From NCBI RefSeq assembly GCF_030817355.1, contig NZ_JAUSZH010000001.1, positions 1,612,001 through 1,676,000 of the forward strand: DNA of 64,000 bases. Direction: 5' to 3'. The notes under the pieces are model-generated. The model ran no database searches. It saw only the letters and a program-made list of their open reading frames with translations, and was not told the origin of the DNA. Source of the DNA: Streptomyces sp. V1I1. GTDB taxonomy: Bacteria; Actinomycetota; Actinomycetes; Streptomycetales; Streptomycetaceae. The stretch's first letter is position 1. The number at the start of each line of letters is the position of its first letter. The position numbers were made by a program, and so were the translations under genes. This document shows positions 1 through 64,000 of this stretch, one piece after another.

Positions 1-1106
1 CGCTGCTCGTCGCGCTGGTACTGGTGGCCGCCTCGGTCGTCGCGCTCTGGCCGCGTCCGGAGAAGGTCCAGGTCACGGCGTACTTCCCGCGCACGGTGGG
101 CATCTACCCCGGCTCGGACGTACGCGTCCTCGGTGTCCGGATCGGCGAGGTCAAGAAGATCACGCCGAGCGGCAACCGGGTGCGGGTGGAGCTGGAGTAC
201 GAGGCCGGGCGCAAGGTCCCCGCCGACGCCAAGGCCGCGATCATCAACTCCTCGGTGGTCAGCGACCGTTACGTACAGCTGCTGCCGGTGTACCGGAGCG
301 GGCCGGCGCTGAAGGACGGTGCCGTCATCCCCGAGGACCGGACGGCCGTCCCGGTCGAGCTGGACCGCGTCTTCGACAGCCTCCACACGACGGCCGAGGC
401 GCTCGGTCCGCGCGGGGCCAACACGGACGGTTCGCTGTCCCGGCTCCTCGGGGTGAGCGCGGACAACCTCCAGGGCCAGGGGAAGCAGATGCACCAGACG
501 GTGGAGGATCTGTCGCTGGCGGTCGGCACGCTGTCCGACGGCCGGAAGGACCTGTTCGGCACCGTACGGAATCTTCAGGTGTTCACGGCTGTTCTGGCGG
601 CCGACGACGACAGTGTCCGTTCCTTCAACGACAGCCTCGCCAAGGTGGCCGACCAGCTGGCCGGGGAGCGCAAGGACCTCGCGGCGGCGCTGCGGCACCT
701 GGGCGTGGCGCTGCGCGATGTGACGGAGTTCGTCAAGGCGAACAAGAAGTCGCTGACGGCCGATGTGAAGGGCCTGAGCAAGGTCACCAAGGTGCTCGTC
801 ACCCAGCGGGCGGCGCTGGCCGAACTGCTGGAGGTCGCCCCCACCGGGCTGTCCAATCTGCAGAACGCCTACAACCCGTCCTCCGGCACCCTCGACACCC
901 GTAACAACCCGGACCACCCCCAGGACCCGGCCGCGCTGCTGTGCTCGGTCCTGAAGACGACCGGCGACTCCGGTGGGAAGAACCCCGACTGCCGGGATCT
1001 GGAGAAGCTGTTCGACTCCCTTCCGAAGCTGTCGCCGAACGTGCCGACCGCGGGCACGGGACCGGTGGACAAGACCCTCGGCGGAATCCTGGAGGCCCGT
1101 GCATGA
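1..1106 (+). CDS. MCE-family lipid-transport protein, MceD-like position (5' end outside window)
   Basis: The reading frame is open from base 3 and encodes hydrophobic residues before the first internal GTG at 24, so the N-terminal membrane anchor begins outside the window. The anchor is followed by an MCE/MlaD domain (the segment from QVTAYFPRTVGIYPGSDV to about residue 115), then a long helical region that in this family builds the periplasm-spanning tube, and a Cys-containing tail. MCE proteins form hexameric lipid shuttles powered by YrbE permeases and an Mkl-type ATPase. The stop overlaps the next start as ATGA at 1103-1106. Its place before a lipoprotein MCE subunit matches MceD in actinobacterial mceA-F order; that letter is inferred from order only. 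Confidence 0.9.
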   Translation, partial: LLVALVLVAASVVALWPRPEKVQVTAYFPRTVGIYPGSDVRVLGVRIGEVKKITPSGNRVRVELEYEAGRKVPADAKAAIINSSVVSDRYVQLLPVYRSGPALKDGAVIPEDRTAVPVELDRVFDSLHTTAEALGPRGANTDGSLSRLLGVSADNLQGQGKQMHQTVEDLSLAVGTLSDGRKDLFGTVRNLQVFTAVLAADDDSVRSFNDSLAKVADQLAGERKDLAAALRHLGVALRDVTEFVKANKKSLTADVKGLSKVTKVLVTQRAALAELLEVAPTGLSNLQNAYNPSSGTLDTRNNPDHPQDPAALLCSVLKTTGDSGGKNPDCRDLEKLFDSLPKLSPNVPTAGTGPVDKTLGGILEARA

Positions 1107-2413
1107 GCGCGCTGCGCAAGGGGAGGGCAGCCGCCTGGGCGGCCGTCGGCTCGCTGTTGATTTCCGGCTGCGACATCAACGGGTGGTACGACGTCGACCT
1201 GCCCGGCGGCGCCGCCTCGGACGGCAATGCCTTCAAGGTCACCGTGGAGTTCAGGGACGTCCTCGATCTGGTTCCGCAGTCGTCCGTGAAGGTCAACAAC
1301 GTCACGGTGGGCGCCGTCGAGAAGGTGGAACTGGCCGGCTGGCACGCCAGGGTGCGGCTGCGGGTCGCCGATTCGGTGAAACTGCCCGCCAACGCGGTGG
1401 CCGAGCTGCGGCAGACCAGCATGCTCGGTGAGAAGTACGTGGCGCTGTCCGCCCCGGCGGGTACCGCGCCGGTCGGCAAGCTCGCCGACGGCGCCCGGAT
1501 CCCGCTGTCCCGCAGCGGCCGCAACCCGGAGATCGAAGAGGTGCTGGCCGCGTTGTCGGCTCTGCTCAACGGCGGCGGAGTGGCGCAGCTCAAAACCATC
1601 ACCGTGGAGCTGAACGAGGCCCTGGCGGGCCGGGAGAACCGGGTCAAGTCCCTGCTCACCGAGCTGGACACCTTCCTCGGCGGTCTCGACAGCCAGCGCG
1701 CGGAGATCATCCGCGCGCTGAACGGCATCGACCGGCTGTCCAAGCGACTCGCCAAGGAGAAGACGACGGTCGCCCAGGCCGTCGACACCATGCCGCCCGC
1801 GCTGAAGGTGCTGGCCGACCAGCGCAAGAACCTGACACGGATGCTCACGTCCCTGTCGAAGCTGGGCACGACGGGCACCCGGGTGATCAAGGCCTCGCGG
1901 GACGATGTGGTCGCGAATCTGACGAGCCTGCGGCCGATCCTGGAGCAGTTGAACAAGGCGGGCAACGACCTGCCCAACGCCCTGGAACTCATGACGACGT
2001 ATCCGTTCCCGCGCAGTGCGACGAATGCCATCAAGGGCGACTACGTCAATCTCAAGATCACCGCCGATCTGGATCTCGCGAGCATCTACGGCAACCTCGG
2101 CGACGGGAACGGGAACGGGAAGCCCAAACCCCCGGCGAAGCCCGGAGTTCCGGAAGTGCCGGGCGTCCCGGAGGTGCCCGAGGTGCCAGGAGTTCCCGGC
2201 CTGCCCCGACCCTCCACACCGACGTCCGGGCCAGGTGTTCCGGGCACTCCGAACGACCCGTCGGCCCCCGGCGATCCGCTGTGCCCACCGGTGTGCACCA
2301 GCGGCTACGCCTCGTACGACGAACCCACCGAAAACACCGAAAACGCCGACGGCTACCCGCCCGGAGTCGATTTCGCTCTCGCGGAGCTCATGCTGAAGGG
2401 GATGCAGCCGTGA
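1103..2413 (+). CDS. MCE-family lipoprotein (MceE/LprK-like)
   Basis: This 436-residue protein starts at the ATG overlapping the previous stop. Its N-terminus is a lipoprotein signal (MSALRKGRAAAW, hydrophobic core, lipobox LISGC with the lipidated Cys near residue 24). An MCE domain covers about residues 45-130, followed by a helical region. From about residue 340 it has a proline-rich linker containing PEVPGVPEVPEVPGVPG, and the C-terminus ends in an acidic segment with two Cys in a CPPVCT motif. In mycobacterial operons the fifth mce gene is the lipoprotein, which agrees with this position. The stop overlaps the next GTG start as GTGA. Confidence 0.9.
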   Translation: MSALRKGRAAAWAAVGSLLISGCDINGWYDVDLPGGAASDGNAFKVTVEFRDVLDLVPQSSVKVNNVTVGAVEKVELAGWHARVRLRVADSVKLPANAVAELRQTSMLGEKYVALSAPAGTAPVGKLADGARIPLSRSGRNPEIEEVLAALSALLNGGGVAQLKTITVELNEALAGRENRVKSLLTELDTFLGGLDSQRAEIIRALNGIDRLSKRLAKEKTTVAQAVDTMPPALKVLADQRKNLTRMLTSLSKLGTTGTRVIKASRDDVVANLTSLRPILEQLNKAGNDLPNALELMTTYPFPRSATNAIKGDYVNLKITADLDLASIYGNLGDGNGNGKPKPPAKPGVPEVPGVPEVPEVPGVPGLPRPSTPTSGPGVPGTPNDPSAPGDPLCPPVCTSGYASYDEPTENTENADGYPPGVDFALAELMLKGMQP

Positions 2414-3681
2414 TCACACGCAGCGTCAAGGCGCAGTTGGTCGCCTTCGCCGTCGTCACCGCCGTCGGCGTGTCCTACGTCGGCGCCCAGTACACGGGGC
2501 TGTCCGAAGCGGTCCTCGACCGCGGGTACACCGTGCGGGCCGACTTCGCCGCGTCCGGCGGCATCTTCAAGGGTGCCGAGGTCACCTATCGCGGAGTGCC
2601 GGTGGGCCGGGTCGGCGAGCTGCGGCTGACCGGCTCGGACGGCGTGTCGGTGGCGCTGGACATCGAGGACGGACAGCGGATACCGGCGGACACCCTGGCC
2701 GTGGTTGCGCACCGTTCGGCTGTCGGCGAGCAGTACGTCGATCTGCAGCCACGCGTTTCCAGCGGCCCCTATCTGAAGGACGGCAGCAGGATCGCCCGCG
2801 GTGACACGCGGGTGCCGCTGCCGTCCACGGACCTCGTCCTGAGTGTGGACCGCCTGGTGAAATCCGTCGGCAAGGAAGATCTGCGGATCACGGTCGACGA
2901 GCTGGGCAAGGCCTTCGCGGGCACCGGCCCGCACCTGAGCCGGCTGGTGGACTCGGGCAACCGGCTGATCGAGTCGGCGTCCGACTCGCTCCCGCAGACC
3001 ATCACGCTGATCGAGGACTCGCGCGTGGCCCTCAAGACGCAGTCCGACAAGGGCTCGGCCATCAAGTCGTTCTCCCGCGACCTGGCGGACCTCACCGCCG
3101 AGTTGAAGTCCAGTGACGGTGACATCCGCAGGCTGACCGGCGCGGGCGCGCCCGCGGCGAACGAGCTGAACTCGCTGCTGAAGGCCAACCGGACGCATCT
3201 TCCGGTGCTGTTGGGCAATCTCATCAGCGGCGGCCAGATCACGGTGGCGCGGCTGCCGGGCGTCGAGCAGTCGCTCGTCACCTTTCCCGTGGTGGTCGCG
3301 GGCAGCTTCACCGTGATCCCGGGCGACGGCACCACCCACTTCGGCATGGTCGTCAATGCCGACGAGCCGCCGGCGTGCCGGCAGGGCTACGGGACACAGC
3401 GCCGCGACCCCGCGGACACGAGCGAGCGTCCGGCGAACACCGCCGCACGCTGCACGGCCCCGCGCGGCGGCAAGACCTCGGTCCGCGGCGCACAGAACGC
3501 GCCCGGAGCCTCGGGTTCCAGCGGGGCCGGCCCGGCCGCGTTCATCACCCCCTACGACCCGGAGACCGGCGCCGCAGCCGGCCCGGACGGATCGTTCGTC
3601 GAGATCGGCTCGACGGGCGGAGAACAGAATGTGTTCGGAAAGGACTCGTGGCAATGGCTGCTCGTCGGACCGATGGCATGA
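2410..3681 (+). CDS. MCE-family protein (MceF-like position)
   Basis: A 423-residue protein starting at GTG 2410, which overlaps the upstream stop by 4 bp. An N-terminal membrane segment (ITRSVKAQLVAFAVVTAVG) is followed by an MCE domain at about residues 35-120 and an amphipathic helical region. The tail, from about residue 320, is low-complexity and contains a Cys pair. It is the last MCE subunit of the operon, hence the MceF-like label. The longer upstream reading frame beginning at 2281 overlaps the lipoprotein gene and is not used. The stop overlaps the next ATG as ATGA, so the operon is translationally coupled across four genes. Confidence 0.9.
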   Translation: MITRSVKAQLVAFAVVTAVGVSYVGAQYTGLSEAVLDRGYTVRADFAASGGIFKGAEVTYRGVPVGRVGELRLTGSDGVSVALDIEDGQRIPADTLAVVAHRSAVGEQYVDLQPRVSSGPYLKDGSRIARGDTRVPLPSTDLVLSVDRLVKSVGKEDLRITVDELGKAFAGTGPHLSRLVDSGNRLIESASDSLPQTITLIEDSRVALKTQSDKGSAIKSFSRDLADLTAELKSSDGDIRRLTGAGAPAANELNSLLKANRTHLPVLLGNLISGGQITVARLPGVEQSLVTFPVVVAGSFTVIPGDGTTHFGMVVNADEPPACRQGYGTQRRDPADTSERPANTAARCTAPRGGKTSVRGAQNAPGASGSSGAGPAAFITPYDPETGAAAGPDGSFVEIGSTGGEQNVFGKDSWQWLLVGPMA

Positions 3682-4229
3682 CCGGCGGTCGCGTCGCGCA
3701 CGCGACACGGCGGCTGCGCGAACTGGGTATCAGACTGGTCGAGGCCGCACGGCGCGGGAGGGCACTGCCCGCGACGCTCGCAGCGGCGACGGCCGTGACA
3801 ACGGTGCTGAGCGTGTGGCTGGCTGTCCAGGTGTACGAGCAGCGCGCGGAGGAGCAGCGGCATCAGGCCATTCTGGCCGCGGCACGCCAGTCGGCGCTGA
3901 ACTTCACCTCGCTCGACTACCGGCACTACGCACGGGACAGTCAGACCGTGCTGAAGGGCTCCTCCGGCGACTTCAAGGAACAGTTCGCGGCGCAGACCGC
4001 GGAGCTCACGAAGCTGGTGGCCGCGAACAAGTCGGTCTCCGAGGGCCAGGTGCTCGAAGCGGGCATCACCCGGGCCGACGAGAAAACCGCCCGGGTCCTG
4101 GTGGTCGCCGACAGCAAGGTGACCAACACCGCCGCCCCCCAGGGGCAGGCTCGCACCTACCGGCTGCAGCTCGACCTTGTACTCGAGAACGGTCGCTGGC
4201 TGACGTCCAACGTCGAGTTCGTCGGCTGA
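3678..4229 (+). CDS. Mce-associated membrane protein
   Basis: A 183-residue protein with one N-terminal membrane helix (about residues 30-52) and an extracytoplasmic domain containing the phrase LNFTSLDYRHYARD and an SNVEFVG end. This is the usual architecture of Mce-associated (Mas) proteins that follow mceF and have an NTF2-like outer domain. I chose the ATG that overlaps the mceF-like stop by 4 bp, consistent with the rest of the operon; an ATG at 3654 is in frame but would extend 28 bp into the upstream gene. It presumably stabilises the Mce complex at the membrane, a role known for mycobacterial Mas proteins and inferred here. Confidence 0.8.
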   Translation: MTGGRVAHATRRLRELGIRLVEAARRGRALPATLAAATAVTTVLSVWLAVQVYEQRAEEQRHQAILAAARQSALNFTSLDYRHYARDSQTVLKGSSGDFKEQFAAQTAELTKLVAANKSVSEGQVLEAGITRADEKTARVLVVADSKVTNTAAPQGQARTYRLQLDLVLENGRWLTSNVEFVG

Positions 4230-4275
4230 CCGCGTCGCCCGGACACACCCCGTACCACCAGTGAGGAGAGACACC

Positions 4276-5073
4276 GTGGCGAACCCCAGCACGCGGAGCC
4301 GCCGCGCCGGCTCACCCGGAAGCCGGTCCTTGGCCGCGGCCGCCCGCGCCGCAGCCAGACGCGCCGAGCGCACCGGCCCCGACTCAGGTCCTGAATCCGC
4401 TCCCGACTCAGGTCCTGAATCCGCTCCCGGCTCAGGTCCTGACTCCGGTCTCGACTCTCGTCGCGACTCCGCTCCTGACTCCGGTCTCGACGACATGCAG
4501 GTCCCGGCCCTGGTGGGCGTCGGACGGGTCCTGCAGACGGAGGACCCCGTTGAGGAACGCCCTGGGGGGCGGCGGCGCGGACTCGTAACCGCTGTGCTCG
4601 CCGTCCTGGTCGTGGCGGGGCTGGTCGCAGTCACGGTGCTCGGGTGGAAGTACGGGGACGCCCGGCAGACGGAACGGGCGCGGGCACAGGCACTGGCGAC
4701 CGCGCAGAAGGCGGCTCCCGTGATCCTGTCGTACGACCACCGGCATCTGGACCGGGATTTCGACGCGGCGCGCGCCCACCTCACGGGTTCCTTCCGTGAC
4801 GAGTACCGGCGGACGACCACGAAGGTGGTGGCCCCGACCGCCAAGAAGTACAAGGGCGTGGTCAAGGCGACGGTGGTGAAACCTGCGGGCGGCGGCGCGC
4901 CGGCGGCATCGGTGGTGTCGGCCTCACCGGACCGGGCCGTCGTGCTGCTCTTCGTCAACCAGGTCACCAGCAGCACCCAGATTTCCGGCCCCCGCGTGGA
5001 CCTGAACCGGGTACGGATGACCCTCACGCTCACCTCCGGGGGCTGGAAGGTGAGCGCGGTCGACGCTCTGTAG
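4276..5073 (+). CDS. Mce-associated membrane protein with N-terminal octapeptide repeats
   Basis: 265 residues from GTG 4276, preceded by GAGGAG at a good distance; a GTG at 4261 lacks such a site. The cytoplasmic N-terminus is Arg/Ala rich, then carries Asp/Ser/Gly/Pro-rich repeats of about eight residues (DSGPESAP twice, then degenerate copies) at about residues 36-75. One membrane helix lies at about residues 100-122. The outer domain again has the Mas-type phrase VILSYDHRHLDRDF and ends in GGWKVSAVDAL. It is separated by 46 bp from the first Mas gene and is the last gene before a strong terminator, so it closes the operon. Confidence 0.8.
   Translation: MANPSTRSRRAGSPGSRSLAAAARAAARRAERTGPDSGPESAPDSGPESAPGSGPDSGLDSRRDSAPDSGLDDMQVPALVGVGRVLQTEDPVEERPGGRRRGLVTAVLAVLVVAGLVAVTVLGWKYGDARQTERARAQALATAQKAAPVILSYDHRHLDRDFDAARAHLTGSFRDEYRRTTTKVVAPTAKKYKGVVKATVVKPAGGGAPAASVVSASPDRAVVLLFVNQVTSSTQISGPRVDLNRVRMTLTLTSGGWKVSAVDAL
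4381..4428 (+). repeat. 24-bp tandem repeat inside the second Mas gene
   Basis: Two perfect copies of a 24-bp unit (4381-4404 and 4405-4428) encode DSGPESAP twice. Degenerate copies continue to about 4490 and encode GSGPDSGL, DSRRDSAP and DSGLDD. The frame is preserved because the unit is a multiple of three. Confidence 0.9.
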
Positions 5074-5124
5074 CGCCCGTACGCGCCCCGCCGCGCGGGC
5101 CGTACCCACCCGAGATCCACCAGT

Positions 5125-5190
5125 GCCTCCCGAGCCGGGACGGCGGAAGCCTGAACAGGCCTTCCGCCCCCGCTCGGGAGGCTCTTTTTG
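5125..5190 (+). terminator. Rho-independent terminator of the mce operon
   Basis: A long stem starts with GCCTCCCGAGC (5125-5135) and ends with its exact complement GCTCGGGAGGC (5172-5182). An inner stem pairs GGCGGAAGCCTG with CAGGCCTTCCGCC. It is followed by TCTTTTTG. It lies 52 bp after the last Mas stop. Confidence 0.85.
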
Positions 5191-5201
5191 TGGGCCCGCC
5201 C

Positions 5202-5266
5202 TTGACAGCACTCCCGCCCGCCAGGCAATCTTCCGTTAAGCAGAAACTTACTTCCGCAATACGGAA
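5202..5266 (+). promoter_or_regulatory. hyi promoter with two 15-bp palindromic operators
   Basis: A -35 match TTGACA at 5202-5207 is followed 18 bp later by a -10-like CAATCT (5226-5231). Two palindromes sit immediately downstream: TTCCGTTAAGCAGAA (5231-5245) and TTCCGCAATACGGAA (5252-5266), 21 bp centre to centre. The second overlaps the GGAAGGAG ribosome-binding site. A repressor bound here would cover the start of transcription and translation. The same arrangement occurs before gcl (11230-11296). The likely regulator is an IclR/AllR-type protein, by analogy with actinobacterial glyoxylate and allantoin genes; that identity is inferred. Confidence 0.75.
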
Positions 5267-5280
5267 GGAGCGCACCCCTT

Positions 5281-6120
5281 ATGGGATACACGGACCAGCG
5301 CTTCGATGTGAACCTTTCGATCCTCTTCACGGAACTCCCGCTCCTGGAGCGCCCGGCGGCCGCGGCCGCCGCCGGCTTCACCGCGGTCGAGCTGTGGTGG
5401 CCGTGGATCGAGGCCCCCGTCCCGCCGCAGGCCGAGCTCGACGCCCTCAAGAAGGCGCTCGACGACGCCGGCACCCAGCTCGTGGGCCTGAACTTCTACG
5501 CCGGGCAGCTGCCGGGCCCCGACCGCGGCGCGCTCTCCGTGCCCGGCAAGGAGTCCGACCGCTTCCGCGCCAACATCGACGTGGCCGCGGAATTCGCCGC
5601 CTCGGTCGGCTGCAAGGCCCTCAACGCTCTGTACGGCAACCGCGTCGAGGGCATCGACCCGCAGATCCAGGACGCATTCGCCCTGGAGAACCTGGTGCTC
5701 GCCGCCCGCGCCGCCGACCGGGTAGGCGCGATCCTGCTGGTCGAGACCCTGAACAAGCCCGAGTCCCCGCTCTACCCGCTGGTGAGCGCCCCGGCCGCGA
5801 TGGCGATCGTCGACAAGGTGAACGTGGCGACGGGCCTCGGCAACGCGAAGTTCCTCCTCGACATCTACCACCTGTCGATGAATGGCGAGGACGTCAGCCA
5901 GGTCATCACGGCGTACGCCGACAAGACCGGCCACGTCCAGATCGCGGACAACCCGGGCCGCGGCGCCCCGGGCACCGGCTCGCTGCCGCTGGAACAGCTG
6001 CTCGACGAGCTGACGAAGGCCGGTTACGACGGCTGGATCGGCCTGGAGTACAAGGCCGGCGACCGCCCGAGCGCGGAGTCCTTCGACTGGCTCCCGGCCG
6101 AGGCCCGAGCGGCCCGCTGA
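5281..6120 (+). CDS. hyi: Hydroxypyruvate isomerase
   Basis: A 279-residue TIM-barrel protein of the sugar phosphate isomerase/epimerase family. It interconverts hydroxypyruvate and tartronate semialdehyde in glyoxylate assimilation. Family features visible include the N-terminal FDVNLSILFTELPLLER, the GFTAVELWWPW strand, NALYGNR, LVETLNKPESP, LLDIYHLS and GHVQIADNPGRGAPGTG, and length is normal. The GGAAGGAG site lies 9 bp before the ATG. It is followed after 37 bp by glxR, with which it probably forms an operon, and it shares operator architecture with gcl. Confidence 0.93.
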   Translation: MGYTDQRFDVNLSILFTELPLLERPAAAAAAGFTAVELWWPWIEAPVPPQAELDALKKALDDAGTQLVGLNFYAGQLPGPDRGALSVPGKESDRFRANIDVAAEFAASVGCKALNALYGNRVEGIDPQIQDAFALENLVLAARAADRVGAILLVETLNKPESPLYPLVSAPAAMAIVDKVNVATGLGNAKFLLDIYHLSMNGEDVSQVITAYADKTGHVQIADNPGRGAPGTGSLPLEQLLDELTKAGYDGWIGLEYKAGDRPSAESFDWLPAEARAAR

Positions 6121-6157
6121 ACTCGCAGACGCAACAAGCTTTCAGGAAGGCACCCTC

Positions 6158-7144
6158 ATGAGCACTCTCGCTGATTCCTCCCGCCCTGCCCCCGCTGGCT
6201 CCTCCAGCCCGGCCCGCGCTGGCTCCTCCCGCCCGGCCCGCGCTGGCTCCTCCCGCCCGGCCCGCCCTGCGATTGCCTGGATCGGCCTCGGCATCATGGG
6301 CTCCCCCATGTCCGAGAACCTCCTGAAGGCGGGTTACGACGTCACCGGCTTCACGCTGGAGCGGGACAAGCTGGACCGGCTGGCCGCGGCCGGCGGCAGC
6401 GCCGCGTCCTCGATCGCCGAGGCCGTCAAGGACGCCGACGTCGTCATCACGATGGTGCCCGCGTCCCCGCAGGTCGAGGCCATCGCGTACGGCCCCGACG
6501 GCATCCTGGAGAACGCGAGGCCGGGCGCCCTGCTGATCGACATGTCCTCGATCACCCCGCAGACCTCGGTGGACCTGGGCAAGGCCGGTACGGAGAAGGG
6601 CATCCGCGTGCTGGACGCCCCGGTCTCCGGCGGCGAGGCCGGCGCGATCGAGGCCGTACTGTCGATCATGGTCGGCGGCGAGCAGGCCGACTTCGACAGC
6701 GCCAGGCCGATCCTCGAGGCCCTCGGCAAGACCATCGTGCTGTGCGGCCCGCACGGCTCCGGCCAGACGGTGAAGGCCGCCAACCAGCTGATCGTCGCGG
6801 TCAACATCCAGGCCTGCGCCGAGGCCGTGGTCTTCCTCGAGAAGTCCGGCGTGAACCTCCAGGCGGCCCTGGACGTCCTCAATGGCGGTCTGGCCGGCTC
6901 GACCGTGCTGACCCGCAAGAAGGACAACTTCCTCAACCGGGACTTCAAGCCCGGCTTCCGGATCGAGCTGCACCACAAGGACATGGGCATCGTCACCGAC
7001 GCCGCCCGCAATGTCGGCGCCGCACTGCCCGTCGGCTCGGTGGTCGCCCAGCTGGTCGGCTCGCTGCGCGCCCAGGGCGACGGCGGCCTCGACCACTCCG
7101 CCCTGCTGCGCTCCGTCGAGCGTCTCTCCGGCCAGCAGGTCTGA
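6158..7144 (+). CDS. glxR: 2-hydroxy-3-oxopropionate (tartronate semialdehyde) reductase
   Basis: A 328-residue beta-hydroxyacid dehydrogenase that reduces tartronate semialdehyde to glycerate with NAD(P)H. The dinucleotide fold starts at IGLGIMGSPMSENL (about residue 44), followed by the substrate motif DAPVSGGEAGA and the catalytic-lysine segment GSGQTVKAANQ. The C-terminal all-alpha domain contains HHKDMGIV. Odd feature: about 35 extra residues precede the Rossmann fold and consist of an AGSSRPAR octapeptide repeat encoded by 24-bp tandem repeats. It lies 37 bp after hyi, with AGGAAGG before its ATG. Confidence 0.93.
   Translation: MSTLADSSRPAPAGSSSPARAGSSRPARAGSSRPARPAIAWIGLGIMGSPMSENLLKAGYDVTGFTLERDKLDRLAAAGGSAASSIAEAVKDADVVITMVPASPQVEAIAYGPDGILENARPGALLIDMSSITPQTSVDLGKAGTEKGIRVLDAPVSGGEAGAIEAVLSIMVGGEQADFDSARPILEALGKTIVLCGPHGSGQTVKAANQLIVAVNIQACAEAVVFLEKSGVNLQAALDVLNGGLAGSTVLTRKKDNFLNRDFKPGFRIELHHKDMGIVTDAARNVGAALPVGSVVAQLVGSLRAQGDGGLDHSALLRSVERLSGQQV
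6194..6265 (+). repeat. 24-bp tandem repeat in the glxR N-terminus
   Basis: Three head-to-tail 24-bp units (6194-6217, 6218-6241, 6242-6265). The last two are identical, and the first differs by one base. They encode AGSSSPAR, AGSSRPAR and AGSSRPAR ahead of the catalytic domain. Confidence 0.93.
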
Positions 7145-7230
7145 CTCCCAGATTTCCGGGCGGCGTTGGCGCTGACACCTGTCCTGTCGCGCCCAGGCGC
7201 CGGCGCCGCCCGGAACACCACCCTTCATTT

Positions 7231-7245
7231 TCAACAAACTGTTGA
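7231..7245. promoter_or_regulatory. Palindrome upstream of the catalase gene
   Basis: TCAACAAACTGTTGA is a perfect 6-bp inverted repeat around a 3-bp centre, 72 bp before the catalase ATG. It is unrelated in sequence to the TTCCG-type operators of hyi and gcl, suggesting that the catalase gene answers to a separate regulator. The regulator is unknown. Confidence 0.5.
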
Positions 7246-7317
7246 CGTGATCTTCGAGTCGAATTTACGCTCCTCGCACCGCCAGCAGCTCCAGCACGGA
7301 AGGTCAATCCCGCCACC

Positions 7318-8784
7318 ATGACGCAGCGTGTGCTTACGACCGAGTCAGGCGCCCCGGTCGCCGACAACCAGAACTCCGCCACCGCCGGCGTCGGTGGCCC
7401 CCTCCTCCTCCAGGACCAGCACCTGCTGGAGAAGCTCGCCCGCTTCAACCGGGAGCGCATCCCGGAGCGCGTCGTGCACGCCCGCGGCTCCGGCGCGTAC
7501 GGCTACTTCGAGGTCACGGACGACGTCACCGGCTTCACCAAGGCGGACTTCCTGTCCGAGGTCGGCAAGCGCACAGAGACGTTCATCCGCTTCTCCACCG
7601 TCGCCGATTCGCTGGGTGGCGCGGACGCGGTCCGTGACCCGCGCGGCTTCGCGCTGAAGTTCTACACCGAGGACGGGAACTACGACCTCGTCGGCAACAA
7701 CACCCCGGTGTTCTTCATCAAGGACCCGGTCAAGTTCCCGGACTTCATCCACTCGCAGAAGCGCGACCCGTTCACGGGCAAGCAGGAGCCGGACAACGTC
7801 TGGGACTTCTGGGCGCACGCCCCCGAGGCGACGCACCAGGTGACCTGGCTGATGGGCGACCGCGGCATCCCCGCCTCGTACCGCCACATGAACGGCTACG
7901 GCTCGCACACCTACCAGTGGACGAACGCCGCCGGCGAGGCCTTCTTCGTCAAGTACCACTTCAAGACGAACCAGGGCATCCGCTGCCTATCGTCCGAGCA
8001 GGCCGCAGAGACCGCGGGCAAGGACGGCAACAGCCACCAGACGGACCTGCTGCAGGCGATCGAGCGCGGTGTGAACCCGTCCTGGACCCTGTACGTCCAG
8101 CTCATGCCGGCCGCCGAGGCGGCTGAGTACCGCTTCAACCCGTTCGACCTCACCAAGGTGTGGCCGCACAGCGACTATCCGCTGCAGCGCGTGGGCCGCC
8201 TGGTCCTGGACCGCAACCCCGACAACGTCTTCGCCGAGGTCGAGCAGGCGGCGTTCTCGCCGAACAACTTCGTGCCCGGCATCGGTCCTTCGCCGGACAG
8301 GATGCTCCAGGGCCGGCTGTTCGCCTACGCGGACGCGCACCGCTACCGCCTGGGCGTCAACCACACGCAGCTGGCGGTGAACGCACCGAAGGCTGTGCCT
8401 GGGGGGTCTGCCGACAACTACGGCCGCGACGGTCTGATGGCCACGCGCAACGGCTCGCGCCACGACAAGAACTACGAGCCCAACTCGTACGCCGGTCCCG
8501 CGCAGACGGACGCCGCCCTGTCGGCCCCGCTCGCCGTCCAGGGCTGGACGGGCACCCACGCGACCCCGATCCACGTCAAGGACGACGACTTCTTCCAGGC
8601 GGGCGAGCTGTACCGGCTGATGTCCGAGGAGGAGAAGTCCCGCCTGATCGCCAACATCGCGGGCGGCCTCTCGCAGGTCACCCGCGACGACGTGATCGAG
8701 AAGAACCTCGCCCACTTCCACGCCGCCGACGCCGACTACGGCAAGCGTGTCGAGGAGGCGGTCCGCGCCCTGCGCGAGGACTGA
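7318..8784 (+). CDS. Catalase (monofunctional haem catalase)
   Basis: 488 residues, the size of small-subunit haem catalases. The distal His is in [15 protein letters not shown] (His54), the conserved Asn in [10 protein letters not shown] (about Asn127), and the proximal Tyr in [14 protein letters not shown] (Tyr337). The FIRFSTV and [13 protein letters not shown] motifs are also present. It degrades H2O2 in the cytosol. It is 173 bp from glxR with its own palindrome, so it may be separately transcribed. Linkage to glyoxylate genes would make sense if glycolate oxidation generates peroxide, which is inference. Confidence 0.95.
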
Positions 8785-9220
8785 GCGAACGGCAACACCT
8801 GAGCTGCGTCCGGGACATGACGGGAAATCATGCCCGGGCGCGAGCCCGCGCCGCGGACCCGGATGAGGGGTGGTCACGTGGAGCGGGCGGAGGCGAGGAC
8901 CGCGGCGGCAGGCGATGCCAGTGCGGTGGTGAAGGTCCGCGGGTTCTCTTTCTGACCTGAAGGAAGGGAGCCCGGGGAGCAATCTCCGCCGCCGCGGTCC
9001 CAGCCCGAAGCGCCCCACGCAGACCATTTCTACGTGCCGCCCTCGCACCGCTCGGCCACTGGGGGGCCTCTCGCACGCGGCGGAGCCGCTCATGTCACAG
9101 CGAGCGGCTGCGCCGGACTCCGTCCGTCGTGACGCAATTCCGCCACGCAGTCTCCGCCCGGCCGTGCGAACGACCTGTCTCGGCAGCCTCGCACCGTCGG
9201 GCGGCCACAACTCCTCCTCC
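8785..9220. other. Intergenic stretch without a convincing gene
   Basis: No reading frame here has both a ribosome-binding site and recognisable protein content. A frame from 8818 to 8957 would give about 46 Gly/Arg-rich residues and looks like chance coding. A weak inverted repeat near 8810-8837 (CCGGGACATG and CATGCCCGG) could help end catalase transcription. Confidence 0.5.
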
Positions 9221-9253
9221 AAGGCCTGACCTTCACAAAGAAGGTCAGGCCTT
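9221..9253. terminator. Perfect 14-bp hairpin, probable bidirectional terminator
   Basis: AAGGCCTGACCTTC (9221-9234) is followed by loop ACAAA and its exact complement (9240-9253). It lies in the convergent gap between the catalase gene and gcl. Confidence 0.75.
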
Positions 9254-9321
9254 GACTGTTCTCGCCGCCTCCAGCAGGGCGGTCACCCTCGCACGCAGCG
9301 TCCCCGGGCCGGGCATGCGAG

Positions 9322-9360
9322 ACGGCCCCCGCCCCGACTGTGTGTCAGGGCGGGGGCCGT
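9322..9360 (-). terminator. Terminator of gcl
   Basis: ACGGCCCCCGCCC (9322-9334) and GGGCGGGGGCCGT (9348-9360) form a perfect 13-bp stem 22 bp beyond the gcl stop codon. Confidence 0.75.
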
Positions 9361-9382
9361 TCATCCCCCGACGTCAGGTACG

Positions 9383-11170
<1,788 letters not shown>

Positions 11171-11229
11171 GGATGCTCCTGCTTCGGCCAGGCGGAGTCG
11201 GACTCTTTCGCGTCACTCGAGAGCTTTGA

Positions 11230-11296
11230 TTCCGTAATGCGGAAGTATAGTTCTGCTATACGGAAGCAATGTAGGATGCGTACGGAACGGCGTCAA
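11230..11296 (-). promoter_or_regulatory. gcl promoter with two 15-bp palindromic operators
   Basis: Reading the reverse strand, -35 TTGACG (11296-11291) is 17 bp from -10 TACATT (11273-11268). Two palindromes follow: TTCCGTATAGCAGAA (11265-11251) and TTCCGCATTACGGAA (11244-11230), with centres 21 bp apart. The promoter-proximal site matches the hyi proximal site in 13 of 15 bases and the distal sites match in 14 of 15. Binding would block transcription initiation at gcl. Confidence 0.8.
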
Positions 11297-11374
11297 GGGA
11301 TGGCCGAAGTCCCTCCCCAAGGCCTTGCGCTTGGTGGACGATGTACGCCAGTACGAGGGGAAGGGGGACCCGCG

Positions 11375-12109
11375 GTGGCCGAGACCGTGCGGGTGCGCTG
11401 TCCGTCCTGCCGGCGCGACCATCTGTACGCAGCGCAGGTCTATCCGTGCGCGTGCGGCGCCCCGATCGCCCCGCCGCTGCTGCGCGCCGCCCCCGCGGAG
11501 CCGATCACACACCGCACCTGGACGGACGACTGGGTGACGGTCCGCTGCCAGGAGTGCGGCCGCCAGGACCAGTGGCCCCAGCCGGAGCTCGGCTGCCTGT
11601 GCGGCACGGTGCTGCGCGTCCCGGTCCGCCCGGTGAGCGCCCCCGCCCCGGCCGCGCCCGACTCGACGGCGTCATTGGCGGCACGCCCGTCGCACATCCG
11701 GCTGCCGAGCACCGCGACAGCCGTGGTGCGCCCCTCTTTCCGCCCGGTCACGATCCGCACCGCGCGGGACGCGGTGACCGCGGCCGCGCTCTATCTGAAG
11801 TGGCTGGGGTTCCGGGACGTCGTGCAGCCGGAGGTCCGGCCCTCGTCCGGAATAGATCTGCGCGGCCCTGGCCTGGTCGCCCAGGTCGACCCGTCCACCC
11901 GCCCCGCCACGCTGCGCGATGTCGAGTGCCTGTGGCTGAACGGGCTGAGCATCTCGGCGTCGAGCGTCTTCTTCTCACTCGCGGGGTACGCGGACGACGC
12001 CAGGTCCCGCGCGGACGATCTCGGCATCCCGCTCTTCGTCATGGACCTCACGGGCAGCCCGCAGCCGGTCAACGGCCCGGCGGACGAACTCGTCTCCACC
12101 GGCGTCTGA
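11375..12109 (+). CDS. Double zinc-ribbon protein with a degenerate Mrr-like nuclease domain
   Basis: 244 residues from GTG 11375, with a GAGGGGAAGGGGG tract upstream. Two CxxC...CxC zinc ribbons lie at about residues 9-27 and 58-76. A Pro/Ala linker leads to a C-terminal domain (about 128-228) resembling Mrr/PD-(D/E)XK restriction endonucleases: helix AALYLKWLGFRDV, then GIDLRG (Asp161), VAQVDP, and SVFFSLAGYADDAR...LGIPLFVMD, which parallels the family's final strand-helix-strand. The usual QxK lysine is Asp172 (Q-V-D), so cleavage activity is doubtful. It may bind or sense DNA. The very long frame antisense to gcl that runs into it is not coding. The family call is by eye. Confidence 0.6.
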   Translation: MAETVRVRCPSCRRDHLYAAQVYPCACGAPIAPPLLRAAPAEPITHRTWTDDWVTVRCQECGRQDQWPQPELGCLCGTVLRVPVRPVSAPAPAAPDSTASLAARPSHIRLPSTATAVVRPSFRPVTIRTARDAVTAAALYLKWLGFRDVVQPEVRPSSGIDLRGPGLVAQVDPSTRPATLRDVECLWLNGLSISASSVFFSLAGYADDARSRADDLGIPLFVMDLTGSPQPVNGPADELVSTGV

Positions 12110-12187
12110 CACGGCTCTCGCCACGACGCCACGACGCCTCAGGGGCGCGGGCTGCGGCGCCTGAAACGGCTGGGCCATACTCCCCAT

Positions 12188-12742
12188 ATGCGTATCCGAC
12201 CGGCCGCACTTGCCGAACTCCCCCTGCTCCAGGACATCGAGAGGGCGGCCGGCGAGCCCTTCCGCGGCCTCGGCATGGCGGTGATCGCCGACGACGAGCC
12301 CCCGGCACTCGACCTGCTGGAGCGCTACCGCCGCCTGGGCCACGCCTGGGTGTCGGCCGACGCCGCCGACCGTCCGGTCGCGTATCTGATCTCCGACACG
12401 ATCGACGGCGCTGCCCATATCGAGCAGGTCTCGGTCCACCCGGCCGCCGCCCGCCGGGGGCTCGGCAGCGCCCTGATCGACCACCTCGCCGCTTGTGCGG
12501 CCGCCGACGGGCTGACGGCTCTCACCCTCACCACCTTCGCCGAGGTCCCGTGGAACGCGCCGTACTACACACGCCTGGGCTTCCGCTCGCTGGCCGATGC
12601 CGAACTCACCGAAGGACTGCGGGAGATCAGACGCGCGGAGGCCCGGCACGGCCTGGACCACTGGCCGCGGGTGTGTATGCGCCGGGAGCTCGCCGGCGCT
12701 CCTCCGCGGAGCCGTACCGCCGGCGCAGCTCCACCTTTCTGA
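12188..12742 (+). CDS. GNAT-family N-acetyltransferase
   Basis: 184 residues. The acetyl-CoA site is in [22 protein letters not shown] (about residues 80-100), preceded by strand PVAYLISD and followed by [21 protein letters not shown], the usual GNAT C-terminal motif. The substrate cannot be read from sequence. Its last 116 bp overlap, tail to tail, the end of the acyl-CoA synthetase gene on the opposite strand. Confidence 0.88.
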
Positions 12743-14309
12743 CCTTCCCGCTCACCGTCATCGGGAAGTCGGCGAGGATCTCGAGACGGCGCGGGATCTT
12801 GTAGTGCGCGAGCTGTTCCCGGCAGAACGCGGCGATCTCGTCCAGGGTCGGCGGGTCCCCCGGATCGCGGGGGACGACGCAGGCCAGGATCTCCTCGCCG
12901 TAGCGCTCGTCGGGGACGCCGACCACCTGGACGTCCGCGATCTTGGCGTGGCCGTACAGAAACTCCTCGATCTCACGCGGATAGACGTTCTCACCGCCCC
13001 TGATGATCATGTCCTTGATCCGGCCGACGATCTGGACGTAGCCGTCCTCGCGCATCACCGCCAGGTCGCCGGTGTGCATCCAGCGGCCCGCGTCGATGGC
13101 CTCGGCGGTCTTCTCCGGCTCGTTCCAGTAGCCGAGCATCACGCTGTAGCCGCGGGTACGCAGCTCACCGGCCTCGCCGCGGGACAGGGTCACACCGGTG
13201 ACCGGGTCGACGATCTTGACCTCGACATGGGGCAGCACCCGGCCCACCGTGCCGGTGCGGCGCTCCAGATCGTCGTCGCGCCGGGTCTGGGTGGAGACCG
13301 GCGAGGTCTCCGTCATGCCGTAACAGATCGACACCTCCGCCATGTTCATCTCTGCGACGACCCGCTTCATCACCTCCACCGGGCAGGGCGAGCCCGCCAT
13401 GATGCCGGTGCGCAGGGTGGACAGGTCGTACGAGGCGAAGTCCGCGAGGTTCAGCTCGGCGATGAACATCGTCGGGACGCCGTAGAGCGAGGTGCAGCGC
13501 TCGTCGGCGACCGCGCTGAGGGTGGCCGTCGGATCGAACGAGGGAGCCGGGATGACCATGCACGCGCCGTGCGAAGTGGCGGCGAGATTGCCCATGACCA
13601 TGCCGAAGCAGTGATAGAAGGGCACCGGCAGACAGATCCGGTCCTGCTCGGTGTAGGCGATCATCTCCCCCACGAAATAGCCGTTGTTGAGGATGTTGTG
13701 GTGGGAGAGCGTCGCGCCCTTGGGGAAGCCGGTGGTGCCCGAGGTGTACTGGATGTTGACCGGGTCGTCGCAGGACAACTCGGCCTCGCGGGCGGCCAGT
13801 TGCTCGTCGGTGACCGTACCGGCCGCGTCCAGGAGGACGTCCCAGGAGCCGTCCTCGATGTAGTGGACGGCCCGCAGCTCGGGGCAGCGTGGGCGCACCT
13901 GCTCCACCAGTGCCCGGTAGTCGCTGGTCTTGTGCTGCTGCGAGGCGCACAGCACCGAGATCCCGGCCTGTTTCAGTACGTACTCGAGCTCGTGTGCCCG
14001 GTACGCCGGATTGATGTTCACCATGATCGCGCCGATCCGGGCGGTGGCGTACTGCACGAGCACCCACTCGGTGCAGTTGACCGCCCAGATCCCGACCCGG
14101 TCGCCCTTGGCGACCCCGGTCCCGAGCAGCCCGCGCGCCAGTTGGTCCACCGCCGAGCCGAATTCGGCGTACGTCCAGCGGGTGCCCGCGGGCACGTCGA
14201 CCAGCGCCTCGCGGTCGGGGTACGCGGCGATCGCCCGGTCGAGGTTCTGGCCGATGGTGTCACCGAGCAGCGCCGTCGTGCCGGTGCCGTGCGCGTAGGA
14301 GAGCGTCAC
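12627..14309 (-). CDS. AMP-forming acyl-CoA synthetase
   Basis: 560 residues of the ANL superfamily. It activates a carboxylic acid, probably a fatty acid, via acyl-AMP to acyl-CoA. Visible motifs: P-loop [17 protein letters not shown]5 motif [12 protein letters not shown]7 [32 protein letters not shown], and the A10 lysine region [11 protein letters not shown]. Beyond that the protein has about 35 extra Arg/Pro-rich residues, and this tail is what overlaps the GNAT gene. The ATG overlaps the stop of the upstream synthetase by 4 bp, so the two are translationally coupled. Confidence 0.9.
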
Positions 14310-15994
14310 CGCAGGTCCCCCTCGTCGTACTCGGCCGCCGAGCCGTCCGCCGTACGCTCCCGCAGCTCGATCCGGCGGATCTTCCCCGAGACGGTCTTGG
14401 GCAGCTCCGCGAACTCAAGACGGCGGATGCGCTTGTACGGGGCGAGGACGGAGCGCGAGTGCTCGAAGAGCAGCTTCGCCGTGCCGGGGCCCGGCTCCCA
14501 GCCCTCCGCCAGCACGATGTACGCCTTCGGCACGGCGAGCCGCACCGGGTCGGGTGCGGGCACCACCGCCGCCTCCGCCACCGCCTCGTGCTCCAGCAGC
14601 GCGCTCTCCAGCTCGAACGGCGAGATCTTGTAGTCGGACGCCTTGAAGACGTCGTCGGAGCGCCCGACGTAGGTGATGTATCCGTCGGCGTCACGCGCGC
14701 CGATGTCGCCGGTGCGGTAGAAGCCGCCGGCCATCGCCTCGGCCGTACGCTCCGGGTCCCCGTGGTACCCGGTCATCAGGCCGACAGGATGACCGGACAG
14801 GTCCAGCGAGATCTCACCCTCCGTGGCGCCCGGCTCGCCCGTCACCGGGTCCAGGAGCACCACCCGGTAGCCGGGGCTCGGACGGCCCATGGAGCCAGCC
14901 TTCAGCAGCTGACCTGGGCTGTTGGAGACCTGCACGGCCGTCTCCGTCTGCCCGAACCCGTCCCGGACGGTGACGCCCCACTCGCGTCGTACGGTCTCGA
15001 TGACCTCGGGGTTGAGCGGTTCTCCGGCCGCGACCACCTCGCGCGGCGGCGTACGCAGTTGGCCGAGGTCCGCCTGGATCAGCATCCGCCACACGGTGGG
15101 CGGGGCGCAGAAGCTGGTCACTCCCGCGCGGTCCATCTCCGCCATCAGCCGGGCCGCGTCGAAGCGCGTGTAGTTGTGGATGAAGACGGTCGCCTCGGCG
15201 TTCCAGGGCGCGAAGAGATTGGACCAGGCGTGCTTGGCCCAGCCGGGCGAGGAGATGTTCAGATGCACATCGCCGGGCTTGAGCCCGATCCAGTACATGG
15301 TCGCCAAGTGGCCGACGGGGTACGAGAGATGGGTGTGCTCGACCAGTTTGGGGCGGGCGGTCGTGCCGGAGGTGAAGTAGAGCATCAGCGGGTCGTGGGC
15401 GTGTGTGACACCGTCGGGCTCGAAGTCATCCGGCGTGGAGAACGCCCCGTCGAATTCGAGCCAGCCCGGCACGCCGGCCGCGCCCCGCTCCGCCACCGCG
15501 ATTCTGGTGTAGTCCCCCGGCACCTCGGCGAATTTGGCGGTGTCCGCCTCCCGCACGATGACGTGCCGGGCGCGTCCGCGTTCGATGCGGTCACTGAGGT
15601 CCAGCGGGCCGAGCAGCGGGGTAGCCGGGATGACGACCGCCCGCAGCTTCATCGCGGCAAGCGCGATCATCCACAGTTCCTGCTGGTTGCCGAGCATCAC
15701 GAGGATCCGGTCCCCGGCTCGTACGCCCTGGGCCCGCAGCCAGTTGGCGACCTGGTTCGAGCGTACGGACATCTCACTGAACGAGACGGTGATCTCGCTG
15801 CCGTCCTCCTCGACGATGTGCAGCGCGGTCCTGTCGTTGCCGGTGGCGATCTCGTCGAACCAGTCCAGCGCCCAGTTGAAGCGCTCGGGCCGCGGCCAGG
15901 CGAAGCCTGCGTACGCCGTCGCGTAGTCCTCCCGGTGCTCCAGCAGAAAGTCCCGGGCTGCCCGGAAACCTTCCGCCGCGCTGCCTGAAGTCAT
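14306..15994 (-). CDS. AMP-forming acyl-CoA synthetase (medium-chain/aryl type)
   Basis: 562 residues starting with [24 protein letters not shown]; the ATG at 15994 has AAAGG upstream. ANL motifs: [18 protein letters not shown]5 [11 protein letters not shown]7 [35 protein letters not shown] and A10 [11 protein letters not shown]. The WALDWFDE segment and overall look match the medium-chain acyl-CoA synthetase group. First gene of a two-gene operon of paralogous synthetases, transcribed divergently from a LuxR regulator that probably controls it. Substrate unknown. Confidence 0.9.
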
Positions 15995-16243
15995 GTGTCC
16001 ATACCTTTCTTGGTGGGTTCGTTTCCGGTCATTCGTAAGATCGGGAAGCCCAGGGGCTCTGGGTGTGGCTGTCATGTGGCTGCCGCTTGTGGCTCAGGAG
16101 GACTGGCCGCCCGGAGCCCCGCGACGACTCGGCCACTCATTGGGATGCGCGAACTGAATCGCTGGGTATGGACACGTCGGCGAGGTCCTCCTTATTGCGG
16201 GACCGGCTACCGACATCGTGTAATCAGTGACTCAGGTCTCACT

Positions 16244-16259
16244 ACCCCCGTACGGGGGT
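16244..16259. promoter_or_regulatory. Perfect 16-bp palindrome between synthetase operon and LuxR gene
   Basis: ACCCCCGTACGGGGGT is completely self-complementary and ends 23 bp before the LuxR GTG start. Its position suggests autoregulation, and control of the divergent synthetase operon is possible. No binding evidence is available from sequence alone. Confidence 0.6.
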
Positions 16260-16282
16260 GACCCCGCACGGAGGAAGAGGAC

Positions 16283-17026
16283 GTGCACGAGCCGGCCGAT
16301 GCGGTGGAGATGCGAGCGGCGCTGCTGCGGCTGCGCCGGACGACCGGGCTGCCGGTCGCCTTCGGCGGTCTGCTGCACGACGCACGCCGGCTGCGGATCG
16401 CCGAACTGAGCGGCGCGGCGACTGGCGCACTGCGGGGCCTCGGGATCTGCGCGGGCAACGGCCTCGGCGGCAAGTCCATGGCGCTGTCCCGGCCGTGCGC
16501 GGTGACCGTGGTCGTACGGCGCAAGGTACGGGGCGTGCTCTACGGCGCGCTGCGTGAGCCGACGGCGATCGGCGACCGGACCTTCGATGCCGCGGTGGCG
16601 GCGGCGCGCGATGTGGAGCAGGCGCTGGTCGTACGGGACGAGGTGCAGCGGCTGCTGGCGGCGGCGCGGGAGCCGGTGGCGGGTGCCGGGGCGTGGGAGG
16701 AGGTCCGCGAGGCGCACGGCGAGCTGCGGGCGCTGGCCCCGCGGATCGTCGACCAGGCGCTGCGGGAGACGCTGCTGTCGGTCTGCGGCCGGCTGGCGAC
16801 CGCGGCGGGAGGCCGGCCGCGCGAGCACACGGTCACGCTGACGCCGCGCGAGCTGGACGTGGTGGCGTGCGTCGCGGCGGGCTCGACGAACGCGGCAGCG
16901 GCCGAGCGGCTCGGTCTGAAGCCGGAGACGGTGAAGGGCTATCTGCGGTCCGCGATGCGGAAGTTGGGGGCGCACACCCGACTGGAGGCGGTGGTGGCGG
17001 CGCGGCGCGCGCGGCTGCTGCCGTAG
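16283..17026 (+). CDS. LuxR-family transcriptional regulator
   Basis: 247 residues from GTG 16283, with GGAGGAAGAGG just upstream. The C-terminal 60 residues are a LuxR/GerE helix-turn-helix: LTPRELDVVACVAAGSTNAAAAERLGLKPETVKGYLRSAM (about 183-225), with the invariant Glu and Gly. The N-terminal portion has no receiver Asp and looks like a small ligand-sensing, GAF-like domain (LPVAFGGLLHD, AVTVVVRRKVRGVLYG). It is divergent from the two acyl-CoA synthetases, so acyl-CoA or acid sensing is plausible but inferred. Confidence 0.85.
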   Translation: MHEPADAVEMRAALLRLRRTTGLPVAFGGLLHDARRLRIAELSGAATGALRGLGICAGNGLGGKSMALSRPCAVTVVVRRKVRGVLYGALREPTAIGDRTFDAAVAAARDVEQALVVRDEVQRLLAAAREPVAGAGAWEEVREAHGELRALAPRIVDQALRETLLSVCGRLATAAGGRPREHTVTLTPRELDVVACVAAGSTNAAAAERLGLKPETVKGYLRSAMRKLGAHTRLEAVVAARRARLLP

Positions 17027-17330
17027 CCGCCTCCGGGGGCTTGCCCCCGCCCCTTCCCGAAACCGGGGCTCCGCCCCGGACCCTCCCCACTACGCCCTGG
17101 CGGGCGCGGGGCTTCCACGCCTCAAACGCCGGCGCGGCTTGTTCTCGGGTCTCCGCCCCGGGCCCCGCTCCTCAATCGCCGGAGGGGGCTTGATTCTCAA
17201 GCCCGTCCGGCGATTGAGGACAACGCCCGAAGGGCGTACTGGGGGTCCCCCCACGCCCGCAGGGCGTAGGGGGCGGGTCTGGCGGGGAGGGGAACAAACC
17301 GCCGCCCCGCTCTGGGCGCGCCCCCAAACA
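17027..17330. repeat. Intergenic palindromic repeat cluster
   Basis: No gene. The stretch has nested inverted repeats. The largest is CTCAATCGCCGG (17171-17182) with CCGGCGATTGAG (17207-17218), enclosing GGGCTTGA and TCAAGCCC (17186-17204). Shorter GC-rich hairpins flank it (for example ACGCCC...GGGCGT near 17230-17270). The same core recurs at 55804-55907. These sequences probably act as bidirectional terminators and also look like dispersed intergenic repeats. Confidence 0.75.
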
Positions 17331-17348
17331 GTCAGGTTGAATGAGCCC

Positions 17349-17649
17349 ATGGTGTCGACAGACCGTTTCCTCGCATTCGCCGCGATGTCGCTCCTGGTGA
17401 TCGTGATCCCGGGCCCGAGCGTGCTCTTCGTGATCGGCCGGGCTCTCGCCCACGGCCGCCGGACTGCGGTGGCCACCGCCCTGGGCAATGTCTTCGGCTC
17501 GTACATCCTCGTCGTGGCCGTCGCGCTGGGCGTCGACGCGCACCTGGTTCGCCCGCTCCGAGCGCCGGCTGTCGATGGTGGGCGGCGCGGGCGGGTTCGC
17601 GATGATCGGCCTGGGCGTGACGGTGGCGGCGACGGGCCGCGCGGACTGA
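17349..17649 (+). pseudogene. LysE-family exporter remnant with internal deletion
   Basis: The start (MVSTDRFLAFAAMSLLVIVI, then PGPSVLFVIGRALAHGRR and VATALGNVFGSYILVVAVALG) is the N-terminal third of a LysE/RhtB amino-acid exporter. After about base 17540 the frame is lost. In the next frame the DNA encodes a typical LysE C-terminus (TWFARSERRLSMVGGAGGFA, then MIGLGVTVAATGRAD, stop at 17647). About 100 central residues are missing and the two ends are joined out of frame. A full gene is normally about 210 residues. The product is not functional as a transporter. Confidence 0.82.
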
Positions 17650-17672
17650 CTCCCGCTTCCCGCTGATTCCCG

Positions 17673-18794
17673 CTACTCGCTGAAGGTCCCGAAGCGGATG
17701 TCGTGCGCTCCGGCCGAGGACATGGCGGTGAGCATCCGCTCCCCCTCCTCGGCCACGGCGCCCTGCTGCGCACGGGTCAGCGTCCCGAAGGCCTGGACGG
17801 TAACGGTCGCGGTCTCGTCGGTCTCGGTCAGCCGCCAGATCCCGGCGAGGTAGCCGTCGACGAGGAGGGTCGAGTACGCCTGGTTGCCCTTCCAGGTGCT
17901 CGTCCTGTACTCCTCGGGCACGAGGCGGCTGCGGTCCGCGTGCGAGAGCAGCAGATTGTCGAACTCGGGCAGGAAGCGGGGCGGCGCCGGGGTCCCGGGG
18001 TCCGGCCGGGGCCCGTCGGGGAGGTCGAAGAGCTCGACGCCGTGCTCGTCCTGGAAGACGGCCAGCTGCGGCCGCAGCCGCTCGAAGACCTCCCGCATCC
18101 GGGTCAGCCCGGCCCAGATCTGCATGTCCTTGACGGAGGCGGGGCCGAAGGCCGCGAGGTAGCGGAGCACGGTGGCGTCGGGCGCGGGCGCGGGCTCCGC
18201 CCTCCGGCCGAACCAGTGCTCGGCGGTGGTGAGCGTGACCTGGCCGCTACTGCCCCACAGGCCGCGCGGGGTGACCTGCACCAGTGGCAGTACGCAGCGG
18301 GCGGCGACGGACAGGGCGAACGGATCGGCGTCCGGCCACTGTTTCAGCAGCGCCTCGCGCAGTTCCTTCATGGTCCGGGGCTGCTCCTCGACCAGCTCAC
18401 GGCTGAGGGCGCCGAGCCGGGCCAGATCGACCCCGGCCAGGCCCGCCCGGAACTGCTTGAGCTCCCTGTCGCGTGCGGCCTGGACCAGCGGCCGCAGGGT
18501 GAGGCAGTCCTCGGCGGTGTGCGTATGGATGGTGGAACGCATGGTGACCAATCGCGCGACCTCGCGGGATGCCATCAGCGCGGAGAGCGCTGCGGGGTCG
18601 AAGCCGTCCAGCCGGGCGGCGAGGGCGTAGTACGGCGGCTTCACGTTCTGCGCCTGGAGGCCGACGAGGTGCTCGACGGCGCCCTTGACGGACATCGCGG
18701 ACTTGGGGGCGCGGCGCAGCAGGAGCTGACGCTGAAGCGTTGCGCGGTTGAGGGCGCGGTTGCCGAGTACGGGATACGTCGTCTTCGAGGCCAT
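17673..18794 (-). CDS. Winged-helix DNA-binding protein of the HTH_42/AlkZ-like family
   Basis: 373 residues from the ATG at 18794 (MASKTTYPVLGNRALNR). The family includes AlkZ/YcaQ DNA glycosylases that unhook interstrand crosslinks using a QxQ catalytic motif. Here LQAQN places Gln47 and Gln49 in the matching position, after VEHLVG. Other family landmarks are STIHTHTAEDCL, YLAAFGPASVKDMQIWAGL and the end segment LLVDGYLAGIWRL. Many Streptomyces paralogues are uncharacterised, so glycosylase activity is inferred. It converges on the LysE remnant. Confidence 0.75.
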   Translation of the reverse strand: MASKTTYPVLGNRALNRATLQRQLLLRRAPKSAMSVKGAVEHLVGLQAQNVKPPYYALAARLDGFDPAALSALMASREVARLVTMRSTIHTHTAEDCLTLRPLVQAARDRELKQFRAGLAGVDLARLGALSRELVEEQPRTMKELREALLKQWPDADPFALSVAARCVLPLVQVTPRGLWGSSGQVTLTTAEHWFGRRAEPAPAPDATVLRYLAAFGPASVKDMQIWAGLTRMREVFERLRPQLAVFQDEHGVELFDLPDGPRPDPGTPAPPRFLPEFDNLLLSHADRSRLVPEEYRTSTWKGNQAYSTLLVDGYLAGIWRLTETDETATVTVQAFGTLTRAQQGAVAEEGERMLTAMSSAGAHDIRFGTFSE

Positions 18795-18947
18795 GCGCCA
18801 CACGCTACTCAGGCTTGCGGACAACTCCTGTCCGCAATGAGGGGGCCCTTTCGCTGCCCCGTCATGCCGGGGCAATTCGACGCGGATATCCTGCTCCGAG
18901 GCCGCAAGGGCGCACGGTACGGGTTCGATGTGGAGGTGAGACCCGCG

Positions 18948-20087
18948 ATGCCGCTGTCCCCCAAGAAGCACCAATGGCGCCGCCGGCCCCTGCCGCCCAC
19001 GAGCCCGCCGTCAAAGGACCCCGCGACCGCCGAGCCTGCCGCCCCCGCCCCCGTACACAAGGACCAGGGCAGCGTCGTCCAGGCCGCGCTCTACCGCGAG
19101 GGCAACCGCGTCGCGACGCCCGACTCGCTCGCCGAGACCTTCCGCAAGCTGCGCGAGTTCCCCGACGGCATGGCGTGGATCGGGCTGCACCGCCCCACCG
19201 AGGCCGAAGTCCATTCGCTCGCCGCCGAGTTCGACCTGCATGAACTCGCCGTCGAGGACGCCCTGGAGGCCCACCAGCGCCCGAAGCTCGAACGGTACGG
19301 CGACACCCTGTTCGTGGTGCTGCGCGCCGCCCGCTATCTCGACGCCCAGGAGGAGGTCGAGTTCGGCGAGCTGCACGTCTTCCTGGGCAAGGACTTCCTG
19401 ATCACGGTCCGCCACGGCGCGGCCCCCGACCTGTCCGCGGTACGCCGCCGCATGGAGGAGACGCCGGAGCTGCTGGCCCTCGGCCCGGAGGCGGTGCTGT
19501 ACGCGATCCTGGACGCCGTGGTCGACGGCTACGCCCCGGTGGTGGCGGGCGTGCAGAACGACATCGACGAGATCGAGACCGAGGTCTTCAGCGGCGACCC
19601 CGCGGTGTCCCGCCGTATCTACGAACTCTCGCGCGAAATGGTCGAGTTCCAGCGCGCCACCCGTCCCCTGGTCGGCATGCTGCACGCCCTGATGGCGGGC
19701 TTCGCCAAGTACGACACGGACGAGGAGCTGCAGCGCTATCTCCGTGACGTCGCCGACCACGTCACGCACACGAGCGAGCGCGTGGACGGCTTCCGCCAGG
19801 CGCTCACGGAAATCCTCACGGTGAACGCGACGCTGGTGACGCAGCAGCAGAACGCGGAGATGCGGGCGCTGGCGGAGGCGGGCTTCGAGCAGAACGAGGA
19901 AATCAAGAAGATCTCGAGCTGGGCGGCCATTCTCTTCGCCCCGACGCTGGTCGGCACGATCTACGGCATGAACTTCGAGACGATGCCGGAGCTGAGCTGG
20001 GACTTCGGCTACCCGTTCGCGATCTGCCTGATGGCGGTCGTGTGTGTGAGCCTGTACTTCATTTTCAAGCGTCGCGACTGGCTCTAG
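18948..20087 (+). CDS. corA: CorA-family divalent metal transporter
   Basis: 379 residues from ATG 18948, preceded by GGAGGTGAG. A cytoplasmic N-terminal domain (HRPTEAEVHSLAAEFDLHEL, VEDALEAHQRPKLERYGDTL) and a long stalk helix lead to two C-terminal membrane helices with the selectivity motif YGMNF (about residue 345). The charged end KRRDWL is typical. The first 50 residues are an extra Pro/Lys-rich tail. It should move Mg2+ or Co2+ across the membrane as a pentamer. Confidence 0.92.
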   Translation: MPLSPKKHQWRRRPLPPTSPPSKDPATAEPAAPAPVHKDQGSVVQAALYREGNRVATPDSLAETFRKLREFPDGMAWIGLHRPTEAEVHSLAAEFDLHELAVEDALEAHQRPKLERYGDTLFVVLRAARYLDAQEEVEFGELHVFLGKDFLITVRHGAAPDLSAVRRRMEETPELLALGPEAVLYAILDAVVDGYAPVVAGVQNDIDEIETEVFSGDPAVSRRIYELSREMVEFQRATRPLVGMLHALMAGFAKYDTDEELQRYLRDVADHVTHTSERVDGFRQALTEILTVNATLVTQQQNAEMRALAEAGFEQNEEIKKISSWAAILFAPTLVGTIYGMNFETMPELSWDFGYPFAICLMAVVCVSLYFIFKRRDWL

Positions 20088-20114
20088 ATCTGGAGGGACG
20101 AGCGGACTGCCGAC

Positions 20115-20148
20115 AGCGCGCCGCATGACCCGAATGGCGCGGCGCGCT
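20115..20148. terminator. Bidirectional terminator between corA and the dehydrogenase gene
   Basis: AGCGCGCCGC (20115-20124) and GCGGCGCGCT (20139-20148) form a 10-bp stem between the two convergent stop codons. Confidence 0.65.
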
Positions 20149-20172
20149 GGTTCATCGGCGGCGGTAAGGCCG

Positions 20173-21306
20173 CTACGGGTGCAGCACGACCTTCGTGTAG
20201 CCCTCGATCCGCTTGTCGAACTTGTCGTACGCCGACGGCGCCTGGTCCAGCGGCAGTTCATGCGAGACGACGAAGCTCGGCTTCGCCCGGCCCTCGATGA
20301 TCATGTCGCGCAGGTACCGGTTGTAGCGCTTCACGTTGCACTGCCCCGTCCCCATCTTCAGGCCCTTCTCGAAGAGCTTGCCGATCGAGACAAGGAGCAT
20401 GCCGTGCTTGGCCTGCTCGTCAGGGCCTCCGGGGTCGGCCGGGACGTAGAGGCCCGGCACCCCGAGCATTCCGGTGGGCCGGACCGTGCCGACGAGCGAG
20501 TTCAGGACGGTCGCCGGCTCCTCGCGGTCAGTGCCGTGCGCCATCGCCTGGTAGCCGACGGCGTCCACACCCTTGTCCGTGCCGACACCCTCGGTCTGAT
20601 CCTTGATCTGCTCCACGGGATCGCCCTCGGCGAAGTTGATCGGAACCGCGCCGATCTCCCGGGCCTTCTCCAGCCGCTCGGGAACCCGGTCCACGACGAA
20701 CACCTTCTTCGCGCCGCGCAGCATGGCCGAGTAGGCGGCCATGAGCCCGACCGGCCCGCCACCGTACACGGCAACGCTCTCGCCCGGGCGGACCTGGGCG
20801 AGTTCACAGCCGTGATAGCCGGTGGGGAAGATGTCGGCGAGCAGCATGAAGTCGGTCTCGTTCTCGTTTCCCTCCGGCAGCTTCAGGCAGTTGAAGTCGG
20901 CGTAGGGAACGCGCAGGTATTCCGCCTGGCCGCCCGGCCAGGGCCCCATGGCGACATAGCCGTAAGCGCCGCCCGCGAAGCCGGGATTGACGGTCTGACA
21001 GAATCCGGTAAATCCCTCGACACAATTGGTGCAGAACCCGCAGGCGACATTGAAGGGCATCACCACGCGGTCGCCTTTCTTGAGCGAGGTGACGCCCTGG
21101 CCGATTTCCTCGATGATTCCCATGTTCTCGTGGCCGAAGACTATGCCGGGCTCGGCCGCGGTACGGCCCTCGTACATGTGCAGGTCGGAGCCGCAGATCG
21201 CGGTGGAGGTGACCCGTACGACGACGTCGTTCGGGTGCTGAATTTTGGGCTTTTCAACATCTTCTACCGCAACGGTGAACGGTCCCTTGTATACGACAGC
21301 TTTCAT
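20173..21306 (-). CDS. Zinc-dependent dehydrogenase, glutathione-independent formaldehyde dehydrogenase-like
   Basis: 377-residue MDR-family enzyme. The catalytic zinc ligands lie in TAICGSDLHMYEG and FGHENMG. Structural-zinc cysteines are in CGFCTNCVEGFTGFC, and the Rossmann motif is VYGGGPVGLMAAY (about residue 180). The inserted NPGFAGGAYGYVAMGPWPGG segment is characteristic of the FdhA group. GGAGGTGG precedes the ATG. The substrate could be formaldehyde or another short aldehyde or alcohol. It is divergent from a small unknown gene with 170 bp between. Confidence 0.87.
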   Translation of the reverse strand: MKAVVYKGPFTVAVEDVEKPKIQHPNDVVVRVTSTAICGSDLHMYEGRTAAEPGIVFGHENMGIIEEIGQGVTSLKKGDRVVMPFNVACGFCTNCVEGFTGFCQTVNPGFAGGAYGYVAMGPWPGGQAEYLRVPYADFNCLKLPEGNENETDFMLLADIFPTGYHGCELAQVRPGESVAVYGGGPVGLMAAYSAMLRGAKKVFVVDRVPERLEKAREIGAVPINFAEGDPVEQIKDQTEGVGTDKGVDAVGYQAMAHGTDREEPATVLNSLVGTVRPTGMLGVPGLYVPADPGGPDEQAKHGMLLVSIGKLFEKGLKMGTGQCNVKRYNRYLRDMIIEGRAKPSFVVSHELPLDQAPSAYDKFDKRIEGYTKVVLHP

Positions 21307-21476
21307 GGCTGCCACCTCCGCTCGGCGTGCACGTATGATTCCCTCCCCGCCCGCGCTATTTCGCGTGACCCATCTCTCATGATTCTCCGGCCTGCGCCGA
21401 CAGACAACCCGGTAATCTCGAGAGGAATATCTTCCCTGGTGTCGTGCCGGGAAAAGGAAGGAAGGGAGGGCGAGGA

Positions 21477-21668
21477 GTGGCAGCACAACGGCTCGGGACC
21501 CTGCTCGTCCCCGTACCCGGCCTGTCCGGCACTACGTACCCGCCCGGAACGACGGTGACTGTCCGCGGTCGCGGCGCGACTGTCGATGCCTTCGTCAACG
21601 GCGACTGGCTTCCGCTGTCGTGGTGGGAGTTCTCCGACGGCCTCCGCGAGGACATCGCCGACCGCTGA
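21477..21668 (+). CDS. Small hypothetical protein (63 residues)
   Basis: From GTG 21477 with strong purine-rich sites (GGAAGGGAGGG and GAGGAG) just upstream. It has alternating Val/Thr/Gly strands (LGTLLVPVPGLSGTTYPPGT, VTVRGRGATVDAFVNGDWLP) followed by WWEFSDGLREDIADR. It looks like a small beta-rich domain. No family recognised. It faces the SMI1/KNR4 gene and is divergent from the dehydrogenase. Confidence 0.6.
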   Translation: MAAQRLGTLLVPVPGLSGTTYPPGTTVTVRGRGATVDAFVNGDWLPLSWWEFSDGLREDIADR

Positions 21669-21766
21669 CCCCGCCGCGTGGGGAGCACCCCCCGCCGTCT
21701 CGCGGACACTGCCCCACGATCACCCACGGCGACCACCGACTTCCAGGCCGTCATGAATGATCGCGG

Positions 21767-22282
21767 TCAGACGATCGGCTCGTAGAAGGGCCCGTCGGGA
21801 GCGAAGTCACGAGAACAGACAGTCACGTCCTCGCCCCTCAGATACGACAGCATCCAGTCGCTGAACGACATCGGATGCTCCTCGAAGATTCCGTCGCCGC
21901 TCTGATAGACGACAGTCTCCCAGTTCTCTGACATGTCCTTGGGAACCCGGAGGAACATCGTCTCGCCTGAAGCGGCCGATCCCCAGGCAAAGATCTCCCC
22001 TGGCCCCGTTCCCACCGAATAGGACGCCTCGTTCTCCGGCGCGACGGCCCAGGCCTCGATATCGCCTCTGATCCAGTCCCCCAGTTTCCCACGCTCCACG
22101 CCCGGGTGACTGGTCGCGACCTGATTGTTGATCAGCACCGGCCCGTACGCGTCGCAGAACTCACGAAAGTCCTCGGGAAACACAATCCCGAGCTCTCCCT
22201 CGAGTTGCGACCAGGGCTCCGGGTCGGACCAGGCGAACCGCGGCTCCCCGAGCAGCGCCTTGATGTCCTCAAGGCTGGTCAT
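21767..22282 (-). CDS. SMI1/KNR4 (SUKH) family protein
   Basis: 171 residues. The N-terminal pattern WSQLEGELGIVFPEDFREFCDAYG is the SUKH signature, and GEIFAWGSAASGETMFLRV and the C-terminal HPMSFSDWMLSYLRGE fit the fold. SUKH proteins often act as immunity proteins against contact-dependent toxins. No toxin gene adjoins it here, so the role is open. Confidence 0.82.
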   Translation of the reverse strand: MTSLEDIKALLGEPRFAWSDPEPWSQLEGELGIVFPEDFREFCDAYGPVLINNQVATSHPGVERGKLGDWIRGDIEAWAVAPENEASYSVGTGPGEIFAWGSAASGETMFLRVPKDMSENWETVVYQSGDGIFEEHPMSFSDWMLSYLRGEDVTVCSRDFAPDGPFYEPIV

Positions 22283-22291
22283 ACATCCCTC

Positions 22292-23641
22292 CTATGCATG
22301 TCGTGCCGTCTCCGGTGTGCTTCCCTCTGCCTCGTCCTCTGCCAGGAATTCCACCACTGCCAGCGCGATGAGCAGCACGAGCGCGATGCCGACGACGACC
22401 CAGCCCGTGGGGTAGCTCCACAGGAGGTACGTCAGGACAGCCGCGGCAACCAGCACCCAGGTGATCCAAGCCCGGTAGCGGTGAACGAACGGGCCGACCG
22501 GCCCGGTCCGCAGACCCGCGCGGCCGGCGGTGGAACGGACCGCTCCGATGCCCGCATTCCACGACTGCCGTACGAACGTTGCCCGTCGGCCGTGGCCGGT
22601 CAGCCAGGCGGCCAGCGCGATCACTACGCCGAGCACCACGGTCATCCGGACCGTGGTGCGCAGGTAGCGCGTCAGTGTGTCGTAGACGGCCCCGGCGGCG
22701 GGCTGCGAGACGTTGTCCGGCAGTGCGTTCAGATACACCACGCGGAACACGCTCAGGACAAGGCCGAGGATCAGCATCGCGAAGGCGAAGGCGAGTGCGG
22801 AAATCACGAGCGTTCGCCGACGGTGGACGGAGAGCAGAACGCCGGCGGCGATCAGCACGACCGCGATCACCGGCAGCCAGAACCCGGCGACCTCAAGGAC
22901 CTGGAAGGCGGTCTTGACCTTGCCGATGTTGTCGGCTCGCAGGACCGTGAAGTCGGTGTGCACTTCGGGGATCTTTGCGGCCACCGTCATTCCTTCGTCG
23001 ACGAGGCGTTGCTTGACCTGGTCGACGACCGGGCCGAGGTCGACGGTCACCGAGTCGTTGTTGATCTTCACTGCGCTGTCGGCGCTGCCTGTCAGGGCTT
23101 TGTCCACAGCCGCGTGGATCCGGCGGTTGGCGTCGATCCAGATCTTCTTGAAGGTGTCGGAGGCGACGATGTCCTGCGCCTTGTCGTGGACGAAGCTGCG
23201 GACGGCGTTCTCCAGGGCGCCGCCCAGCTTGCCGAGCGCCTTCTGCAGGAGGGGCCGGTCCGCAGGGCTCGCACCCTCCAGCAGGGTCGCCAGGTCGATG
23301 TGTTCCATCACCGCGTTGGTGACCCGGTTCGCCGCGGCCGCCTGGATGTCCGGGTCGGAGGCGAGAGGTGCGACCGTGTCGACGTACCGGTTCGTGTTGC
23401 CGACCTCGTCCGCCGTCCACGCGGCAACGGCGCCGAGCGGTGCGAAGACGCAGCCGATCACGATGAGCAGCGCCGCGAGGAAGGACCTCCACCGGTGCCG
23501 GGGGACCCGGGACGCCAGATCGGCCTCCAGTGCCGCGACGCGGGTGCGCAGCTGCTCCACTCCGGCGCGCGCGTCGTCCGCGCCCGGCGCCCCGGGGTGC
23601 TCCGCGCCTCCGTCCGGGCCGGTCGCTCCGTTGTCGGGCAT
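22292..23641 (-). CDS. Multi-pass membrane protein of unknown function
   Basis: 449 residues from the ATG at 23641, preceded by GGGAGGACC. The N-terminus has a short coiled segment (VEQLRTRVAALEADLASR), then a first membrane helix near residue 50. A roughly 180-residue extracytoplasmic region follows (TADEVGNTNRYVDTVAPLAS...). Four further helices lie around 235, 265, 320 and 395, with an acidic end. This layout is common in actinobacterial conserved membrane proteins, but I do not know a function. It lies 9 bp after the SMI1/KNR4 start region on the same strand, so the two may be co-transcribed. Confidence 0.75.
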   Translation of the reverse strand: MPDNGATGPDGGAEHPGAPGADDARAGVEQLRTRVAALEADLASRVPRHRWRSFLAALLIVIGCVFAPLGAVAAWTADEVGNTNRYVDTVAPLASDPDIQAAAANRVTNAVMEHIDLATLLEGASPADRPLLQKALGKLGGALENAVRSFVHDKAQDIVASDTFKKIWIDANRRIHAAVDKALTGSADSAVKINNDSVTVDLGPVVDQVKQRLVDEGMTVAAKIPEVHTDFTVLRADNIGKVKTAFQVLEVAGFWLPVIAVVLIAAGVLLSVHRRRTLVISALAFAFAMLILGLVLSVFRVVYLNALPDNVSQPAAGAVYDTLTRYLRTTVRMTVVLGVVIALAAWLTGHGRRATFVRQSWNAGIGAVRSTAGRAGLRTGPVGPFVHRYRAWITWVLVAAAVLTYLLWSYPTGWVVVGIALVLLIALAVVEFLAEDEAEGSTPETARHA

Positions 23642-23767
23642 TGCAGGTCCTCCCAGCACGGATGGGTGGATACCAGCAGACCCCGCGGACCGGGCACACG
23701 CGAGCTGTCCAGGGCCACACGGGTACGTGCACGGTCTTGGCGTGGCGCTCCGGATGCGGCGGCCCGC

Positions 23768-25072
23768 TCAGCCGGGCGGTGCGGTCTCCGGTCGGTGCCC
23801 GCCGCCGATGCCCTGACGGTCGCCCGTCCTCGCCATGGCGCGGCGGACAGGGTCGGTGAACTCCCGCTCGACCGCCTCGTCCAGGAGCCCCAGCTCCGTG
23901 CGGACCGCCGGCAGGTGTTCGGCCGACAGGGTGTCCAGCAGGCCCTCCAGCAGCACACGGAGCCGCCGGCAGATCTGGGTGGACCCCGCCCCGTACTCAC
24001 GGATTTCGGTGACGGCGAGCTGGAGGTAGTCCTCCCAGCCCCGGCTCGGCACCACCAGTCGCGGCCGGCCACGGTCGTCGCCGAACACGTAGCGGCGGCG
24101 GATTTCCGTCCTGCCGACGGTGTACAAGAACGCCTCGATGTGATTCAGCACCTGGACGGCGGTCGTGGGGTCGTTCACGGCCGGGGAGAGGGCGCGGATG
24201 GCGATGTCGACGAGAACGCGCAGGGCGAAGGCGGGGTCCTGCTCGATGGTCCGCTCGGGGCCGAGGGCGATGAGTCCGGTCACCCGCCGCGGATCGGGCG
24301 TCGAGGTCCCGCCGTGGACTTCGACGACCGTGGCGCCGGGCGGTACGAAGTCCCCGACGGGGTGGGTGACCACGAAGGTGCAGTCGTGGCGGACCGCGGC
24401 GACCGTCAGCCCGGCCATGTCCAACGCCTGGATGGCTCCGCCGCGTTCGGACCGGATGCGCTTCACCGGGCCGCCCGGCAGTGCGTGTTCATCGTCGAGG
24501 AGTGCGGAGCCGCCGGTCTTGGCCGCCCGGCGGATGAGGATCTTCTCCCCCATCCGTCCGACCAGGTCGGCGATTGCCACCGGCCGGAGGTTGTGGGTGA
24601 ACCGGCTGAGGTAGACCAGCAGAAGCAGCAGGCTGACAGCGACAGCCAGCCCGGCCAGGGTGACTCCCAGGTCGGGGACGGAGTCCGACTCGATGCTGCG
24701 CAGCAGGGAGAAGGCGAACGCGAACGTCCCGGTGAAGGTGGCCAGAACGGCCTTCTGCAGACGGTCCCGGTACCACAGGCGCATGTACCGCGGGGACAGC
24801 GTTCCCGTGGCCTGCTGGACGACGAGAACACCGATGGTCACGACGAATCCGAGCAGGGCGACCATGGCCCCGACGATGGCACTCAGCACACCGCTCGCCG
24901 TTGTCGCGGAATAGCGCCAGCTTGTCGGCAGCCAATCCGTTACGTCCACGGCCACGGCGTACTCCGCGAGAATCACGCCGAGTACGAATCCGAACAGCGG
25001 GACGATCCACAGGCTGGCCTTGGCGTATTGCCGCAGCCGGAACGCGGTCGCCCAGGACATCATCGTCCGCAC
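23768..25072 (-). CDS. DUF2254 membrane protein
   Basis: 434 residues from GTG 25072 (ATGs at 25063 and 25060 are alternatives). Four membrane helices fall in the first 155 residues. Diagnostic phrases are LGFVVTIGVLVVQQATGTLSPRYM, FTHNLRPVAIADLVG and RALSPAVNDPTTAVQVLNHIE. A soluble C-terminal part follows. Function unknown. It ends 126 bp before the start of the next membrane protein gene on the same strand. Confidence 0.85.
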   Translation of the reverse strand: MRTMMSWATAFRLRQYAKASLWIVPLFGFVLGVILAEYAVAVDVTDWLPTSWRYSATTASGVLSAIVGAMVALLGFVVTIGVLVVQQATGTLSPRYMRLWYRDRLQKAVLATFTGTFAFAFSLLRSIESDSVPDLGVTLAGLAVAVSLLLLLVYLSRFTHNLRPVAIADLVGRMGEKILIRRAAKTGGSALLDDEHALPGGPVKRIRSERGGAIQALDMAGLTVAAVRHDCTFVVTHPVGDFVPPGATVVEVHGGTSTPDPRRVTGLIALGPERTIEQDPAFALRVLVDIAIRALSPAVNDPTTAVQVLNHIEAFLYTVGRTEIRRRYVFGDDRGRPRLVVPSRGWEDYLQLAVTEIREYGAGSTQICRRLRVLLEGLLDTLSAEHLPAVRTELGLLDEAVEREFTDPVRRAMARTGDRQGIGGGHRPETAPPG

Positions 25073-25408
25073 CCGCGGACCCTTCCCCTGCTGATCACAG
25101 GCGCAAGGCTCGACAGCACGGACACCCTCCGGGTTCAGTTCTGAAGTCAGGCCTTCGCGTCCACGGTAATGCCGCTCCTCGGCGGGCGCAGAGACAGGAA
25201 GCCGTCGCCGTTCAGTCGCCGTTCAGTCGCCGTTCAAAGGAGCCGCTGCCGGCTCGACAGGCCCATGGTGAATTACTTGCTTAAGCTGTCCGGGTGACAC
25301 CGAGTCGGCGCGGCGGCAAATGGGTGATCTACATCCGCGACGCGAGCGAGCCGTACTGAGGGTTGCGTACGCGGTGCGTTTTTCGGCACGAGCCGAAAGG
25401 GGCTCACG
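25073..25408. other. Intergenic region with an 11-bp triplicate repeat
   Basis: No convincing gene. It holds three perfect tandem copies of GTCGCCGTTCA (25204-25214, 25215-25225, 25226-25236). A GTG-initiated run of 21 codons near 25293-25358 (ending IYIRDASEPY) has no family match that I recognise. The region must contain the divergent promoters of the DUF2254 and GH15 genes. Confidence 0.6.
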
Positions 25409-27256
25409 ATGGACGACTACCCGCTGATCGAGAATCACGGCCTGATCGGTGATTTGCAGACCGCGGCGCTGGTTACCACCGATGGGACGATCGACTGGTT
25501 CTGTTGTCCACGCTTCGACTCGCCAAGCGTTTTCGGCGCTTTGCTGGACCGTGAAAAGGGCGGGCATTTCACGGTCGCCCCGGCCCACAAGACCTACGCG
25601 ACCAAGCAGTTGTACTTTCCCGACACCGCGGTTCTCGTGACCCGGTTCATGACCGAGGCGGGCGCCGGCGAGGTGGTCGACTTCATGCCGGTGACCGGGC
25701 GGACGGCCACCCCTCGCCATCGTCTGGTCCGCATGCTGCGGTGCGTGCGCGGCAGCATGTCCTTCGAGATCGAGATCGCCCCCCGGTTCGACTACGGCCG
25801 TAAGCCCCACAAGCTGCACATCACCGACCACGGTGCGGTGTTCGCCTCGGAGGGACTGGAGCTGACCGTGCACGCGGTCCGGGAACCGGGGGACGAGCGA
25901 CTGGTGAACTCCCTCACAGGCGAACAGGACCTGCACTTCTCGCTGACCCTGCAGGCGGGTCAGGAGCGGGGTCTGGTCATGGAGTCGTCCGCCGACGGAC
26001 CGCCGCGCGAGATCCGCCTCACCGAATTCCAGGGGCTTTTCGACGACACCGTCCGCTACTGGCGGTCCTGGCTCGGCCAGTCCCGCTACTCGGGCCGGTG
26101 GAGGGAGGCGGTGGAGCGCTCCGCCGTGACGCTGAAGCTGATGACGTACGCACCCAGCGGCGCTCTGGTCGCGGCCCCGACGGCGGGGCTGCCGGAACAA
26201 CTGGGCGGCGAGCGCAACTGGGACTACCGCTTCACCTGGATCCGCGACGCCTCGTTCTCCGTCTACGCCCTGCTGGGACTGGGGTTCAAGGAGGAGGCGA
26301 CCTCCTTCATCGGCTGGCTGCGCGACCGCGTGAAAGAGAGGGCGGGCAATGCCAGTGATACGGGGCCGCTGAACATCATGTACCGGGTCGACGGCTCGTC
26401 CGACCTCGTCGAAGAGACCCTGGAGCACTGGGAGGGGTACCAGGGCTCTGCCCCGGTGCGCATCGGCAACGGCGCCGCGGACCAGCTGCAACTGGACATC
26501 TACGGCGAGGCGTTGGACAGCATCTACTTCGCCCACCAGCACGGGATCCAGCTGGACCACGGGGGCTGGACCTCGCTGCACACTCTCCTCGACTGGCTCA
26601 CCGATCACTGGGACCAGGCCGAGGAGGGCCTGTGGGAGACCCGGGGCGGCCGCAAGGACTTCACCTACGGCCGGGTGATGTCCTGGGTCGCCTTCGACCG
26701 CGCGTTGCGGCTGGCTGCCGCCAGCGGCCGGCCCGCCGCCGTCGAGCGCTGGAGCCGTGAGCGGAACAAGATCTACGAGCAGGTTCTGACACAGGGCTGG
26801 GATGCCGGGCGCAATACCTTCGTCCAGCACTACGGCAGCGATGTGCTCGACTCCGCGCTGCTGCGCATGCCGACAGTGGGCTTCATCACCCCCGACGACC
26901 CAATATGGAAGTCCACGCTGGACGCGATGGACCGGGAGCTGGTCTCAGACAGCCTGGTCTACCGGTACAACCCCGAGGCCTCGCCAGACGGGCTGCGCGG
27001 CTCCGAAGGCACCTTCTCCCTGTGCACGTTCATGTACGTCGACGCGCTCGCGCGGGCCGGGCGGCCCGATCAGGCCAGACTCGTACTGGAAAAGATGCTG
27101 ACGTACGCCAACCATCTGGGCCTGTACTCCGAGGAGATCGGCCTGACGGGGCGGCAACTGGGGAACTTTCCCCAGGCATTCACCCATCTGGCCTTTATCG
27201 ACGCGGCCATCACCCTGGACGCGACGCTGAACCGGGCCGGCAGCAACGGGACGTAG
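25409..27256 (+). CDS. Glycoside hydrolase family 15 protein (trehalase or glucoamylase-like)
   Basis: 615 residues starting MDDYPLIENHGLIGDLQTAA, the standard start of bacterial GH15 proteins. The N-terminal beta domain is followed by an (alpha/alpha)6 barrel with WIRDASFSVYALLGLGF (about residue 275) and the late segment LYSEEIGLTGRQLGNFPQAFTHLA, which carries family catalytic-region residues. No signal peptide, so cytosolic. Actinobacterial members of this type include trehalases; starch/maltooligosaccharide activity is the alternative. It heads the stress-gene region. Confidence 0.9.
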   Translation: MDDYPLIENHGLIGDLQTAALVTTDGTIDWFCCPRFDSPSVFGALLDREKGGHFTVAPAHKTYATKQLYFPDTAVLVTRFMTEAGAGEVVDFMPVTGRTATPRHRLVRMLRCVRGSMSFEIEIAPRFDYGRKPHKLHITDHGAVFASEGLELTVHAVREPGDERLVNSLTGEQDLHFSLTLQAGQERGLVMESSADGPPREIRLTEFQGLFDDTVRYWRSWLGQSRYSGRWREAVERSAVTLKLMTYAPSGALVAAPTAGLPEQLGGERNWDYRFTWIRDASFSVYALLGLGFKEEATSFIGWLRDRVKERAGNASDTGPLNIMYRVDGSSDLVEETLEHWEGYQGSAPVRIGNGAADQLQLDIYGEALDSIYFAHQHGIQLDHGGWTSLHTLLDWLTDHWDQAEEGLWETRGGRKDFTYGRVMSWVAFDRALRLAAASGRPAAVERWSRERNKIYEQVLTQGWDAGRNTFVQHYGSDVLDSALLRMPTVGFITPDDPIWKSTLDAMDRELVSDSLVYRYNPEASPDGLRGSEGTFSLCTFMYVDALARAGRPDQARLVLEKMLTYANHLGLYSEEIGLTGRQLGNFPQAFTHLAFIDAAITLDATLNRAGSNGT

Positions 27257-27305
27257 GTGCCGCGGGGTACGACGGATCAGCCGTCCAGGGCGAGTCGGAC
27301 CGGCC

Positions 27306-28122
27306 TCACGGGCCCGGCGGCGCGGGGCCGAGCAGCACGACGGTGTCACCGACGCGCGGCGTGACCGCGTGGGCCGGCGATGAGCCCCGTGTCGTCGATC
27401 ACGATGTCGCATCCTGCCGACACGGCGATCACAGTGGCGAGCTGCGCCAGCGTGCCGAGCGTCTCGCCGAGCCGGAGGGTGCGCAGCGTCAGCCACAGCA
27501 ACGCGGCTCCTACCGCGCCGCCCGCAAGACCGACGGCGATGCTGAGGAAGAGCGCGCCGAAGTGGAATCCCTTGCCGACTTCGAAGTTGCTCGCGACGAG
27601 GGAGTGGAAGACGAGGGCCCCGAGGATGCCGCCGACCGGGTCGATCAGCGACCCCTCCCAGATCAGGATGCGGCGCATCTCGTCCGTCGGGCGTACGTAG
27701 TCGAGCAGCGGACCGACGACCGTCGGCCCCGACACGACGAGAATCACGCCCAGCATCACGGCCACCGCAAGCGGAACGCCGAAGAGCGCCGGGCCGAGAC
27801 CTGCGGTGGCCGCCCAGGTGAGCACCACACCGAGCAGCAGCAGCCTGGCCACGACACTGCGGACAGGGCCGGTGAGATGGCGGAAATCCAGTCCGAGACC
27901 GGCGTCGTAGAGAATCACCGCCACGGAGAGCGACACCAGGGCGGAGAAGTCCGGCCCCACCAGCCGGTCCGGATGGATGACGTCGGTCAGGGCGCCCGCG
28001 GCGAAGCCGACCGGCAGCAGCACGATCAGCGCGGGGACACGCAGACGGCTCGCCAGGATCTGGGAGCCGACCGCGAGTACCACGGTCAAGCCGATGCCGA
28101 GAAGGATCTCGTCGTCAGTCAG
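27306..28122 (-). pseudogene. Cation/proton antiporter with internal deletion
   Basis: The frame begins at LTDDEILLGIGLTVVLAVGS with CTG 28122 as the apparent start (GAGGAGAG is 8 bp upstream), and codes for about 250 residues of a monovalent cation:proton antiporter membrane domain up to DIVIDDTGLIAGP. It then shifts and stops at 27346. In another frame the next bases encode VTPRVGDTVVLLGPA and stop at 27306, the typical end of a TrkA-C regulatory domain. The rest of the usual roughly 600-residue protein is missing. Possibly nonfunctional; a truncated transporter product cannot be excluded. Confidence 0.72.
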
Positions 28123-28324
28123 AGCGGGTTCTCTCCTCGGATTCGGGGGCGCCTTGGGGATTGAACCGGCTTCGGGCGGGCAGCACGCGACTCCGTCGGG
28201 CGGACACCGGTCCGGCCACCCGGTCGGCTCACGCGCCTTCACCCGTTCCGGCAGTCCCCCGAGATGCGAGACGTACCTGGTCACGGACAATTGGCCTGAC
28301 CCCGCCGGACAGGAAGTGCATGCG

Positions 28325-29743
28325 ATGAGCAAGGGCAGCCGGACCTCCGACGACGTAGCGCACCTGTCGCCCCGGGAGCGGGCGGACAGGGGCAAGGCGG
28401 CCCGCAAGCAGGTGCCGAGATCGAGCCATGCCGGCTTCTCCCCCGCCGCGGGGCGGCCGGACCCGGTGGACGTGATCGAGGAGCAGTCGGCCACGCGGGT
28501 GCCCGAACTGGTTCCCATCCGCTACGGACGCATGACGGAGTCGCCGTTCCGCTTCTACCGGGGTGCTGCCGCGATCATGGCCGGCGACCTGGCCTCCACC
28601 CCACGCTCGGGAATCACGGCCCAACTGTGCGGAGACGCCCATCTGTTGAACTTCCGGCTGCTCGCCTCCCCCGAACGGCGGCTGATGTTCGACATCAACG
28701 ACTTCGACGAGACACTGCCCGGCCCCTGGGAATGGGACGTCAAGCGGCTGGCAGCGAGCCTGGTCATCGCGGGCCGGGAGAACGGCTACACCGACGAGGA
28801 GCGTGCGACGATCGTCCGGGCCGCCGTACTGTCGTACCGCGAGCGGATGCGCCTCTTCGCCGGCATGGGCAACCTCGAAGTGTGGTACGCCCGCGCCGAC
28901 ATGGAACAGATCCAGGCTGTGGTGGACCAGAGGCTCGACAAGAGCACCCGTGGACGTCTGTCGGCGGCCATGACGAAGGCGCGGACCCGGGACAACCTCA
29001 AGGCGTACGAGAAGCTCACCCGGATCGTCGGTGGTGAACGCCGGTTCGCCGCCGATCCGCCGTTGGTCGTACCGATCGAGGACATGATGCCCGGCACCGA
29101 GCGCGACCGGATCGAACAGCAGCTCCGCGAGCTCGTCGACCGGTACGCCCGTACCCTGGAAACCGACCGGAGGCACCTGCTCCGGCAGTTCCGGGTGGTC
29201 GACATCGCACGCAAGGTGGTCGGCGTCGGGAGCGTCGGGACCCGTTGCTGGATCCTCCTGCTGCTGGGCAAGGACGACGAGGATCCGCTGATCCTGCAGG
29301 CCAAGGAGGCCGACCGGTCGGTGCTCGCCGCGCACGTCGGCGAGAGCAGGCACGACAACCAGGGGCAGCGCGTGGTCGCGGGACAGCGCCTCATGCAGGC
29401 CGCCAGCGACATCTTTCTGGGCTGGGACCGGGTCGTGGGAATCGACGGCCGCCGACGGGACTTCTACATCCGCCAGTTGCACGACTGGAAGGGCATCGCA
29501 GTGCCCCAGATCATGGTGCCGAACGATATGCGGGTGTTCGGCGAGCTCTGCGGTGCCACCCTGGCCCGTGCTCACGCCCGCTCCGGGGACCGGATCGCCA
29601 TCGCCGCGTACCTGGGCGGCGGCGACGGTTTCGACCGTGCGCTGACGGAGTTCGCGGAGAGTTACGCGGACCAGAACGAGCGCGACCACCGGTCCCTGGT
29701 CGACGCGGTACAGACCGGCCGGGTGGCCGCCGCCCCCGCATGA
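28325..29743 (+). CDS. DUF2252 domain protein
   Basis: 472 residues from ATG 28325 with AGGAAG upstream. Conserved phrases: FRFYRGAAAIMAGDLA, CGDAHLLNFRLLASPERR, FDINDFDETLPGPWEWDVKRLAAS and LCGATLARAHARSGD. DUF2252 proteins resemble aminoglycoside phosphotransferase/kinase folds, and the HLLNF and FDINDFDE segments look like the catalytic and metal-binding loops. Substrate unknown. It is convergent with cydB, with only 14 bp between the stops. Confidence 0.88.
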   Translation: MSKGSRTSDDVAHLSPRERADRGKAARKQVPRSSHAGFSPAAGRPDPVDVIEEQSATRVPELVPIRYGRMTESPFRFYRGAAAIMAGDLASTPRSGITAQLCGDAHLLNFRLLASPERRLMFDINDFDETLPGPWEWDVKRLAASLVIAGRENGYTDEERATIVRAAVLSYRERMRLFAGMGNLEVWYARADMEQIQAVVDQRLDKSTRGRLSAAMTKARTRDNLKAYEKLTRIVGGERRFAADPPLVVPIEDMMPGTERDRIEQQLRELVDRYARTLETDRRHLLRQFRVVDIARKVVGVGSVGTRCWILLLLGKDDEDPLILQAKEADRSVLAAHVGESRHDNQGQRVVAGQRLMQAASDIFLGWDRVVGIDGRRRDFYIRQLHDWKGIAVPQIMVPNDMRVFGELCGATLARAHARSGDRIAIAAYLGGGDGFDRALTEFAESYADQNERDHRSLVDAVQTGRVAAAPA

Positions 29744-29757
29744 CACCAGCCGGATGG

Positions 29758-30813
29758 TCAGTCGCCGTCGGCCGTGCCACCGAGGCCGGGCGCGCTCCGC
29801 TGAAGGTCGGCATCGGTGAGGGGTTCCAGCTCGCCGTGGGTGTCCAGCCAGTAGAGCAGGACGACGGCAGGTCCGATGAGCAGCACGGCGATGAGCGTGA
29901 CGACGCCGAGCCAGCGCAGCGTCGTGGGAGCGCCGGCGGCTTCCGTCACAGTCAGGGACGTGGGGATGAGGTAGGGACGCTGGGCGGCCCCCCAAGCGAT
30001 GACGGCCGCCGCGACCACGCCGACGGCAGTGATGCGGGACCAGGCACCGGACGCCCGGAGCAGGAGCCAGACCGTGGCGGCGGCGCACACTGCGGCCAGA
30101 ACGACGAATGCGAGGCCGAGGCCGCCCGTGAGCCCGTTCCACACATAGGGGGCGTCGCCGTGAGTGACGGCGAGCGCTGCCAATCCCAGCACGGCTACGA
30201 CGGCGAGGCTGCCGAGGGCCCGCAGCCGGAAGTAGCCGACGAGGTCGGGCGCGCCGAAGCGTGCCGCGTCTCTGGCCAGGAACACCGCTGCGAGGAAGGC
30301 CGTCGATGCGACGGTGAGCAGCCCGAAGAGGACGGAAGTGGGGTTGGACCAGGCCTCCGCCGAGGCTTCGGTTCCCGGCACCACCCGGCCCGAGGCGATG
30401 CCGCCGACGGCCGCGCCGAGGAAGAACGGGGTGAGCAGCGAGGCGACGGCGAACACCGCCCCGAAGATGCGCCGACGGGCCAGACGCCGGGCGGGTTTGC
30501 GCAGCGCGAACCCGGCGCCGCGCAGGACCATGCCGATGGCGGCGAGCGCCAGCGGCAGCCACATCGCGGAGAACACGGTCTGGAACAGCGTCGGGAATCC
30601 GGTCCACATGATGATGAAGACGAAGATCAGCCAGACGTTGTTGACCTCCCAGACGGGTGCCATGGCGTGGTCGATCAGCCATCTGGGGCGCTTGCCGCGT
30701 TCCGCACCGCCGGCGGTCAGGTCCCAGAACCCGGCCCCGTAGTCGGTGCCGCCGGCGCAGGCGTAGGCGGCCACCGCGAGCAGCAGTACGACGGCGATGA
30801 GGTTCGCGGTCAT
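29758..30813 (-). CDS. cydB: Cytochrome bd oxidase subunit II
   Basis: 351 residues with eight to nine membrane helices. Hallmarks are GGTDYGAGFWDLTAGG near the N-terminus, HAMAPVWEVNNVWLIFVFIIMWTGFP and a LLYWLDTHGE end region. It partners CydA in the quinol:O2 oxidoreductase complex. The ATG overlaps the cydA stop by 4 bp. No cydDC haem-assembly genes follow. Confidence 0.95.
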   Translation of the reverse strand: MTANLIAVVLLLAVAAYACAGGTDYGAGFWDLTAGGAERGKRPRWLIDHAMAPVWEVNNVWLIFVFIIMWTGFPTLFQTVFSAMWLPLALAAIGMVLRGAGFALRKPARRLARRRIFGAVFAVASLLTPFFLGAAVGGIASGRVVPGTEASAEAWSNPTSVLFGLLTVASTAFLAAVFLARDAARFGAPDLVGYFRLRALGSLAVVAVLGLAALAVTHGDAPYVWNGLTGGLGLAFVVLAAVCAAATVWLLLRASGAWSRITAVGVVAAAVIAWGAAQRPYLIPTSLTVTEAAGAPTTLRWLGVVTLIAVLLIGPAVVLLYWLDTHGELEPLTDADLQRSAPGLGGTADGD

Positions 30814-32294
30814 GAGAGCCAGTCCTCGTCCGCTCCGGACCCGGCGCCACGGGAGGCGAGTACGTCGGCGGCGGGCGGCCGGGAGCGGGGCCCGTACGGC
30901 GTGTCCGTCTCGGGTTCCTCGCCCGGTTCCCCGGCCTCCCGGCGCTCGTCGGCAAGCCTCCAGCGGGTACGCATCTTGAGCAGTACGGCGAGCAGTGAGC
31001 CGAAGATCAGCACGTACACCACGATCACCACACCAAGCATGATCCACAGGCTGGTGGACCGGGTCGACGTCACTGCTTCGGCGACCCGCATGTTCTGGTA
31101 GACGATCCAGGGCTGGCGGCCCACTTCGGTCGTGATCCAGCCGCATTCGACGGCGACGACCGAGGCGACTCCCGCACAGGCCGCGCTGCGGAAGAACCAC
31201 GGGGAGGCGGGCAGCCGGCGGTGCTGCAGCCAGACCAGGCCGTACCAGAGGGCGATGAGCACCAGCAGCGAGCCGATCACGACCATGAGGTCGAAGGCCC
31301 AGTGGGCGATGGTGGCCTGAGTTGCCGTCGGCCGGTGGCTCGCCGGAACGGATGTCAGCCCCGTCACCTTGGTGCCGGGACTGAACCCGGCCAGGATGGA
31401 GTCGAGTTGGGGGATCTTGATGCCGCCGGAGATGGTTCCGTCCGGGTGAAGGCGTCCGAACAAGTACTCCGGCACATGGGTGTCGGTCTTCCAGACGATC
31501 TCCGTCGCGGCGAACTTCACCGGCTGCTTGTGGAAGACCGACCGTGCGATGGAGTCTCCCAGCATGAGCTGCACCGGGGTGAACACCGCGGCAACGGTGA
31601 AGGGAAGGGTGAAACCCAGCCGGTGGTAGCGGTCTCTGCGGCCCCGCAGCCAGCCGACCGCGTAGACGCCGGCGACGACGTATCCCGCGGTCACCAGCAT
31701 TGCCACGACGAAGTGCCAGTACTGCGGTCCGAACATCGGGGTGAAGATCGCCGACCAGATGTCGACGTCGACGGGGTTGCCGTCGGAGTCGAGTGAGAAG
31801 CCTTGGGGCGTATTCATCCACGAGTTGGCTGCCAGGATGCCGAACGCCCCGAGCAGTGCGGCTGCGGGAAGCGGCAGGCCGAGCAGGAAGTGGGTCCGCG
31901 GCTTCAGTCTGCGCCAGCCGTAGAGATAGATGGCGATGAGTACCGCTTCGAGGAAGAAGGCCCACGCCTCGACACCGAATCCGATGCCGAAGACGTCACC
32001 CCACTTGCCCATCAGGCCCGGCCAGAGCAGGCCGAACTCGAAGGACAGGACGGTGCCGGTGACAACGCCGACCGCGAACTGCACCGCCATGACGGCCGAC
32101 CAGCGTCTGGCGAGGAGCAGGGCGACGGGGTCGTTGCGGCGCAGGCCGCGATAGTGCATCACCAGGGTGAGGAGCGGCAGCGCCACCCCCAACGGCACCA
32201 GGATGATGTGGGAGGCGAGGGTGAATGCCATGAGCTGCCTGGCCGGCAGCAGTTGAGCCGGGGCGTCCGCCAGCAGGTGGACCGTGGTATGCAT
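30810..32294 (-). CDS. cydA: Cytochrome bd oxidase subunit I
   Basis: 494 residues from the ATG at 32294. It carries the haem ligand region (RQLMAFTLASHIILVPLGVA), the His in FEFGLLWPGLMGKWGDVFG, the Q-loop and the signature GWITTEVGRQPWIVYQNMR. It oxidises quinol and reduces O2 with high affinity. The longer upstream frame includes the SDR gene and is rejected. It starts 35 bp after the SDR stop, so SDR-cydA-cydB is probably one transcript. I see no Rex-type operator directly upstream. Confidence 0.95.
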   Translation of the reverse strand: MHTTVHLLADAPAQLLPARQLMAFTLASHIILVPLGVALPLLTLVMHYRGLRRNDPVALLLARRWSAVMAVQFAVGVVTGTVLSFEFGLLWPGLMGKWGDVFGIGFGVEAWAFFLEAVLIAIYLYGWRRLKPRTHFLLGLPLPAAALLGAFGILAANSWMNTPQGFSLDSDGNPVDVDIWSAIFTPMFGPQYWHFVVAMLVTAGYVVAGVYAVGWLRGRRDRYHRLGFTLPFTVAAVFTPVQLMLGDSIARSVFHKQPVKFAATEIVWKTDTHVPEYLFGRLHPDGTISGGIKIPQLDSILAGFSPGTKVTGLTSVPASHRPTATQATIAHWAFDLMVVIGSLLVLIALWYGLVWLQHRRLPASPWFFRSAACAGVASVVAVECGWITTEVGRQPWIVYQNMRVAEAVTSTRSTSLWIMLGVVIVVYVLIFGSLLAVLLKMRTRWRLADERREAGEPGEEPETDTPYGPRSRPPAADVLASRGAGSGADEDWLS

Positions 32295-32329
32295 ACGTGC
32301 CTTTGCTGCTCGCGACGTGCAGGAGAGGG

Positions 32330-33169
32330 TCAGCCGCCGGTGGCGAATCCGGGGAAGAGGGTCATCCCGCCGTCCACGTAGAGGGTGGTCCCCACCACGT
32401 AGTCCATGAGGTCGGACGCGAGGCCTACGACGGCATGGGCGATGTCCTGGGGTTCGCCGATGCGCTTGTAGGGGATGAGCCGCAGCAGATCCTCCTGGGC
32501 CTGTGGCGTCTCCCAGGCGCTGCGGTTGATCGGCGTCTTGATGGCTCCCGGGGCGACCGCGTTCACTCGGATCTTCTGCGGTGCGAGTTCCTGCGCCAGT
32601 GTCTCCATCATCATCTGTACGCCGCCTTTGGAGGAGGCGTAGTTCACATGCCCCGCCCACGGGATGAGCTGGTGGACCGAGCTCATGCAGATGATCTTCC
32701 CTGCCGCGCTCGACACCTCCGGGACGACCCCGCGCCGCAGGAACTCCTTCGTCGCCTCCCGGGCGCACAGGAACTGACCCGTCAGGTTGACGTCCAGCAC
32801 CTTCTGCCACTGGGCGAGGGTCATCTCGGTGAACGGGGCGTCGCGCTGCAGACCGGCGTTGGCGACGAGGATGTCGATCGTCCCGAACTCCTGGACCATC
32901 CGGTCCACCATGCCGACGACCTCGTCCTCCCTGGACACGTCCGCCTCGTACGCCGCCGCACGCACACCGAACGAGGTGATCTCCTTGACCACTTGCTCGG
33001 CGGCCTCACGGTCGGCCACGTAGTTGACGACCACGTCGGCGCCGGCCCGGCCAAGGCCGATGGCCGTCGCCTTGCCGATGCCGGAGTTGGCACCGGTCAC
33101 CAGTGCCTTCTGGCCCTTCAGCAGATGCGTCGGGATCACGCCCTGGGGTGCGCCCGCGGTGGAATTCAC
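32330..33169 (-). CDS. Short-chain dehydrogenase/reductase (glucose 1-dehydrogenase-like)
   Basis: 279 residues. NAD(P) motif TGANSGIGKATAIG (about residue 26), NAG motif VANAGLQRD, catalytic Ser in CMSSVHQLIPW and YxxxK in YASSKGG. The Tyr-Ala-Ser-Ser-Lys arrangement is intact. The C-terminal VGTTLYVDGGMTLFPGF is typical of glucose 1-dehydrogenase and YhdG-type SDRs. Substrate unproven. First gene of the putative SDR-cydAB unit. Confidence 0.88.
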   Translation of the reverse strand: MNSTAGAPQGVIPTHLLKGQKALVTGANSGIGKATAIGLGRAGADVVVNYVADREAAEQVVKEITSFGVRAAAYEADVSREDEVVGMVDRMVQEFGTIDILVANAGLQRDAPFTEMTLAQWQKVLDVNLTGQFLCAREATKEFLRRGVVPEVSSAAGKIICMSSVHQLIPWAGHVNYASSKGGVQMMMETLAQELAPQKIRVNAVAPGAIKTPINRSAWETPQAQEDLLRLIPYKRIGEPQDIAHAVVGLASDLMDYVVGTTLYVDGGMTLFPGFATGG

Positions 33170-33311
33170 GATTGCTTACCTCCTCGGTGCGCCGGTCGAT
33201 CCCGGCTCGTCACAGAATCACCGGCGGACGGGGGCGGCACCTGCGGCGGAGCAGACATTGGGCCGCACGGCGGAGCATCTTCGCCCGGTCGGACCAGCGG
33301 CCGGACCGCCC

Positions 33312-34892
33312 TCAGTTCAGCCGGTCAAGGATGTGGTCGCCGACACGCAAGGCGTTGGCCATGGCCGTCAGCGACGGGTTGACCGCGCCGATGCCCGGGA
33401 AGAAGCTCGTGTCGACCACATAGAGGTTGTCGAGGTCGTGGGCCTTGCAGTTGACATCCAGGGCAGAGCTGTTCGGGTCGTCGCCGAACCGGACCGTGCC
33501 GGCCTGGTGCGCGGTGGCGCCGATGGGCATGCCCTTGTGCAAATAGATGCTGTGCGACAGCAGCTGATGTTCGTGCATGCCCAAGTGGCTGAGCATTCCC
33601 TGCAGTTTGTGCTGCAGGCGCTTGAGCCCGGCGACGTTGTTCTTCTCGTCGAGGGACAGATGGATCCTGCCGTCCGCGTCCAGGGTGACGCGACTGTCCG
33701 GAAGGGGAAGATCCTCACTGCACAGCCAGAAGTCGACGGCGTGATGGGCCAGTACCTCGAACGGCATGTCCGGGGTCACGGCTCCGGCCCAGCGCGGGGC
33801 CTCGCCGTGGATCTGCTCGGCGTCCGACTTGCCGAGCATCTGGATGCCGCCCAGCGGGTAGTCCCAGTCGTCCGCTCCCAGGTACCAGTCGTGGAGCGCG
33901 AGGGTCTTCTGGAACTGAGTGTCGTTGGGGTCCTTCGACAGGGCCATCAACGCCAGGTTGTTGTGCCGCATGTAGTGCCGACCGACCACGTCGGAGCTGT
34001 TGGCCAGTCCCCGGGGGTGCCGGTCGTTGGACGATGCCAGCAGCAGGGCTGCGGAGTTGACCGCCCCGCACGCGACGACCACGATGCCCGCCTCGAACCG
34101 GGCCTCGGAGCCGTCCGCGAGCCGGGTGACGACCGTGCTGACGCTCAGCCCGGACGGGTCGGTCTCCAGCCTGACCACCCGGGCGTTGGTGATCATCTCG
34201 ACGTTGGGGTGCTCCAGTGCGGGCTCGACGCAGATCACCTGGGCGTCGGACTTGCCACGCACCAGACACGGGAAGCCGTCCACCCGGTTGCAGCGGATAC
34301 AGACGCTGGAATGGGTCGCCCGGCCGTTTCCGTCCTGGCTCAGATTGACGCCGATGGGCAGGTGGAACGGGTGCAGTCCGCGCTTCTCGAGGTCGTCGCT
34401 GAGCTGTTGGATGCGCGGCTCGTGTTCGACGGGCGGGTGCGCGTACTGCGCGCTCACCGGTCCTTCTCCGGGGTCCTCGCCGTGCCGCCCGTGCACCAGG
34501 TAGAGGTGTTCGGCCTGGGTGTAGTACGGCTCCAGGTCCTCGTAGCGGATCGGCCACGCGGGCGAGATGCCGTCGTGGTGGCGGATTTCGCCGAAGTCCT
34601 CGGGGCGCAGCCGGAACAGGGCGGCGCCGTAGAACTTGGTGTTGCCGCCGACGTAGTAGTTGACCTCGGGCGGGAACTCGTTGCCGTGCTTGTCGAGCCA
34701 GAACTCCGGGGCCCGGTACTTGCCCTTGACGAACACGGCGGTGGAGTCCCAGTTGTCCCGCTCACGCGGGAGGAAGTCACCGCGCTCGAGGATGAGCACG
34801 CGTTTCCCTGAGGGGGCGAGCCGGTGGGCGAGCGTTCCGCCGCCGGCACCGGTACCGATGATGATGATGTCGTAGTCAGGGGCATCGCCCAC
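33312..34892 (-). CDS. GMC-family FAD-dependent oxidoreductase
   Basis: 526 residues from GTG 34892, with AAGGA 11 bp upstream. The FAD fold is YDIIIIGTGAGGGTLAHRL. Other features: the YYVGGNTKFYGAALFRLR flavin loop, a CIRCNRVDGFPC segment and the C-terminal block NLYVVDTSFFPGIGAVNPSL. Members oxidise alcohols and sugars such as glucose, choline and cholesterol. The substrate is not evident. A signal peptide is absent. It follows the SDR gene direction with a 142-bp gap. Confidence 0.88.
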   Translation of the reverse strand: MGDAPDYDIIIIGTGAGGGTLAHRLAPSGKRVLILERGDFLPRERDNWDSTAVFVKGKYRAPEFWLDKHGNEFPPEVNYYVGGNTKFYGAALFRLRPEDFGEIRHHDGISPAWPIRYEDLEPYYTQAEHLYLVHGRHGEDPGEGPVSAQYAHPPVEHEPRIQQLSDDLEKRGLHPFHLPIGVNLSQDGNGRATHSSVCIRCNRVDGFPCLVRGKSDAQVICVEPALEHPNVEMITNARVVRLETDPSGLSVSTVVTRLADGSEARFEAGIVVVACGAVNSAALLLASSNDRHPRGLANSSDVVGRHYMRHNNLALMALSKDPNDTQFQKTLALHDWYLGADDWDYPLGGIQMLGKSDAEQIHGEAPRWAGAVTPDMPFEVLAHHAVDFWLCSEDLPLPDSRVTLDADGRIHLSLDEKNNVAGLKRLQHKLQGMLSHLGMHEHQLLSHSIYLHKGMPIGATAHQAGTVRFGDDPNSSALDVNCKAHDLDNLYVVDTSFFPGIGAVNPSLTAMANALRVGDHILDRLN

Positions 34893-35044
34893 GGCGACCA
34901 CCGTCCTTGCGCTCGCGGCCCTGCGCTCCCCGCCGGGACCTGTCACTGCGCGCTGCGGAAAGTACCCGTCCCACCCATTCGAACTTATCCGCCCTTTCGG
35001 TTCACGGCGACCGGACCGGTGCCGCCGCGGCCGTCGGGCCGCGG

Positions 35045-35995
35045 TCACAGGACGGCGATCGGATTCACCGGGGAGCCGGTGGCGGCGGGCAGCCGCAGCG
35101 GGGCGACCACACACAGGAAGCTCCAGCGGCCCGCGGCTGCGCACGCAGGAGCCAGCTCCTCGAACTGCAGATAGTCCATCAGGTGCAGCCCCATGGCGTG
35201 TATGGCCAGCACATGCACGGGAAAGGCGATGTCCGCAACCGCACTTGGGGCGGTGTCGTTGTTGCCGTCCGAGCCGAGCACCGCGACCTTCCGCTCGGCC
35301 AGGAACCGCATCGCCGTGGGATGAAGGCCGGCCCGGGCCTGCGCCGCGTTCCAGGCCCCGAGTTCCCGGCGCCGACGGCGGTGACCCACCCGGACGAGCA
35401 GCAGGTCTCCCGGGCCGGCCCGGACGCCCTGGGCGGCCTCGGCGGCGGTCAGATCGGCGGCCGTCACATGATCGCCGGGCTCCAGCCAGGGCACGCCGCG
35501 CAGTCGTGGGATGTCCAGCAGTACCCCGCGGCCGACGATGCCGTCCCGAACGACGTCCAGGGAGAGTGAACCGGCGCCGTCCGGTGTCACACTGCTCGCG
35601 GGGATGCCGTTGTAGAGCTCACCGTCGAACAGCACGTGGCAGAGCGCGTCGAGATGGCTCTCGGCGTCCCCGTGCACATTCATCGCGAACCGGTCGAGGG
35701 CGAAGTGCAGCCCGCCCGCGCCGATTTCACCGGCTGCGGGTCCGGTCATCCGGTGGTCCGCGGGTTCCGGGTTGTCCGGTCCGGGCCGGGTCTCGATGGG
35801 CGCGGCGAGGGACACCGTACGGCCGGACCGGACCTCGGTGGCGGCTGCCACCACGCGCTCGGGCGTCAGGTGGCCGAGCGCCCCGCGCCGGTCGTCCGGG
35901 CTGCGCCGGACCTCGTCGCGCAGGTGCTCGTAAAGCGCCCGGAACGCGTCCGTGGTCATGGCCTGCGGGGCCGGTGGTTCCGTGCGCGTGGCCAT
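35045..35995 (-). CDS. Cyclase/kynurenine formamidase-like metal hydrolase
   Basis: 316 residues of the cyclase superfamily. The metal site HGDAESHLDALCHV (about residue 107) matches the H...SHxDxxxH pattern. Downstream GVLLDIPRL, GDLLLVRVG, VLGSDGNNDTAP and VHVLAIHAMGLHLMDYLQ fit the family. It probably hydrolyses an amide or lactone. The physiological substrate is unknown. Located between the GMC oxidoreductase and an aldose epimerase, all on the same strand. Confidence 0.85.
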   Translation of the reverse strand: MATRTEPPAPQAMTTDAFRALYEHLRDEVRRSPDDRRGALGHLTPERVVAAATEVRSGRTVSLAAPIETRPGPDNPEPADHRMTGPAAGEIGAGGLHFALDRFAMNVHGDAESHLDALCHVLFDGELYNGIPASSVTPDGAGSLSLDVVRDGIVGRGVLLDIPRLRGVPWLEPGDHVTAADLTAAEAAQGVRAGPGDLLLVRVGHRRRRRELGAWNAAQARAGLHPTAMRFLAERKVAVLGSDGNNDTAPSAVADIAFPVHVLAIHAMGLHLMDYLQFEELAPACAAAGRWSFLCVVAPLRLPAATGSPVNPIAVL

Positions 35996-36082
35996 GAGGA
36001 TGCTGCCTCCTGCCGACGAGTTGTGCGTACGGCCGTCACATTGTCGATCGGCCGGTCCGGGGCCGCGACAGCGGCGCCGGCC

Positions 36083-37009
36083 TCAGCCGCTGGTCCCCCA
36101 CCGGCCGAGCCCCCACCGGAGCACATGGCTGCCGCCCGGCTCGAGGGTGGTGAGATCCGTACCGCTGCGGAAGGCGTCCGCCGGGCAGGACATGGCCTCC
36201 ACGGCGACACCGCGCCGCCGCTCGGGTTCGGGCAGCGTGTCACCGGTGTACACCTGCACGTATCGGGTGCCTTCGCCGAGCCAGAGGTCGATGCCGTGGA
36301 GGCCCGAGGGGTGAGCCAGCCGCACCACGGCCCGGCCGGAGCCGTCACGGTCGAGTCCGGCGAAGGCGGTGTCCAGCTGCTGGTCGCCGATGGGGCGGGC
36401 GGTGCGGAAGTCGTACGGAGTGCCCTCAACCGGTTCCTGACCGGTCGGCAGGCCCTGCTCGTCGGTGCACAGCCGGTGGCGGGCGGGCACGGTCAGCAGT
36501 GCCGTGTCCACCGGACCGCTGCCCACGGTCAAGTAGGGGTGCTGGCCCACACCGTATGGTGCCGCGGTGTCCCCCACGTTGGTCGCGGTGAAGGCGACCT
36601 CGAGCCCCTCCGGCCCCAGCCGGTATTCGGCGAATACCTCCAGTTGGAAGGGATAGCCCGGCTGCGGGAAGAGCGTGGTGCCCACCCTGACTCCGTGGTC
36701 GCTGCGGGCGAGCAGCTGCCACGGGGTCCAGCGCAGCAGTCCGTGGATCGCGTTGTGCTTCTCCGGCTCGGTCAGCGGGAGTTGCAGGTCCTGGCCGTTG
36801 AAGTGGTAGCGCCCGCCGCCCACCCGGTTGGGCCAGGGGGCGAGAAGCTGCCCTCGGCCGCCGGTGATCCGTGCGTCGGCGGTGAACCCGTCCAGCAGCT
36901 GCCTGCCCTCGACCTCGTAGTGGCGCAGGGCGCCGCCCAGTTGGACCACGACGGCCGACTGCCCGCCGTGGCGCAGCTGCCACTGTTCTCCTGTCGCGCG
37001 CGGGGGCAT
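36083..37009 (-). CDS. Aldose 1-epimerase family protein
   Basis: 308 residues of the galactose mutarotase-like beta-sandwich. Landmarks: GGRGQLLAPWPNRVGGGRY near residue 50, KHNAIHGLLRWTPW (active His), YGVGQHPYLTVG (second His) and the C-terminal YVQVYTGDTLPEPERRRGVA (catalytic-Glu region). It interconverts sugar anomers. It may serve the neighbouring sugar-oxidising enzymes (SDR, GMC), an inference from context. Confidence 0.88.
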   Translation of the reverse strand: MPPRATGEQWQLRHGGQSAVVVQLGGALRHYEVEGRQLLDGFTADARITGGRGQLLAPWPNRVGGGRYHFNGQDLQLPLTEPEKHNAIHGLLRWTPWQLLARSDHGVRVGTTLFPQPGYPFQLEVFAEYRLGPEGLEVAFTATNVGDTAAPYGVGQHPYLTVGSGPVDTALLTVPARHRLCTDEQGLPTGQEPVEGTPYDFRTARPIGDQQLDTAFAGLDRDGSGRAVVRLAHPSGLHGIDLWLGEGTRYVQVYTGDTLPEPERRRGVAVEAMSCPADAFRSGTDLTTLEPGGSHVLRWGLGRWGTSG

Positions 37010-37091
37010 GAGCGGCTCCTCGGTCAGTGCGGTGCGGGCGGCCGCCGCGCCCGCGGTTGGCCCGGGGGTGGAGCCGGTGAAGTCCCGCGCG

Positions 37092-37526
37092 TCAGCTCTC
37101 CGTAGGACTCGGAGCCGCGCACAGCGCCCAGATGACGAAGCCGTCGATGGCGATCAGCACGATCGCCCAGAACGGCGCGTAGGGCAGCCACAGGAAGTTC
37201 GCGATCATGGCCAGACCTACCAGCACCACACCGACGACCCTCGCCCACGTGGCGCCCTGGAACAGGGCGAATCCGGCGAGGACGATCACGATGCCGAGGA
37301 TGAGATGGATCCAGCCCCATCCGGTGAGGTCGAACCGGTAGACGTAGTCGTTGGTGGCGACGAACACGTCGTCGTTGGCGATGGCGGCGATGCCCGCGAA
37401 GAGCGTCATGAAGCCGCCGAAAACCATCAGGACGCCTGCGAAGACCAACCACCCGCTGCCGAGGCCGCTCTTCGCCGAACTGCGCGCCGCAGCGCCCGTG
37501 TGGGTTCCGCTCACATGACTCGTCAT
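37092..37526 (-). CDS. DUF7144-type four-helix membrane protein
   Basis: 144 residues with four predicted membrane helices (about residues 25-48, 70-90, 95-115, 118-138) and the phrase DDVFVATNDYVYRFDLTGWGWIH before the second helix, which I recognise from a common actinobacterial family. Function unknown. It lies 82 bp after the aldose epimerase start, upstream on the same strand. Confidence 0.8.
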   Translation of the reverse strand: MTSHVSGTHTGAAARSSAKSGLGSGWLVFAGVLMVFGGFMTLFAGIAAIANDDVFVATNDYVYRFDLTGWGWIHLILGIVIVLAGFALFQGATWARVVGVVLVGLAMIANFLWLPYAPFWAIVLIAIDGFVIWALCAAPSPTES

Positions 37527-37655
37527 GGTGCGCTCCTTCGTGTCGTACGACCGGCCTGACGGTCTCCCGTACGGCCGATCGGGTTACCTCCAACATCGGC
37601 CCAAGTGATCCGTTTCGCGACTCGGGGGCTGTTCCGCGGCGGCGCGACGCCGCTC

Positions 37656-39038
37656 TCAGGCCCGGTCGGCCGCGACGGCGGGCACGGATCGGGCGGGCTT
37701 GCCCACCGGTGAAACAGCACGTCCGGGAGGAAGCAGCTCGGCGGTCACGAACGCCACGACGGCCGCCAGGATCACCACGGGGGTCATGGCGACGCTGCCG
37801 AGCATCAGGACGACGAGCACCACACTGCTGACCGGCAGCCGCAGGGCACTGGCCGCCGCGGCCGCCATGCCCGCGGCCAGTCCCGGTACGACCCCCAGAC
37901 CCGGAAGAGGCGCGAGCAGCACGCCTACCGCGCCGCCCAGGAACAGCGAGGGAAAGATGGGTCCGCCTCGCAGGCTGCCCAGACAGAGCGCGTAGGCCGC
38001 GCCCTTGCAGAGCAGTACGGCGATCAGGGCGCCGATCCCCCAGGCGTGCGGATCGGCGGCGAGCTTGGTCAGGGTTGCCTGACCGGACGAGGCCACGTCC
38101 GCGGGCGACCGGTCGGTGACGAGTGTGTACACGGCGGCGCAGGCGCCGGCGGCCAGCGCGCAGACGGCCGTGTGGACGACGGTACGCGTCGGGACGAAGG
38201 CGGCGACCCGCCGGCCTCCTACCTGCACCAGATGCACGGCGGCACCGATCGCGACGGCCATCAGCACCGACCAGACCACGTCTCCGGTGTCGAGATGCGG
38301 AATCGGTGCGCCCGGCTTCAGGGACAGACCGCCGGTCGAGAGGCCGGTCCAGTTGCCGAAGCCCGTGAACACGAGCGAACCCACCCCGCTGGACAGCAGT
38401 GCCGGCAACATGACGGCGAACAGTTGCGGACCGCCGACCCCCGCCACCTCCATGAGCAGCACCGCGGCGACCAGCGGGTTCCCGAAGATGGCCGCGAGAG
38501 CCGACGCGGCCCCGGCCGCGCCCAGGAGCGCCGTGGTCGTCGGGGTGACCGGCCTGCGGGCGAGGTCCCTGAAGAGGAGCGCCAGGCCACCGCCGAGGGC
38601 GATCAGCGGGGCTTCGGGGCCCAGCGTCGCGCCCAGCGGGAGACTGGCCACGGCCGCGAGGATCACCCCGGGCAGGGCCCTGGCTGTGGCACCCCCCGGT
38701 TGCAGTCCCGCCGCGGGGATGTGACCGCCGGCGCCGGGCAGATGTGTGACCACCAGGCCTACGACGATGCCGGCGACCAGCAGCAGGGGCAGCGGCCACC
38801 ACCACGGCGGGGTGTTCCAGTCCAGGGCCTGCGGCAGATCGGCCCACATCAGACGCTCCAGCTCGCGGAGCGCGACGAGGAACCAGAACGCGGCGAACGA
38901 CACCGGAATACCGATGAGGGCGCAGAACACGAGCGTTTTCAGATAGCCCGGGCTGCGCAGCATGGCGCGCAGCCGGTCCGCCTCATCCGGTTGCGTTCCG
39001 CCGTCGGATTTTGCCGGCTGCGGACTCGGCTCCGTCAT
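37656..39038 (-). CDS. ClC-family chloride channel/transporter
   Basis: 460 residues with about ten to twelve membrane segments. Selectivity motifs: LPGAGGHIPAAGLQPGG near residue 100, GATLGPEAPLIALGGG (gating Glu present) and GSLRGGPIFPSLFLG. In bacterial exchangers a second 'proton' Glu follows the first by about 55 residues. I cannot assign it confidently here, so channel versus antiporter is open. No CBS domains. Candidate pH or ion-homeostasis function within the stress-gene run. Confidence 0.88.
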   Translation of the reverse strand: MTEPSPQPAKSDGGTQPDEADRLRAMLRSPGYLKTLVFCALIGIPVSFAAFWFLVALRELERLMWADLPQALDWNTPPWWWPLPLLLVAGIVVGLVVTHLPGAGGHIPAAGLQPGGATARALPGVILAAVASLPLGATLGPEAPLIALGGGLALLFRDLARRPVTPTTTALLGAAGAASALAAIFGNPLVAAVLLMEVAGVGGPQLFAVMLPALLSSGVGSLVFTGFGNWTGLSTGGLSLKPGAPIPHLDTGDVVWSVLMAVAIGAAVHLVQVGGRRVAAFVPTRTVVHTAVCALAAGACAAVYTLVTDRSPADVASSGQATLTKLAADPHAWGIGALIAVLLCKGAAYALCLGSLRGGPIFPSLFLGGAVGVLLAPLPGLGVVPGLAAGMAAAAASALRLPVSSVVLVVLMLGSVAMTPVVILAAVVAFVTAELLPPGRAVSPVGKPARSVPAVAADRA

Positions 39039-39086
39039 GGGGTCGTCCCTTCCCAGTCCCCCATGTCCGGTGTCAGCTGTCCGGTG

Positions 39087-39377
39087 TCAGCCGAGGATCT
39101 GGCGCTTCTGTGCCGCGAATTCCTCTTCGGTCAGCGCCCCTTGGGCCTTCAGGTCGGTCAGTTGCTTGAGCTGATCGATCTTGCTGCTCATGTCGTCGCC
39201 GGGGTCGGCCGGCGGCGGTGCGGTCTGGGGGGCGGCGGGGGCCGCGGCCTGCTGCTGGTCGTCCTGCTGGGCCCATCGGCCCGCCTGTCGCCGCGATACT
39301 CGATTGGACACTGCGGTGGCGGTTCCGGCAACGACGGCGGTGCGTGCGACGCCACGGAGAAGTCCGGGCATGTTCAC
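39087..39377 (-). CDS. SHOCT-domain small protein
   Basis: 96 residues. The C-terminal 30 residues (IDQLKQLTDLKAQGALTEEE, then FAAQKRQILG) are a SHOCT domain, a short oligomerisation/targeting motif. The N-terminus is basic with a weak hydrophobic stretch, followed by an Ala/Gln/Pro linker. An internal ATG would start at MPGLLRG, two codons later. Role unknown. Confidence 0.85.
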   Translation of the reverse strand: MNMPGLLRGVARTAVVAGTATAVSNRVSRRQAGRWAQQDDQQQAAAPAAPQTAPPPADPGDDMSSKIDQLKQLTDLKAQGALTEEEFAAQKRQILG

Positions 39378-39437
39378 TCATCTCCCACGGTGAGTGCGGG
39401 GCGGAGCGTCGCGGGGACGGTCCGCGGATCATCTCTC

Positions 39438-39896
39438 TCAGCCGGCAAGCGGCCTGTCGGAGGCCGTCTCCTCGGCCGCGTCCAGCGAGGCCAGCAGGGC
39501 CTGGACGGGAATTCGGCCGCCCGCCACCAGCTGCGCACCGCTGCGCCGCATGGCCCGGGCGAAAGGTGCCGCCCAGAGGTTCTCGTACACCAGGATTCCC
39601 GCGGAGTTGCCCGGCTCCAGCGCGGCCCCGGCCTCGTCGAGGTCGTCCTGGCCCAGCAGCCCGGACGAGGCGCCCTCGAAGATGGTCAGGTCGACCTCGT
39701 CCCCGAGGTCCGTCAGTGCCAAGGCGGCTACCGAGCCGTCGCTGTCTTTACGGACGAAGAGCAGGTCGAGGATGCGGATGATGCCGCGATCGACCAGATC
39801 GACGAGCAGGGGGAAGCCCTCGCCCGTCATACGATTGCCGGGGAACTCGACAACCATGTAGTCGACGGGGCCCATCGCCTCGAAGTCGTCGCTCAT
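39438..39896 (-). CDS. DUF6325/DUF1269-type protein
   Basis: About 152 residues beginning MSDDFEAMGPVDYMVVEFPG; GAGGAG lies just upstream. An in-frame GTG two codons earlier (39902) is possible but too close to that site. Pattern FPLLVDLVDRGIIRILDLLFVRKDSDGS followed by an acidic middle and a Gly/Ala-rich helical part (LGQDDLDEAGAALEPG) is typical of a membrane-free family often found beside SHOCT proteins. Function unknown. Confidence 0.8.
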   Translation of the reverse strand: MSDDFEAMGPVDYMVVEFPGNRMTGEGFPLLVDLVDRGIIRILDLLFVRKDSDGSVAALALTDLGDEVDLTIFEGASSGLLGQDDLDEAGAALEPGNSAGILVYENLWAAPFARAMRRSGAQLVAGGRIPVQALLASLDAAEETASDRPLAG

Positions 39897-40041
39897 CGCC
39901 ACTCCTCACGAGCGGGTAGGGGTCCGGGCCTCGCGCGCCGCTCATGACGCGCGCCGCTCGCCACGGCAGACCGCGGCGGACAGCCCTCCAGGTCATTGCA
40001 GCACCCCACGGAGGGCTTCGCACTTCCACTTCCCACGTACG

Positions 40042-41331
40042 TCAGAACCGGGCGTGAGCGGTGATGTCCGCGCCGAACTCCTCGATCATCGCGGGCGTCA
40101 CCGTCGGCCTGCACTGGGCGATCGCCGACAGATAGTCCTCTGTGCTCGCGCCGAGCGCCCCTTGGTCGCCCTTGCCGCTGCCGATCGTCTCCAGGTCGCG
40201 CTCGAACGCCGTCTGGGCGGCGATCCGGGCCGCGTGCTCGATGTCGGCGGGGGTGAACAGTTCGGTGGCCGCCACCAGGACCGTCACATCCACGTCGGGC
40301 CGGCCGTCCGTGTACCGGGACCAGATCGCCGCTCGGGCCGCCGTGTCCGGGGTGCCGATCGGGATCAGGTAGTCGAATCTGCCGGGGCGCAGGAACGCCG
40401 GGTCCAGCGAGCGGATGGAGTTGGTGGCGCACACCAGCAGGCGCTCGTCCCGCTCCCGGAAGCCCGGTATGAGCTTGAGCAGTTCATTGGTCACCCCGTG
40501 CATCCCGCCCGGCTGTGCGGGCTCGGTGCGGACCGGGGCGATCTCCTCGACCTCGTCGATGAAGACCAGGACCCGTTCGAGCTCGGCGATCCGGGCGAAC
40601 GCGCTGCGCAGGGCGGCCGCCAGGTTGCCCTCGTCGGCAAGGCGGGACGGGAGCAGTTCGACGAACGGCCAGCCGAGCTTGGAGGCGATGCCCCGGGCGA
40701 ACGTGGTCTTCCCGGTGCCGGGCGGGCCGAACAGGGCGATGGCCCGCGGCGGCCGCACCCCGTGCCGGGCCGCTCGCTCCGGTTCCGCGAGCGGCAGTAC
40801 GACGCGCCGTTCGATGAGGTCCTTCTCCGTCTCCATGCCGGCGACCTTGGCCCACAGGTCGTTCGGCAGGAACCGGCCGCCGAGGTCTTCCAGCAGACTG
40901 GCCGCGGGGCCGTGGAGCGGCTCGACCTTCTCGAAGTAGGCCACGGCGGGCTGCCGCGTGTAGCCCGCGTTGAGCAGACCCTCGCCGAGCAGTTCTTCCT
41001 CGGGCAGTACGTAGGCGATACGGCCCACCCGGGCGGCGACGAGCCGTCGCTCCAGCTCCACCAGGAGGGCGCTCGCCAGTCCCCGGCCGCGCCAGGCCGA
41101 GGAGATGGCGATACGCATCACCCAGGCGCGCTCACCGGCCACGGATGCGAGGGCCGCGCCGATGGGGACGCCCTGGTGGACGGCGACCACGGCGGGCTGC
41201 CGCGAGGTGAGCGCGCCGATGCATTCGGCGAGTGAGAAGACCGATTCCTGTCCGAGTTCGGCTGTGGTGTCGATCAGGTGGACCACCGCCGCGAGATCGC
41301 TCTCGCGGTAGTCGTGGATGAGCCAGTTCAC
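40042..41331 (-). CDS. GNAT acetyltransferase fused to an AAA+ ATPase
   Basis: 429 residues from GTG 41331, with GAGGGG upstream. Residues 1-140 are a GNAT domain (IAISSAWRGRGLASALLVEL is the acetyl-CoA site). Residues 165-400 are a classic AAA domain: Walker A GPPGTGKTT, Walker B VLVFIDEVEEI, sensor 1 LLVCATNS and SLDPAFLRPGRFD. The end is helical. No transmembrane segment or metalloprotease domain. An N-acetyltransferase coupled to an unfoldase-type ATPase suggests acetylation-dependent remodelling, an inference. Cluster context: SHOCT/DUF6325/ClC. Confidence 0.88.
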   Translation of the reverse strand: MNWLIHDYRESDLAAVVHLIDTTAELGQESVFSLAECIGALTSRQPAVVAVHQGVPIGAALASVAGERAWVMRIAISSAWRGRGLASALLVELERRLVAARVGRIAYVLPEEELLGEGLLNAGYTRQPAVAYFEKVEPLHGPAASLLEDLGGRFLPNDLWAKVAGMETEKDLIERRVVLPLAEPERAARHGVRPPRAIALFGPPGTGKTTFARGIASKLGWPFVELLPSRLADEGNLAAALRSAFARIAELERVLVFIDEVEEIAPVRTEPAQPGGMHGVTNELLKLIPGFRERDERLLVCATNSIRSLDPAFLRPGRFDYLIPIGTPDTAARAAIWSRYTDGRPDVDVTVLVAATELFTPADIEHAARIAAQTAFERDLETIGSGKGDQGALGASTEDYLSAIAQCRPTVTPAMIEEFGADITAHARF

Positions 41332-41492
41332 CGGTACCGCCCCTCGTTGGTGCTGTTCCGGTGAGGCTAGGGGCGGCTGCGCGGCGGGTCCTGCTCCACT
41401 GTGCACAATGCCCGGCCCGGAAACCCGACGTTACGTCGGTAGCCAGGACCGGCCGGGATCTGGCGGCCGGTGCCGGACTTCCAGAACAGGCG

Positions 41493-42251
41493 CTATGCCT
41501 CGGGGCCCGTCGTACGGTGGACGACGTTCGACTGCTCGCCGTAGTAGTAGGCCCGGACGCGGACGGTCGACTTCTTCTCGTCGGGCAGGGTGATCAGACC
41601 GATGGATTCGATGCCGGGTCCCGCGACCGCGGCGACGCGGAAGCCGGGGTCGCCGTCGGGCCGGAGTTCGATGAGGTAGCCCTCCTCGCCGCGGGCGTGG
41701 TCCTGCCAGGTGAGCCTGATGCCGTTCGCATGCATGACCGTGGCCTTCAGCCCCGTGGGAGCCGCTGCCGTCGTCCTCACCGAGTGGGACGGGCCGCTGT
41801 CGCCCGACAGCGGCCGTGGCTCCGCCCATTCGTGGTCGTTGCGCTGGTCCTGCTCGCTGAAGTCACCCGCGGGCAGGGTGACGTTCACCGCTGCGGAGGT
41901 GGGCCCGTAGAAGGGCCGCAGCCGGTAGTAGAAGGGTGTCTTCGGCATCAGATCGGGGTGCGTGAACGTCGCCCGGCCGGGCGGCAGGAATTGCAGGATG
42001 GTGTAAGGGCCGCCGGGCTCGGTGGCGAACTCGACGGTGCGGCCTGCGGCTCCCGGATCGCGGCCGTTCCAGCGCAGGGTGATGTCGGTCGGCGAGTCGA
42101 GCGTCGCTGTCAGTGTCATCCGCGGCTTCTCGGCGGTGGGGCTTTCGGCGGGCGCGCCCGCGCAGCCGGCCACGGCGGCCGACGCGACGGCGATGACGGC
42201 AGTGACGGCTGCGGCGGCCGACGCGCGGTACGCGCCCCGAACTGCGCTCAT
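41493..42251 (-). CDS. Lipoprotein with two fibronectin type III-like domains
   Basis: 252 residues. Signal peptide with lipobox AVAGC (Cys about residue 29). Two FnIII-type beta-sandwiches: one around MTLTATLDSPTDITLRWNG...YYRLRPFYG and a second beginning APTGLKATVMHANGIRLTWQD and ending VRVRAYYYG. It is anchored outside the membrane. Adjacent to a secreted jelly-roll protein on the same strand (7 bp between genes), so they probably work on the same extracellular target. Confidence 0.82.
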   Translation of the reverse strand: MSAVRGAYRASAAAAVTAVIAVASAAVAGCAGAPAESPTAEKPRMTLTATLDSPTDITLRWNGRDPGAAGRTVEFATEPGGPYTILQFLPPGRATFTHPDLMPKTPFYYRLRPFYGPTSAAVNVTLPAGDFSEQDQRNDHEWAEPRPLSGDSGPSHSVRTTAAAPTGLKATVMHANGIRLTWQDHARGEEGYLIELRPDGDPGFRVAAVAGPGIESIGLITLPDEKKSTVRVRAYYYGEQSNVVHRTTGPEA

Positions 42252-42258
42252 CCCGGCA

Positions 42259-42861
42259 CTACTTGCGCCAGAACTTGATGCCGCTCCACACCACGGTGGC
42301 GGGTCCCTGACCACTGCTCGTCCGGTACGCCCCGAACTTGTCGTAGAAGCTGCCGCCCGGGCTGTCGTACGTGTGCTTCAGCGACCCGTTGATGTAGGTG
42401 CGGTGGCTGCTGCCCACCTGGTGAACGGTGTTGACCCGTACGTTCGTGCCGACCGTCGCCCCATTGGCCACGGTCGAGCCGCCGTGCACCGCGTACAGCC
42501 TGCCGCCGCGTTCCACGGCCAGCATGAAGTACGGCCCCGCGGACGGCGCGTCCCTGAACGTCTGCTTGAGGCTGATCCGGGTGCCGCCCAGGCTGGTGAT
42601 CTTGAAGTAGCCCTCGAACTGGCGGGTGCCGCCGGTGTACGTGGCATACCTCCGCTCGGCGCGCTGATCGCCGCTGCCGGTCGAGCAGGTGAGCTTGAAG
42701 GTGAGGTTGTCGACCTGGCCGCAGCCTCTCTCCTGGACGTTGAACGAGGGCGACTGCGAGGTCCAGCCGCCCGGCTCGACTTCGGCGGAGGCGCTCGGGG
42801 CCACCAGCAGGACTCCGCAGATTCCTGCCAAGCCGGCGAGCACGGGGCGTTTACCGGTCAT
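42259..42861 (-). CDS. Secreted jelly-roll (concanavalin/polysaccharide-lyase-like) protein
   Basis: 200 residues from the ATG at 42861 with GAGGGAG upstream. Signal peptide cut near PSASA. The rest is beta-rich: FEGYFKITSLGGTRISLKQTF, GPYFMLAVERGGRLYAVHGG, HRTYINGSLKHTYDSPGG and YDKFGAYRTSSGQGPATVVW resemble the jelly-roll of alginate/heparin-lyase-type carbohydrate-binding folds. I cannot see a complete catalytic set, so a carbohydrate-binding or lyase role is only suggested. A strong promoter and inverted repeats lie directly upstream. Confidence 0.7.
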   Translation of the reverse strand: MTGKRPVLAGLAGICGVLLVAPSASAEVEPGGWTSQSPSFNVQERGCGQVDNLTFKLTCSTGSGDQRAERRYATYTGGTRQFEGYFKITSLGGTRISLKQTFRDAPSAGPYFMLAVERGGRLYAVHGGSTVANGATVGTNVRVNTVHQVGSSHRTYINGSLKHTYDSPGGSFYDKFGAYRTSSGQGPATVVWSGIKFWRK

Positions 42862-42881
42862 CTTCCACTCCCTCGACGCGG

Positions 42882-42963
42882 GCTGTTCAGATAGCTGAAT
42901 GCTGGGCCGGTAGCTGAACAGCTCAGCGCGTAGCAACGTAAGGGCATGGCGTGTATACGTCAA
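42882..42963 (-). promoter_or_regulatory. Promoter and inverted-repeat operator of the secreted jelly-roll gene
   Basis: On the reverse strand, TTGACG (42963-42958) is 17 bp from TACGTT (42940-42935), a good sigma-70-type promoter. Downstream lie GCTGTTCAG (42882-42890) and its complement CTGAACAGC (42914-42922), with TAGCTGAA repeated at 42892 and 42911, 19 bp apart. The arrangement around the transcript start suggests a repressor site. The -35 also borders the end of the divergent-free aminotransferase gene at 42978. Confidence 0.65.
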
Positions 42964-42977
42964 GACAGTGGCCGGCT

Positions 42978-44324
42978 CTATGCCTGGGCGATCAGGCGGT
43001 CCACGGCCGCCGTGCCCGTGGAACGGACCGGCCCGAGGCCCCGCGCGTCGACCGGCTGCTGGGCGAGCGCCAGCATGGGCATCGGCCCCGGCTGCTGCAC
43101 CTGCGCCGGTGGCTGTGCCTGCGGCAGCGGCTGGGGCGTCGGCTGGGGCGCCTGCGCCAGCATCGGCGCCAGCGGCTCCGGAAGCGGCTCAGGCACCTGG
43201 GTGCGCTGCCCGTACAGCACCTGCTCCATCGCCGACATCAGCCGCATCACATCCTGCTGCGGGCGCACCACCAGCCGCAGGAACCGGCTCGAACTGCCGA
43301 TCTTGTTGCTGCACTCGCGCACCAGCACCCCGTGCTCGGCGAGCAGCCGGTCGCGCAGGACCGTCCCGTCCACGCCCTCCGGCAGGCGTACGTAGAGGAA
43401 GTTGCCCTGCGAGGGGTAGACGGTCAGGCCAGGCAGCTGGGAGAGCCGCCAGGTCATCTCCTGCCGGTCGCGGCGGGCCTGCTGAAGGCTCTCGGCGTAC
43501 TCCTGGCGGTGCTCCTTCAGCATGAACACCACGGTCTCCGCGAAGGAGTTGAGGTTCCACTTCGGCAGTGCGGCCCGCACCTTGCCGGCCAGACTGGGAT
43601 TCGACACGAGATAGCCGAAGCGCACGCCGTGCAGCCCGAAGTTCTTGCCCAGGCTGCGCAGCACGATCACGTTGGTCCGCAGAACGGCCTCCGCGGCGAC
43701 GCTCGGCTCCTGTTCGGCGTCCGAGAATTCGAGGAAGGACTCGTCGACGACGATGAGGTCCAGGTCCTGGAGCGAGTCGAGCAGAGCGATGACCTGCTGC
43801 TTGGGCAGGAAGCCGCCGTCGGGGTTGTTGGGGTTGCAGATGACCGCGGCGCGGGAGCCACGGGTCCGGACGAACTGTACGAAGGACGTCGGATCGAGGC
43901 GGAAGCCGTGCGCCTCGGGCAGCAGGAGCATGTCGACGCGCTTGCCGGTCTCCATCGGCTGGTCGGTCCACCGGCCGAAGGTGGGGACGGGCACGGCCAG
44001 CGACTCGTGCACCAGCAAGTGGTCGATCCAGGTGATGAGTTCGGTGGAGCCGTTGCCCATGGCGACGGTCTGCGGGTTGAGCCCGAGCACCTGGCACAGC
44101 TCGGCGGTGATGGTGTCGGCACCGCTCGGGTAGTAGGTGAGGATCTCGCGCAGCCCGCGGCCGAGTTGGTCGAACATCGCGGGGGTGGGGAAGTACGGAT
44201 TGCAGGGGATGCAGAAGTCGGTGATCTCACCGGCGGGGCCACCGCCTGCCCGGTTCAGCGTGAAGTACGACGGGCTGTGCGCGGTGGACGCGCGGAAGAG
44301 TGCGGTGACATTGCTGCCGGCCAT
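42978..44324 (-). CDS. PLP-dependent aminotransferase (histidinol-phosphate-type) with Pro/Gln tail
   Basis: 448 residues, fold-type I. PLP motifs: YYPSGADTITAEL, NGSTELITWI, CNPNNPDGG (about 163-171), VVDESFLEF (Asp194) and SLGKNFGLHGVRFGY with Lys227 as the Schiff-base lysine. The aminotransferase core is complete by about residue 370. The final 75 residues are Pro/Gln-rich (QAPQPTPQPLPQAQPPAQV) and not part of the family. Resembles HisC-like enzymes seen beside methyltransferases and ATP-grasp genes; substrate unknown. Its start is divergent from the methyltransferase. Confidence 0.86.
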   Translation of the reverse strand: MAGSNVTALFRASTAHSPSYFTLNRAGGGPAGEITDFCIPCNPYFPTPAMFDQLGRGLREILTYYPSGADTITAELCQVLGLNPQTVAMGNGSTELITWIDHLLVHESLAVPVPTFGRWTDQPMETGKRVDMLLLPEAHGFRLDPTSFVQFVRTRGSRAAVICNPNNPDGGFLPKQQVIALLDSLQDLDLIVVDESFLEFSDAEQEPSVAAEAVLRTNVIVLRSLGKNFGLHGVRFGYLVSNPSLAGKVRAALPKWNLNSFAETVVFMLKEHRQEYAESLQQARRDRQEMTWRLSQLPGLTVYPSQGNFLYVRLPEGVDGTVLRDRLLAEHGVLVRECSNKIGSSSRFLRLVVRPQQDVMRLMSAMEQVLYGQRTQVPEPLPEPLAPMLAQAPQPTPQPLPQAQPPAQVQQPGPMPMLALAQQPVDARGLGPVRSTGTAAVDRLIAQA

Positions 44325-44401
44325 TGACCCTGCCTCCCCTGCATGGAACGGCCCGTACGGATGCGCAGGGACCCTCCACGTATACGGAGGAAGATGGGGT
44401 G

Positions 44402-45142
44402 ATGTTCACTCCTTCGGGCCCCACCTTCCGCGAGCTCGCCGTGCAGGCGCTCTCGTCCACCGAGCACGGCTACGACCTGCTCGCGCCGAAGTTCGACGAG
44501 ACGCCCTTCCGGACGTCGGAGCGCCTGCTGGACGCGGTGGTTCACGCGGTCCGGCCGCTCGGCCCCTTCTCGTCGGGACTCGACGTCTGCTGCGGCACCG
44601 GCGCCGGCGTGGGTGTCCTGTGGCAGCTGTGCGAGGACCGGGTCACCGGTGTCGACTTCAGCGCGGGCATGCTCGCCGAGGCCAGGAGGTCGGCGGGGAC
44701 CCGGCCGGGCGCCCCGGGCGGACCGGCGGTGAGCTGGGTACGGGCCGACGCCCGCGCTCTCCCCTTCGAGCGGGCCTTCGACCTGGCCGTGAGCTTCGGG
44801 GCGTTCGGCCACTTCCTGCCCCGGGAGCGGCCGCTGCTGTTCGCCCAGGTCCACAAGGCCCTGCGGCCGGGCGGCCGGTTCGTCTTTCCCATTCCCGCGC
44901 CGCCCCGGATCGGCTCGCGGCTCTACTGGACGCTGTGGGGTTTCGATGCGGCGATGCGCGTACGGAATCTGCTGTGGCGGCCGCGGTTCGTCATGTACTA
45001 CCGCACCTGGCGGCTTCCGGATGTGCTGGCCGATCTCGGCCGGGCGGGATTCTCGATGGAGCTGGACCCGCTGAAGGAACTCGGCCGGCGGGCGGACGGC
45101 AGCCCGCGGTGCCGTCTGGTGATCGCCACCCGCCGGGGGTGA
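44402..45142 (+). CDS. Class I SAM-dependent methyltransferase
   Basis: 246 residues from ATG 44402, 9 bp after GGAGGAAG; GTG 44399 is an alternative. SAM motif I LDVCCGTGAGVGVLW (about residue 58), motif II VTGVDFSAGMLAEA, then WVRADARALPF and a motif III-like LVIATRRG end. Divergent from the PLP aminotransferase with 77 bp between. The substrate cannot be inferred from sequence. Confidence 0.86.
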   Translation: MFTPSGPTFRELAVQALSSTEHGYDLLAPKFDETPFRTSERLLDAVVHAVRPLGPFSSGLDVCCGTGAGVGVLWQLCEDRVTGVDFSAGMLAEARRSAGTRPGAPGGPAVSWVRADARALPFERAFDLAVSFGAFGHFLPRERPLLFAQVHKALRPGGRFVFPIPAPPRIGSRLYWTLWGFDAAMRVRNLLWRPRFVMYYRTWRLPDVLADLGRAGFSMELDPLKELGRRADGSPRCRLVIATRRG

Positions 45143-45148
45143 CCGGCG

Positions 45149-45185
45149 GGGAGCCGGATCCCGAACGGGTCGGGATCCGGCTCCC
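45149..45185. terminator. Strong hairpin terminator after the methyltransferase
   Basis: GAGCCGGATCCCGA (45151-45164) and TCGGGATCCGGCTC (45170-45183) form a perfect 14-bp stem, extendable by GG/CC, followed by CTCTCAAAG. It lies between convergent genes. Confidence 0.75.
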
Positions 45186-45219
45186 TCTCAAAGAGCGGCG
45201 GGGCGACGGCAACCGAATT

Positions 45220-46479
45220 TCAGCGCGTGGCAATCGGTGGGTCGGCCAGCTGTACCAGCTCCAGGGCCTGGTCGCGGAACCACACACCCGCCTTGGGGTT
45301 GACGGTGCCGCGCTCGGGGTCCTCGGGACCCGCCGTACCGCGCAGGCACAGGCCGTCCGACTCCCCCGGGGTCTTGATCCACAGCCGCGCGTCGTGCAGC
45401 GGGTCGCCGGTGCTCAGGGTGGGACGGGCGCCGAGGCCGCGACCGGGCGGGTTGCACCAGTCCTGTGGGTCGGTGTACTTGCCGGCGGGCGGGGTCCAGG
45501 GGCCGCGGCCGTTGCGGCTGCTGTCGGTGACGAAGTGCTTCATCCCGGAGGGGTCGGCGGGGACGTTGTCCGCGATCCAGGCCAGGGCGGTGGGGCGGGG
45601 CGAGTACTGGGAGGGGCACTCGGCCGGATCGCCGCCGGCCGCTGCGTGGGCGAGGCAGGCGGAGATGAGCTTGCCGTACCAGGCGTTGGCGTCGTCGGTC
45701 TGGTAGTTGGAAGCGTTGGTGTAGAAGCCGGTGGCGCGGGCGACGCCGCCCTTCACGAGGCGGGGAACGATGCTGCTGACGGAGTGCCAGGCCGGGTGGC
45801 CGGTGTCGAGGTAGACCTTGGTACGGGCGAGGGGTTCGAGCGTGTCGACCGCGTAGTTGACTTCGGCATAGCGGGCGGCGGTCCTGGTGCCGGCGGCGTC
45901 GTCCTGCCCGCAGTCGGCGGGCAGGAGGGCGAGCGCGTCCGGCTCGAGGACGACGAGCGCGTCGCGCCCGCCGATGCCGCGGGCGACGCCGTCGATCCAG
46001 GCCTTGTACTCGGCGGTGGTTGAGGCACCGCCGCCGGAGTAGTTGGAGCAGTCGCGGCCGGGGATGTTGTACAGCGCGAGGACGGGCACGGCGAGGTCGT
46101 CCGCGGCGTCGCGGACGACGGTGCGGACGTCGCGCTCGACGTCGGCGGGGGTTTCGTCGCCGTACCAGACGGCGTGCGGCGTACGAACCATGGCGAGGAT
46201 CTTGGCCCCGTCGGCGGGCCGGCCCTCGCTGCCGAGGTCTGAGGCGTGGCGGAGCGCATCGGGGTTGGCGGCGGGGGTGTAGAGCCGGGTGCGCTCGGGG
46301 GCGGGCTCGGACGCGGTGGGGGCGGGCTCGGGCGCGGTACGGGCGGGCTCGGACGCGGTGGGGGCGGGCTCGGGTGCGGTACGGGCGGCGGCGGGCTCGG
46401 CCGAGGGACCGGAGAGCAGGGCGGCGGCGAGGGCGAGGGGTAAGGGCAGAAGGCGGAGGGGCGACGGGATGTGTCTCAA
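45220..46479 (-). CDS. Glycoside hydrolase family 6 endoglucanase/cellobiohydrolase
   Basis: 419 residues from TTG 46479, with AGGAG 8 bp upstream. A signal peptide is followed by a repeated linker (TAPEPAPTASEPAR, then TAPEPAPTASEPAP) and then the GH6 catalytic domain. Catalytic residues: Asp143 in ALYNIPGRDCSNYSGGG and Asp181 in VVLEPDALALLPADCG. The end (SDGLCLRG... VNPKAGVWFRDQALELVQLA) is typical. It hydrolyses beta-1,4-glucan by inversion outside the cell. Unlike many GH6 enzymes it has no carbohydrate-binding module. A TTG start and no recognisable CebR operator were noted upstream. Confidence 0.92.
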   Translation of the reverse strand: MRHIPSPLRLLPLPLALAAALLSGPSAEPAAARTAPEPAPTASEPARTAPEPAPTASEPAPERTRLYTPAANPDALRHASDLGSEGRPADGAKILAMVRTPHAVWYGDETPADVERDVRTVVRDAADDLAVPVLALYNIPGRDCSNYSGGGASTTAEYKAWIDGVARGIGGRDALVVLEPDALALLPADCGQDDAAGTRTAARYAEVNYAVDTLEPLARTKVYLDTGHPAWHSVSSIVPRLVKGGVARATGFYTNASNYQTDDANAWYGKLISACLAHAAAGGDPAECPSQYSPRPTALAWIADNVPADPSGMKHFVTDSSRNGRGPWTPPAGKYTDPQDWCNPPGRGLGARPTLSTGDPLHDARLWIKTPGESDGLCLRGTAGPEDPERGTVNPKAGVWFRDQALELVQLADPPIATR

Positions 46480-46778
46480 GGGTTCACTCCTGGGCAGCGG
46501 CCGGCCAAGGCTGTCGTACGCCGAGGCGGGCGGCGGGGGTGTGCGGGGCGGGCGTGTCCGGGTTGAGGTCACCCTGGTGGGTGCGTGTGTGCGATGGGGG
46601 ATCATTCTTTCCCCAGCCCCGCCCCTTCCCGACACCGGGTCTGCGCCGCGGACCCCGGAAGGGACAGCCGGTGCGCAGGGGCCGGCGCGCCCAACACCCC
46701 CGGGGTAGCACCCACTTCGCGGCGCAGCTCGCGCGCCGGCGGGCGGCGTCGTTACAACCGCGCCACACCCCGGGACCG
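46480..46778. other. Intergenic region between GH6 and xdhC
   Basis: 299 bp without a convincing gene. It has GC-rich inverted sequences, for example CCCGGGGTAGC near the xdhC end. It must contain the GH6 promoter, and termination for xdhC on the same strand is probable here. No palindrome of the usual cellulase repressor type was seen. Confidence 0.5.
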
Positions 46779-47915
46779 TCAGGCGACCGACCCGATTCGT
46801 CCCGTCAGCTCCTGCTCGGCGTCGTGGTGGATCGGGGTGTGCGCTCCCGTCAGGGAGACCCCGCTGCCGCCGCGGCGGTTTGCCACGATCTCCGCTGCGA
46901 TCGAGAGCGCCGTCTCCTCCGGCGTGCGCGCCCCCAGGTCCAGGCCGATCGGGCTGCGCAGACGCGCCAGTTCGAGTTCTGTGACGCCGACCTCGCGCAG
47001 ACGGGTGTTGCGGTCCTCGTGAGTGCGGCGGGAGCCCATCGCACCGACGTAGGCGACGGGAAGTCTGAGGGCCAGTTCGAGGAGGGGGACGTCGAACTTG
47101 GCGTCGTGGGTGAGTACGCACAGGACCGTACGGCTGTCGACCTCCGCCGACTCCAGATAGCGGTGCGGCCAGTCGACGACGATCTCGTCCGCCTCCGGGA
47201 AGCGGGTCTTCGTCGCGAAGACGGGGCGGGCGTCGCACACCGTGACGTGGTAGCCGAGGAACTTTCCGACCCGCACCAGCGCGGAGGCGAAGTCGATCGC
47301 GCCGAAGACGACCATCCGGGGAGCGGGGACCGAAGACTCCACGAGGAGGGTCAGCGGCTGCCCGCACCGGCTGCCGTCCTCACCGATGACCCGCGTGCCC
47401 GTGCGGCCCGCGTCGAGCATCGCGCCCGCCTCGGCCGCCGCCGTACGGTCCAGTTCCGGGTGGCCGCCCAGCGATCCCTCGTACGAACCTTCGGGGCGGA
47501 CCAGCAATGCGCGGCCCATCAGATCGGACGGACCGTCCGTGATTCTGACCAGGGCCGCCGCCTCCCCTCGGGCGGCGGCCGCCAGCGCGCCGGGGAAGAC
47601 CCCGCCGCGTACCGGCGTGACGAGGATGTCGATGATGCCGCCGCACGTCAGGCCGACTGCGAACGCGTCCTCGTCGCTGTAGCCGAAGCGCTCGAGGACG
47701 GTCCCGCCGTCCTCGAGCGCCTGCCGGCACAGCTCGTACACCGCGCCCTCCACACACCCGCCGGAGACCGACCCGATCGCCGTGCCCTCGCTGTCCACGG
47801 CGAGGGCCGCGCCCAGCTGCCGGGGTGCGCTGCCACCGACGGCCACCACAGTGGCGACAGCGAACTCGCGGCCCTGCTCGACCCACCGGTTCAGCTCTTC
47901 GGCGATGTCCAGCAT
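46779..47915 (-). CDS. xdhC: XdhC/CoxI-family molybdenum-enzyme maturation protein
   Basis: 378 residues. N-terminal XdhC/CoxI domain with TVVAVGGSAPRQLGAALAV and SVSGGCVEGAVYEL, linker, and C-terminal Rossmann domain (VVFGAIDFASALVRVGKFLG, then YVGAMGSRRTHEDRNTRL, then LRSPIGLDLGARTPEETALS). XdhC proteins insert or sulfurate the molybdopterin cofactor of xanthine dehydrogenase. It sits downstream of the NCS2 permease in the same strand as the xdh genes. Confidence 0.92.
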   Translation of the reverse strand: MLDIAEELNRWVEQGREFAVATVVAVGGSAPRQLGAALAVDSEGTAIGSVSGGCVEGAVYELCRQALEDGGTVLERFGYSDEDAFAVGLTCGGIIDILVTPVRGGVFPGALAAAARGEAAALVRITDGPSDLMGRALLVRPEGSYEGSLGGHPELDRTAAAEAGAMLDAGRTGTRVIGEDGSRCGQPLTLLVESSVPAPRMVVFGAIDFASALVRVGKFLGYHVTVCDARPVFATKTRFPEADEIVVDWPHRYLESAEVDSRTVLCVLTHDAKFDVPLLELALRLPVAYVGAMGSRRTHEDRNTRLREVGVTELELARLRSPIGLDLGARTPEETALSIAAEIVANRRGGSGVSLTGAHTPIHHDAEQELTGRIGSVA

Positions 47916-47946
47916 GTCGGTCTCCTCAAGGGTGTGGGTGGGCGGC

Positions 47947-49428
47947 TTACTTGACTCCCAGCCAGCCCTCGATCGGGTGAAGGGCGAAGTACGCCAGGAA
48001 GACGAGGGACAGCACCCACATCAGCCAGCCGACGTCACGCGCCTTGCCCTGCACGGCCTTGATCAGGACGTGCGCGAGGACGCCCGCCGCGATGCCCGCC
48101 GTGATCGAGTACGTGAAGGGCATCAGCACGGTGGTCAGAAAGACCGGGATCGAGGTCGCCTGGTCGTTCCAGTCGATGTGCTTGGCATTCGTCAGCATCA
48201 TCGATCCGATGACGACGAGCGCGGCGGCAGCCACCTGCGTCGGGATGACTTGGGCCAACGGGGTGAAGAACAGGCAGAACGTGAAGGCGAGGCCGGTGAC
48301 GACGCTGGCGAAGCCGGTGCGCGCACCGTCGCCGACGCCCGCGGTGGACTCGACGAACACCGTCTGGCCGGAGGCGCCGGCGAGGCCGCCCATCGCGCCG
48401 CCCGCGCCGTCGATGGCCAGGGCCTTGTTGAGTCCGGGCATCTTGCCCTTGTCGTCGGCGAGGCCCGCCTGCTGGCCGATGCCGATGATGGTGCCCATGG
48501 CGTCGAAGAAGCCGGCCAGTACGAGGGTGAAGACGATGACGCCGACGGTGATGCCGCCGACGCTGCCGATGCCGTCGAACGAGACGCTGCCGAAGAGGCC
48601 GAAGTCCGGCGTGCTGACGATGGAGCCGGTGATCTCGGGGGCGTTCAGTCCGCCCCAGGCCTTCCTGTCGAGCCCGGCGAACTGGTGGACCACGGCGGCG
48701 AACACCGTGCCGCCGACGATCCCGATGAGGATCGCGCCCGGCACCTTGCGGACCTGCAGCAGGAAGATCAGCAGGACGGTGACGGCGAAGCAGAGCACCG
48801 GCCAGCCGGTGAGCATGTCATTCGTACCGAGCTGGATCGGCTTGGCTCCTGCGATGCCGCCCTCCCCGGGCATGGAGGTGACGAAGCCGGCCTGGACCAG
48901 GCCGATGAGGCAGACGAAGAGACCGATCCCCATGGTGATCGCGTGCTTCAGTGCCAGCGGGATGGCGTTCATGATCAGTTCGCGCAGGCCGGTGACGACG
49001 AGCAGGACGATCACAAGACCGTAGATGACGCACATGCCCATCGCGTTTTCCCAGGTCATCTCCGGAGCGACCTGGAAAGCCATGACGGCGGAGACACTGA
49101 GTCCCGCGGCGAGGGCAAGCGGCACATTGCCGAGGAGGCCCATCACGATGGTGGTTGTGGCGGCGGCGAATACGGTCGCGGTGGTCAGCTGATCACCGTC
49201 GAGCTTGTGGCCGGCAGCATCGGGCACCGACAGGATCACCGGGTTGAGAAGGATGATGTACGCCATCGCCATGAAGGTGGTGATGCCGCCGCGCACCTCC
49301 CGGCCGATGGTCGACCCTCGCTGGGTTATGTGGAAATACCGGTCGAGCCAAGACCGGCCGGCGGGCTGGCGCGAACCCGCGCCGGCGTCCTCCGCCGTGG
49401 TCTTGGTCTCAAGGGACTGCTGGGTCAT
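47947..49428 (-). CDS. NCS2-family purine permease (AzgA/PbuG type)
   Basis: 493 residues from the ATG at 49428. After a hydrophilic N-terminus (LDRYFHITQRGSTIGREVRG) come about twelve to fourteen membrane segments. AzgA-group motifs include ITTFMAMAYIILLNPVIL and GASGQTVFVESTAGVGDGAR. It imports hypoxanthine, guanine or xanthine with protons. Immediately upstream of xdhC (31 bp), and 274 bp from the xdh large-subunit stop, so purine uptake and degradation are linked. Confidence 0.92.
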   Translation of the reverse strand: MTQQSLETKTTAEDAGAGSRQPAGRSWLDRYFHITQRGSTIGREVRGGITTFMAMAYIILLNPVILSVPDAAGHKLDGDQLTTATVFAAATTTIVMGLLGNVPLALAAGLSVSAVMAFQVAPEMTWENAMGMCVIYGLVIVLLVVTGLRELIMNAIPLALKHAITMGIGLFVCLIGLVQAGFVTSMPGEGGIAGAKPIQLGTNDMLTGWPVLCFAVTVLLIFLLQVRKVPGAILIGIVGGTVFAAVVHQFAGLDRKAWGGLNAPEITGSIVSTPDFGLFGSVSFDGIGSVGGITVGVIVFTLVLAGFFDAMGTIIGIGQQAGLADDKGKMPGLNKALAIDGAGGAMGGLAGASGQTVFVESTAGVGDGARTGFASVVTGLAFTFCLFFTPLAQVIPTQVAAAALVVIGSMMLTNAKHIDWNDQATSIPVFLTTVLMPFTYSITAGIAAGVLAHVLIKAVQGKARDVGWLMWVLSLVFLAYFALHPIEGWLGVK

Positions 49429-49702
49429 GGTGCCTACTCCCAAGGTTCACAGGGGCACCCGCGTGAGCGTTGTAGCTGCGGGATTTGGGATGGTGCGTTG
49501 GCTGCACGACCCGGGGGACGGCCCGAGACGAACTGGTTTTTCCTGGTGTTACCGGTACTGCTGGCGTTGCTTGGTACTGCTGGGATACGCAAGGACCGCG
49601 AGCGGTGCGGTACTTGAGTTCTCCGGGCGGTGCGGACGGGCGGAATTGTGACGTTCCTTGGAGGCACGGCACACCGCCCGGAGAGTTTGTGGGGGACGGT
49701 GA

Positions 49703-52111
49703 TCAGGTGCCGGTGAGGTGCTCGGGGCGCACCGGCGTCCTGTTCAGCTCCAGACCCGTCGCGTTCCGGATCGCCGCGAGGACGGCCGGAGTCGAGGAGA
49801 GGGTCGGGGCCTCGCCGACACCGCGCAGTCCGTACGGCGCGTGGTCATCGGCAAGCTCGAGTACGTCGACGGGGATGGTCGGCGTGTCGAGGATGGTGGG
49901 GATCAGATAGTCCGTGAAGGACGGGTTGCGCACCTTCGCGGTCTTCGGGTCGACGATGATCTCCTCCATGACCGCGACGCCCAGCCCCTGGGTGGTGCCA
50001 CCCTGGATCTGGCCGACGACGGACAGCGGGTTGAGCGCCTTGCCGACGTCCTGGGCGCAGGCCAGCTCGACGACCTTGACCAGGCCGAGCTCGGTGTCCA
50101 CCTCCACCACCGCGCGGTGTGCGGCGAAGGAGTACTGGACGTGGCCGTTGCCCTGGCCGGTGACCAGGTCGAAGGCCTCGGTGGGACGGTGGCGCCACTC
50201 GAGCTCCAGGTCGACCGCCTCACCCTCGAGGACGTCCACCAGGTCGGCGAGTACCTCGCCGCCGTTGGTGACGACCTTGCCGCCTTCGAGCAGCAGCTCG
50301 GCCGTGGCCCATGCCGGGTGGTACGAACCGAACTTGCGGCGGCCGATCTCCAGGACCTTCTCGCGGACGTTCTCGCAGGTGTGCTTGACCGCGCCGCCCG
50401 TGACGTACGTCTGGCGCGAGGCCGACGTCGAACCGGCGGAGCCGACCTGGGTGTCGGCCGGCTGGATCGTCACCTGTGTGACGCCGAGCTCGGTGCGGGC
50501 GATCTGCGCGTGGACGGTGACACCGCCCTGGCCGACCTCAGCCATCGCGGTGTGCACGGTCACGACCGGCTCGCCGCCCACGACCTCCATGCGCACCCGC
50601 GCGGTGGAGTAGTCGTCGAAGCCCTCGGAGAAGCCGACGTTCTTGATGCCCACCGCGTAGCCGACGCCGCGGACGACGCCCTCGCCGTGCGTGGTGTTGG
50701 ACAGCCCGCCCGGCAGGGCGCGTACGTCCGCCTCCTCGCCGGCCGCGAGCCACTGCTGCTCGGGCGGCAGCGGCCTGGCCTTGATACGGCGCAGCAGCTC
50801 GGCGACGGGAGCCGGCGAGTCGACCGGCTGCCCGGTCGGCATGATCGTGCCCTGCTCCATGGCGTTGAGCTGACGGAACTCGACCGGGTCGATGCCCAGT
50901 TTGGCCGCGAGTTTGTCCATCTGCGCCTCGTACGCGAAGCACGCCTGGACCGCGCCGAAGCCGCGCATGGCGCCGCAGGGCGGGTTGTTGGAGTAGAGCG
51001 CGAGCGCCTCGATGTCGACGTCGTCGAGGACATACGGGCCGACGCTCAGGGACGCGGCGTTGCCGACGACCGCCGGGGAGGCCGACGCGTATGCGCCGCC
51101 GTCCAGGACGATCCTGCACTTCATGTGCGTGAGCTTGCCGTCCTTGGTGGCGCCGTGCTCGTAGTAGAGCTTCGCAGGGTGCCGGTGCACATGTCCGAAG
51201 AAGGACTCGAACCGGTTGTAGACGATCTTGACCGGCTTGCCGGTACGGAGTGCGAGCAGACAGGCGTGGATCTGCATCGACAGGTCCTCGCGGCCGCCGA
51301 ACGCGCCGCCGACGCCGGAGAGCGTCATCCGCACCTTCTCCTCGGGCAGGCCGAGGACGGGAGCGATCTGGCGGAGGTCGGAGTGCAGCCACTGGGTGGC
51401 GACGTACAGCTCGACACCGCCGTCCTCGGAGGGGACCGCGAGGCCGGACTCCGGGCCGAGGAAGGCCTGGTCCTGCATGCCGAAGGTGTACTCGCCCTTG
51501 ACGATCACGTCGGCGCGCCCCGCGGCCTCGTCGGCATTGCCGCGGACGATCGGCTGGCGGTGCACGATGTTCGGGTGCGGGACATGGCCGATGTGGTGGT
51601 CGGTGCGGCCCTCGTGGACCAGGACCGCGTCGGGCGCGGTCGCCGATGCCTCGTCGGTGATGAGGGGCAGCTCGGCGTACTCGATCTTGATCTTGGCGGC
51701 GGCGCGGCGCGCGGTCTCCGGGTGGTCGGCGGCGACCAGGGCCACCGGCTCGCCATGGTGGCGGACCTTGCCGTGGGCGAGCACCGGGGTGTCCTGGATC
51801 TCCAGGCCGTAGTTCTTCACCTCGGCGGGGAGGTCGTCGTAGGTCAGCACGGCGTAGACGCCGGACGTCGCGAGCGCCTCGGAGACGTCGATCGACTTGA
51901 TCTCGGCGTGCGCGACGGTGGAACGGAGCGTGTGGCCCCACAACATGTCCTCGTGCCACATGTCCGAGGAGTACGCGAACTCACCGGTGACCTTGAGGGT
52001 TCCGTCGGGCCGGAGCGTCGACTCGCCGATGCCGCCCTTGGTGTGGGAGCCCTGGGAGATATTGGTGGGAGTGCCGGCCGGAGCGGTGGCGACTCTGCTG
52101 TTCCGTGCCAT
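49703..52111 (-). CDS. Xanthine dehydrogenase molybdopterin-binding subunit
   Basis: 802 residues from the ATG at 52111. Substrate and cofactor motifs: VGGAFGGRED (Moco), PPCGAMRGFGAVQ, TAMAEVGQGGVTVHAQIA and the catalytic Glu segment RGVGEAPTLSS near the C-terminus. It oxidises hypoxanthine and xanthine to urate with the FAD and 2Fe-2S subunits encoded just upstream. Its start is 2 bp from the 2Fe-2S subunit's stop. The longer frame extending into that gene is rejected. Confidence 0.93.
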   Translation of the reverse strand: MARNSRVATAPAGTPTNISQGSHTKGGIGESTLRPDGTLKVTGEFAYSSDMWHEDMLWGHTLRSTVAHAEIKSIDVSEALATSGVYAVLTYDDLPAEVKNYGLEIQDTPVLAHGKVRHHGEPVALVAADHPETARRAAAKIKIEYAELPLITDEASATAPDAVLVHEGRTDHHIGHVPHPNIVHRQPIVRGNADEAAGRADVIVKGEYTFGMQDQAFLGPESGLAVPSEDGGVELYVATQWLHSDLRQIAPVLGLPEEKVRMTLSGVGGAFGGREDLSMQIHACLLALRTGKPVKIVYNRFESFFGHVHRHPAKLYYEHGATKDGKLTHMKCRIVLDGGAYASASPAVVGNAASLSVGPYVLDDVDIEALALYSNNPPCGAMRGFGAVQACFAYEAQMDKLAAKLGIDPVEFRQLNAMEQGTIMPTGQPVDSPAPVAELLRRIKARPLPPEQQWLAAGEEADVRALPGGLSNTTHGEGVVRGVGYAVGIKNVGFSEGFDDYSTARVRMEVVGGEPVVTVHTAMAEVGQGGVTVHAQIARTELGVTQVTIQPADTQVGSAGSTSASRQTYVTGGAVKHTCENVREKVLEIGRRKFGSYHPAWATAELLLEGGKVVTNGGEVLADLVDVLEGEAVDLELEWRHRPTEAFDLVTGQGNGHVQYSFAAHRAVVEVDTELGLVKVVELACAQDVGKALNPLSVVGQIQGGTTQGLGVAVMEEIIVDPKTAKVRNPSFTDYLIPTILDTPTIPVDVLELADDHAPYGLRGVGEAPTLSSTPAVLAAIRNATGLELNRTPVRPEHLTGT

Positions 52112-52113
52112 CG

Positions 52114-52707
52114 TCAGACCGCCTCTTCCTGGCGGGCGGCCGCGAGGCGGACCGCGTCGAGGATCTTCTCGTAACCGGTGCAGCGGCAGAGGTTGCCGGA
52201 GAGCGCCTCTCGGATGTCCGCGTCGGACGGCTCGGCGTTGCGCTCGAGCAGCTCGTCGGCGGCGACCAGCAGACCGGGGGTGCAGAAACCGCACTGGACG
52301 GCACCGGCGTCGATGAACGCCTGCTGGATCGGCGAGAGTGTCAACCGGTCGCTGCCGCCCTCGCCGGTCCGGGAGTCCTGGGGCCTGGACTCCCACTGCT
52401 GGGCGTCCTGGAGGGAAGTACCGCAGGCACCGGTGGCGCAGCCGTGCTCGGCGCGCTGCTTGGCGAAGCCCGCCAGGCCCTCTACGGTGACGACCTCGCG
52501 GCCCTCGACCTGACCCGCGGCGACGAGGCAGGAGCAGACCGGCACGCCGTCCAGGCGGACCGTGCAAGAGCCGCACTCGCCCTGCTCACACGCGTTCTTG
52601 GAGCCCGGCAGGCCCATGCGCTCGCGCAGTACGTAGAGAAGGCTCTCGCCCTCCCACACGTCGTCGGCTTCCTGCTGACGACCGTTGACCGTGAAGTTCA
52701 CGCGCAC
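52114..52707 (-). CDS. Xanthine dehydrogenase 2Fe-2S subunit
   Basis: 197 residues. The first cluster ligands are in CEQGECGSCTVRLDGVPVCSC, the second in CGFCTPG and LSGNLCRCTGY. Between the domains, about 40 extra residues (QRAEHGCATGACGTSLQDAQ, then QWESRPQDSRTGEGGS) carry two extra Cys, making it longer than the usual 160-170 residues. It overlaps the FAD-subunit gene by 10 bp, giving translational coupling. Confidence 0.92.
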   Translation of the reverse strand: MRVNFTVNGRQQEADDVWEGESLLYVLRERMGLPGSKNACEQGECGSCTVRLDGVPVCSCLVAAGQVEGREVVTVEGLAGFAKQRAEHGCATGACGTSLQDAQQWESRPQDSRTGEGGSDRLTLSPIQQAFIDAGAVQCGFCTPGLLVAADELLERNAEPSDADIREALSGNLCRCTGYEKILDAVRLAAARQEEAV

Positions 52708-53585
52708 TGTGCGCTCCTCTCGTTGCCTCGAAAGGCCTCCCAGGTCCAGCCGAGGGTCCGGCGGGCCATGACGCCGACCGCGTGGCGGCGGTAGCTCGCG
52801 GTGCCGCGCACGTCGTCGATCGGGCTACAGCCGCCGGATGCAAGCGCCGCGAACTGCTTGGCGATCGACGGGGTGATGACTTTCTTGCTGTCCCAGAAGC
52901 CGCCCTCTTCGAGCGCGGCATTGAGGAACTCCTCGGCCGCCTTCGCCCGGACCGGAGTCGGGGCGGCGGAGCCGATGCCGGTGCGCACCGTGCGGGTCTC
53001 GGGGTGCAGGGCGAGGCCGAAGGCGCAGACCGCGATGACCATCGCGTTGCGGGTGCCGACCTTGGAGAACTGCTGCGGCCCGTCGGCCTTCTTGATGTGG
53101 ACGGCGCGGATCAGCTCGTCCGCGGCGAGCGCGTTGCGCTTCACGCCGGTGTAGAACTCGTCGATCGGGATGAGGCGGCTGCCGCGCACCGACTCGACCT
53201 CGACCTCGGCGCCTGCGGCAAGCAGCGCCGGGTGGGCGTCACCGGCCGGGGACGCGGTGCCGAGGTTGCCGCCGACACCGCCGCGGTTGCGGATCTGCGG
53301 GGAGGCCACGGTGTGCGACGCCAGTGCCAGACCGGGCAGCTCGGCACGGAGGTGCTCCATGATCTGGGTGTACGGCACGGAGGCGCCCAGGCGAACGCTC
53401 TCCCCGCCGACCTCCCACTCGAACAGCTCACCGATGCGGTTCAGGTCCATGAGGTACTCGGGCCGGCGGTGGTCGAAGTTGATCTCGACCATCACATCGG
53501 TGCCACCAGCAATGGGTACAGCGGTGGGGTGCTCGGCCTTGGCGGCGAGCGCCTCCTCCCAGCTGGCGGGGCGAAGGAAGTCCAT
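52698..53585 (-). CDS. Xanthine dehydrogenase FAD-binding subunit
   Basis: 295 residues. FAD-binding motif PIAGGTDVMVEINF (about residue 24), the SPQIRNRGGVGGNLGTASPAGD loop that holds flavin, and a C-terminal CO-dehydrogenase flavoprotein domain. First gene of the FAD, 2Fe-2S, Moco subunit operon; its product shuttles electrons from the iron-sulfur centres to NAD+. It is divergent from a PucR-family regulator with 277 bp between, where both promoters must lie. Confidence 0.92.
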   Translation of the reverse strand: MDFLRPASWEEALAAKAEHPTAVPIAGGTDVMVEINFDHRRPEYLMDLNRIGELFEWEVGGESVRLGASVPYTQIMEHLRAELPGLALASHTVASPQIRNRGGVGGNLGTASPAGDAHPALLAAGAEVEVESVRGSRLIPIDEFYTGVKRNALAADELIRAVHIKKADGPQQFSKVGTRNAMVIAVCAFGLALHPETRTVRTGIGSAAPTPVRAKAAEEFLNAALEEGGFWDSKKVITPSIAKQFAALASGGCSPIDDVRGTASYRRHAVGVMARRTLGWTWEAFRGNERSAQCA

Positions 53586-53862
53586 GAGTGGCTCTCTTCT
53601 TCTTCATCGGGGGTCGTTCGTCGCAAGCGGGCCCGGACGGTTGGCCCTCGACTGGTTATTCATGTGCCGTTAACGCGGTGTGGCCCCAGTACACAAGCCG
53701 TGCCCCGCTCGGTGCAGTCACCGAAACCATGAAGGAGTTGGCTGGTCGCCCGTCTCGTCTTGTAGATTCGAACGAAAGGCGAGGCTCAGTAACCTCACCG
53801 TTTTCCCATGAAAACCGTGGCCACGGCCACCGGCAACAACGAGACAGATCGGCGGCGACGAG

Positions 53863-55587
53863 ATGCGGCTGCGCGCACTTCTTGAAACCGATGCGCTGGG
53901 GCTGCGGCTGCTCGGCGGCGAGGACGAACTCGACCGCGGTGTACGTGGCGTGATGACGACCGACCTGCGGGATCCGAGCCGGTATCTCTCGGGCGGCGAA
54001 CTGGTGCTGACCGGGCTCGCGTGGTGGCGTACGGCCGCCGACTCCGAGCCGTTCGTCCGGATCCTGGCGGGTGCCGGGGTGGCCGGTCTGGCGGCCGGTG
54101 AGGCGGAGCTCGGGGACATTCCCGGTGATCTGGTCGAGGCGTGTTCGCGCCATCGGCTGCCACTCTTTGCAGTCAATGAATCCGTTGCATTTGCGACGAT
54201 CACGGAGTACGTCGTACGGCAGGTCTCGGGTGAGCGGGCCGGTGATCTCGCGGCGGTGGTGGACAGGCACAGGCGGCTGATGACGTCGGGCCCGGCGGGC
54301 GGCGGACCCGAGGTCGTACTGGACCTCCTCGGCTCCGACCTGGACCTCCGGGCCTGGGTGCTCTCCCCCACCGGACGTCAGATCGCGGGGGCGGGCAAGC
54401 CGCTGCCGCCCGCGGTGAGCGCCGCGCTGGCGGGCGAGCACCTGGCCGCCACCCGCACCGGCCGCCGGGGGCCGCACCGGGCGACAATCGGCGGAGTCAC
54501 GTACTCCCTCTTCCCTATCCGGAACACCGGGCGCGGGGCCGCCCCCGCCTCCAGGGATGTACGCGAGACCGTCCTGTCGGACTGGCTGCTGGCGGTCGAG
54601 GCGGACGCGAGCGACTGGCCCGCCGCCCGTCTTGACCTGCTGCAGGGCGTGACCCAGCTGATCGCCGTCGAACGGGACCGGCGCGAGGCGGCCCGTACGG
54701 TACGGCGCCGGCTCGCCCAGGAGGTCCTGGAACTGGTCCAGACCGGCGCCGCGCCCGCCGAGATCGCGGCCAGGCTGCGGGTCGCCGCGCCGGTGCTGCT
54801 GCCCGGCCTCGGGACGGCACCGCACTGGCAGGTCGTGGTGGCCCGGGTGGACTGGGGTCAGGACGGCGCCGCGGGTGCGGGGGTGGCGGGCGGCGGGACG
54901 GCTACGGCGATCGAGGCCGGGCCTGTCGCCCAGTCCCTGCTCGAGGAGATCCTGGTCGACCCCGCGGCGGCCGGACCCGACGCCACCGACCGGATCGCGG
55001 TCGCCCACACCGGCGAAGAGGCCATCGCACTGGTCCCGCTGCCCGCCGTCCCCGTCGACCCGGACGCGCCCGACGCCGGGTCCACGGAGGCCGGGCTGCA
55101 CGCGGACGCGCTGCTGAGCTCCGTACGCGACCCGCTCTCGGCCGGCCTCGCCGACGACGGCAGGCTCACGCTGGGCGTCTCCGCCGCGGTCAGCTCGGCG
55201 GAGGGGCTGCGCGGCGCGCTGGAGGAGGCCCGCCACGCCCGCCGCGTCGCGGCGGCCCGCCCGGGCCGGGTCTGCGCGGCGGGCCACCACGAACTGGCCT
55301 CGCACGTCCTGCTGCTCCCCTTCGTCCCGGACGACGTCCGCCGCGCGTTCACGGCCCGCCTGCTGGACCCCCTGCGCGACTACGACCGCCGCCACCGGGC
55401 GGAGCTGATCCCGACGCTGGAGGCGTTCCTGGACTGCGACGGGTCCTGGACGCGATGCGCGACGCGGCTGCATCTGCATGTGAACACGCTGAGGTATCGG
55501 GTGGGCAGGATCGAGCAGCTGACGAGCCGTGATCTGTCCCGGCTGGAGGACAAGCTGGACTTTTTCCTGGCGCTGCGGATGAGTTGA
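53863..55587 (+). CDS. PucR-family transcriptional regulator
   Basis: 574 residues. N-terminal PucR domain (MRLRALLETDALGLRLLGGE, then ELDRGVRGV and LTGLAWWRTAADSEPFVRIL), a GGDEF-like/ligand middle region, and a C-terminal HTH_30 block (RAELIPTLEAFLDCDGSWTR, then CATRLHLHVNTLRYRVGRIE and QLTSRDLSRLEDKLDFFLAL). The best studied PucR induces purine catabolic genes in Bacillus. Divergence from the xdh operon supports the same role here. Confidence 0.9.
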   Translation: MRLRALLETDALGLRLLGGEDELDRGVRGVMTTDLRDPSRYLSGGELVLTGLAWWRTAADSEPFVRILAGAGVAGLAAGEAELGDIPGDLVEACSRHRLPLFAVNESVAFATITEYVVRQVSGERAGDLAAVVDRHRRLMTSGPAGGGPEVVLDLLGSDLDLRAWVLSPTGRQIAGAGKPLPPAVSAALAGEHLAATRTGRRGPHRATIGGVTYSLFPIRNTGRGAAPASRDVRETVLSDWLLAVEADASDWPAARLDLLQGVTQLIAVERDRREAARTVRRRLAQEVLELVQTGAAPAEIAARLRVAAPVLLPGLGTAPHWQVVVARVDWGQDGAAGAGVAGGGTATAIEAGPVAQSLLEEILVDPAAAGPDATDRIAVAHTGEEAIALVPLPAVPVDPDAPDAGSTEAGLHADALLSSVRDPLSAGLADDGRLTLGVSAAVSSAEGLRGALEEARHARRVAAARPGRVCAAGHHELASHVLLLPFVPDDVRRAFTARLLDPLRDYDRRHRAELIPTLEAFLDCDGSWTRCATRLHLHVNTLRYRVGRIEQLTSRDLSRLEDKLDFFLALRMS

Positions 55588-55945
55588 GGGGGGGTCGCCT
55601 GCGGCGGGCCTGTTCCCCGACCCTCCCCCTACGCCCTGGCGGGCGTGGGGGCCCCCACTTCCCGAACTGGGGCTCCGCCCCAGCCCCGTACGCCCTTCGG
55701 CCGTTGTCCCCAAACGCCGGACGGGCTTGAAGTTCCGCCCGTCCGACGGAAACTCAAGCCTCTCCGGCCAGAACTTCAAGTCCGCCCGGGCGAAAATCAG
55801 CCCCGCCGGCGATTGACGCGCGGTCCCGGACGCGAAATCCAGCTTCGCCGGCGATTGAGGCGCGGGGCCTGGGGCGGAGCCCCAAAACGAGCCCCGCCGG
55901 CGATTGAGGCGCGGGGGTCCGGGCGCGGGACCCCGGTGGGGCAAG
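55588..55945. repeat. Intergenic palindromic repeat cluster
   Basis: No gene. The core CGCCGGCGATTGA occurs at 55804-55816, 55846-55858 and 55895-55907, each within a longer block ending in GCGCGG. It also shows several short hairpins (for example GGGGCTCCGCCCC near 55670 and CTGGGGCGGAGCCCC near 55870). The same core, in both orientations, is at 17171-17218. Probably an array of dispersed intergenic elements with terminator activity for the PucR gene. Confidence 0.78.
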
Positions 55946-56061
55946 CCCATCTGCCGCACCGCGATTGTGAATTCATTCACCTGACCCCTTGGCCCGGCAT
56001 ACCCATCCATGCTGAGATGCGACAGACTCAACAGCTCAATGGCGTGCTCGGGGAGGGCAAT

Positions 56062-56871
56062 GTGGCGCATACCGCCATGTCTGGTTCCGGAACCACTGCA
56101 GGTGACGATCCACTCCAGACCGCGGTATGGCGGCTGCGCTCGCGCGGCTGTTGGACCGATGCGGCAGCCCTGCTCACCCCCCACGCGGCAGATCCCGCGG
56201 CCGCGCTGGAGCGGGCCGGACTGCTCGTCGAGCGCTGTCTGTTCACCGCCGACGGCTGGGCCGACGCGGAGGACGCGCTGCGTACGGCGGAGGCCGTGGC
56301 CCGGGACGACGAGGAGCGCGGCGGCGCGGCGAGCGAGCGCGGGCGGCTCGCGTACGCGGCGACCCGCCTCGGTGTACGCGACCGTGCCGACGAGGCCCGC
56401 TCCGCGCTCGGCCGGGCTGCGGCACTGCTCGCCCCCACCTCACCAGGACGCCCGCTGCTCGACTTCCGCCGCGGCCTGGTCGCCGAGCACATCGCGGACT
56501 CTCCGCAGGCCGCCCGTGCCGCGTACCAGCGCGCCCACGCCGGAGCCACCGCGCAGGGGGACACGCTCCTGCTCTCCTTCACCTGGCACCACCAGGCCGG
56601 ACTCGCCCTGCGGGACGGGGAGTTGGCGGAGGCGCGGCACGGTTTCACCGAGTCACTGCGGATCCGCGAGGAGCTCGGCTATCTGATCGGCACGGCCCCG
56701 GTGCTGGCCGCGCTCGCCGACTGCGAGCCGGAGCCGGAGGCGGGCCGACTGCGGGCAGAGGCGGGCCGGCTGTTCCGCCTGCTGGGCGGCGTACCGGTGT
56801 GGCTGGCTGCGCAACTGTCCCCGTCGGCGCCGACCCAGTCCTCCCCTCCGCAGCCCGAGCCTGCGGCATGA
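56062..56871 (+). CDS. TPR-like alpha-helical hypothetical protein
   Basis: 269 residues from GTG 56062, with GGGAGGG 4-8 bp upstream. ATG 56017 and ATG 56077 are alternatives. Helical pairs rich in Ala/Leu/Arg (RGCWTDAAALLTPHAADPAA, WADAEDALRTAEAVARDDEE, AEARHGFTESLRIREELGYL) have tetratricopeptide-like spacing. No catalytic motif. The end has a short Ser/Pro-rich tail. I do not recognise a characterised family. Confidence 0.7.
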   Translation: MAHTAMSGSGTTAGDDPLQTAVWRLRSRGCWTDAAALLTPHAADPAAALERAGLLVERCLFTADGWADAEDALRTAEAVARDDEERGGAASERGRLAYAATRLGVRDRADEARSALGRAAALLAPTSPGRPLLDFRRGLVAEHIADSPQAARAAYQRAHAGATAQGDTLLLSFTWHHQAGLALRDGELAEARHGFTESLRIREELGYLIGTAPVLAALADCEPEPEAGRLRAEAGRLFRLLGGVPVWLAAQLSPSAPTQSSPPQPEPAA

Positions 56872-56886
56872 CGAGAGGCGGCTTGG

Positions 56887-57315
56887 TCACCCCTCGCCGA
56901 GGTCCGAGCTGATCCAGCGCTGCGGCCGCATATGGATGACCACCTGCTCGCCGTGCTCCTTCCAGGCGAAGTCGACGTAGACGTCGACCTTTTCGGCCGG
57001 GAGGTAGCGGGCCGAGATCTCGACGAGCTGTTCGCGGGTGGCCGGTACGGTCTCGATGACGGGCCCTTCGACGGAGACGTACCGGACGGTGGGCGTGACG
57101 CGGTCGACCATCAGGCTGAACCGTCCCGCCCGGGCGATCAGCGCGGCCTTACGAGAGTCACGCCCCGTCATGATCCAGATGTCGCCGCCGGGCGCGTACT
57201 GGTACCAGATGGGCACGGTGAGCGGAGCCCGCCCGCCCTCGCCCGCGTCCACCGCCAGCGCGGCGATGTGGGGCTCACCCAGAAACTGCTCACGCTCTTC
57301 ACGGGTCAAGGCCAC
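56887..57315 (-). CDS. PPOX/pyridoxamine 5'-phosphate oxidase-fold protein
   Basis: 142 residues. Split-barrel pattern EQFLGEPHIAALAVDAGEGG, then APLTVPIWYQYAPGGDIWIM, then FSLMVDRVTPTVRYVSVEGP, and end VVIHMRPQRWISSDLGEG. Members bind FMN or F420 and reduce or protect small substrates. Cofactor and substrate cannot be decided here. It faces the TPR-like gene, with 15 bp between stops. Confidence 0.88.
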   Translation of the reverse strand: MALTREEREQFLGEPHIAALAVDAGEGGRAPLTVPIWYQYAPGGDIWIMTGRDSRKAALIARAGRFSLMVDRVTPTVRYVSVEGPVIETVPATREQLVEISARYLPAEKVDVYVDFAWKEHGEQVVIHMRPQRWISSDLGEG

Positions 57316-57385
57316 GGATGACTCCTTCGCAGGGATTCGGGGCGCTCCCGGACGGGATGCCTCCTACCCAGCTTCCCCTCCCAAG

Positions 57386-58307
57386 GGTTGTCCCGTAAAT
57401 GATCTCCGGCATGGTCGGATCGCGGTGGGCTGCCGAGCGAACCTACCGTCTATCCGGCGAGGTTGAGGTTGTACAGGCGGGCGATGCCGAGCATGGCGTG
57501 GTGGACGCCGTCCCCCTTGAGGCGGCAGTCCCGCAGGATCTTCCAGCACTTCATGCGGGCGAAGACGTGCTCGACGCGGGCGCGGACTTGCTTGTGGGAC
57601 TTCTTGTGCGCGATTTTCCAGTCGGGCAGCTCCCCGCCTTTGCGGCGGCGGTGCGGGAGGACCAGGCCGGTACCGGGATAGCCGCCGTCGGCGATGGTCG
57701 TGGTCTTTCCGACGGCCTCCTTCGCGCCGGATTCCGCCCACGCCTTGCAGTTGTTACGGTCGCCCGGCAGTGGCCGGCCGACTACGACGACCAGGCGGGT
57801 GTCGGCGTCGATGACGACCTGGTGGTTGGTCGAGTACCGGTAGTTCTTGGACTGCTCGGCCACCGTGTGGTCGCGGGTGGGCACCAGGGTGCCGTCGACG
57901 ATGAGCACGGTGTCCTTGCGGAACCGTTTGCGCGGCCGGAGCGCGAGCATCGGGCCGAGCTGGCCGATGACGCGGTCCGCGGCGGACTTCGAGACGCCGA
58001 ACAGCGGGGCGAGCCGGCGCAGCGTCAAGTTCGTGTGCCAGTAGGCCGCGACCAGCAGCACCCGGTCCTCTAGGGGCAGCGCCCACGGCCGTCCCCGCCG
58101 CACCTCGTCGGCACCCTCGCGGCGCAGCGCGGTCACCAATTTGTCGAAGGCGCGCGGGTTCAGCCGGGTGAATGGGGCTATCCAGGAGGGCTCCGATGCC
58201 GTGATTACACCAGCCACGGCCAAGATCATCCCATGGCACGTTCACCTGCCTGATCTGGAGGCGCTGGTCACGACTCTGCTGCCGCGAGATCACTCACGCT
58301 GTCGCCC
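57386..58307. mobile_element. IS5-family insertion sequence
   Basis: One intact transposase gene sits inside about 922 bp, the expected size. Candidate ends: GGGTTGTCCCGTAAATGATC at 57386 and, inverted, the segment 58286-58307. The two 22-bp ends match at 14 positions, mainly in a shared CGT and the terminal TGATCTC. A target duplication is not obvious. The right end lies 16 bp before the next gene's start. Confidence 0.5.
57450..58229 (-). CDS. IS5-family DDE transposase
   Basis: 259 residues. A helix-turn-helix region (VAAYWHTNLTLRRLAPLFGV, SKSAADRVIGQ, about 60-90) and a DDE RNase H domain with Asp112 (VDGTLVP), Asp181 (IADGGYPG) and Glu220 (RARVEHVFARMK), all present. No frameshift, so the element looks potentially active. 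It moves the surrounding IS by cut-and-paste or copy mechanisms typical of IS5. The element has disturbed the flanking gene content, see DUF2867 and MerR fragments. Confidence 0.92.
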   Translation of the reverse strand: MILAVAGVITASEPSWIAPFTRLNPRAFDKLVTALRREGADEVRRGRPWALPLEDRVLLVAAYWHTNLTLRRLAPLFGVSKSAADRVIGQLGPMLALRPRKRFRKDTVLIVDGTLVPTRDHTVAEQSKNYRYSTNHQVVIDADTRLVVVVGRPLPGDRNNCKAWAESGAKEAVGKTTTIADGGYPGTGLVLPHRRRKGGELPDWKIAHKKSHKQVRARVEHVFARMKCWKILRDCRLKGDGVHHAMLGIARLYNLNLAG

Positions 58308-58323
58308 GGGGTACGGTCTGCAC

Positions 58324-58872
58324 GTGATCTACCTGATAGGCGGCCCGCCACGGGTGGGCAAGAGCACCCTCGCATGGATGCTGCTGGACCGGGACGGCAT
58401 CCCGGGATGCCCGACCGACGCTCTGGTTTCGATGCTGCAGCGCGCTGCGCCCCAGCACGGCGTGCGGCACGGTACGCATCCGGACAAGGCCGTACGGGCG
58501 CAGCCCTTCCTCTTCGAGTTCATCCGTGCCACTGCGGAGGGCCTCGACGACTCCGATCCCCTGGACGGCTATGTGGTCGAGGGCGACATCGTCACGCCGG
58601 CGGCGGCCACAGCCGCCACCGGTCTCGGGATGCCACTGAGCTGCGTCTTCCTCGGAAACACGGAGCTGACCACCGAACACTTGAGGGCCGCCCCGGACTG
58701 GCTCGATGGAGCCGATGACACCACCTACCGGGAGATCGCCGCGTGGGTCAGGGAACAGAGCACTGCCCTACGTGAAGCCTGTGCGGCCAGCGGGCACGTC
58801 TACATCGAGTTGGGGGCCGGCTACACGCAGGGCCTCGAGAGAGCCTACTCGGCACTGGTGGAGAGGGCCTGA
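58324..58872 (+). CDS. P-loop kinase-like NTPase
   Basis: 182 residues from GTG 58324, beginning VIYLIGGPPRVGKSTLAWML. The Walker A motif GGPPRVGKST marks a nucleotide or small-molecule kinase fold. Later segments LDGYVVEGDIVTPAA and VFLGNTELTTEHLRAAPDWL fit similar uncharacterised kinases. The frame continues upstream into the IS, but the IS boundary at 58307 makes the GTG the only sensible start, and its ribosome site is weak. The IS may have removed its native promoter. Confidence 0.78.
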   Translation: MIYLIGGPPRVGKSTLAWMLLDRDGIPGCPTDALVSMLQRAAPQHGVRHGTHPDKAVRAQPFLFEFIRATAEGLDDSDPLDGYVVEGDIVTPAAATAATGLGMPLSCVFLGNTELTTEHLRAAPDWLDGADDTTYREIAAWVREQSTALREACAASGHVYIELGAGYTQGLERAYSALVERA

Positions 58873-58926
58873 CCGTCCACCGTCGGCGCCCGCGAAGACC
58901 TGCTCAAGGAATTGCGGGACGCCGCT

Positions 58927-59286
58927 TTAGCCGACGAGCCAGGAAAGGGACTTGGCCGGATTCATCACGACCAGAACGACCCCGACGACCACGAGCAACC
59001 AGAAGACGCCCCAAACCCTGCGCCGCCGCGCCTGCCGCTGCTGGGACGGCCACGCCCGCCACGCGTCGGGTTCCGCCCGAACCTGGGTCCTGCGCCTGCC
59101 CCAGCCCCGAACTTTGCCGTGCCGCCGCGCGGCCTCCTCGTCCTCGCGCCGCAGCCGCTCGGTCACCATCCGCGCCCGCGCGGACGGCTCCTTGGGCGCG
59201 GCGAGGCGTGCGGGCCCTTCGCTCTCACGCTGGAACTCCTCCCACGCCTCGTCGGGTATGGACGACTCGGGCAGCTCCGCGGACAT
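58927..59286 (-). CDS. Small single-pass membrane protein of unknown function
   Basis: 119 residues from the ATG at 59286, with GGGGGGTC upstream. The N-terminal part is acidic then strongly basic (about residues 20-85), followed by a C-terminal membrane helix (WGVFWLLVVVGVVLVVMNPA) at about residues 92-112. It resembles many uncharacterised actinobacterial tail-anchored proteins. Longer upstream frames run into the next fragment and are not used. Confidence 0.65.
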   Translation of the reverse strand: MSAELPESSIPDEAWEEFQRESEGPARLAAPKEPSARARMVTERLRREDEEAARRHGKVRGWGRRRTQVRAEPDAWRAWPSQQRQARRRRVWGVFWLLVVVGVVLVVMNPAKSLSWLVG

Positions 59287-59389
59287 GAATGACCCCCCAC
59301 TCGATGGACAATCCAGCTCTGGCCAAAGGTTAGCGGCGGGCTCGACGCGGCAGCGTGAGCTCCGCCCGTACGGTCTTCCCGACGGGCAC

Positions 59390-59632
59390 GCGATCGTGGA
59401 CGCTTGCAACCGGACCGTGCACGCGGTGATGCACATGGGCTGGGTCCCGGACGATGCCGGTGGGTACCGGGGCCAGATGGCCGTTCTGGTAAAGCCGAAC
59501 GGCCTGTTCGGGAAGGCCTACATGGCCGCGATCGCGCCGTTCCGGCACCTGTTCGTGTACCCGCCACTGATGCGACGCATCGGACAGACGTGGCAGGCAG
59601 ACATGCCTCAAGACTCGCCGCCCGCAGCCTAG
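59390..59632 (+). pseudogene. DUF2867-domain protein fragment
   Basis: The frame encodes NRTVHAVMHMGWVP, YRGQMAVLVKPNGLFGKAYM, AAIAPFRHLFVYPPLMRRIG and a stop at 59630, which is the C-terminal half of a DUF2867 protein (normally about 200 residues). The N-terminal half is absent; the frame just upstream is antisense to the preceding gene. It lies close to the IS element and is probably a decay product of the same event. Confidence 0.8.
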
Positions 59633-59826
59633 TACTCGGCGGTCGTGATGACGCTCCACAGTCCGACCTCGTGGTAGTTCGAGTCGTAGACGACCGAACC
59701 AGTCCCGGGCTTCAGGTCGTAGTGGTGAAGGTTCCCGCCCCAGTACCGCAGGATCCGGCCCAGCTCGCCGACGGCGTCCCCGTCAAATGCTTTGTCACCC
59801 ATATCGACTTCGAGAAGAAACTTCAC
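59629..59826 (-). CDS. Small hypothetical protein (65 residues)
   Basis: From GTG 59826 with GGAGG 6 bp upstream. The sequence KFLLEVDMGDKAFDGDAVGE, then LGRILRYWGGNLHHYDLKPG, then TGSVVYDSNYHEVGLWSVIT, is typical of small proteins found near mobile elements in Streptomyces, function unknown. Upstream ATGs exist but have no better site. Its stop overlaps the DUF2867 fragment's stop by 4 bp on the opposite strand. Confidence 0.65.
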   Translation of the reverse strand: MKFLLEVDMGDKAFDGDAVGELGRILRYWGGNLHHYDLKPGTGSVVYDSNYHEVGLWSVITTAEY

Positions 59827-60028
59827 TTCTCGCCTCCATTGCCAGATTCGGTCACCAATGCCGATGCGGCCACCGGCTCGTAGCTTCAATCATTTCATTG
59901 AACTGCTACTGGGTACTTTTCGAGGCAACACCCTTGGTCAGCGACCAGAGATGCCCGAAAAGTCTCAACCAGCAGTGAGGCAGTACGGTGTGCCGTCCCG
60001 CGCACAAACAGCCAGGAGGCAAGGCGGT

Positions 60029-60199
60029 ATGAGTGACCGATTGCGGGCCATCGACCTTGCACTTACGGCAGGCATCTCCGTTCAACAGGTCCGCAACTAC
60101 ATAGAGATGGGGATTCTGCCGCCGGTCGAACGCACCGCCGGCGGCTACCGCATCTTCACGAGCGCCCACGCCAAGCCGGAGCGAGGTTCGGCCCGGTGA
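60029..60199 (+). pseudogene. Truncated MerR-family regulator
   Basis: Starts at ATG 60029 with AGGAGG 11 bp upstream. It encodes the MerR winged helix (AGISVQQVRNYIEMGILPPV, ERTAGGYRIFTSAHA) but ends after only 56 residues, where a normal protein continues for about 100 more. The tail KPERGSAR is unrelated, so the 3' part has been lost. A short DNA-binding product may still be made. Confidence 0.75.
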
Positions 60200-60452
60200 A
60201 TATCGTCGAGTAGATCACCACCGCGGCGATGGCCGCGGCATGACACCGGCGGCCCGCTATGCATCCGGGTATGGGCATACGCTGTCCTTCCGCATTCACG
60301 GCTGAGCGTCCGATGCCACCAATGCCCTGGACGTCGGCACGCATCAACAGCACCGCGGCCCGGCAAGGCGGGCAAGCCGACCGCGGCCGAATGCGCCGGG
60401 CTACTCGAGGGCGGGTACATCGTCGGCCGAGACCAACGTCGGGTGGATGCCG
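60200..60452. other. Gene debris between MerR fragment and GntR gene
   Basis: No complete gene. One frame near 60340-60440 reads KAGKPTAAECAGLLEGGYIV and GRDQRRVD, which looks protein-like but is broken. The debris may come from the gene originally downstream of the MerR regulator. Confidence 0.4.
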
Positions 60453-61280
60453 TCAGCCGTCCGCGCCCGTGAAGTGCTCCCGCACCAGCGACCGCACCAC
60501 CGCCAAGTCCTGCGCGGTCAGCGCCTCCAGCAGTGCCATGTGTTCCGCCGCGTCCGCCACCAGGTCCGCGCGGCGCATGGCGGGGGCGCTCGTCAGGGGC
60601 CATTGGGAGCGGCGGTGGAGGTCGTCGGCGACCATCACCAGTTGGTGGTTGCCGGACAGCGCGAGCACGGTGCGGTGGAAGGCTCGGTCCGTTTCGGCGT
60701 AGGCGGCGCGGTCGCCGGTGGCCGCAGCCGCCGCCGTTGCCTCGGCCAGGGGGCGCAGGGCCGCCCAGCGGGCGGCCGGGACCGTGAGGGCCAGGCGGAG
60801 CATGACCGGGACCTCGATCAGGGAGCGGACCTCTGCCAGGTCGGCCAGTTCGCGGGCGCTGCGTACCGTGACGCGGAAGCCGCGGTTGGGGACGACCTCG
60901 ACCGCGCCCTCGATCGCCAGTTGCTGCATCGCCTCGCGTACGGGCGTCGCCGAGACGCCGAAGCGTTCGCCGAGGACGGGGGCGGAGTAGACCTCACCGG
61001 GGATCAGCTCGCCGTCGACCAGGGCGGTGCGCAGGGCTTCGAGGATCTGGCCGCGCACCGAGTGGCGTTGGACCGTGCGGGGCGCGGTGCCGGGAGCAGG
61101 GGGCTCGCTGTGGGTGTGCTCGCCTCGCGCGCCTTCCGGCGCGCGGGCGGCGCGGGCCGACTGCGCCGGAATGCGTGGCTGCTCGGGGCCCGGGCGGTCG
61201 GGCGGGCTTGCCTGTCCGGGGACACGGGCGGACGCGTACGGCTGCGACAGCGCGGCATCGCGCGCTCGGGCCTGCTCCAC
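60453..61280 (-). CDS. GntR-family transcriptional regulator (FCD type)
   Basis: 275 residues from GTG 61280, preceded by GGAGGAGG. The first 75 residues are a low-complexity Ala/Pro/Arg leader. The GntR wHTH follows: VRGQILEALRTALVDGELIP, APVLGERFGVSATPVREAMQ, QLAIEGAVEVVPNRGFRV. The C-terminal FCD sensor contains EVRSLIEVPVM, DRAFHRTVLALSGNHQL and HMALLEALTAQDLAVVRSLV. It is divergent from the iron-reductase-like gene, so a link is possible. The target effector is unknown. Confidence 0.87.
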   Translation of the reverse strand: MEQARARDAALSQPYASARVPGQASPPDRPGPEQPRIPAQSARAARAPEGARGEHTHSEPPAPGTAPRTVQRHSVRGQILEALRTALVDGELIPGEVYSAPVLGERFGVSATPVREAMQQLAIEGAVEVVPNRGFRVTVRSARELADLAEVRSLIEVPVMLRLALTVPAARWAALRPLAEATAAAAATGDRAAYAETDRAFHRTVLALSGNHQLVMVADDLHRRSQWPLTSAPAMRRADLVADAAEHMALLEALTAQDLAVVRSLVREHFTGADG

Positions 61281-61381
61281 TCGGGTCCTCCTCCGGCTTG
61301 GCGCCAGGCCCGGCACCAAGCGCAGGGCCCCTGTGCACCATAGGCGGACGGGGCCGCAGTTCAAACATCGAATGCGTCGGG

Positions 61382-61400
61382 TAAGGTAAGGCTAACCTGC
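61382..61400. promoter_or_regulatory. DmdR/IdeR-type iron box
   Basis: TAAGGTAAGGCTAACCTGC at 61382-61400 matches the actinobacterial iron-box pattern TTAGGTTAGGCTAACCTAA closely and lies 30 bp before the FhuF-like ATG. Iron-replete repression by DmdR1 is expected. Confidence 0.8.
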
Positions 61401-61429
61401 TAACGATCGCGATTCGGTGGTCCTCCAGC

Positions 61430-62275
61430 ATGACCGTTCCCGCCCTGTTGCCCGCCCTTGCCTCGCCCGTCGGCGAGGCGTACGCGCGCCTGGCCGAGGT
61501 CTTCCCCGGGCTGGGGGTGCGGGAACTCACTGCGGGCGAGCGGCCTCCGTCCGGCGCGGGCTGGGTGGGCGCGGCCGAGCTCGCCGGCGGGGGACCCGCC
61601 CTCGACGCCTTTCTCGCCTGGGACAACGCTCAGGTCCTGCGGGACTACGGACAGCAGGCCCGCCCCGACGTGATCGCCAGCTTCGGCCTGCACCGCTATG
61701 CCTGGCCCGCCTGTCTGCTGATCACGGTCCCCTGGTTTCTGCACCGCCGGGTGGTGCGGGCGCCGGTCGAGGACGTCGCCTTCCACCGCGCGCGTGGGCG
61801 GATGGCTGTCCGGGTGACAGAGTTCGCCTGCCTGCCGGACGACCCCGCGGCGCAGCTGCCCGGCGCCCGTGTCGTACCGGACGAGGAGGCGCTGCGCGCC
61901 GAGGTTCGCGCCGCCGTCGCCGAGCACATCGGGCCCGTCCTGGACGGCTTCGGGCCGCGGATGCGCCGCGGCGAGCGCGCGCTGTGGGGCATGGCGACCG
62001 ACGAGATCGTCGAAGGCCTTTGGTACGTCGCGCATCTGCTCGGCGAGGAGCAGCGCGCCGTCGTGGAGCTCGAGCAGCTGCTGCCGGGCACCACCAAGCC
62101 GTACGTCGGCACCGCCGGCTTCCGTGAGCTCGCCGGACCGGGCGGCGAGCCGCTGCCGACCCGCGACCGGGCAAGCTGCTGCCTCTTCTACACGCTGCGG
62201 CCCGACGACACCTGCGTCACCTGTCCGCGCACGTGCGATGCCGACCGAGTGAGCAAACTGCGGCCGAACGTCTGA
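61430..62275 (+). CDS. FhuF-like (2Fe-2S) ferric siderophore reductase
   Basis: 281 residues. The FhuF-type C-terminus has CCLFYTLRPDDTCVTCPRTC, giving the Cys-Cys...CxxC pattern that ligates an unusual 2Fe-2S cluster. The N-terminal domain is helical and Ala-rich with no other motif. In E. coli FhuF reduces hydroxamate siderophore iron in the cytosol. The iron box at 61382 supports an iron-acquisition role here. Confidence 0.88.
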   Translation: MTVPALLPALASPVGEAYARLAEVFPGLGVRELTAGERPPSGAGWVGAAELAGGGPALDAFLAWDNAQVLRDYGQQARPDVIASFGLHRYAWPACLLITVPWFLHRRVVRAPVEDVAFHRARGRMAVRVTEFACLPDDPAAQLPGARVVPDEEALRAEVRAAVAEHIGPVLDGFGPRMRRGERALWGMATDEIVEGLWYVAHLLGEEQRAVVELEQLLPGTTKPYVGTAGFRELAGPGGEPLPTRDRASCCLFYTLRPDDTCVTCPRTCDADRVSKLRPNV

Positions 62276-62485
62276 TCTCCCGCATGCCCGCTGTCACGTC
62301 ACCTGACCGGATGGCGTAAATCGAACCAATCCCCCTTGCCCATACGGCAGTTCGACCGAAACGCACCTATCCGTATGCGATGCGACCCCGTTGGCGTTCT
62401 ATTGCCCCGAAAGCCCTTGGGGGTCCCGGGAGTTCGGCCACTATTGCGGCCGAAACGCCCTACCGCGATGCAAGGGACACCGCCC

Positions 62486-63571
62486 ATGAGACTGACCGAC
62501 ATATCACTGAACTGGCTGCTTCCTGGCGGCGTGATGCTCGTGGGAGTCCTGGTGGCGGTGGCGGTGCTCGCGCGCGGCAGGCGCGCCGGTGACAAGGCCG
62601 CGGCCGAGGACTCCTGGGAGCGCAGCGAGGAGCGCCGACGGCGCAAGGAAGCGGTCTACGGCACGGCTTCCTATGTGCTCCTGTTCTGCTGCGCGGCGGT
62701 CGCCGCCGCGCTCTCCTTCCACGGCCTGGTCGGCTTCGGCCGGGAGAATCTCAGCCTCAGCGGAGGCTGGGAGTATCTGGTCCCCTTCGGCCTCGACGGC
62801 GCGGCCATGTTCTGCTCGGTGCTCGCGGTGCGCGAGGCCAGCCATGGCGACGCGGCACTCGGCTCACGGCTGCTGGTGTGGACCTTCGCGGGCGCGGCCG
62901 CCTGGTTCAACTGGGTCCATGCGCCACGGGGGTTGAGCCACGCGGGTGCCCCGCAGTTCTTCGCCGGCATGTCGCTCTCGGCCGCGGTGCTGTTCGACCG
63001 CGCGCTGAAGCAGACCCGCAGGGCCGCGCTGCGCGAGCAGGGCCTGGTGCCCCGCCCGCTGCCGCAGATCCGGATCGTACGGTGGCTGAGGGCACCCCGG
63101 GAGACCTTCGGCGCCTGGTCGCTGATGCTGCTCGAAGGCGTACGCACTCTGGACGAGGCGGTCGACGAGGTCCGCGAGGACCGGCAGGAGAAGCAGCGGA
63201 ACCGTCTGCGCAGGCGGGACAGGGAGAAGCTGGAGCGGGCGCAGATAAGGGCACTGAACCGGCAGCACCGGGCCTGGGGCCGCGTTCACGGCGACCGCCG
63301 GGCGGAGCTTCCCGCCCTCGGCTCCACGGCGGGATCCACGCAGACCGCCTCCGGCGGCGTCGCGTCCGGCGTCGGGTCCGTCGCGGAGCCCGTCATAGCC
63401 GAGCCTGGGCAGCTGCCGCTTCGTTCCCGGCCCTCCCTCCAGGCCGTGAAGGCGGCCAACGGCACCGAGCCGCACACGGTCGACCTCACCGCCGAGGACG
63501 ACACTCTGACACTGCCGCGTCTCGACTCCCTGGAGCGGAAACTCAGGGATCTCGAGCAGCAGTACGGGTAG
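62486..63571 (+). CDS. DUF2637 (SpdB-like) membrane protein
   Basis: 361 residues from ATG 62486 (ATG 62468 is an upstream alternative). Four membrane helices are in the first 200 residues, including one near residue 65 and the signature WEYLVPFGLDGAAMFCSVLA and FNWVHAP. The cytoplasmic C-terminus is highly charged (RRRDREKLERAQIRALNRQH). DUF2637 relates to SpdB proteins of conjugative plasmids and to Streptomyces growth/differentiation genes. No transfer genes adjoin, so its role is uncertain. Confidence 0.85.
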   Translation: MRLTDISLNWLLPGGVMLVGVLVAVAVLARGRRAGDKAAAEDSWERSEERRRRKEAVYGTASYVLLFCCAAVAAALSFHGLVGFGRENLSLSGGWEYLVPFGLDGAAMFCSVLAVREASHGDAALGSRLLVWTFAGAAAWFNWVHAPRGLSHAGAPQFFAGMSLSAAVLFDRALKQTRRAALREQGLVPRPLPQIRIVRWLRAPRETFGAWSLMLLEGVRTLDEAVDEVREDRQEKQRNRLRRRDREKLERAQIRALNRQHRAWGRVHGDRRAELPALGSTAGSTQTASGGVASGVGSVAEPVIAEPGQLPLRSRPSLQAVKAANGTEPHTVDLTAEDDTLTLPRLDSLERKLRDLEQQYG

Positions 63572-63603
63572 AGGCCGAAAGCCCGTCGGCACACAGTCAC
63601 GCG

Positions 63604-63634
63604 AAGGCCGGTCTGCGACTGTCAGGCCGGCCTT
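63604..63634. terminator. Bidirectional terminator between DUF2637 gene and ATPase
   Basis: AAGGCCGG (63604-63611) and CCGGCCTT (63627-63634) pair and are followed by TCG, with the ATPase stop at 63622 lying inside the loop region on the opposite strand. Confidence 0.6.
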
Positions 63635-64000
63635 TCGTGCAGCTCGAACCAGACCACCTTGCCCACGCCGTGGGTGCGCACGCCCCACGCGTCCGCGAGA
63701 CTCTGCACCAGGACCAGCCCTCTGCCGTGGGTGCCGAGGTGCGCTGCTGCCGGCACATGCGGCACCGGCAGTCCGGCCATGAAGTCCCGTACCTCCACGC
63801 GGAGTGTGGAGGCGGCGACGGTGGCTGTGACCACCGCGCCGTGATCGGTGTGGACCAGCGCATTGGTCACCAGCTCGCTGGCGAGCAGCTCGGCCACCTC
63901 CGCCGTGTCCTGCTTTCCCCAGTGCCGCAGCAACTCCCGCAGCGCACGTCGTACTTCAGGGACAGCGGTGAGATCCGCGCAGCCTAATCGGCGGCGCAGC
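63622..64000 (-). CDS. RsbW-like anti-sigma factor ATPase (N-terminus outside window)
   Basis: The frame continues past base 64000, so the start is missing. Recognisable GHKL motifs: N-box ELVTNALVH and G1/G2 box regions HVPAAAHLGTHGRGLVLVQS and VWFELHERPA. It binds ATP in a Bergerat fold and would regulate a sigma or anti-anti-sigma protein, or act as a small stand-alone regulator, both common in Streptomyces. The visible upstream part LRRRLGCADLTAVPEVRRAL belongs to the same frame. Confidence 0.85.
   Translation of the reverse strand, partial: LRRRLGCADLTAVPEVRRALRELLRHWGKQDTAEVAELLASELVTNALVHTDHGAVVTATVAASTLRVEVRDFMAGLPVPHVPAAAHLGTHGRGLVLVQSLADAWGVRTHGVGKVVWFELHERPA

Follow-up and report, generated by a model that had tools for sequence, protein, structure and literature searches.

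Conserved tandem palindromes at the gcl and hyi promoters of Streptomyces, probable operators of an AllR-type repressor with a recurrent flaw beside the -10 box

The window analysed here is a stretch of 64,000 nucleotides from the genome of Streptomyces sp. V1I1, which carries genes for glyoxylate carboligase (gcl), hydroxypyruvate isomerase (hyi), tartronate semialdehyde reductase and a catalase (Table 1). The family match of the open frame of the reductase begins at residue 39. Upstream of hyi lies a gene for an MCE-family protein (window positions 2281-3681, plus strand; TIGR00996 above cut-off).

Table 1. Features of the gcl and hyi promoters and of the associated genes. Positions refer to the window unless a locus is named.
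Feature	Position	Strand	Remarks
hyi -35 box TTGACA	5202..5207	+	TTGAC at -28/-29 in 69/69 orthologs
hyi operator site 1, putative, TTCCGTTAAGCAGAA	5231..5245	+	start-side; pair 4/12 broken (C-A)
hyi operator site 2, putative, TTCCGCAATACGGAA	5252..5266	+	arms perfect
hyi, hydroxypyruvate isomerase, 279 aa	5281..6120	+	best model TIGR03234, 307.4 bits, below cut-off 353.45
tartronate semialdehyde reductase (open frame), behind hyi	6158..7144	+	TIGR01505 above NCBIfam cut-off
palindrome TTCAACAAACTGTTGAC	7230-7246	+	overlaps TTGACG -35 box, before catalase gene 7318-8784
gcl, glyoxylate carboligase, 595 aa	9383..11170	-	TIGR01504 above NCBIfam cut-off
gcl operator site 2, putative, TTCCGCATTACGGAA	11230..11244	-	arms perfect
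gcl operator site 1, putative, TTCCGTATAGCAGAA	11251..11265	-	start-side; pair 4/12 broken (C-A)
gcl -10 box TACATT	11268..11273	-	17-bp spacer; read from sequence
gcl -35 box TTGACG	11291..11296	-	TTGAC 30-33 bases before site 1 in 79/80 orthologs
HTH_22 gene and OHCU decarboxylase/HIU hydrolase/uricase genes	L035:12805-13182, L035:10804-12792	-	~10 kb before the window

Read on the reverse strand, the gcl promoter runs TTGACG, 17 bp, TACATT, 2 bp, TTCCGTATAGCAGAA, 6 bp, TTCCGCATTACGGAA, with the ATG at 11170. This bears out the preliminary description, made from the sequence of the window, of a TTGACG-17-TACATT promoter followed by two sites 21 bp apart. The order on the plus strand at hyi is TTGACA, TTCCGTTAAGCAGAA, 6 bp, TTCCGCAATACGGAA, with the ATG at 5281; its own -10 box is weak and ambiguous, either CAATCT at 5226-5231 (18 bp from the -35 box) or AATCTT at 5227-5232 (19 bp). 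The start-to-start spacing of the sites is 21 bp at both genes alike. Compared by eye, the start-side sites of the two genes differ by 2 bases and the far sites by 1, just as had been claimed. The genes had also been called divergent, which is wrong if meant literally: they face each other, with starts about 5.9 kb apart.

The pattern TTCYG-N5-CRGAA matches four times in the 64-kb window, exactly at the gcl and hyi sites, with 0.13 matches expected. The palindrome TTCCG-N5-CGGAA shows no enrichment in the window when up to 2 mismatches are allowed (40 found, 35.1 expected). A scan of the 8.3-Mb genome for the tandem, allowing at most 3 mismatches, listed 11 places. Only gcl and hyi are free of mismatches; the allR-allB intergenic region and position 3047494 have 2 each, and aceB and six others have 3. 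The total at up to 3 mismatches (9+8) is not above that of a reversed-pattern control (11+7), so that the cases for allB and aceB rest on their context and conservation, presented below. The seven other places, 3047494 included, were rejected as targets, all of them lying wholly within open frames. Nor did we take as targets 20 other single palindromes of the genome, all under open frames of at least 300 bases, an assignment that is mechanical and weak evidence in a G+C-rich genome. Among these 20, only the one at 7328569 has a notable partner at 21 bp (8 of 10).

Conservation was assessed in the best 80 of at least 595 confirmed Gcl relatives. These 80 gcl loci are mostly from Streptomyces, with five from Kitasatospora, one from Actinacidiphila and one from a further actinobacterium, and hyi is present in 69 of them and was not found in 11. 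With any spacing from 15 to 40 bp permitted without preference, 21 bp was the sole best spacing at gcl in 76 of the 80 loci and tied for best in 4, and it was the sole best in all 69 hyi promoters; the genomes are related, and the counts are therefore not independent events. Tandem scores were 18-20 of 20 at gcl and 17-20 at hyi, and shuffled regions reached at most 16 (one letter shuffle per region). The mean information per base is 1.53-1.76 bits in the sites of the gcl and hyi orthologs. For gcl and hyi, respectively, it is 0.34 and 1.03 bits in the linker, 0.42 and 0.77 in the stretch from -35 to -10, and 0.21 and 0.28 in the 25 bases past site 2. A TTCCG lying about 22 bp ahead of gcl site 1 (11287-11283) was discarded as a third half-site, its equivalent being present in just one gcl ortholog out of 80 and one hyi ortholog out of 69.

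The preliminary description had named the loss of the sites or of their spacing in orthologs as the outcome that would speak against it. No such loss was seen: the pair is retained in 80/80 gcl and 69/69 hyi promoters, and no spacing scores better there than 21 bp. That gcl and hyi each carry a conserved, promoter-linked pair of TTCCR-N5-YRGAA palindromes is confirmed, and the reading of the pair as a constrained and presumably regulatory module of two sites is supported. The pair extends to more distant relatives. Among 31 further genomes of the family, hyi (57-67% identity) occurs in 22, and the 21-bp pair in 22 of these 22. For gcl we considered 16 loci of sister genera: the five with 87-91% Gcl identity all keep the 21-bp tandem (one tied with 22), and the remaining 11 have no tandem before gcl (six at 76-79% and five at 52-54% identity). 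In two examples (G037 and G002), gcl lies on the same strand as hyi, about 1.1 kb behind it, and the hyi promoter has the pair; because gcl follows so closely, it is probably read there as part of an operon from the hyi promoter.

When the promoters were scanned with a permissive -35/-10 pattern and no shuffled control, -35 and -10 boxes adjoined site 1 at gcl in 80 of 81 loci and at hyi in all 70 (own genome included). The gcl site starts 1-4 bases past the -10 box (79 shown); in 69 of the 70 hyi loci, site 1 and the -10 box share 1-2 bases. The order of an imperfect site followed by a perfect one, said in the preliminary description to be conserved, holds across the orthologs: at gcl, site 1 is the less palindromic of the two in 57 promoters and equal to site 2 in the other 23; at hyi these counts are 68 and 1, and the reverse never occurs at either gene. 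This order is reducible to one base pair, 4/12. The start-side site has it broken (C-A) in 77 of the 80 gcl promoters and in all 69 hyi promoters, and the partner site has it intact in all 80 and all 69. The three gcl exceptions (L092, L108 and L114, all from Kitasatospora) have a start-side site that is flawed in another way. Counted by eye in the 22 distant hyi promoters, position 12 is A in site 1 of 21 (the exception is L220) and G in site 2 of all 22. At position 12 the scoring allowed either A or G, in site 1 as in site 2, and is hence not the source of this difference.

The same module is found at two further places of the genome, in the allR-allB intergenic region (TTCCACAAAGTGAAA and TTTCATGAGGCAGAA, 21 bp apart) and upstream of aceB, the malate synthase gene (TTCCACCATGAGAAA and ATCCACTGGTCAGAA, 21 bp apart). 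The tandem scans of their orthologs had no shuffled control. Of 30 allR loci (own included), 18 score at least 18 with 21 bp as the sole best spacing and one more has two 21-bp candidates; a clear 21-bp tandem is absent in 11-12 of the 30, one of which is best at 22 bp. At aceB, all but one of the 30 loci have 21 bp as the sole best spacing. In 28 of the 29 score-passing loci, the promoter there, TTGAAC-17-TACTAT, has site 1 within its spacer, and the end of its -10 box is covered by site 2. It is site 2, the one adjoining -10, that has pair 4/12 broken (29 of 30 loci); site 1, the partner, keeps the pair in 30 of 30 and is imperfect at other pairs. Read in the direction of allB, the first arm of the start-side site is TTCTG or TTCTA in 16 of the 18 tandems, and the partner site keeps pair 4/12 in 16 of 18. 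An allB promoter was recognised in only 6 of the 18 tandem loci, the own locus not among them, which makes allB the weakest case. The common pattern is a -10-adjoining site with one weakened half-site and a partner that keeps pair 4/12.

A second palindrome accompanies some of these promoters. Hyi promoters of the sister genera contain TTGACAAACTGTTGAA-like letters that recur in the allB and aceB regions of the own genome. The palindrome TCAACRAACYRTTGAA, with up to 2 mismatches, has 13 matches in the own genome, compared with 1+3 for the reversed control: it is exact at allR-allB and aceB, has 1 mismatch at the catalase promoter of the window and 2 at ten other places, among them 1602726, which precedes the genes for OHCU decarboxylase, HIU hydrolase and uricase. 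We counted it as conserved at 10 or more of 12 arm bases, a threshold above the maximum of 9 reached by shuffles. By this count, 53 of the 55 catalase loci retain it (the gene occurs in 55 of the best 80 loci; the row L046, whose match is thousands of bases away from the gene, was excluded), as do 30 of 30 urate operons (with the conserved start used), 24 of 27 allB and 26 of 30 aceB regions. Among the 22 distant hyi promoters, 11 have at least 10 arm bases and 9 have 9. The AllR tandem is absent from the 30 urate-operon regions, where the best score is 15 of 20 at 21 bp. Directly before the OHCU decarboxylase gene, in 29 of 30 OHCU loci, lies an HTH_22 gene of 125 aa. In a limited literature collection, the exact palindrome was found in no paper, and a word search returned nothing specific.

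Two palindromes at a fixed distance are a known arrangement in the IclR family, whose tandem operators have reportedly been surveyed in work of the Suvorova and Gelfand type. Passages of a family survey describe, for 94 ortholog groups, tandem sites at a distance of 18-22 bp, two helical turns, and ascribe them to tetramers bound on one DNA face (PMC8222616). The centres of the present pairs, for which 21 bp is the best or a tied-best spacing in 80/80 gcl and 69/69 hyi promoters, fall within that range. The candidate regulator, a 276-aa frame with PF01614 and PF09339, lies 70-75 kb from hyi and gcl, in a genome with 16 IclR C-terminal matches. Its gene is divergent from that of allantoinase, with allantoicase behind allantoinase and malate synthase A about 4.6 kb on. 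It scores 124.6 bits against the E. coli AllR model NF007548 (cut-off 406), and its best curated model is BhcR (204.9 bits, below the cut-off of 350), followed by IclR (168.1 bits, below 380). The candidate resembles E. coli AllR in its family and its allantoin/glyoxylate pathway, and PDB 1tf1 matches its C-terminal domain. However, it falls short of the E. coli model, and the operators differ: that of E. coli is given, in the same survey passages, as KTTGGAAWAWTWTTCCAAC, with GGAA preceding TTCC (PMC8222616), whereas the sites here are TTCCR-N5-YRGAA.

The distribution of AllR ties it to these operators by gene linkage, as for a cognate regulator: allantoinase is its neighbour, and AllR homolog and hyi lie on one contig at most 20 kb apart in 19 of the 21 sister-genus genomes with both (at most 12 kb in 17). 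At 1e-60, AllR has a match in 54 of the 61 family genomes. Six of the seven genomes without one also lack gcl (at 1e-150) and hyi (at 1e-50), and 15 of 18 AllR-bearing genomes checked for gcl were positive. In each of 24 family genomes with an AllR homolog of only 58-67% identity, a 21-bp tandem stands before the homolog's own gene (3 tied with 26 bp), with scores of 17-18 in a scan without shuffled control. These tandems (L238-L260 and L158) lie 25-80 bp before the gene, often as TTCTGTAAGGTGGAG and TTCCGCGATACAGAA, and suggest self-regulation. The AllR regulon of Streptomyces coelicolor was reportedly described by Navone et al. in 2015, with AllR as an IclR-family repressor of allantoin genes; hyi is said to be one of its targets, and allantoate and glyoxylate are said to weaken AllR binding. 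The system described here is like it in the IclR-family candidate, the allantoin genes and hyi, a likeness at the level of the genes. As in a Streptomyces AllR regulon, a common operator stands at allantoin and glyoxylate genes, here hyi, gcl, allR-allB and aceB.

From these sequence data, the gcl and hyi promoters are with good confidence targets of a repressor of the AllR type within the IclR family, whose gene lies elsewhere in the genome. We consider it improbable that the sites belong to another regulator, such as a different IclR protein among the 16 or the protein that recognises the second palindrome (TTCAAC-N5-GTTGAA), with the neighbourhood of allR a coincidence. That palindrome is indeed also present at allB and aceB, and one genome (G010, L217; a 93% complete assembly) has gcl and hyi and retains the hyi operator with no AllR match at 1e-60. 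Yet 10 or more arm bases of the second palindrome are present in just 4 gcl promoters out of 80 and one hyi promoter out of 69, the allR-allB region itself has the 21-bp tandem, and the AllR homologs of sister genera, near hyi in 19 of 21 genomes, have tandems at their own promoters. Activation through the site pair seems highly improbable: some IclR-family members are activators according to the survey passages (PMC8222616), but the gcl and hyi sites lie at or downstream of -10, a position that would block polymerase rather than recruit it, and the -35 boxes are near consensus.

Under AllR control, the two palindromes, two helical turns apart, would place two repressor dimers on the same DNA face, where they may cooperate as a tetramer. 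The perfect site would anchor the repressor, and cooperativity would fill the flawed one that covers the start, so that RNA polymerase is blocked. A pathway intermediate, e.g., allantoate or glyoxylate, would release the repressor, with the single weakened half-site setting how easily the start-side dimer comes off, and the promoters would open together once purine breakdown yields glyoxylate. The start-side flaw would, we infer, tune repressor affinity. Alternatively, the pairs are AllR operators whose asymmetry is a by-product of promoter needs and tunes nothing: the start-side site overlaps the -10 box, the start point and the bases transcribed first, and the sequence preferences there could bar a perfect palindrome. 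This is possible, if rather doubtful. It agrees with the presence of the broken pair in the -10-adjoining site of all four promoter classes, and with the conservation of further bases (ATAG) of gcl site 1. However, the deviant base is about 14 bases past -10 at gcl and 10-11 at hyi and aceB; at allB it is in the other arm, about 2 bases past -10 (in the 6 of 18 loci with a recognisable -10), and it falls on the same operator position, 4 or 12, every time. Since its distance from -10 varies and either arm can carry it, we favour selection on repressor binding over promoter need.

The palindromes at the catalase gene, the urate operon, allB and aceB suggest a second regulator of purine breakdown; that this is the HTH_22 protein is a guess from its neighbourhood. 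Purine-to-glyoxylate breakdown in Streptomyces would then be governed by two interlocking operator codes, the flawed-site tandem of AllR and the TTCAAC-N5-GTTGAA of the second regulator, with allB and aceB answering to both, a proposal that we hold to be evenly balanced between right and wrong. The AllR partner site lies downstream (gcl, hyi and allB) or upstream within the promoter spacer (aceB). The second palindrome overlaps the -35 box at the urate operon, at the catalase gene and at aceB, and it also stands at allB.

The tandem pair is a well-kept case of a known habit of the IclR family, and the start-side flaw is the less expected part. A conserved flaw of a single pair in the start-side site is not mentioned in the passages of the family survey on which we drew (PMC8222616). 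Four promoters with one likely repressor, in many genomes, hold one operator pair broken beside the -10 box, and this makes the question of why a repressor site stays imperfect directly testable. The second palindrome points to a regulon that joins urate breakdown to the removal of the peroxide made by uricase. The flaw and this palindrome most deserve specialist attention. In S. coelicolor, hyi is reportedly the AllR target through which the loss of AllR impairs antibiotic production, a link that would lend the control of hyi practical weight.
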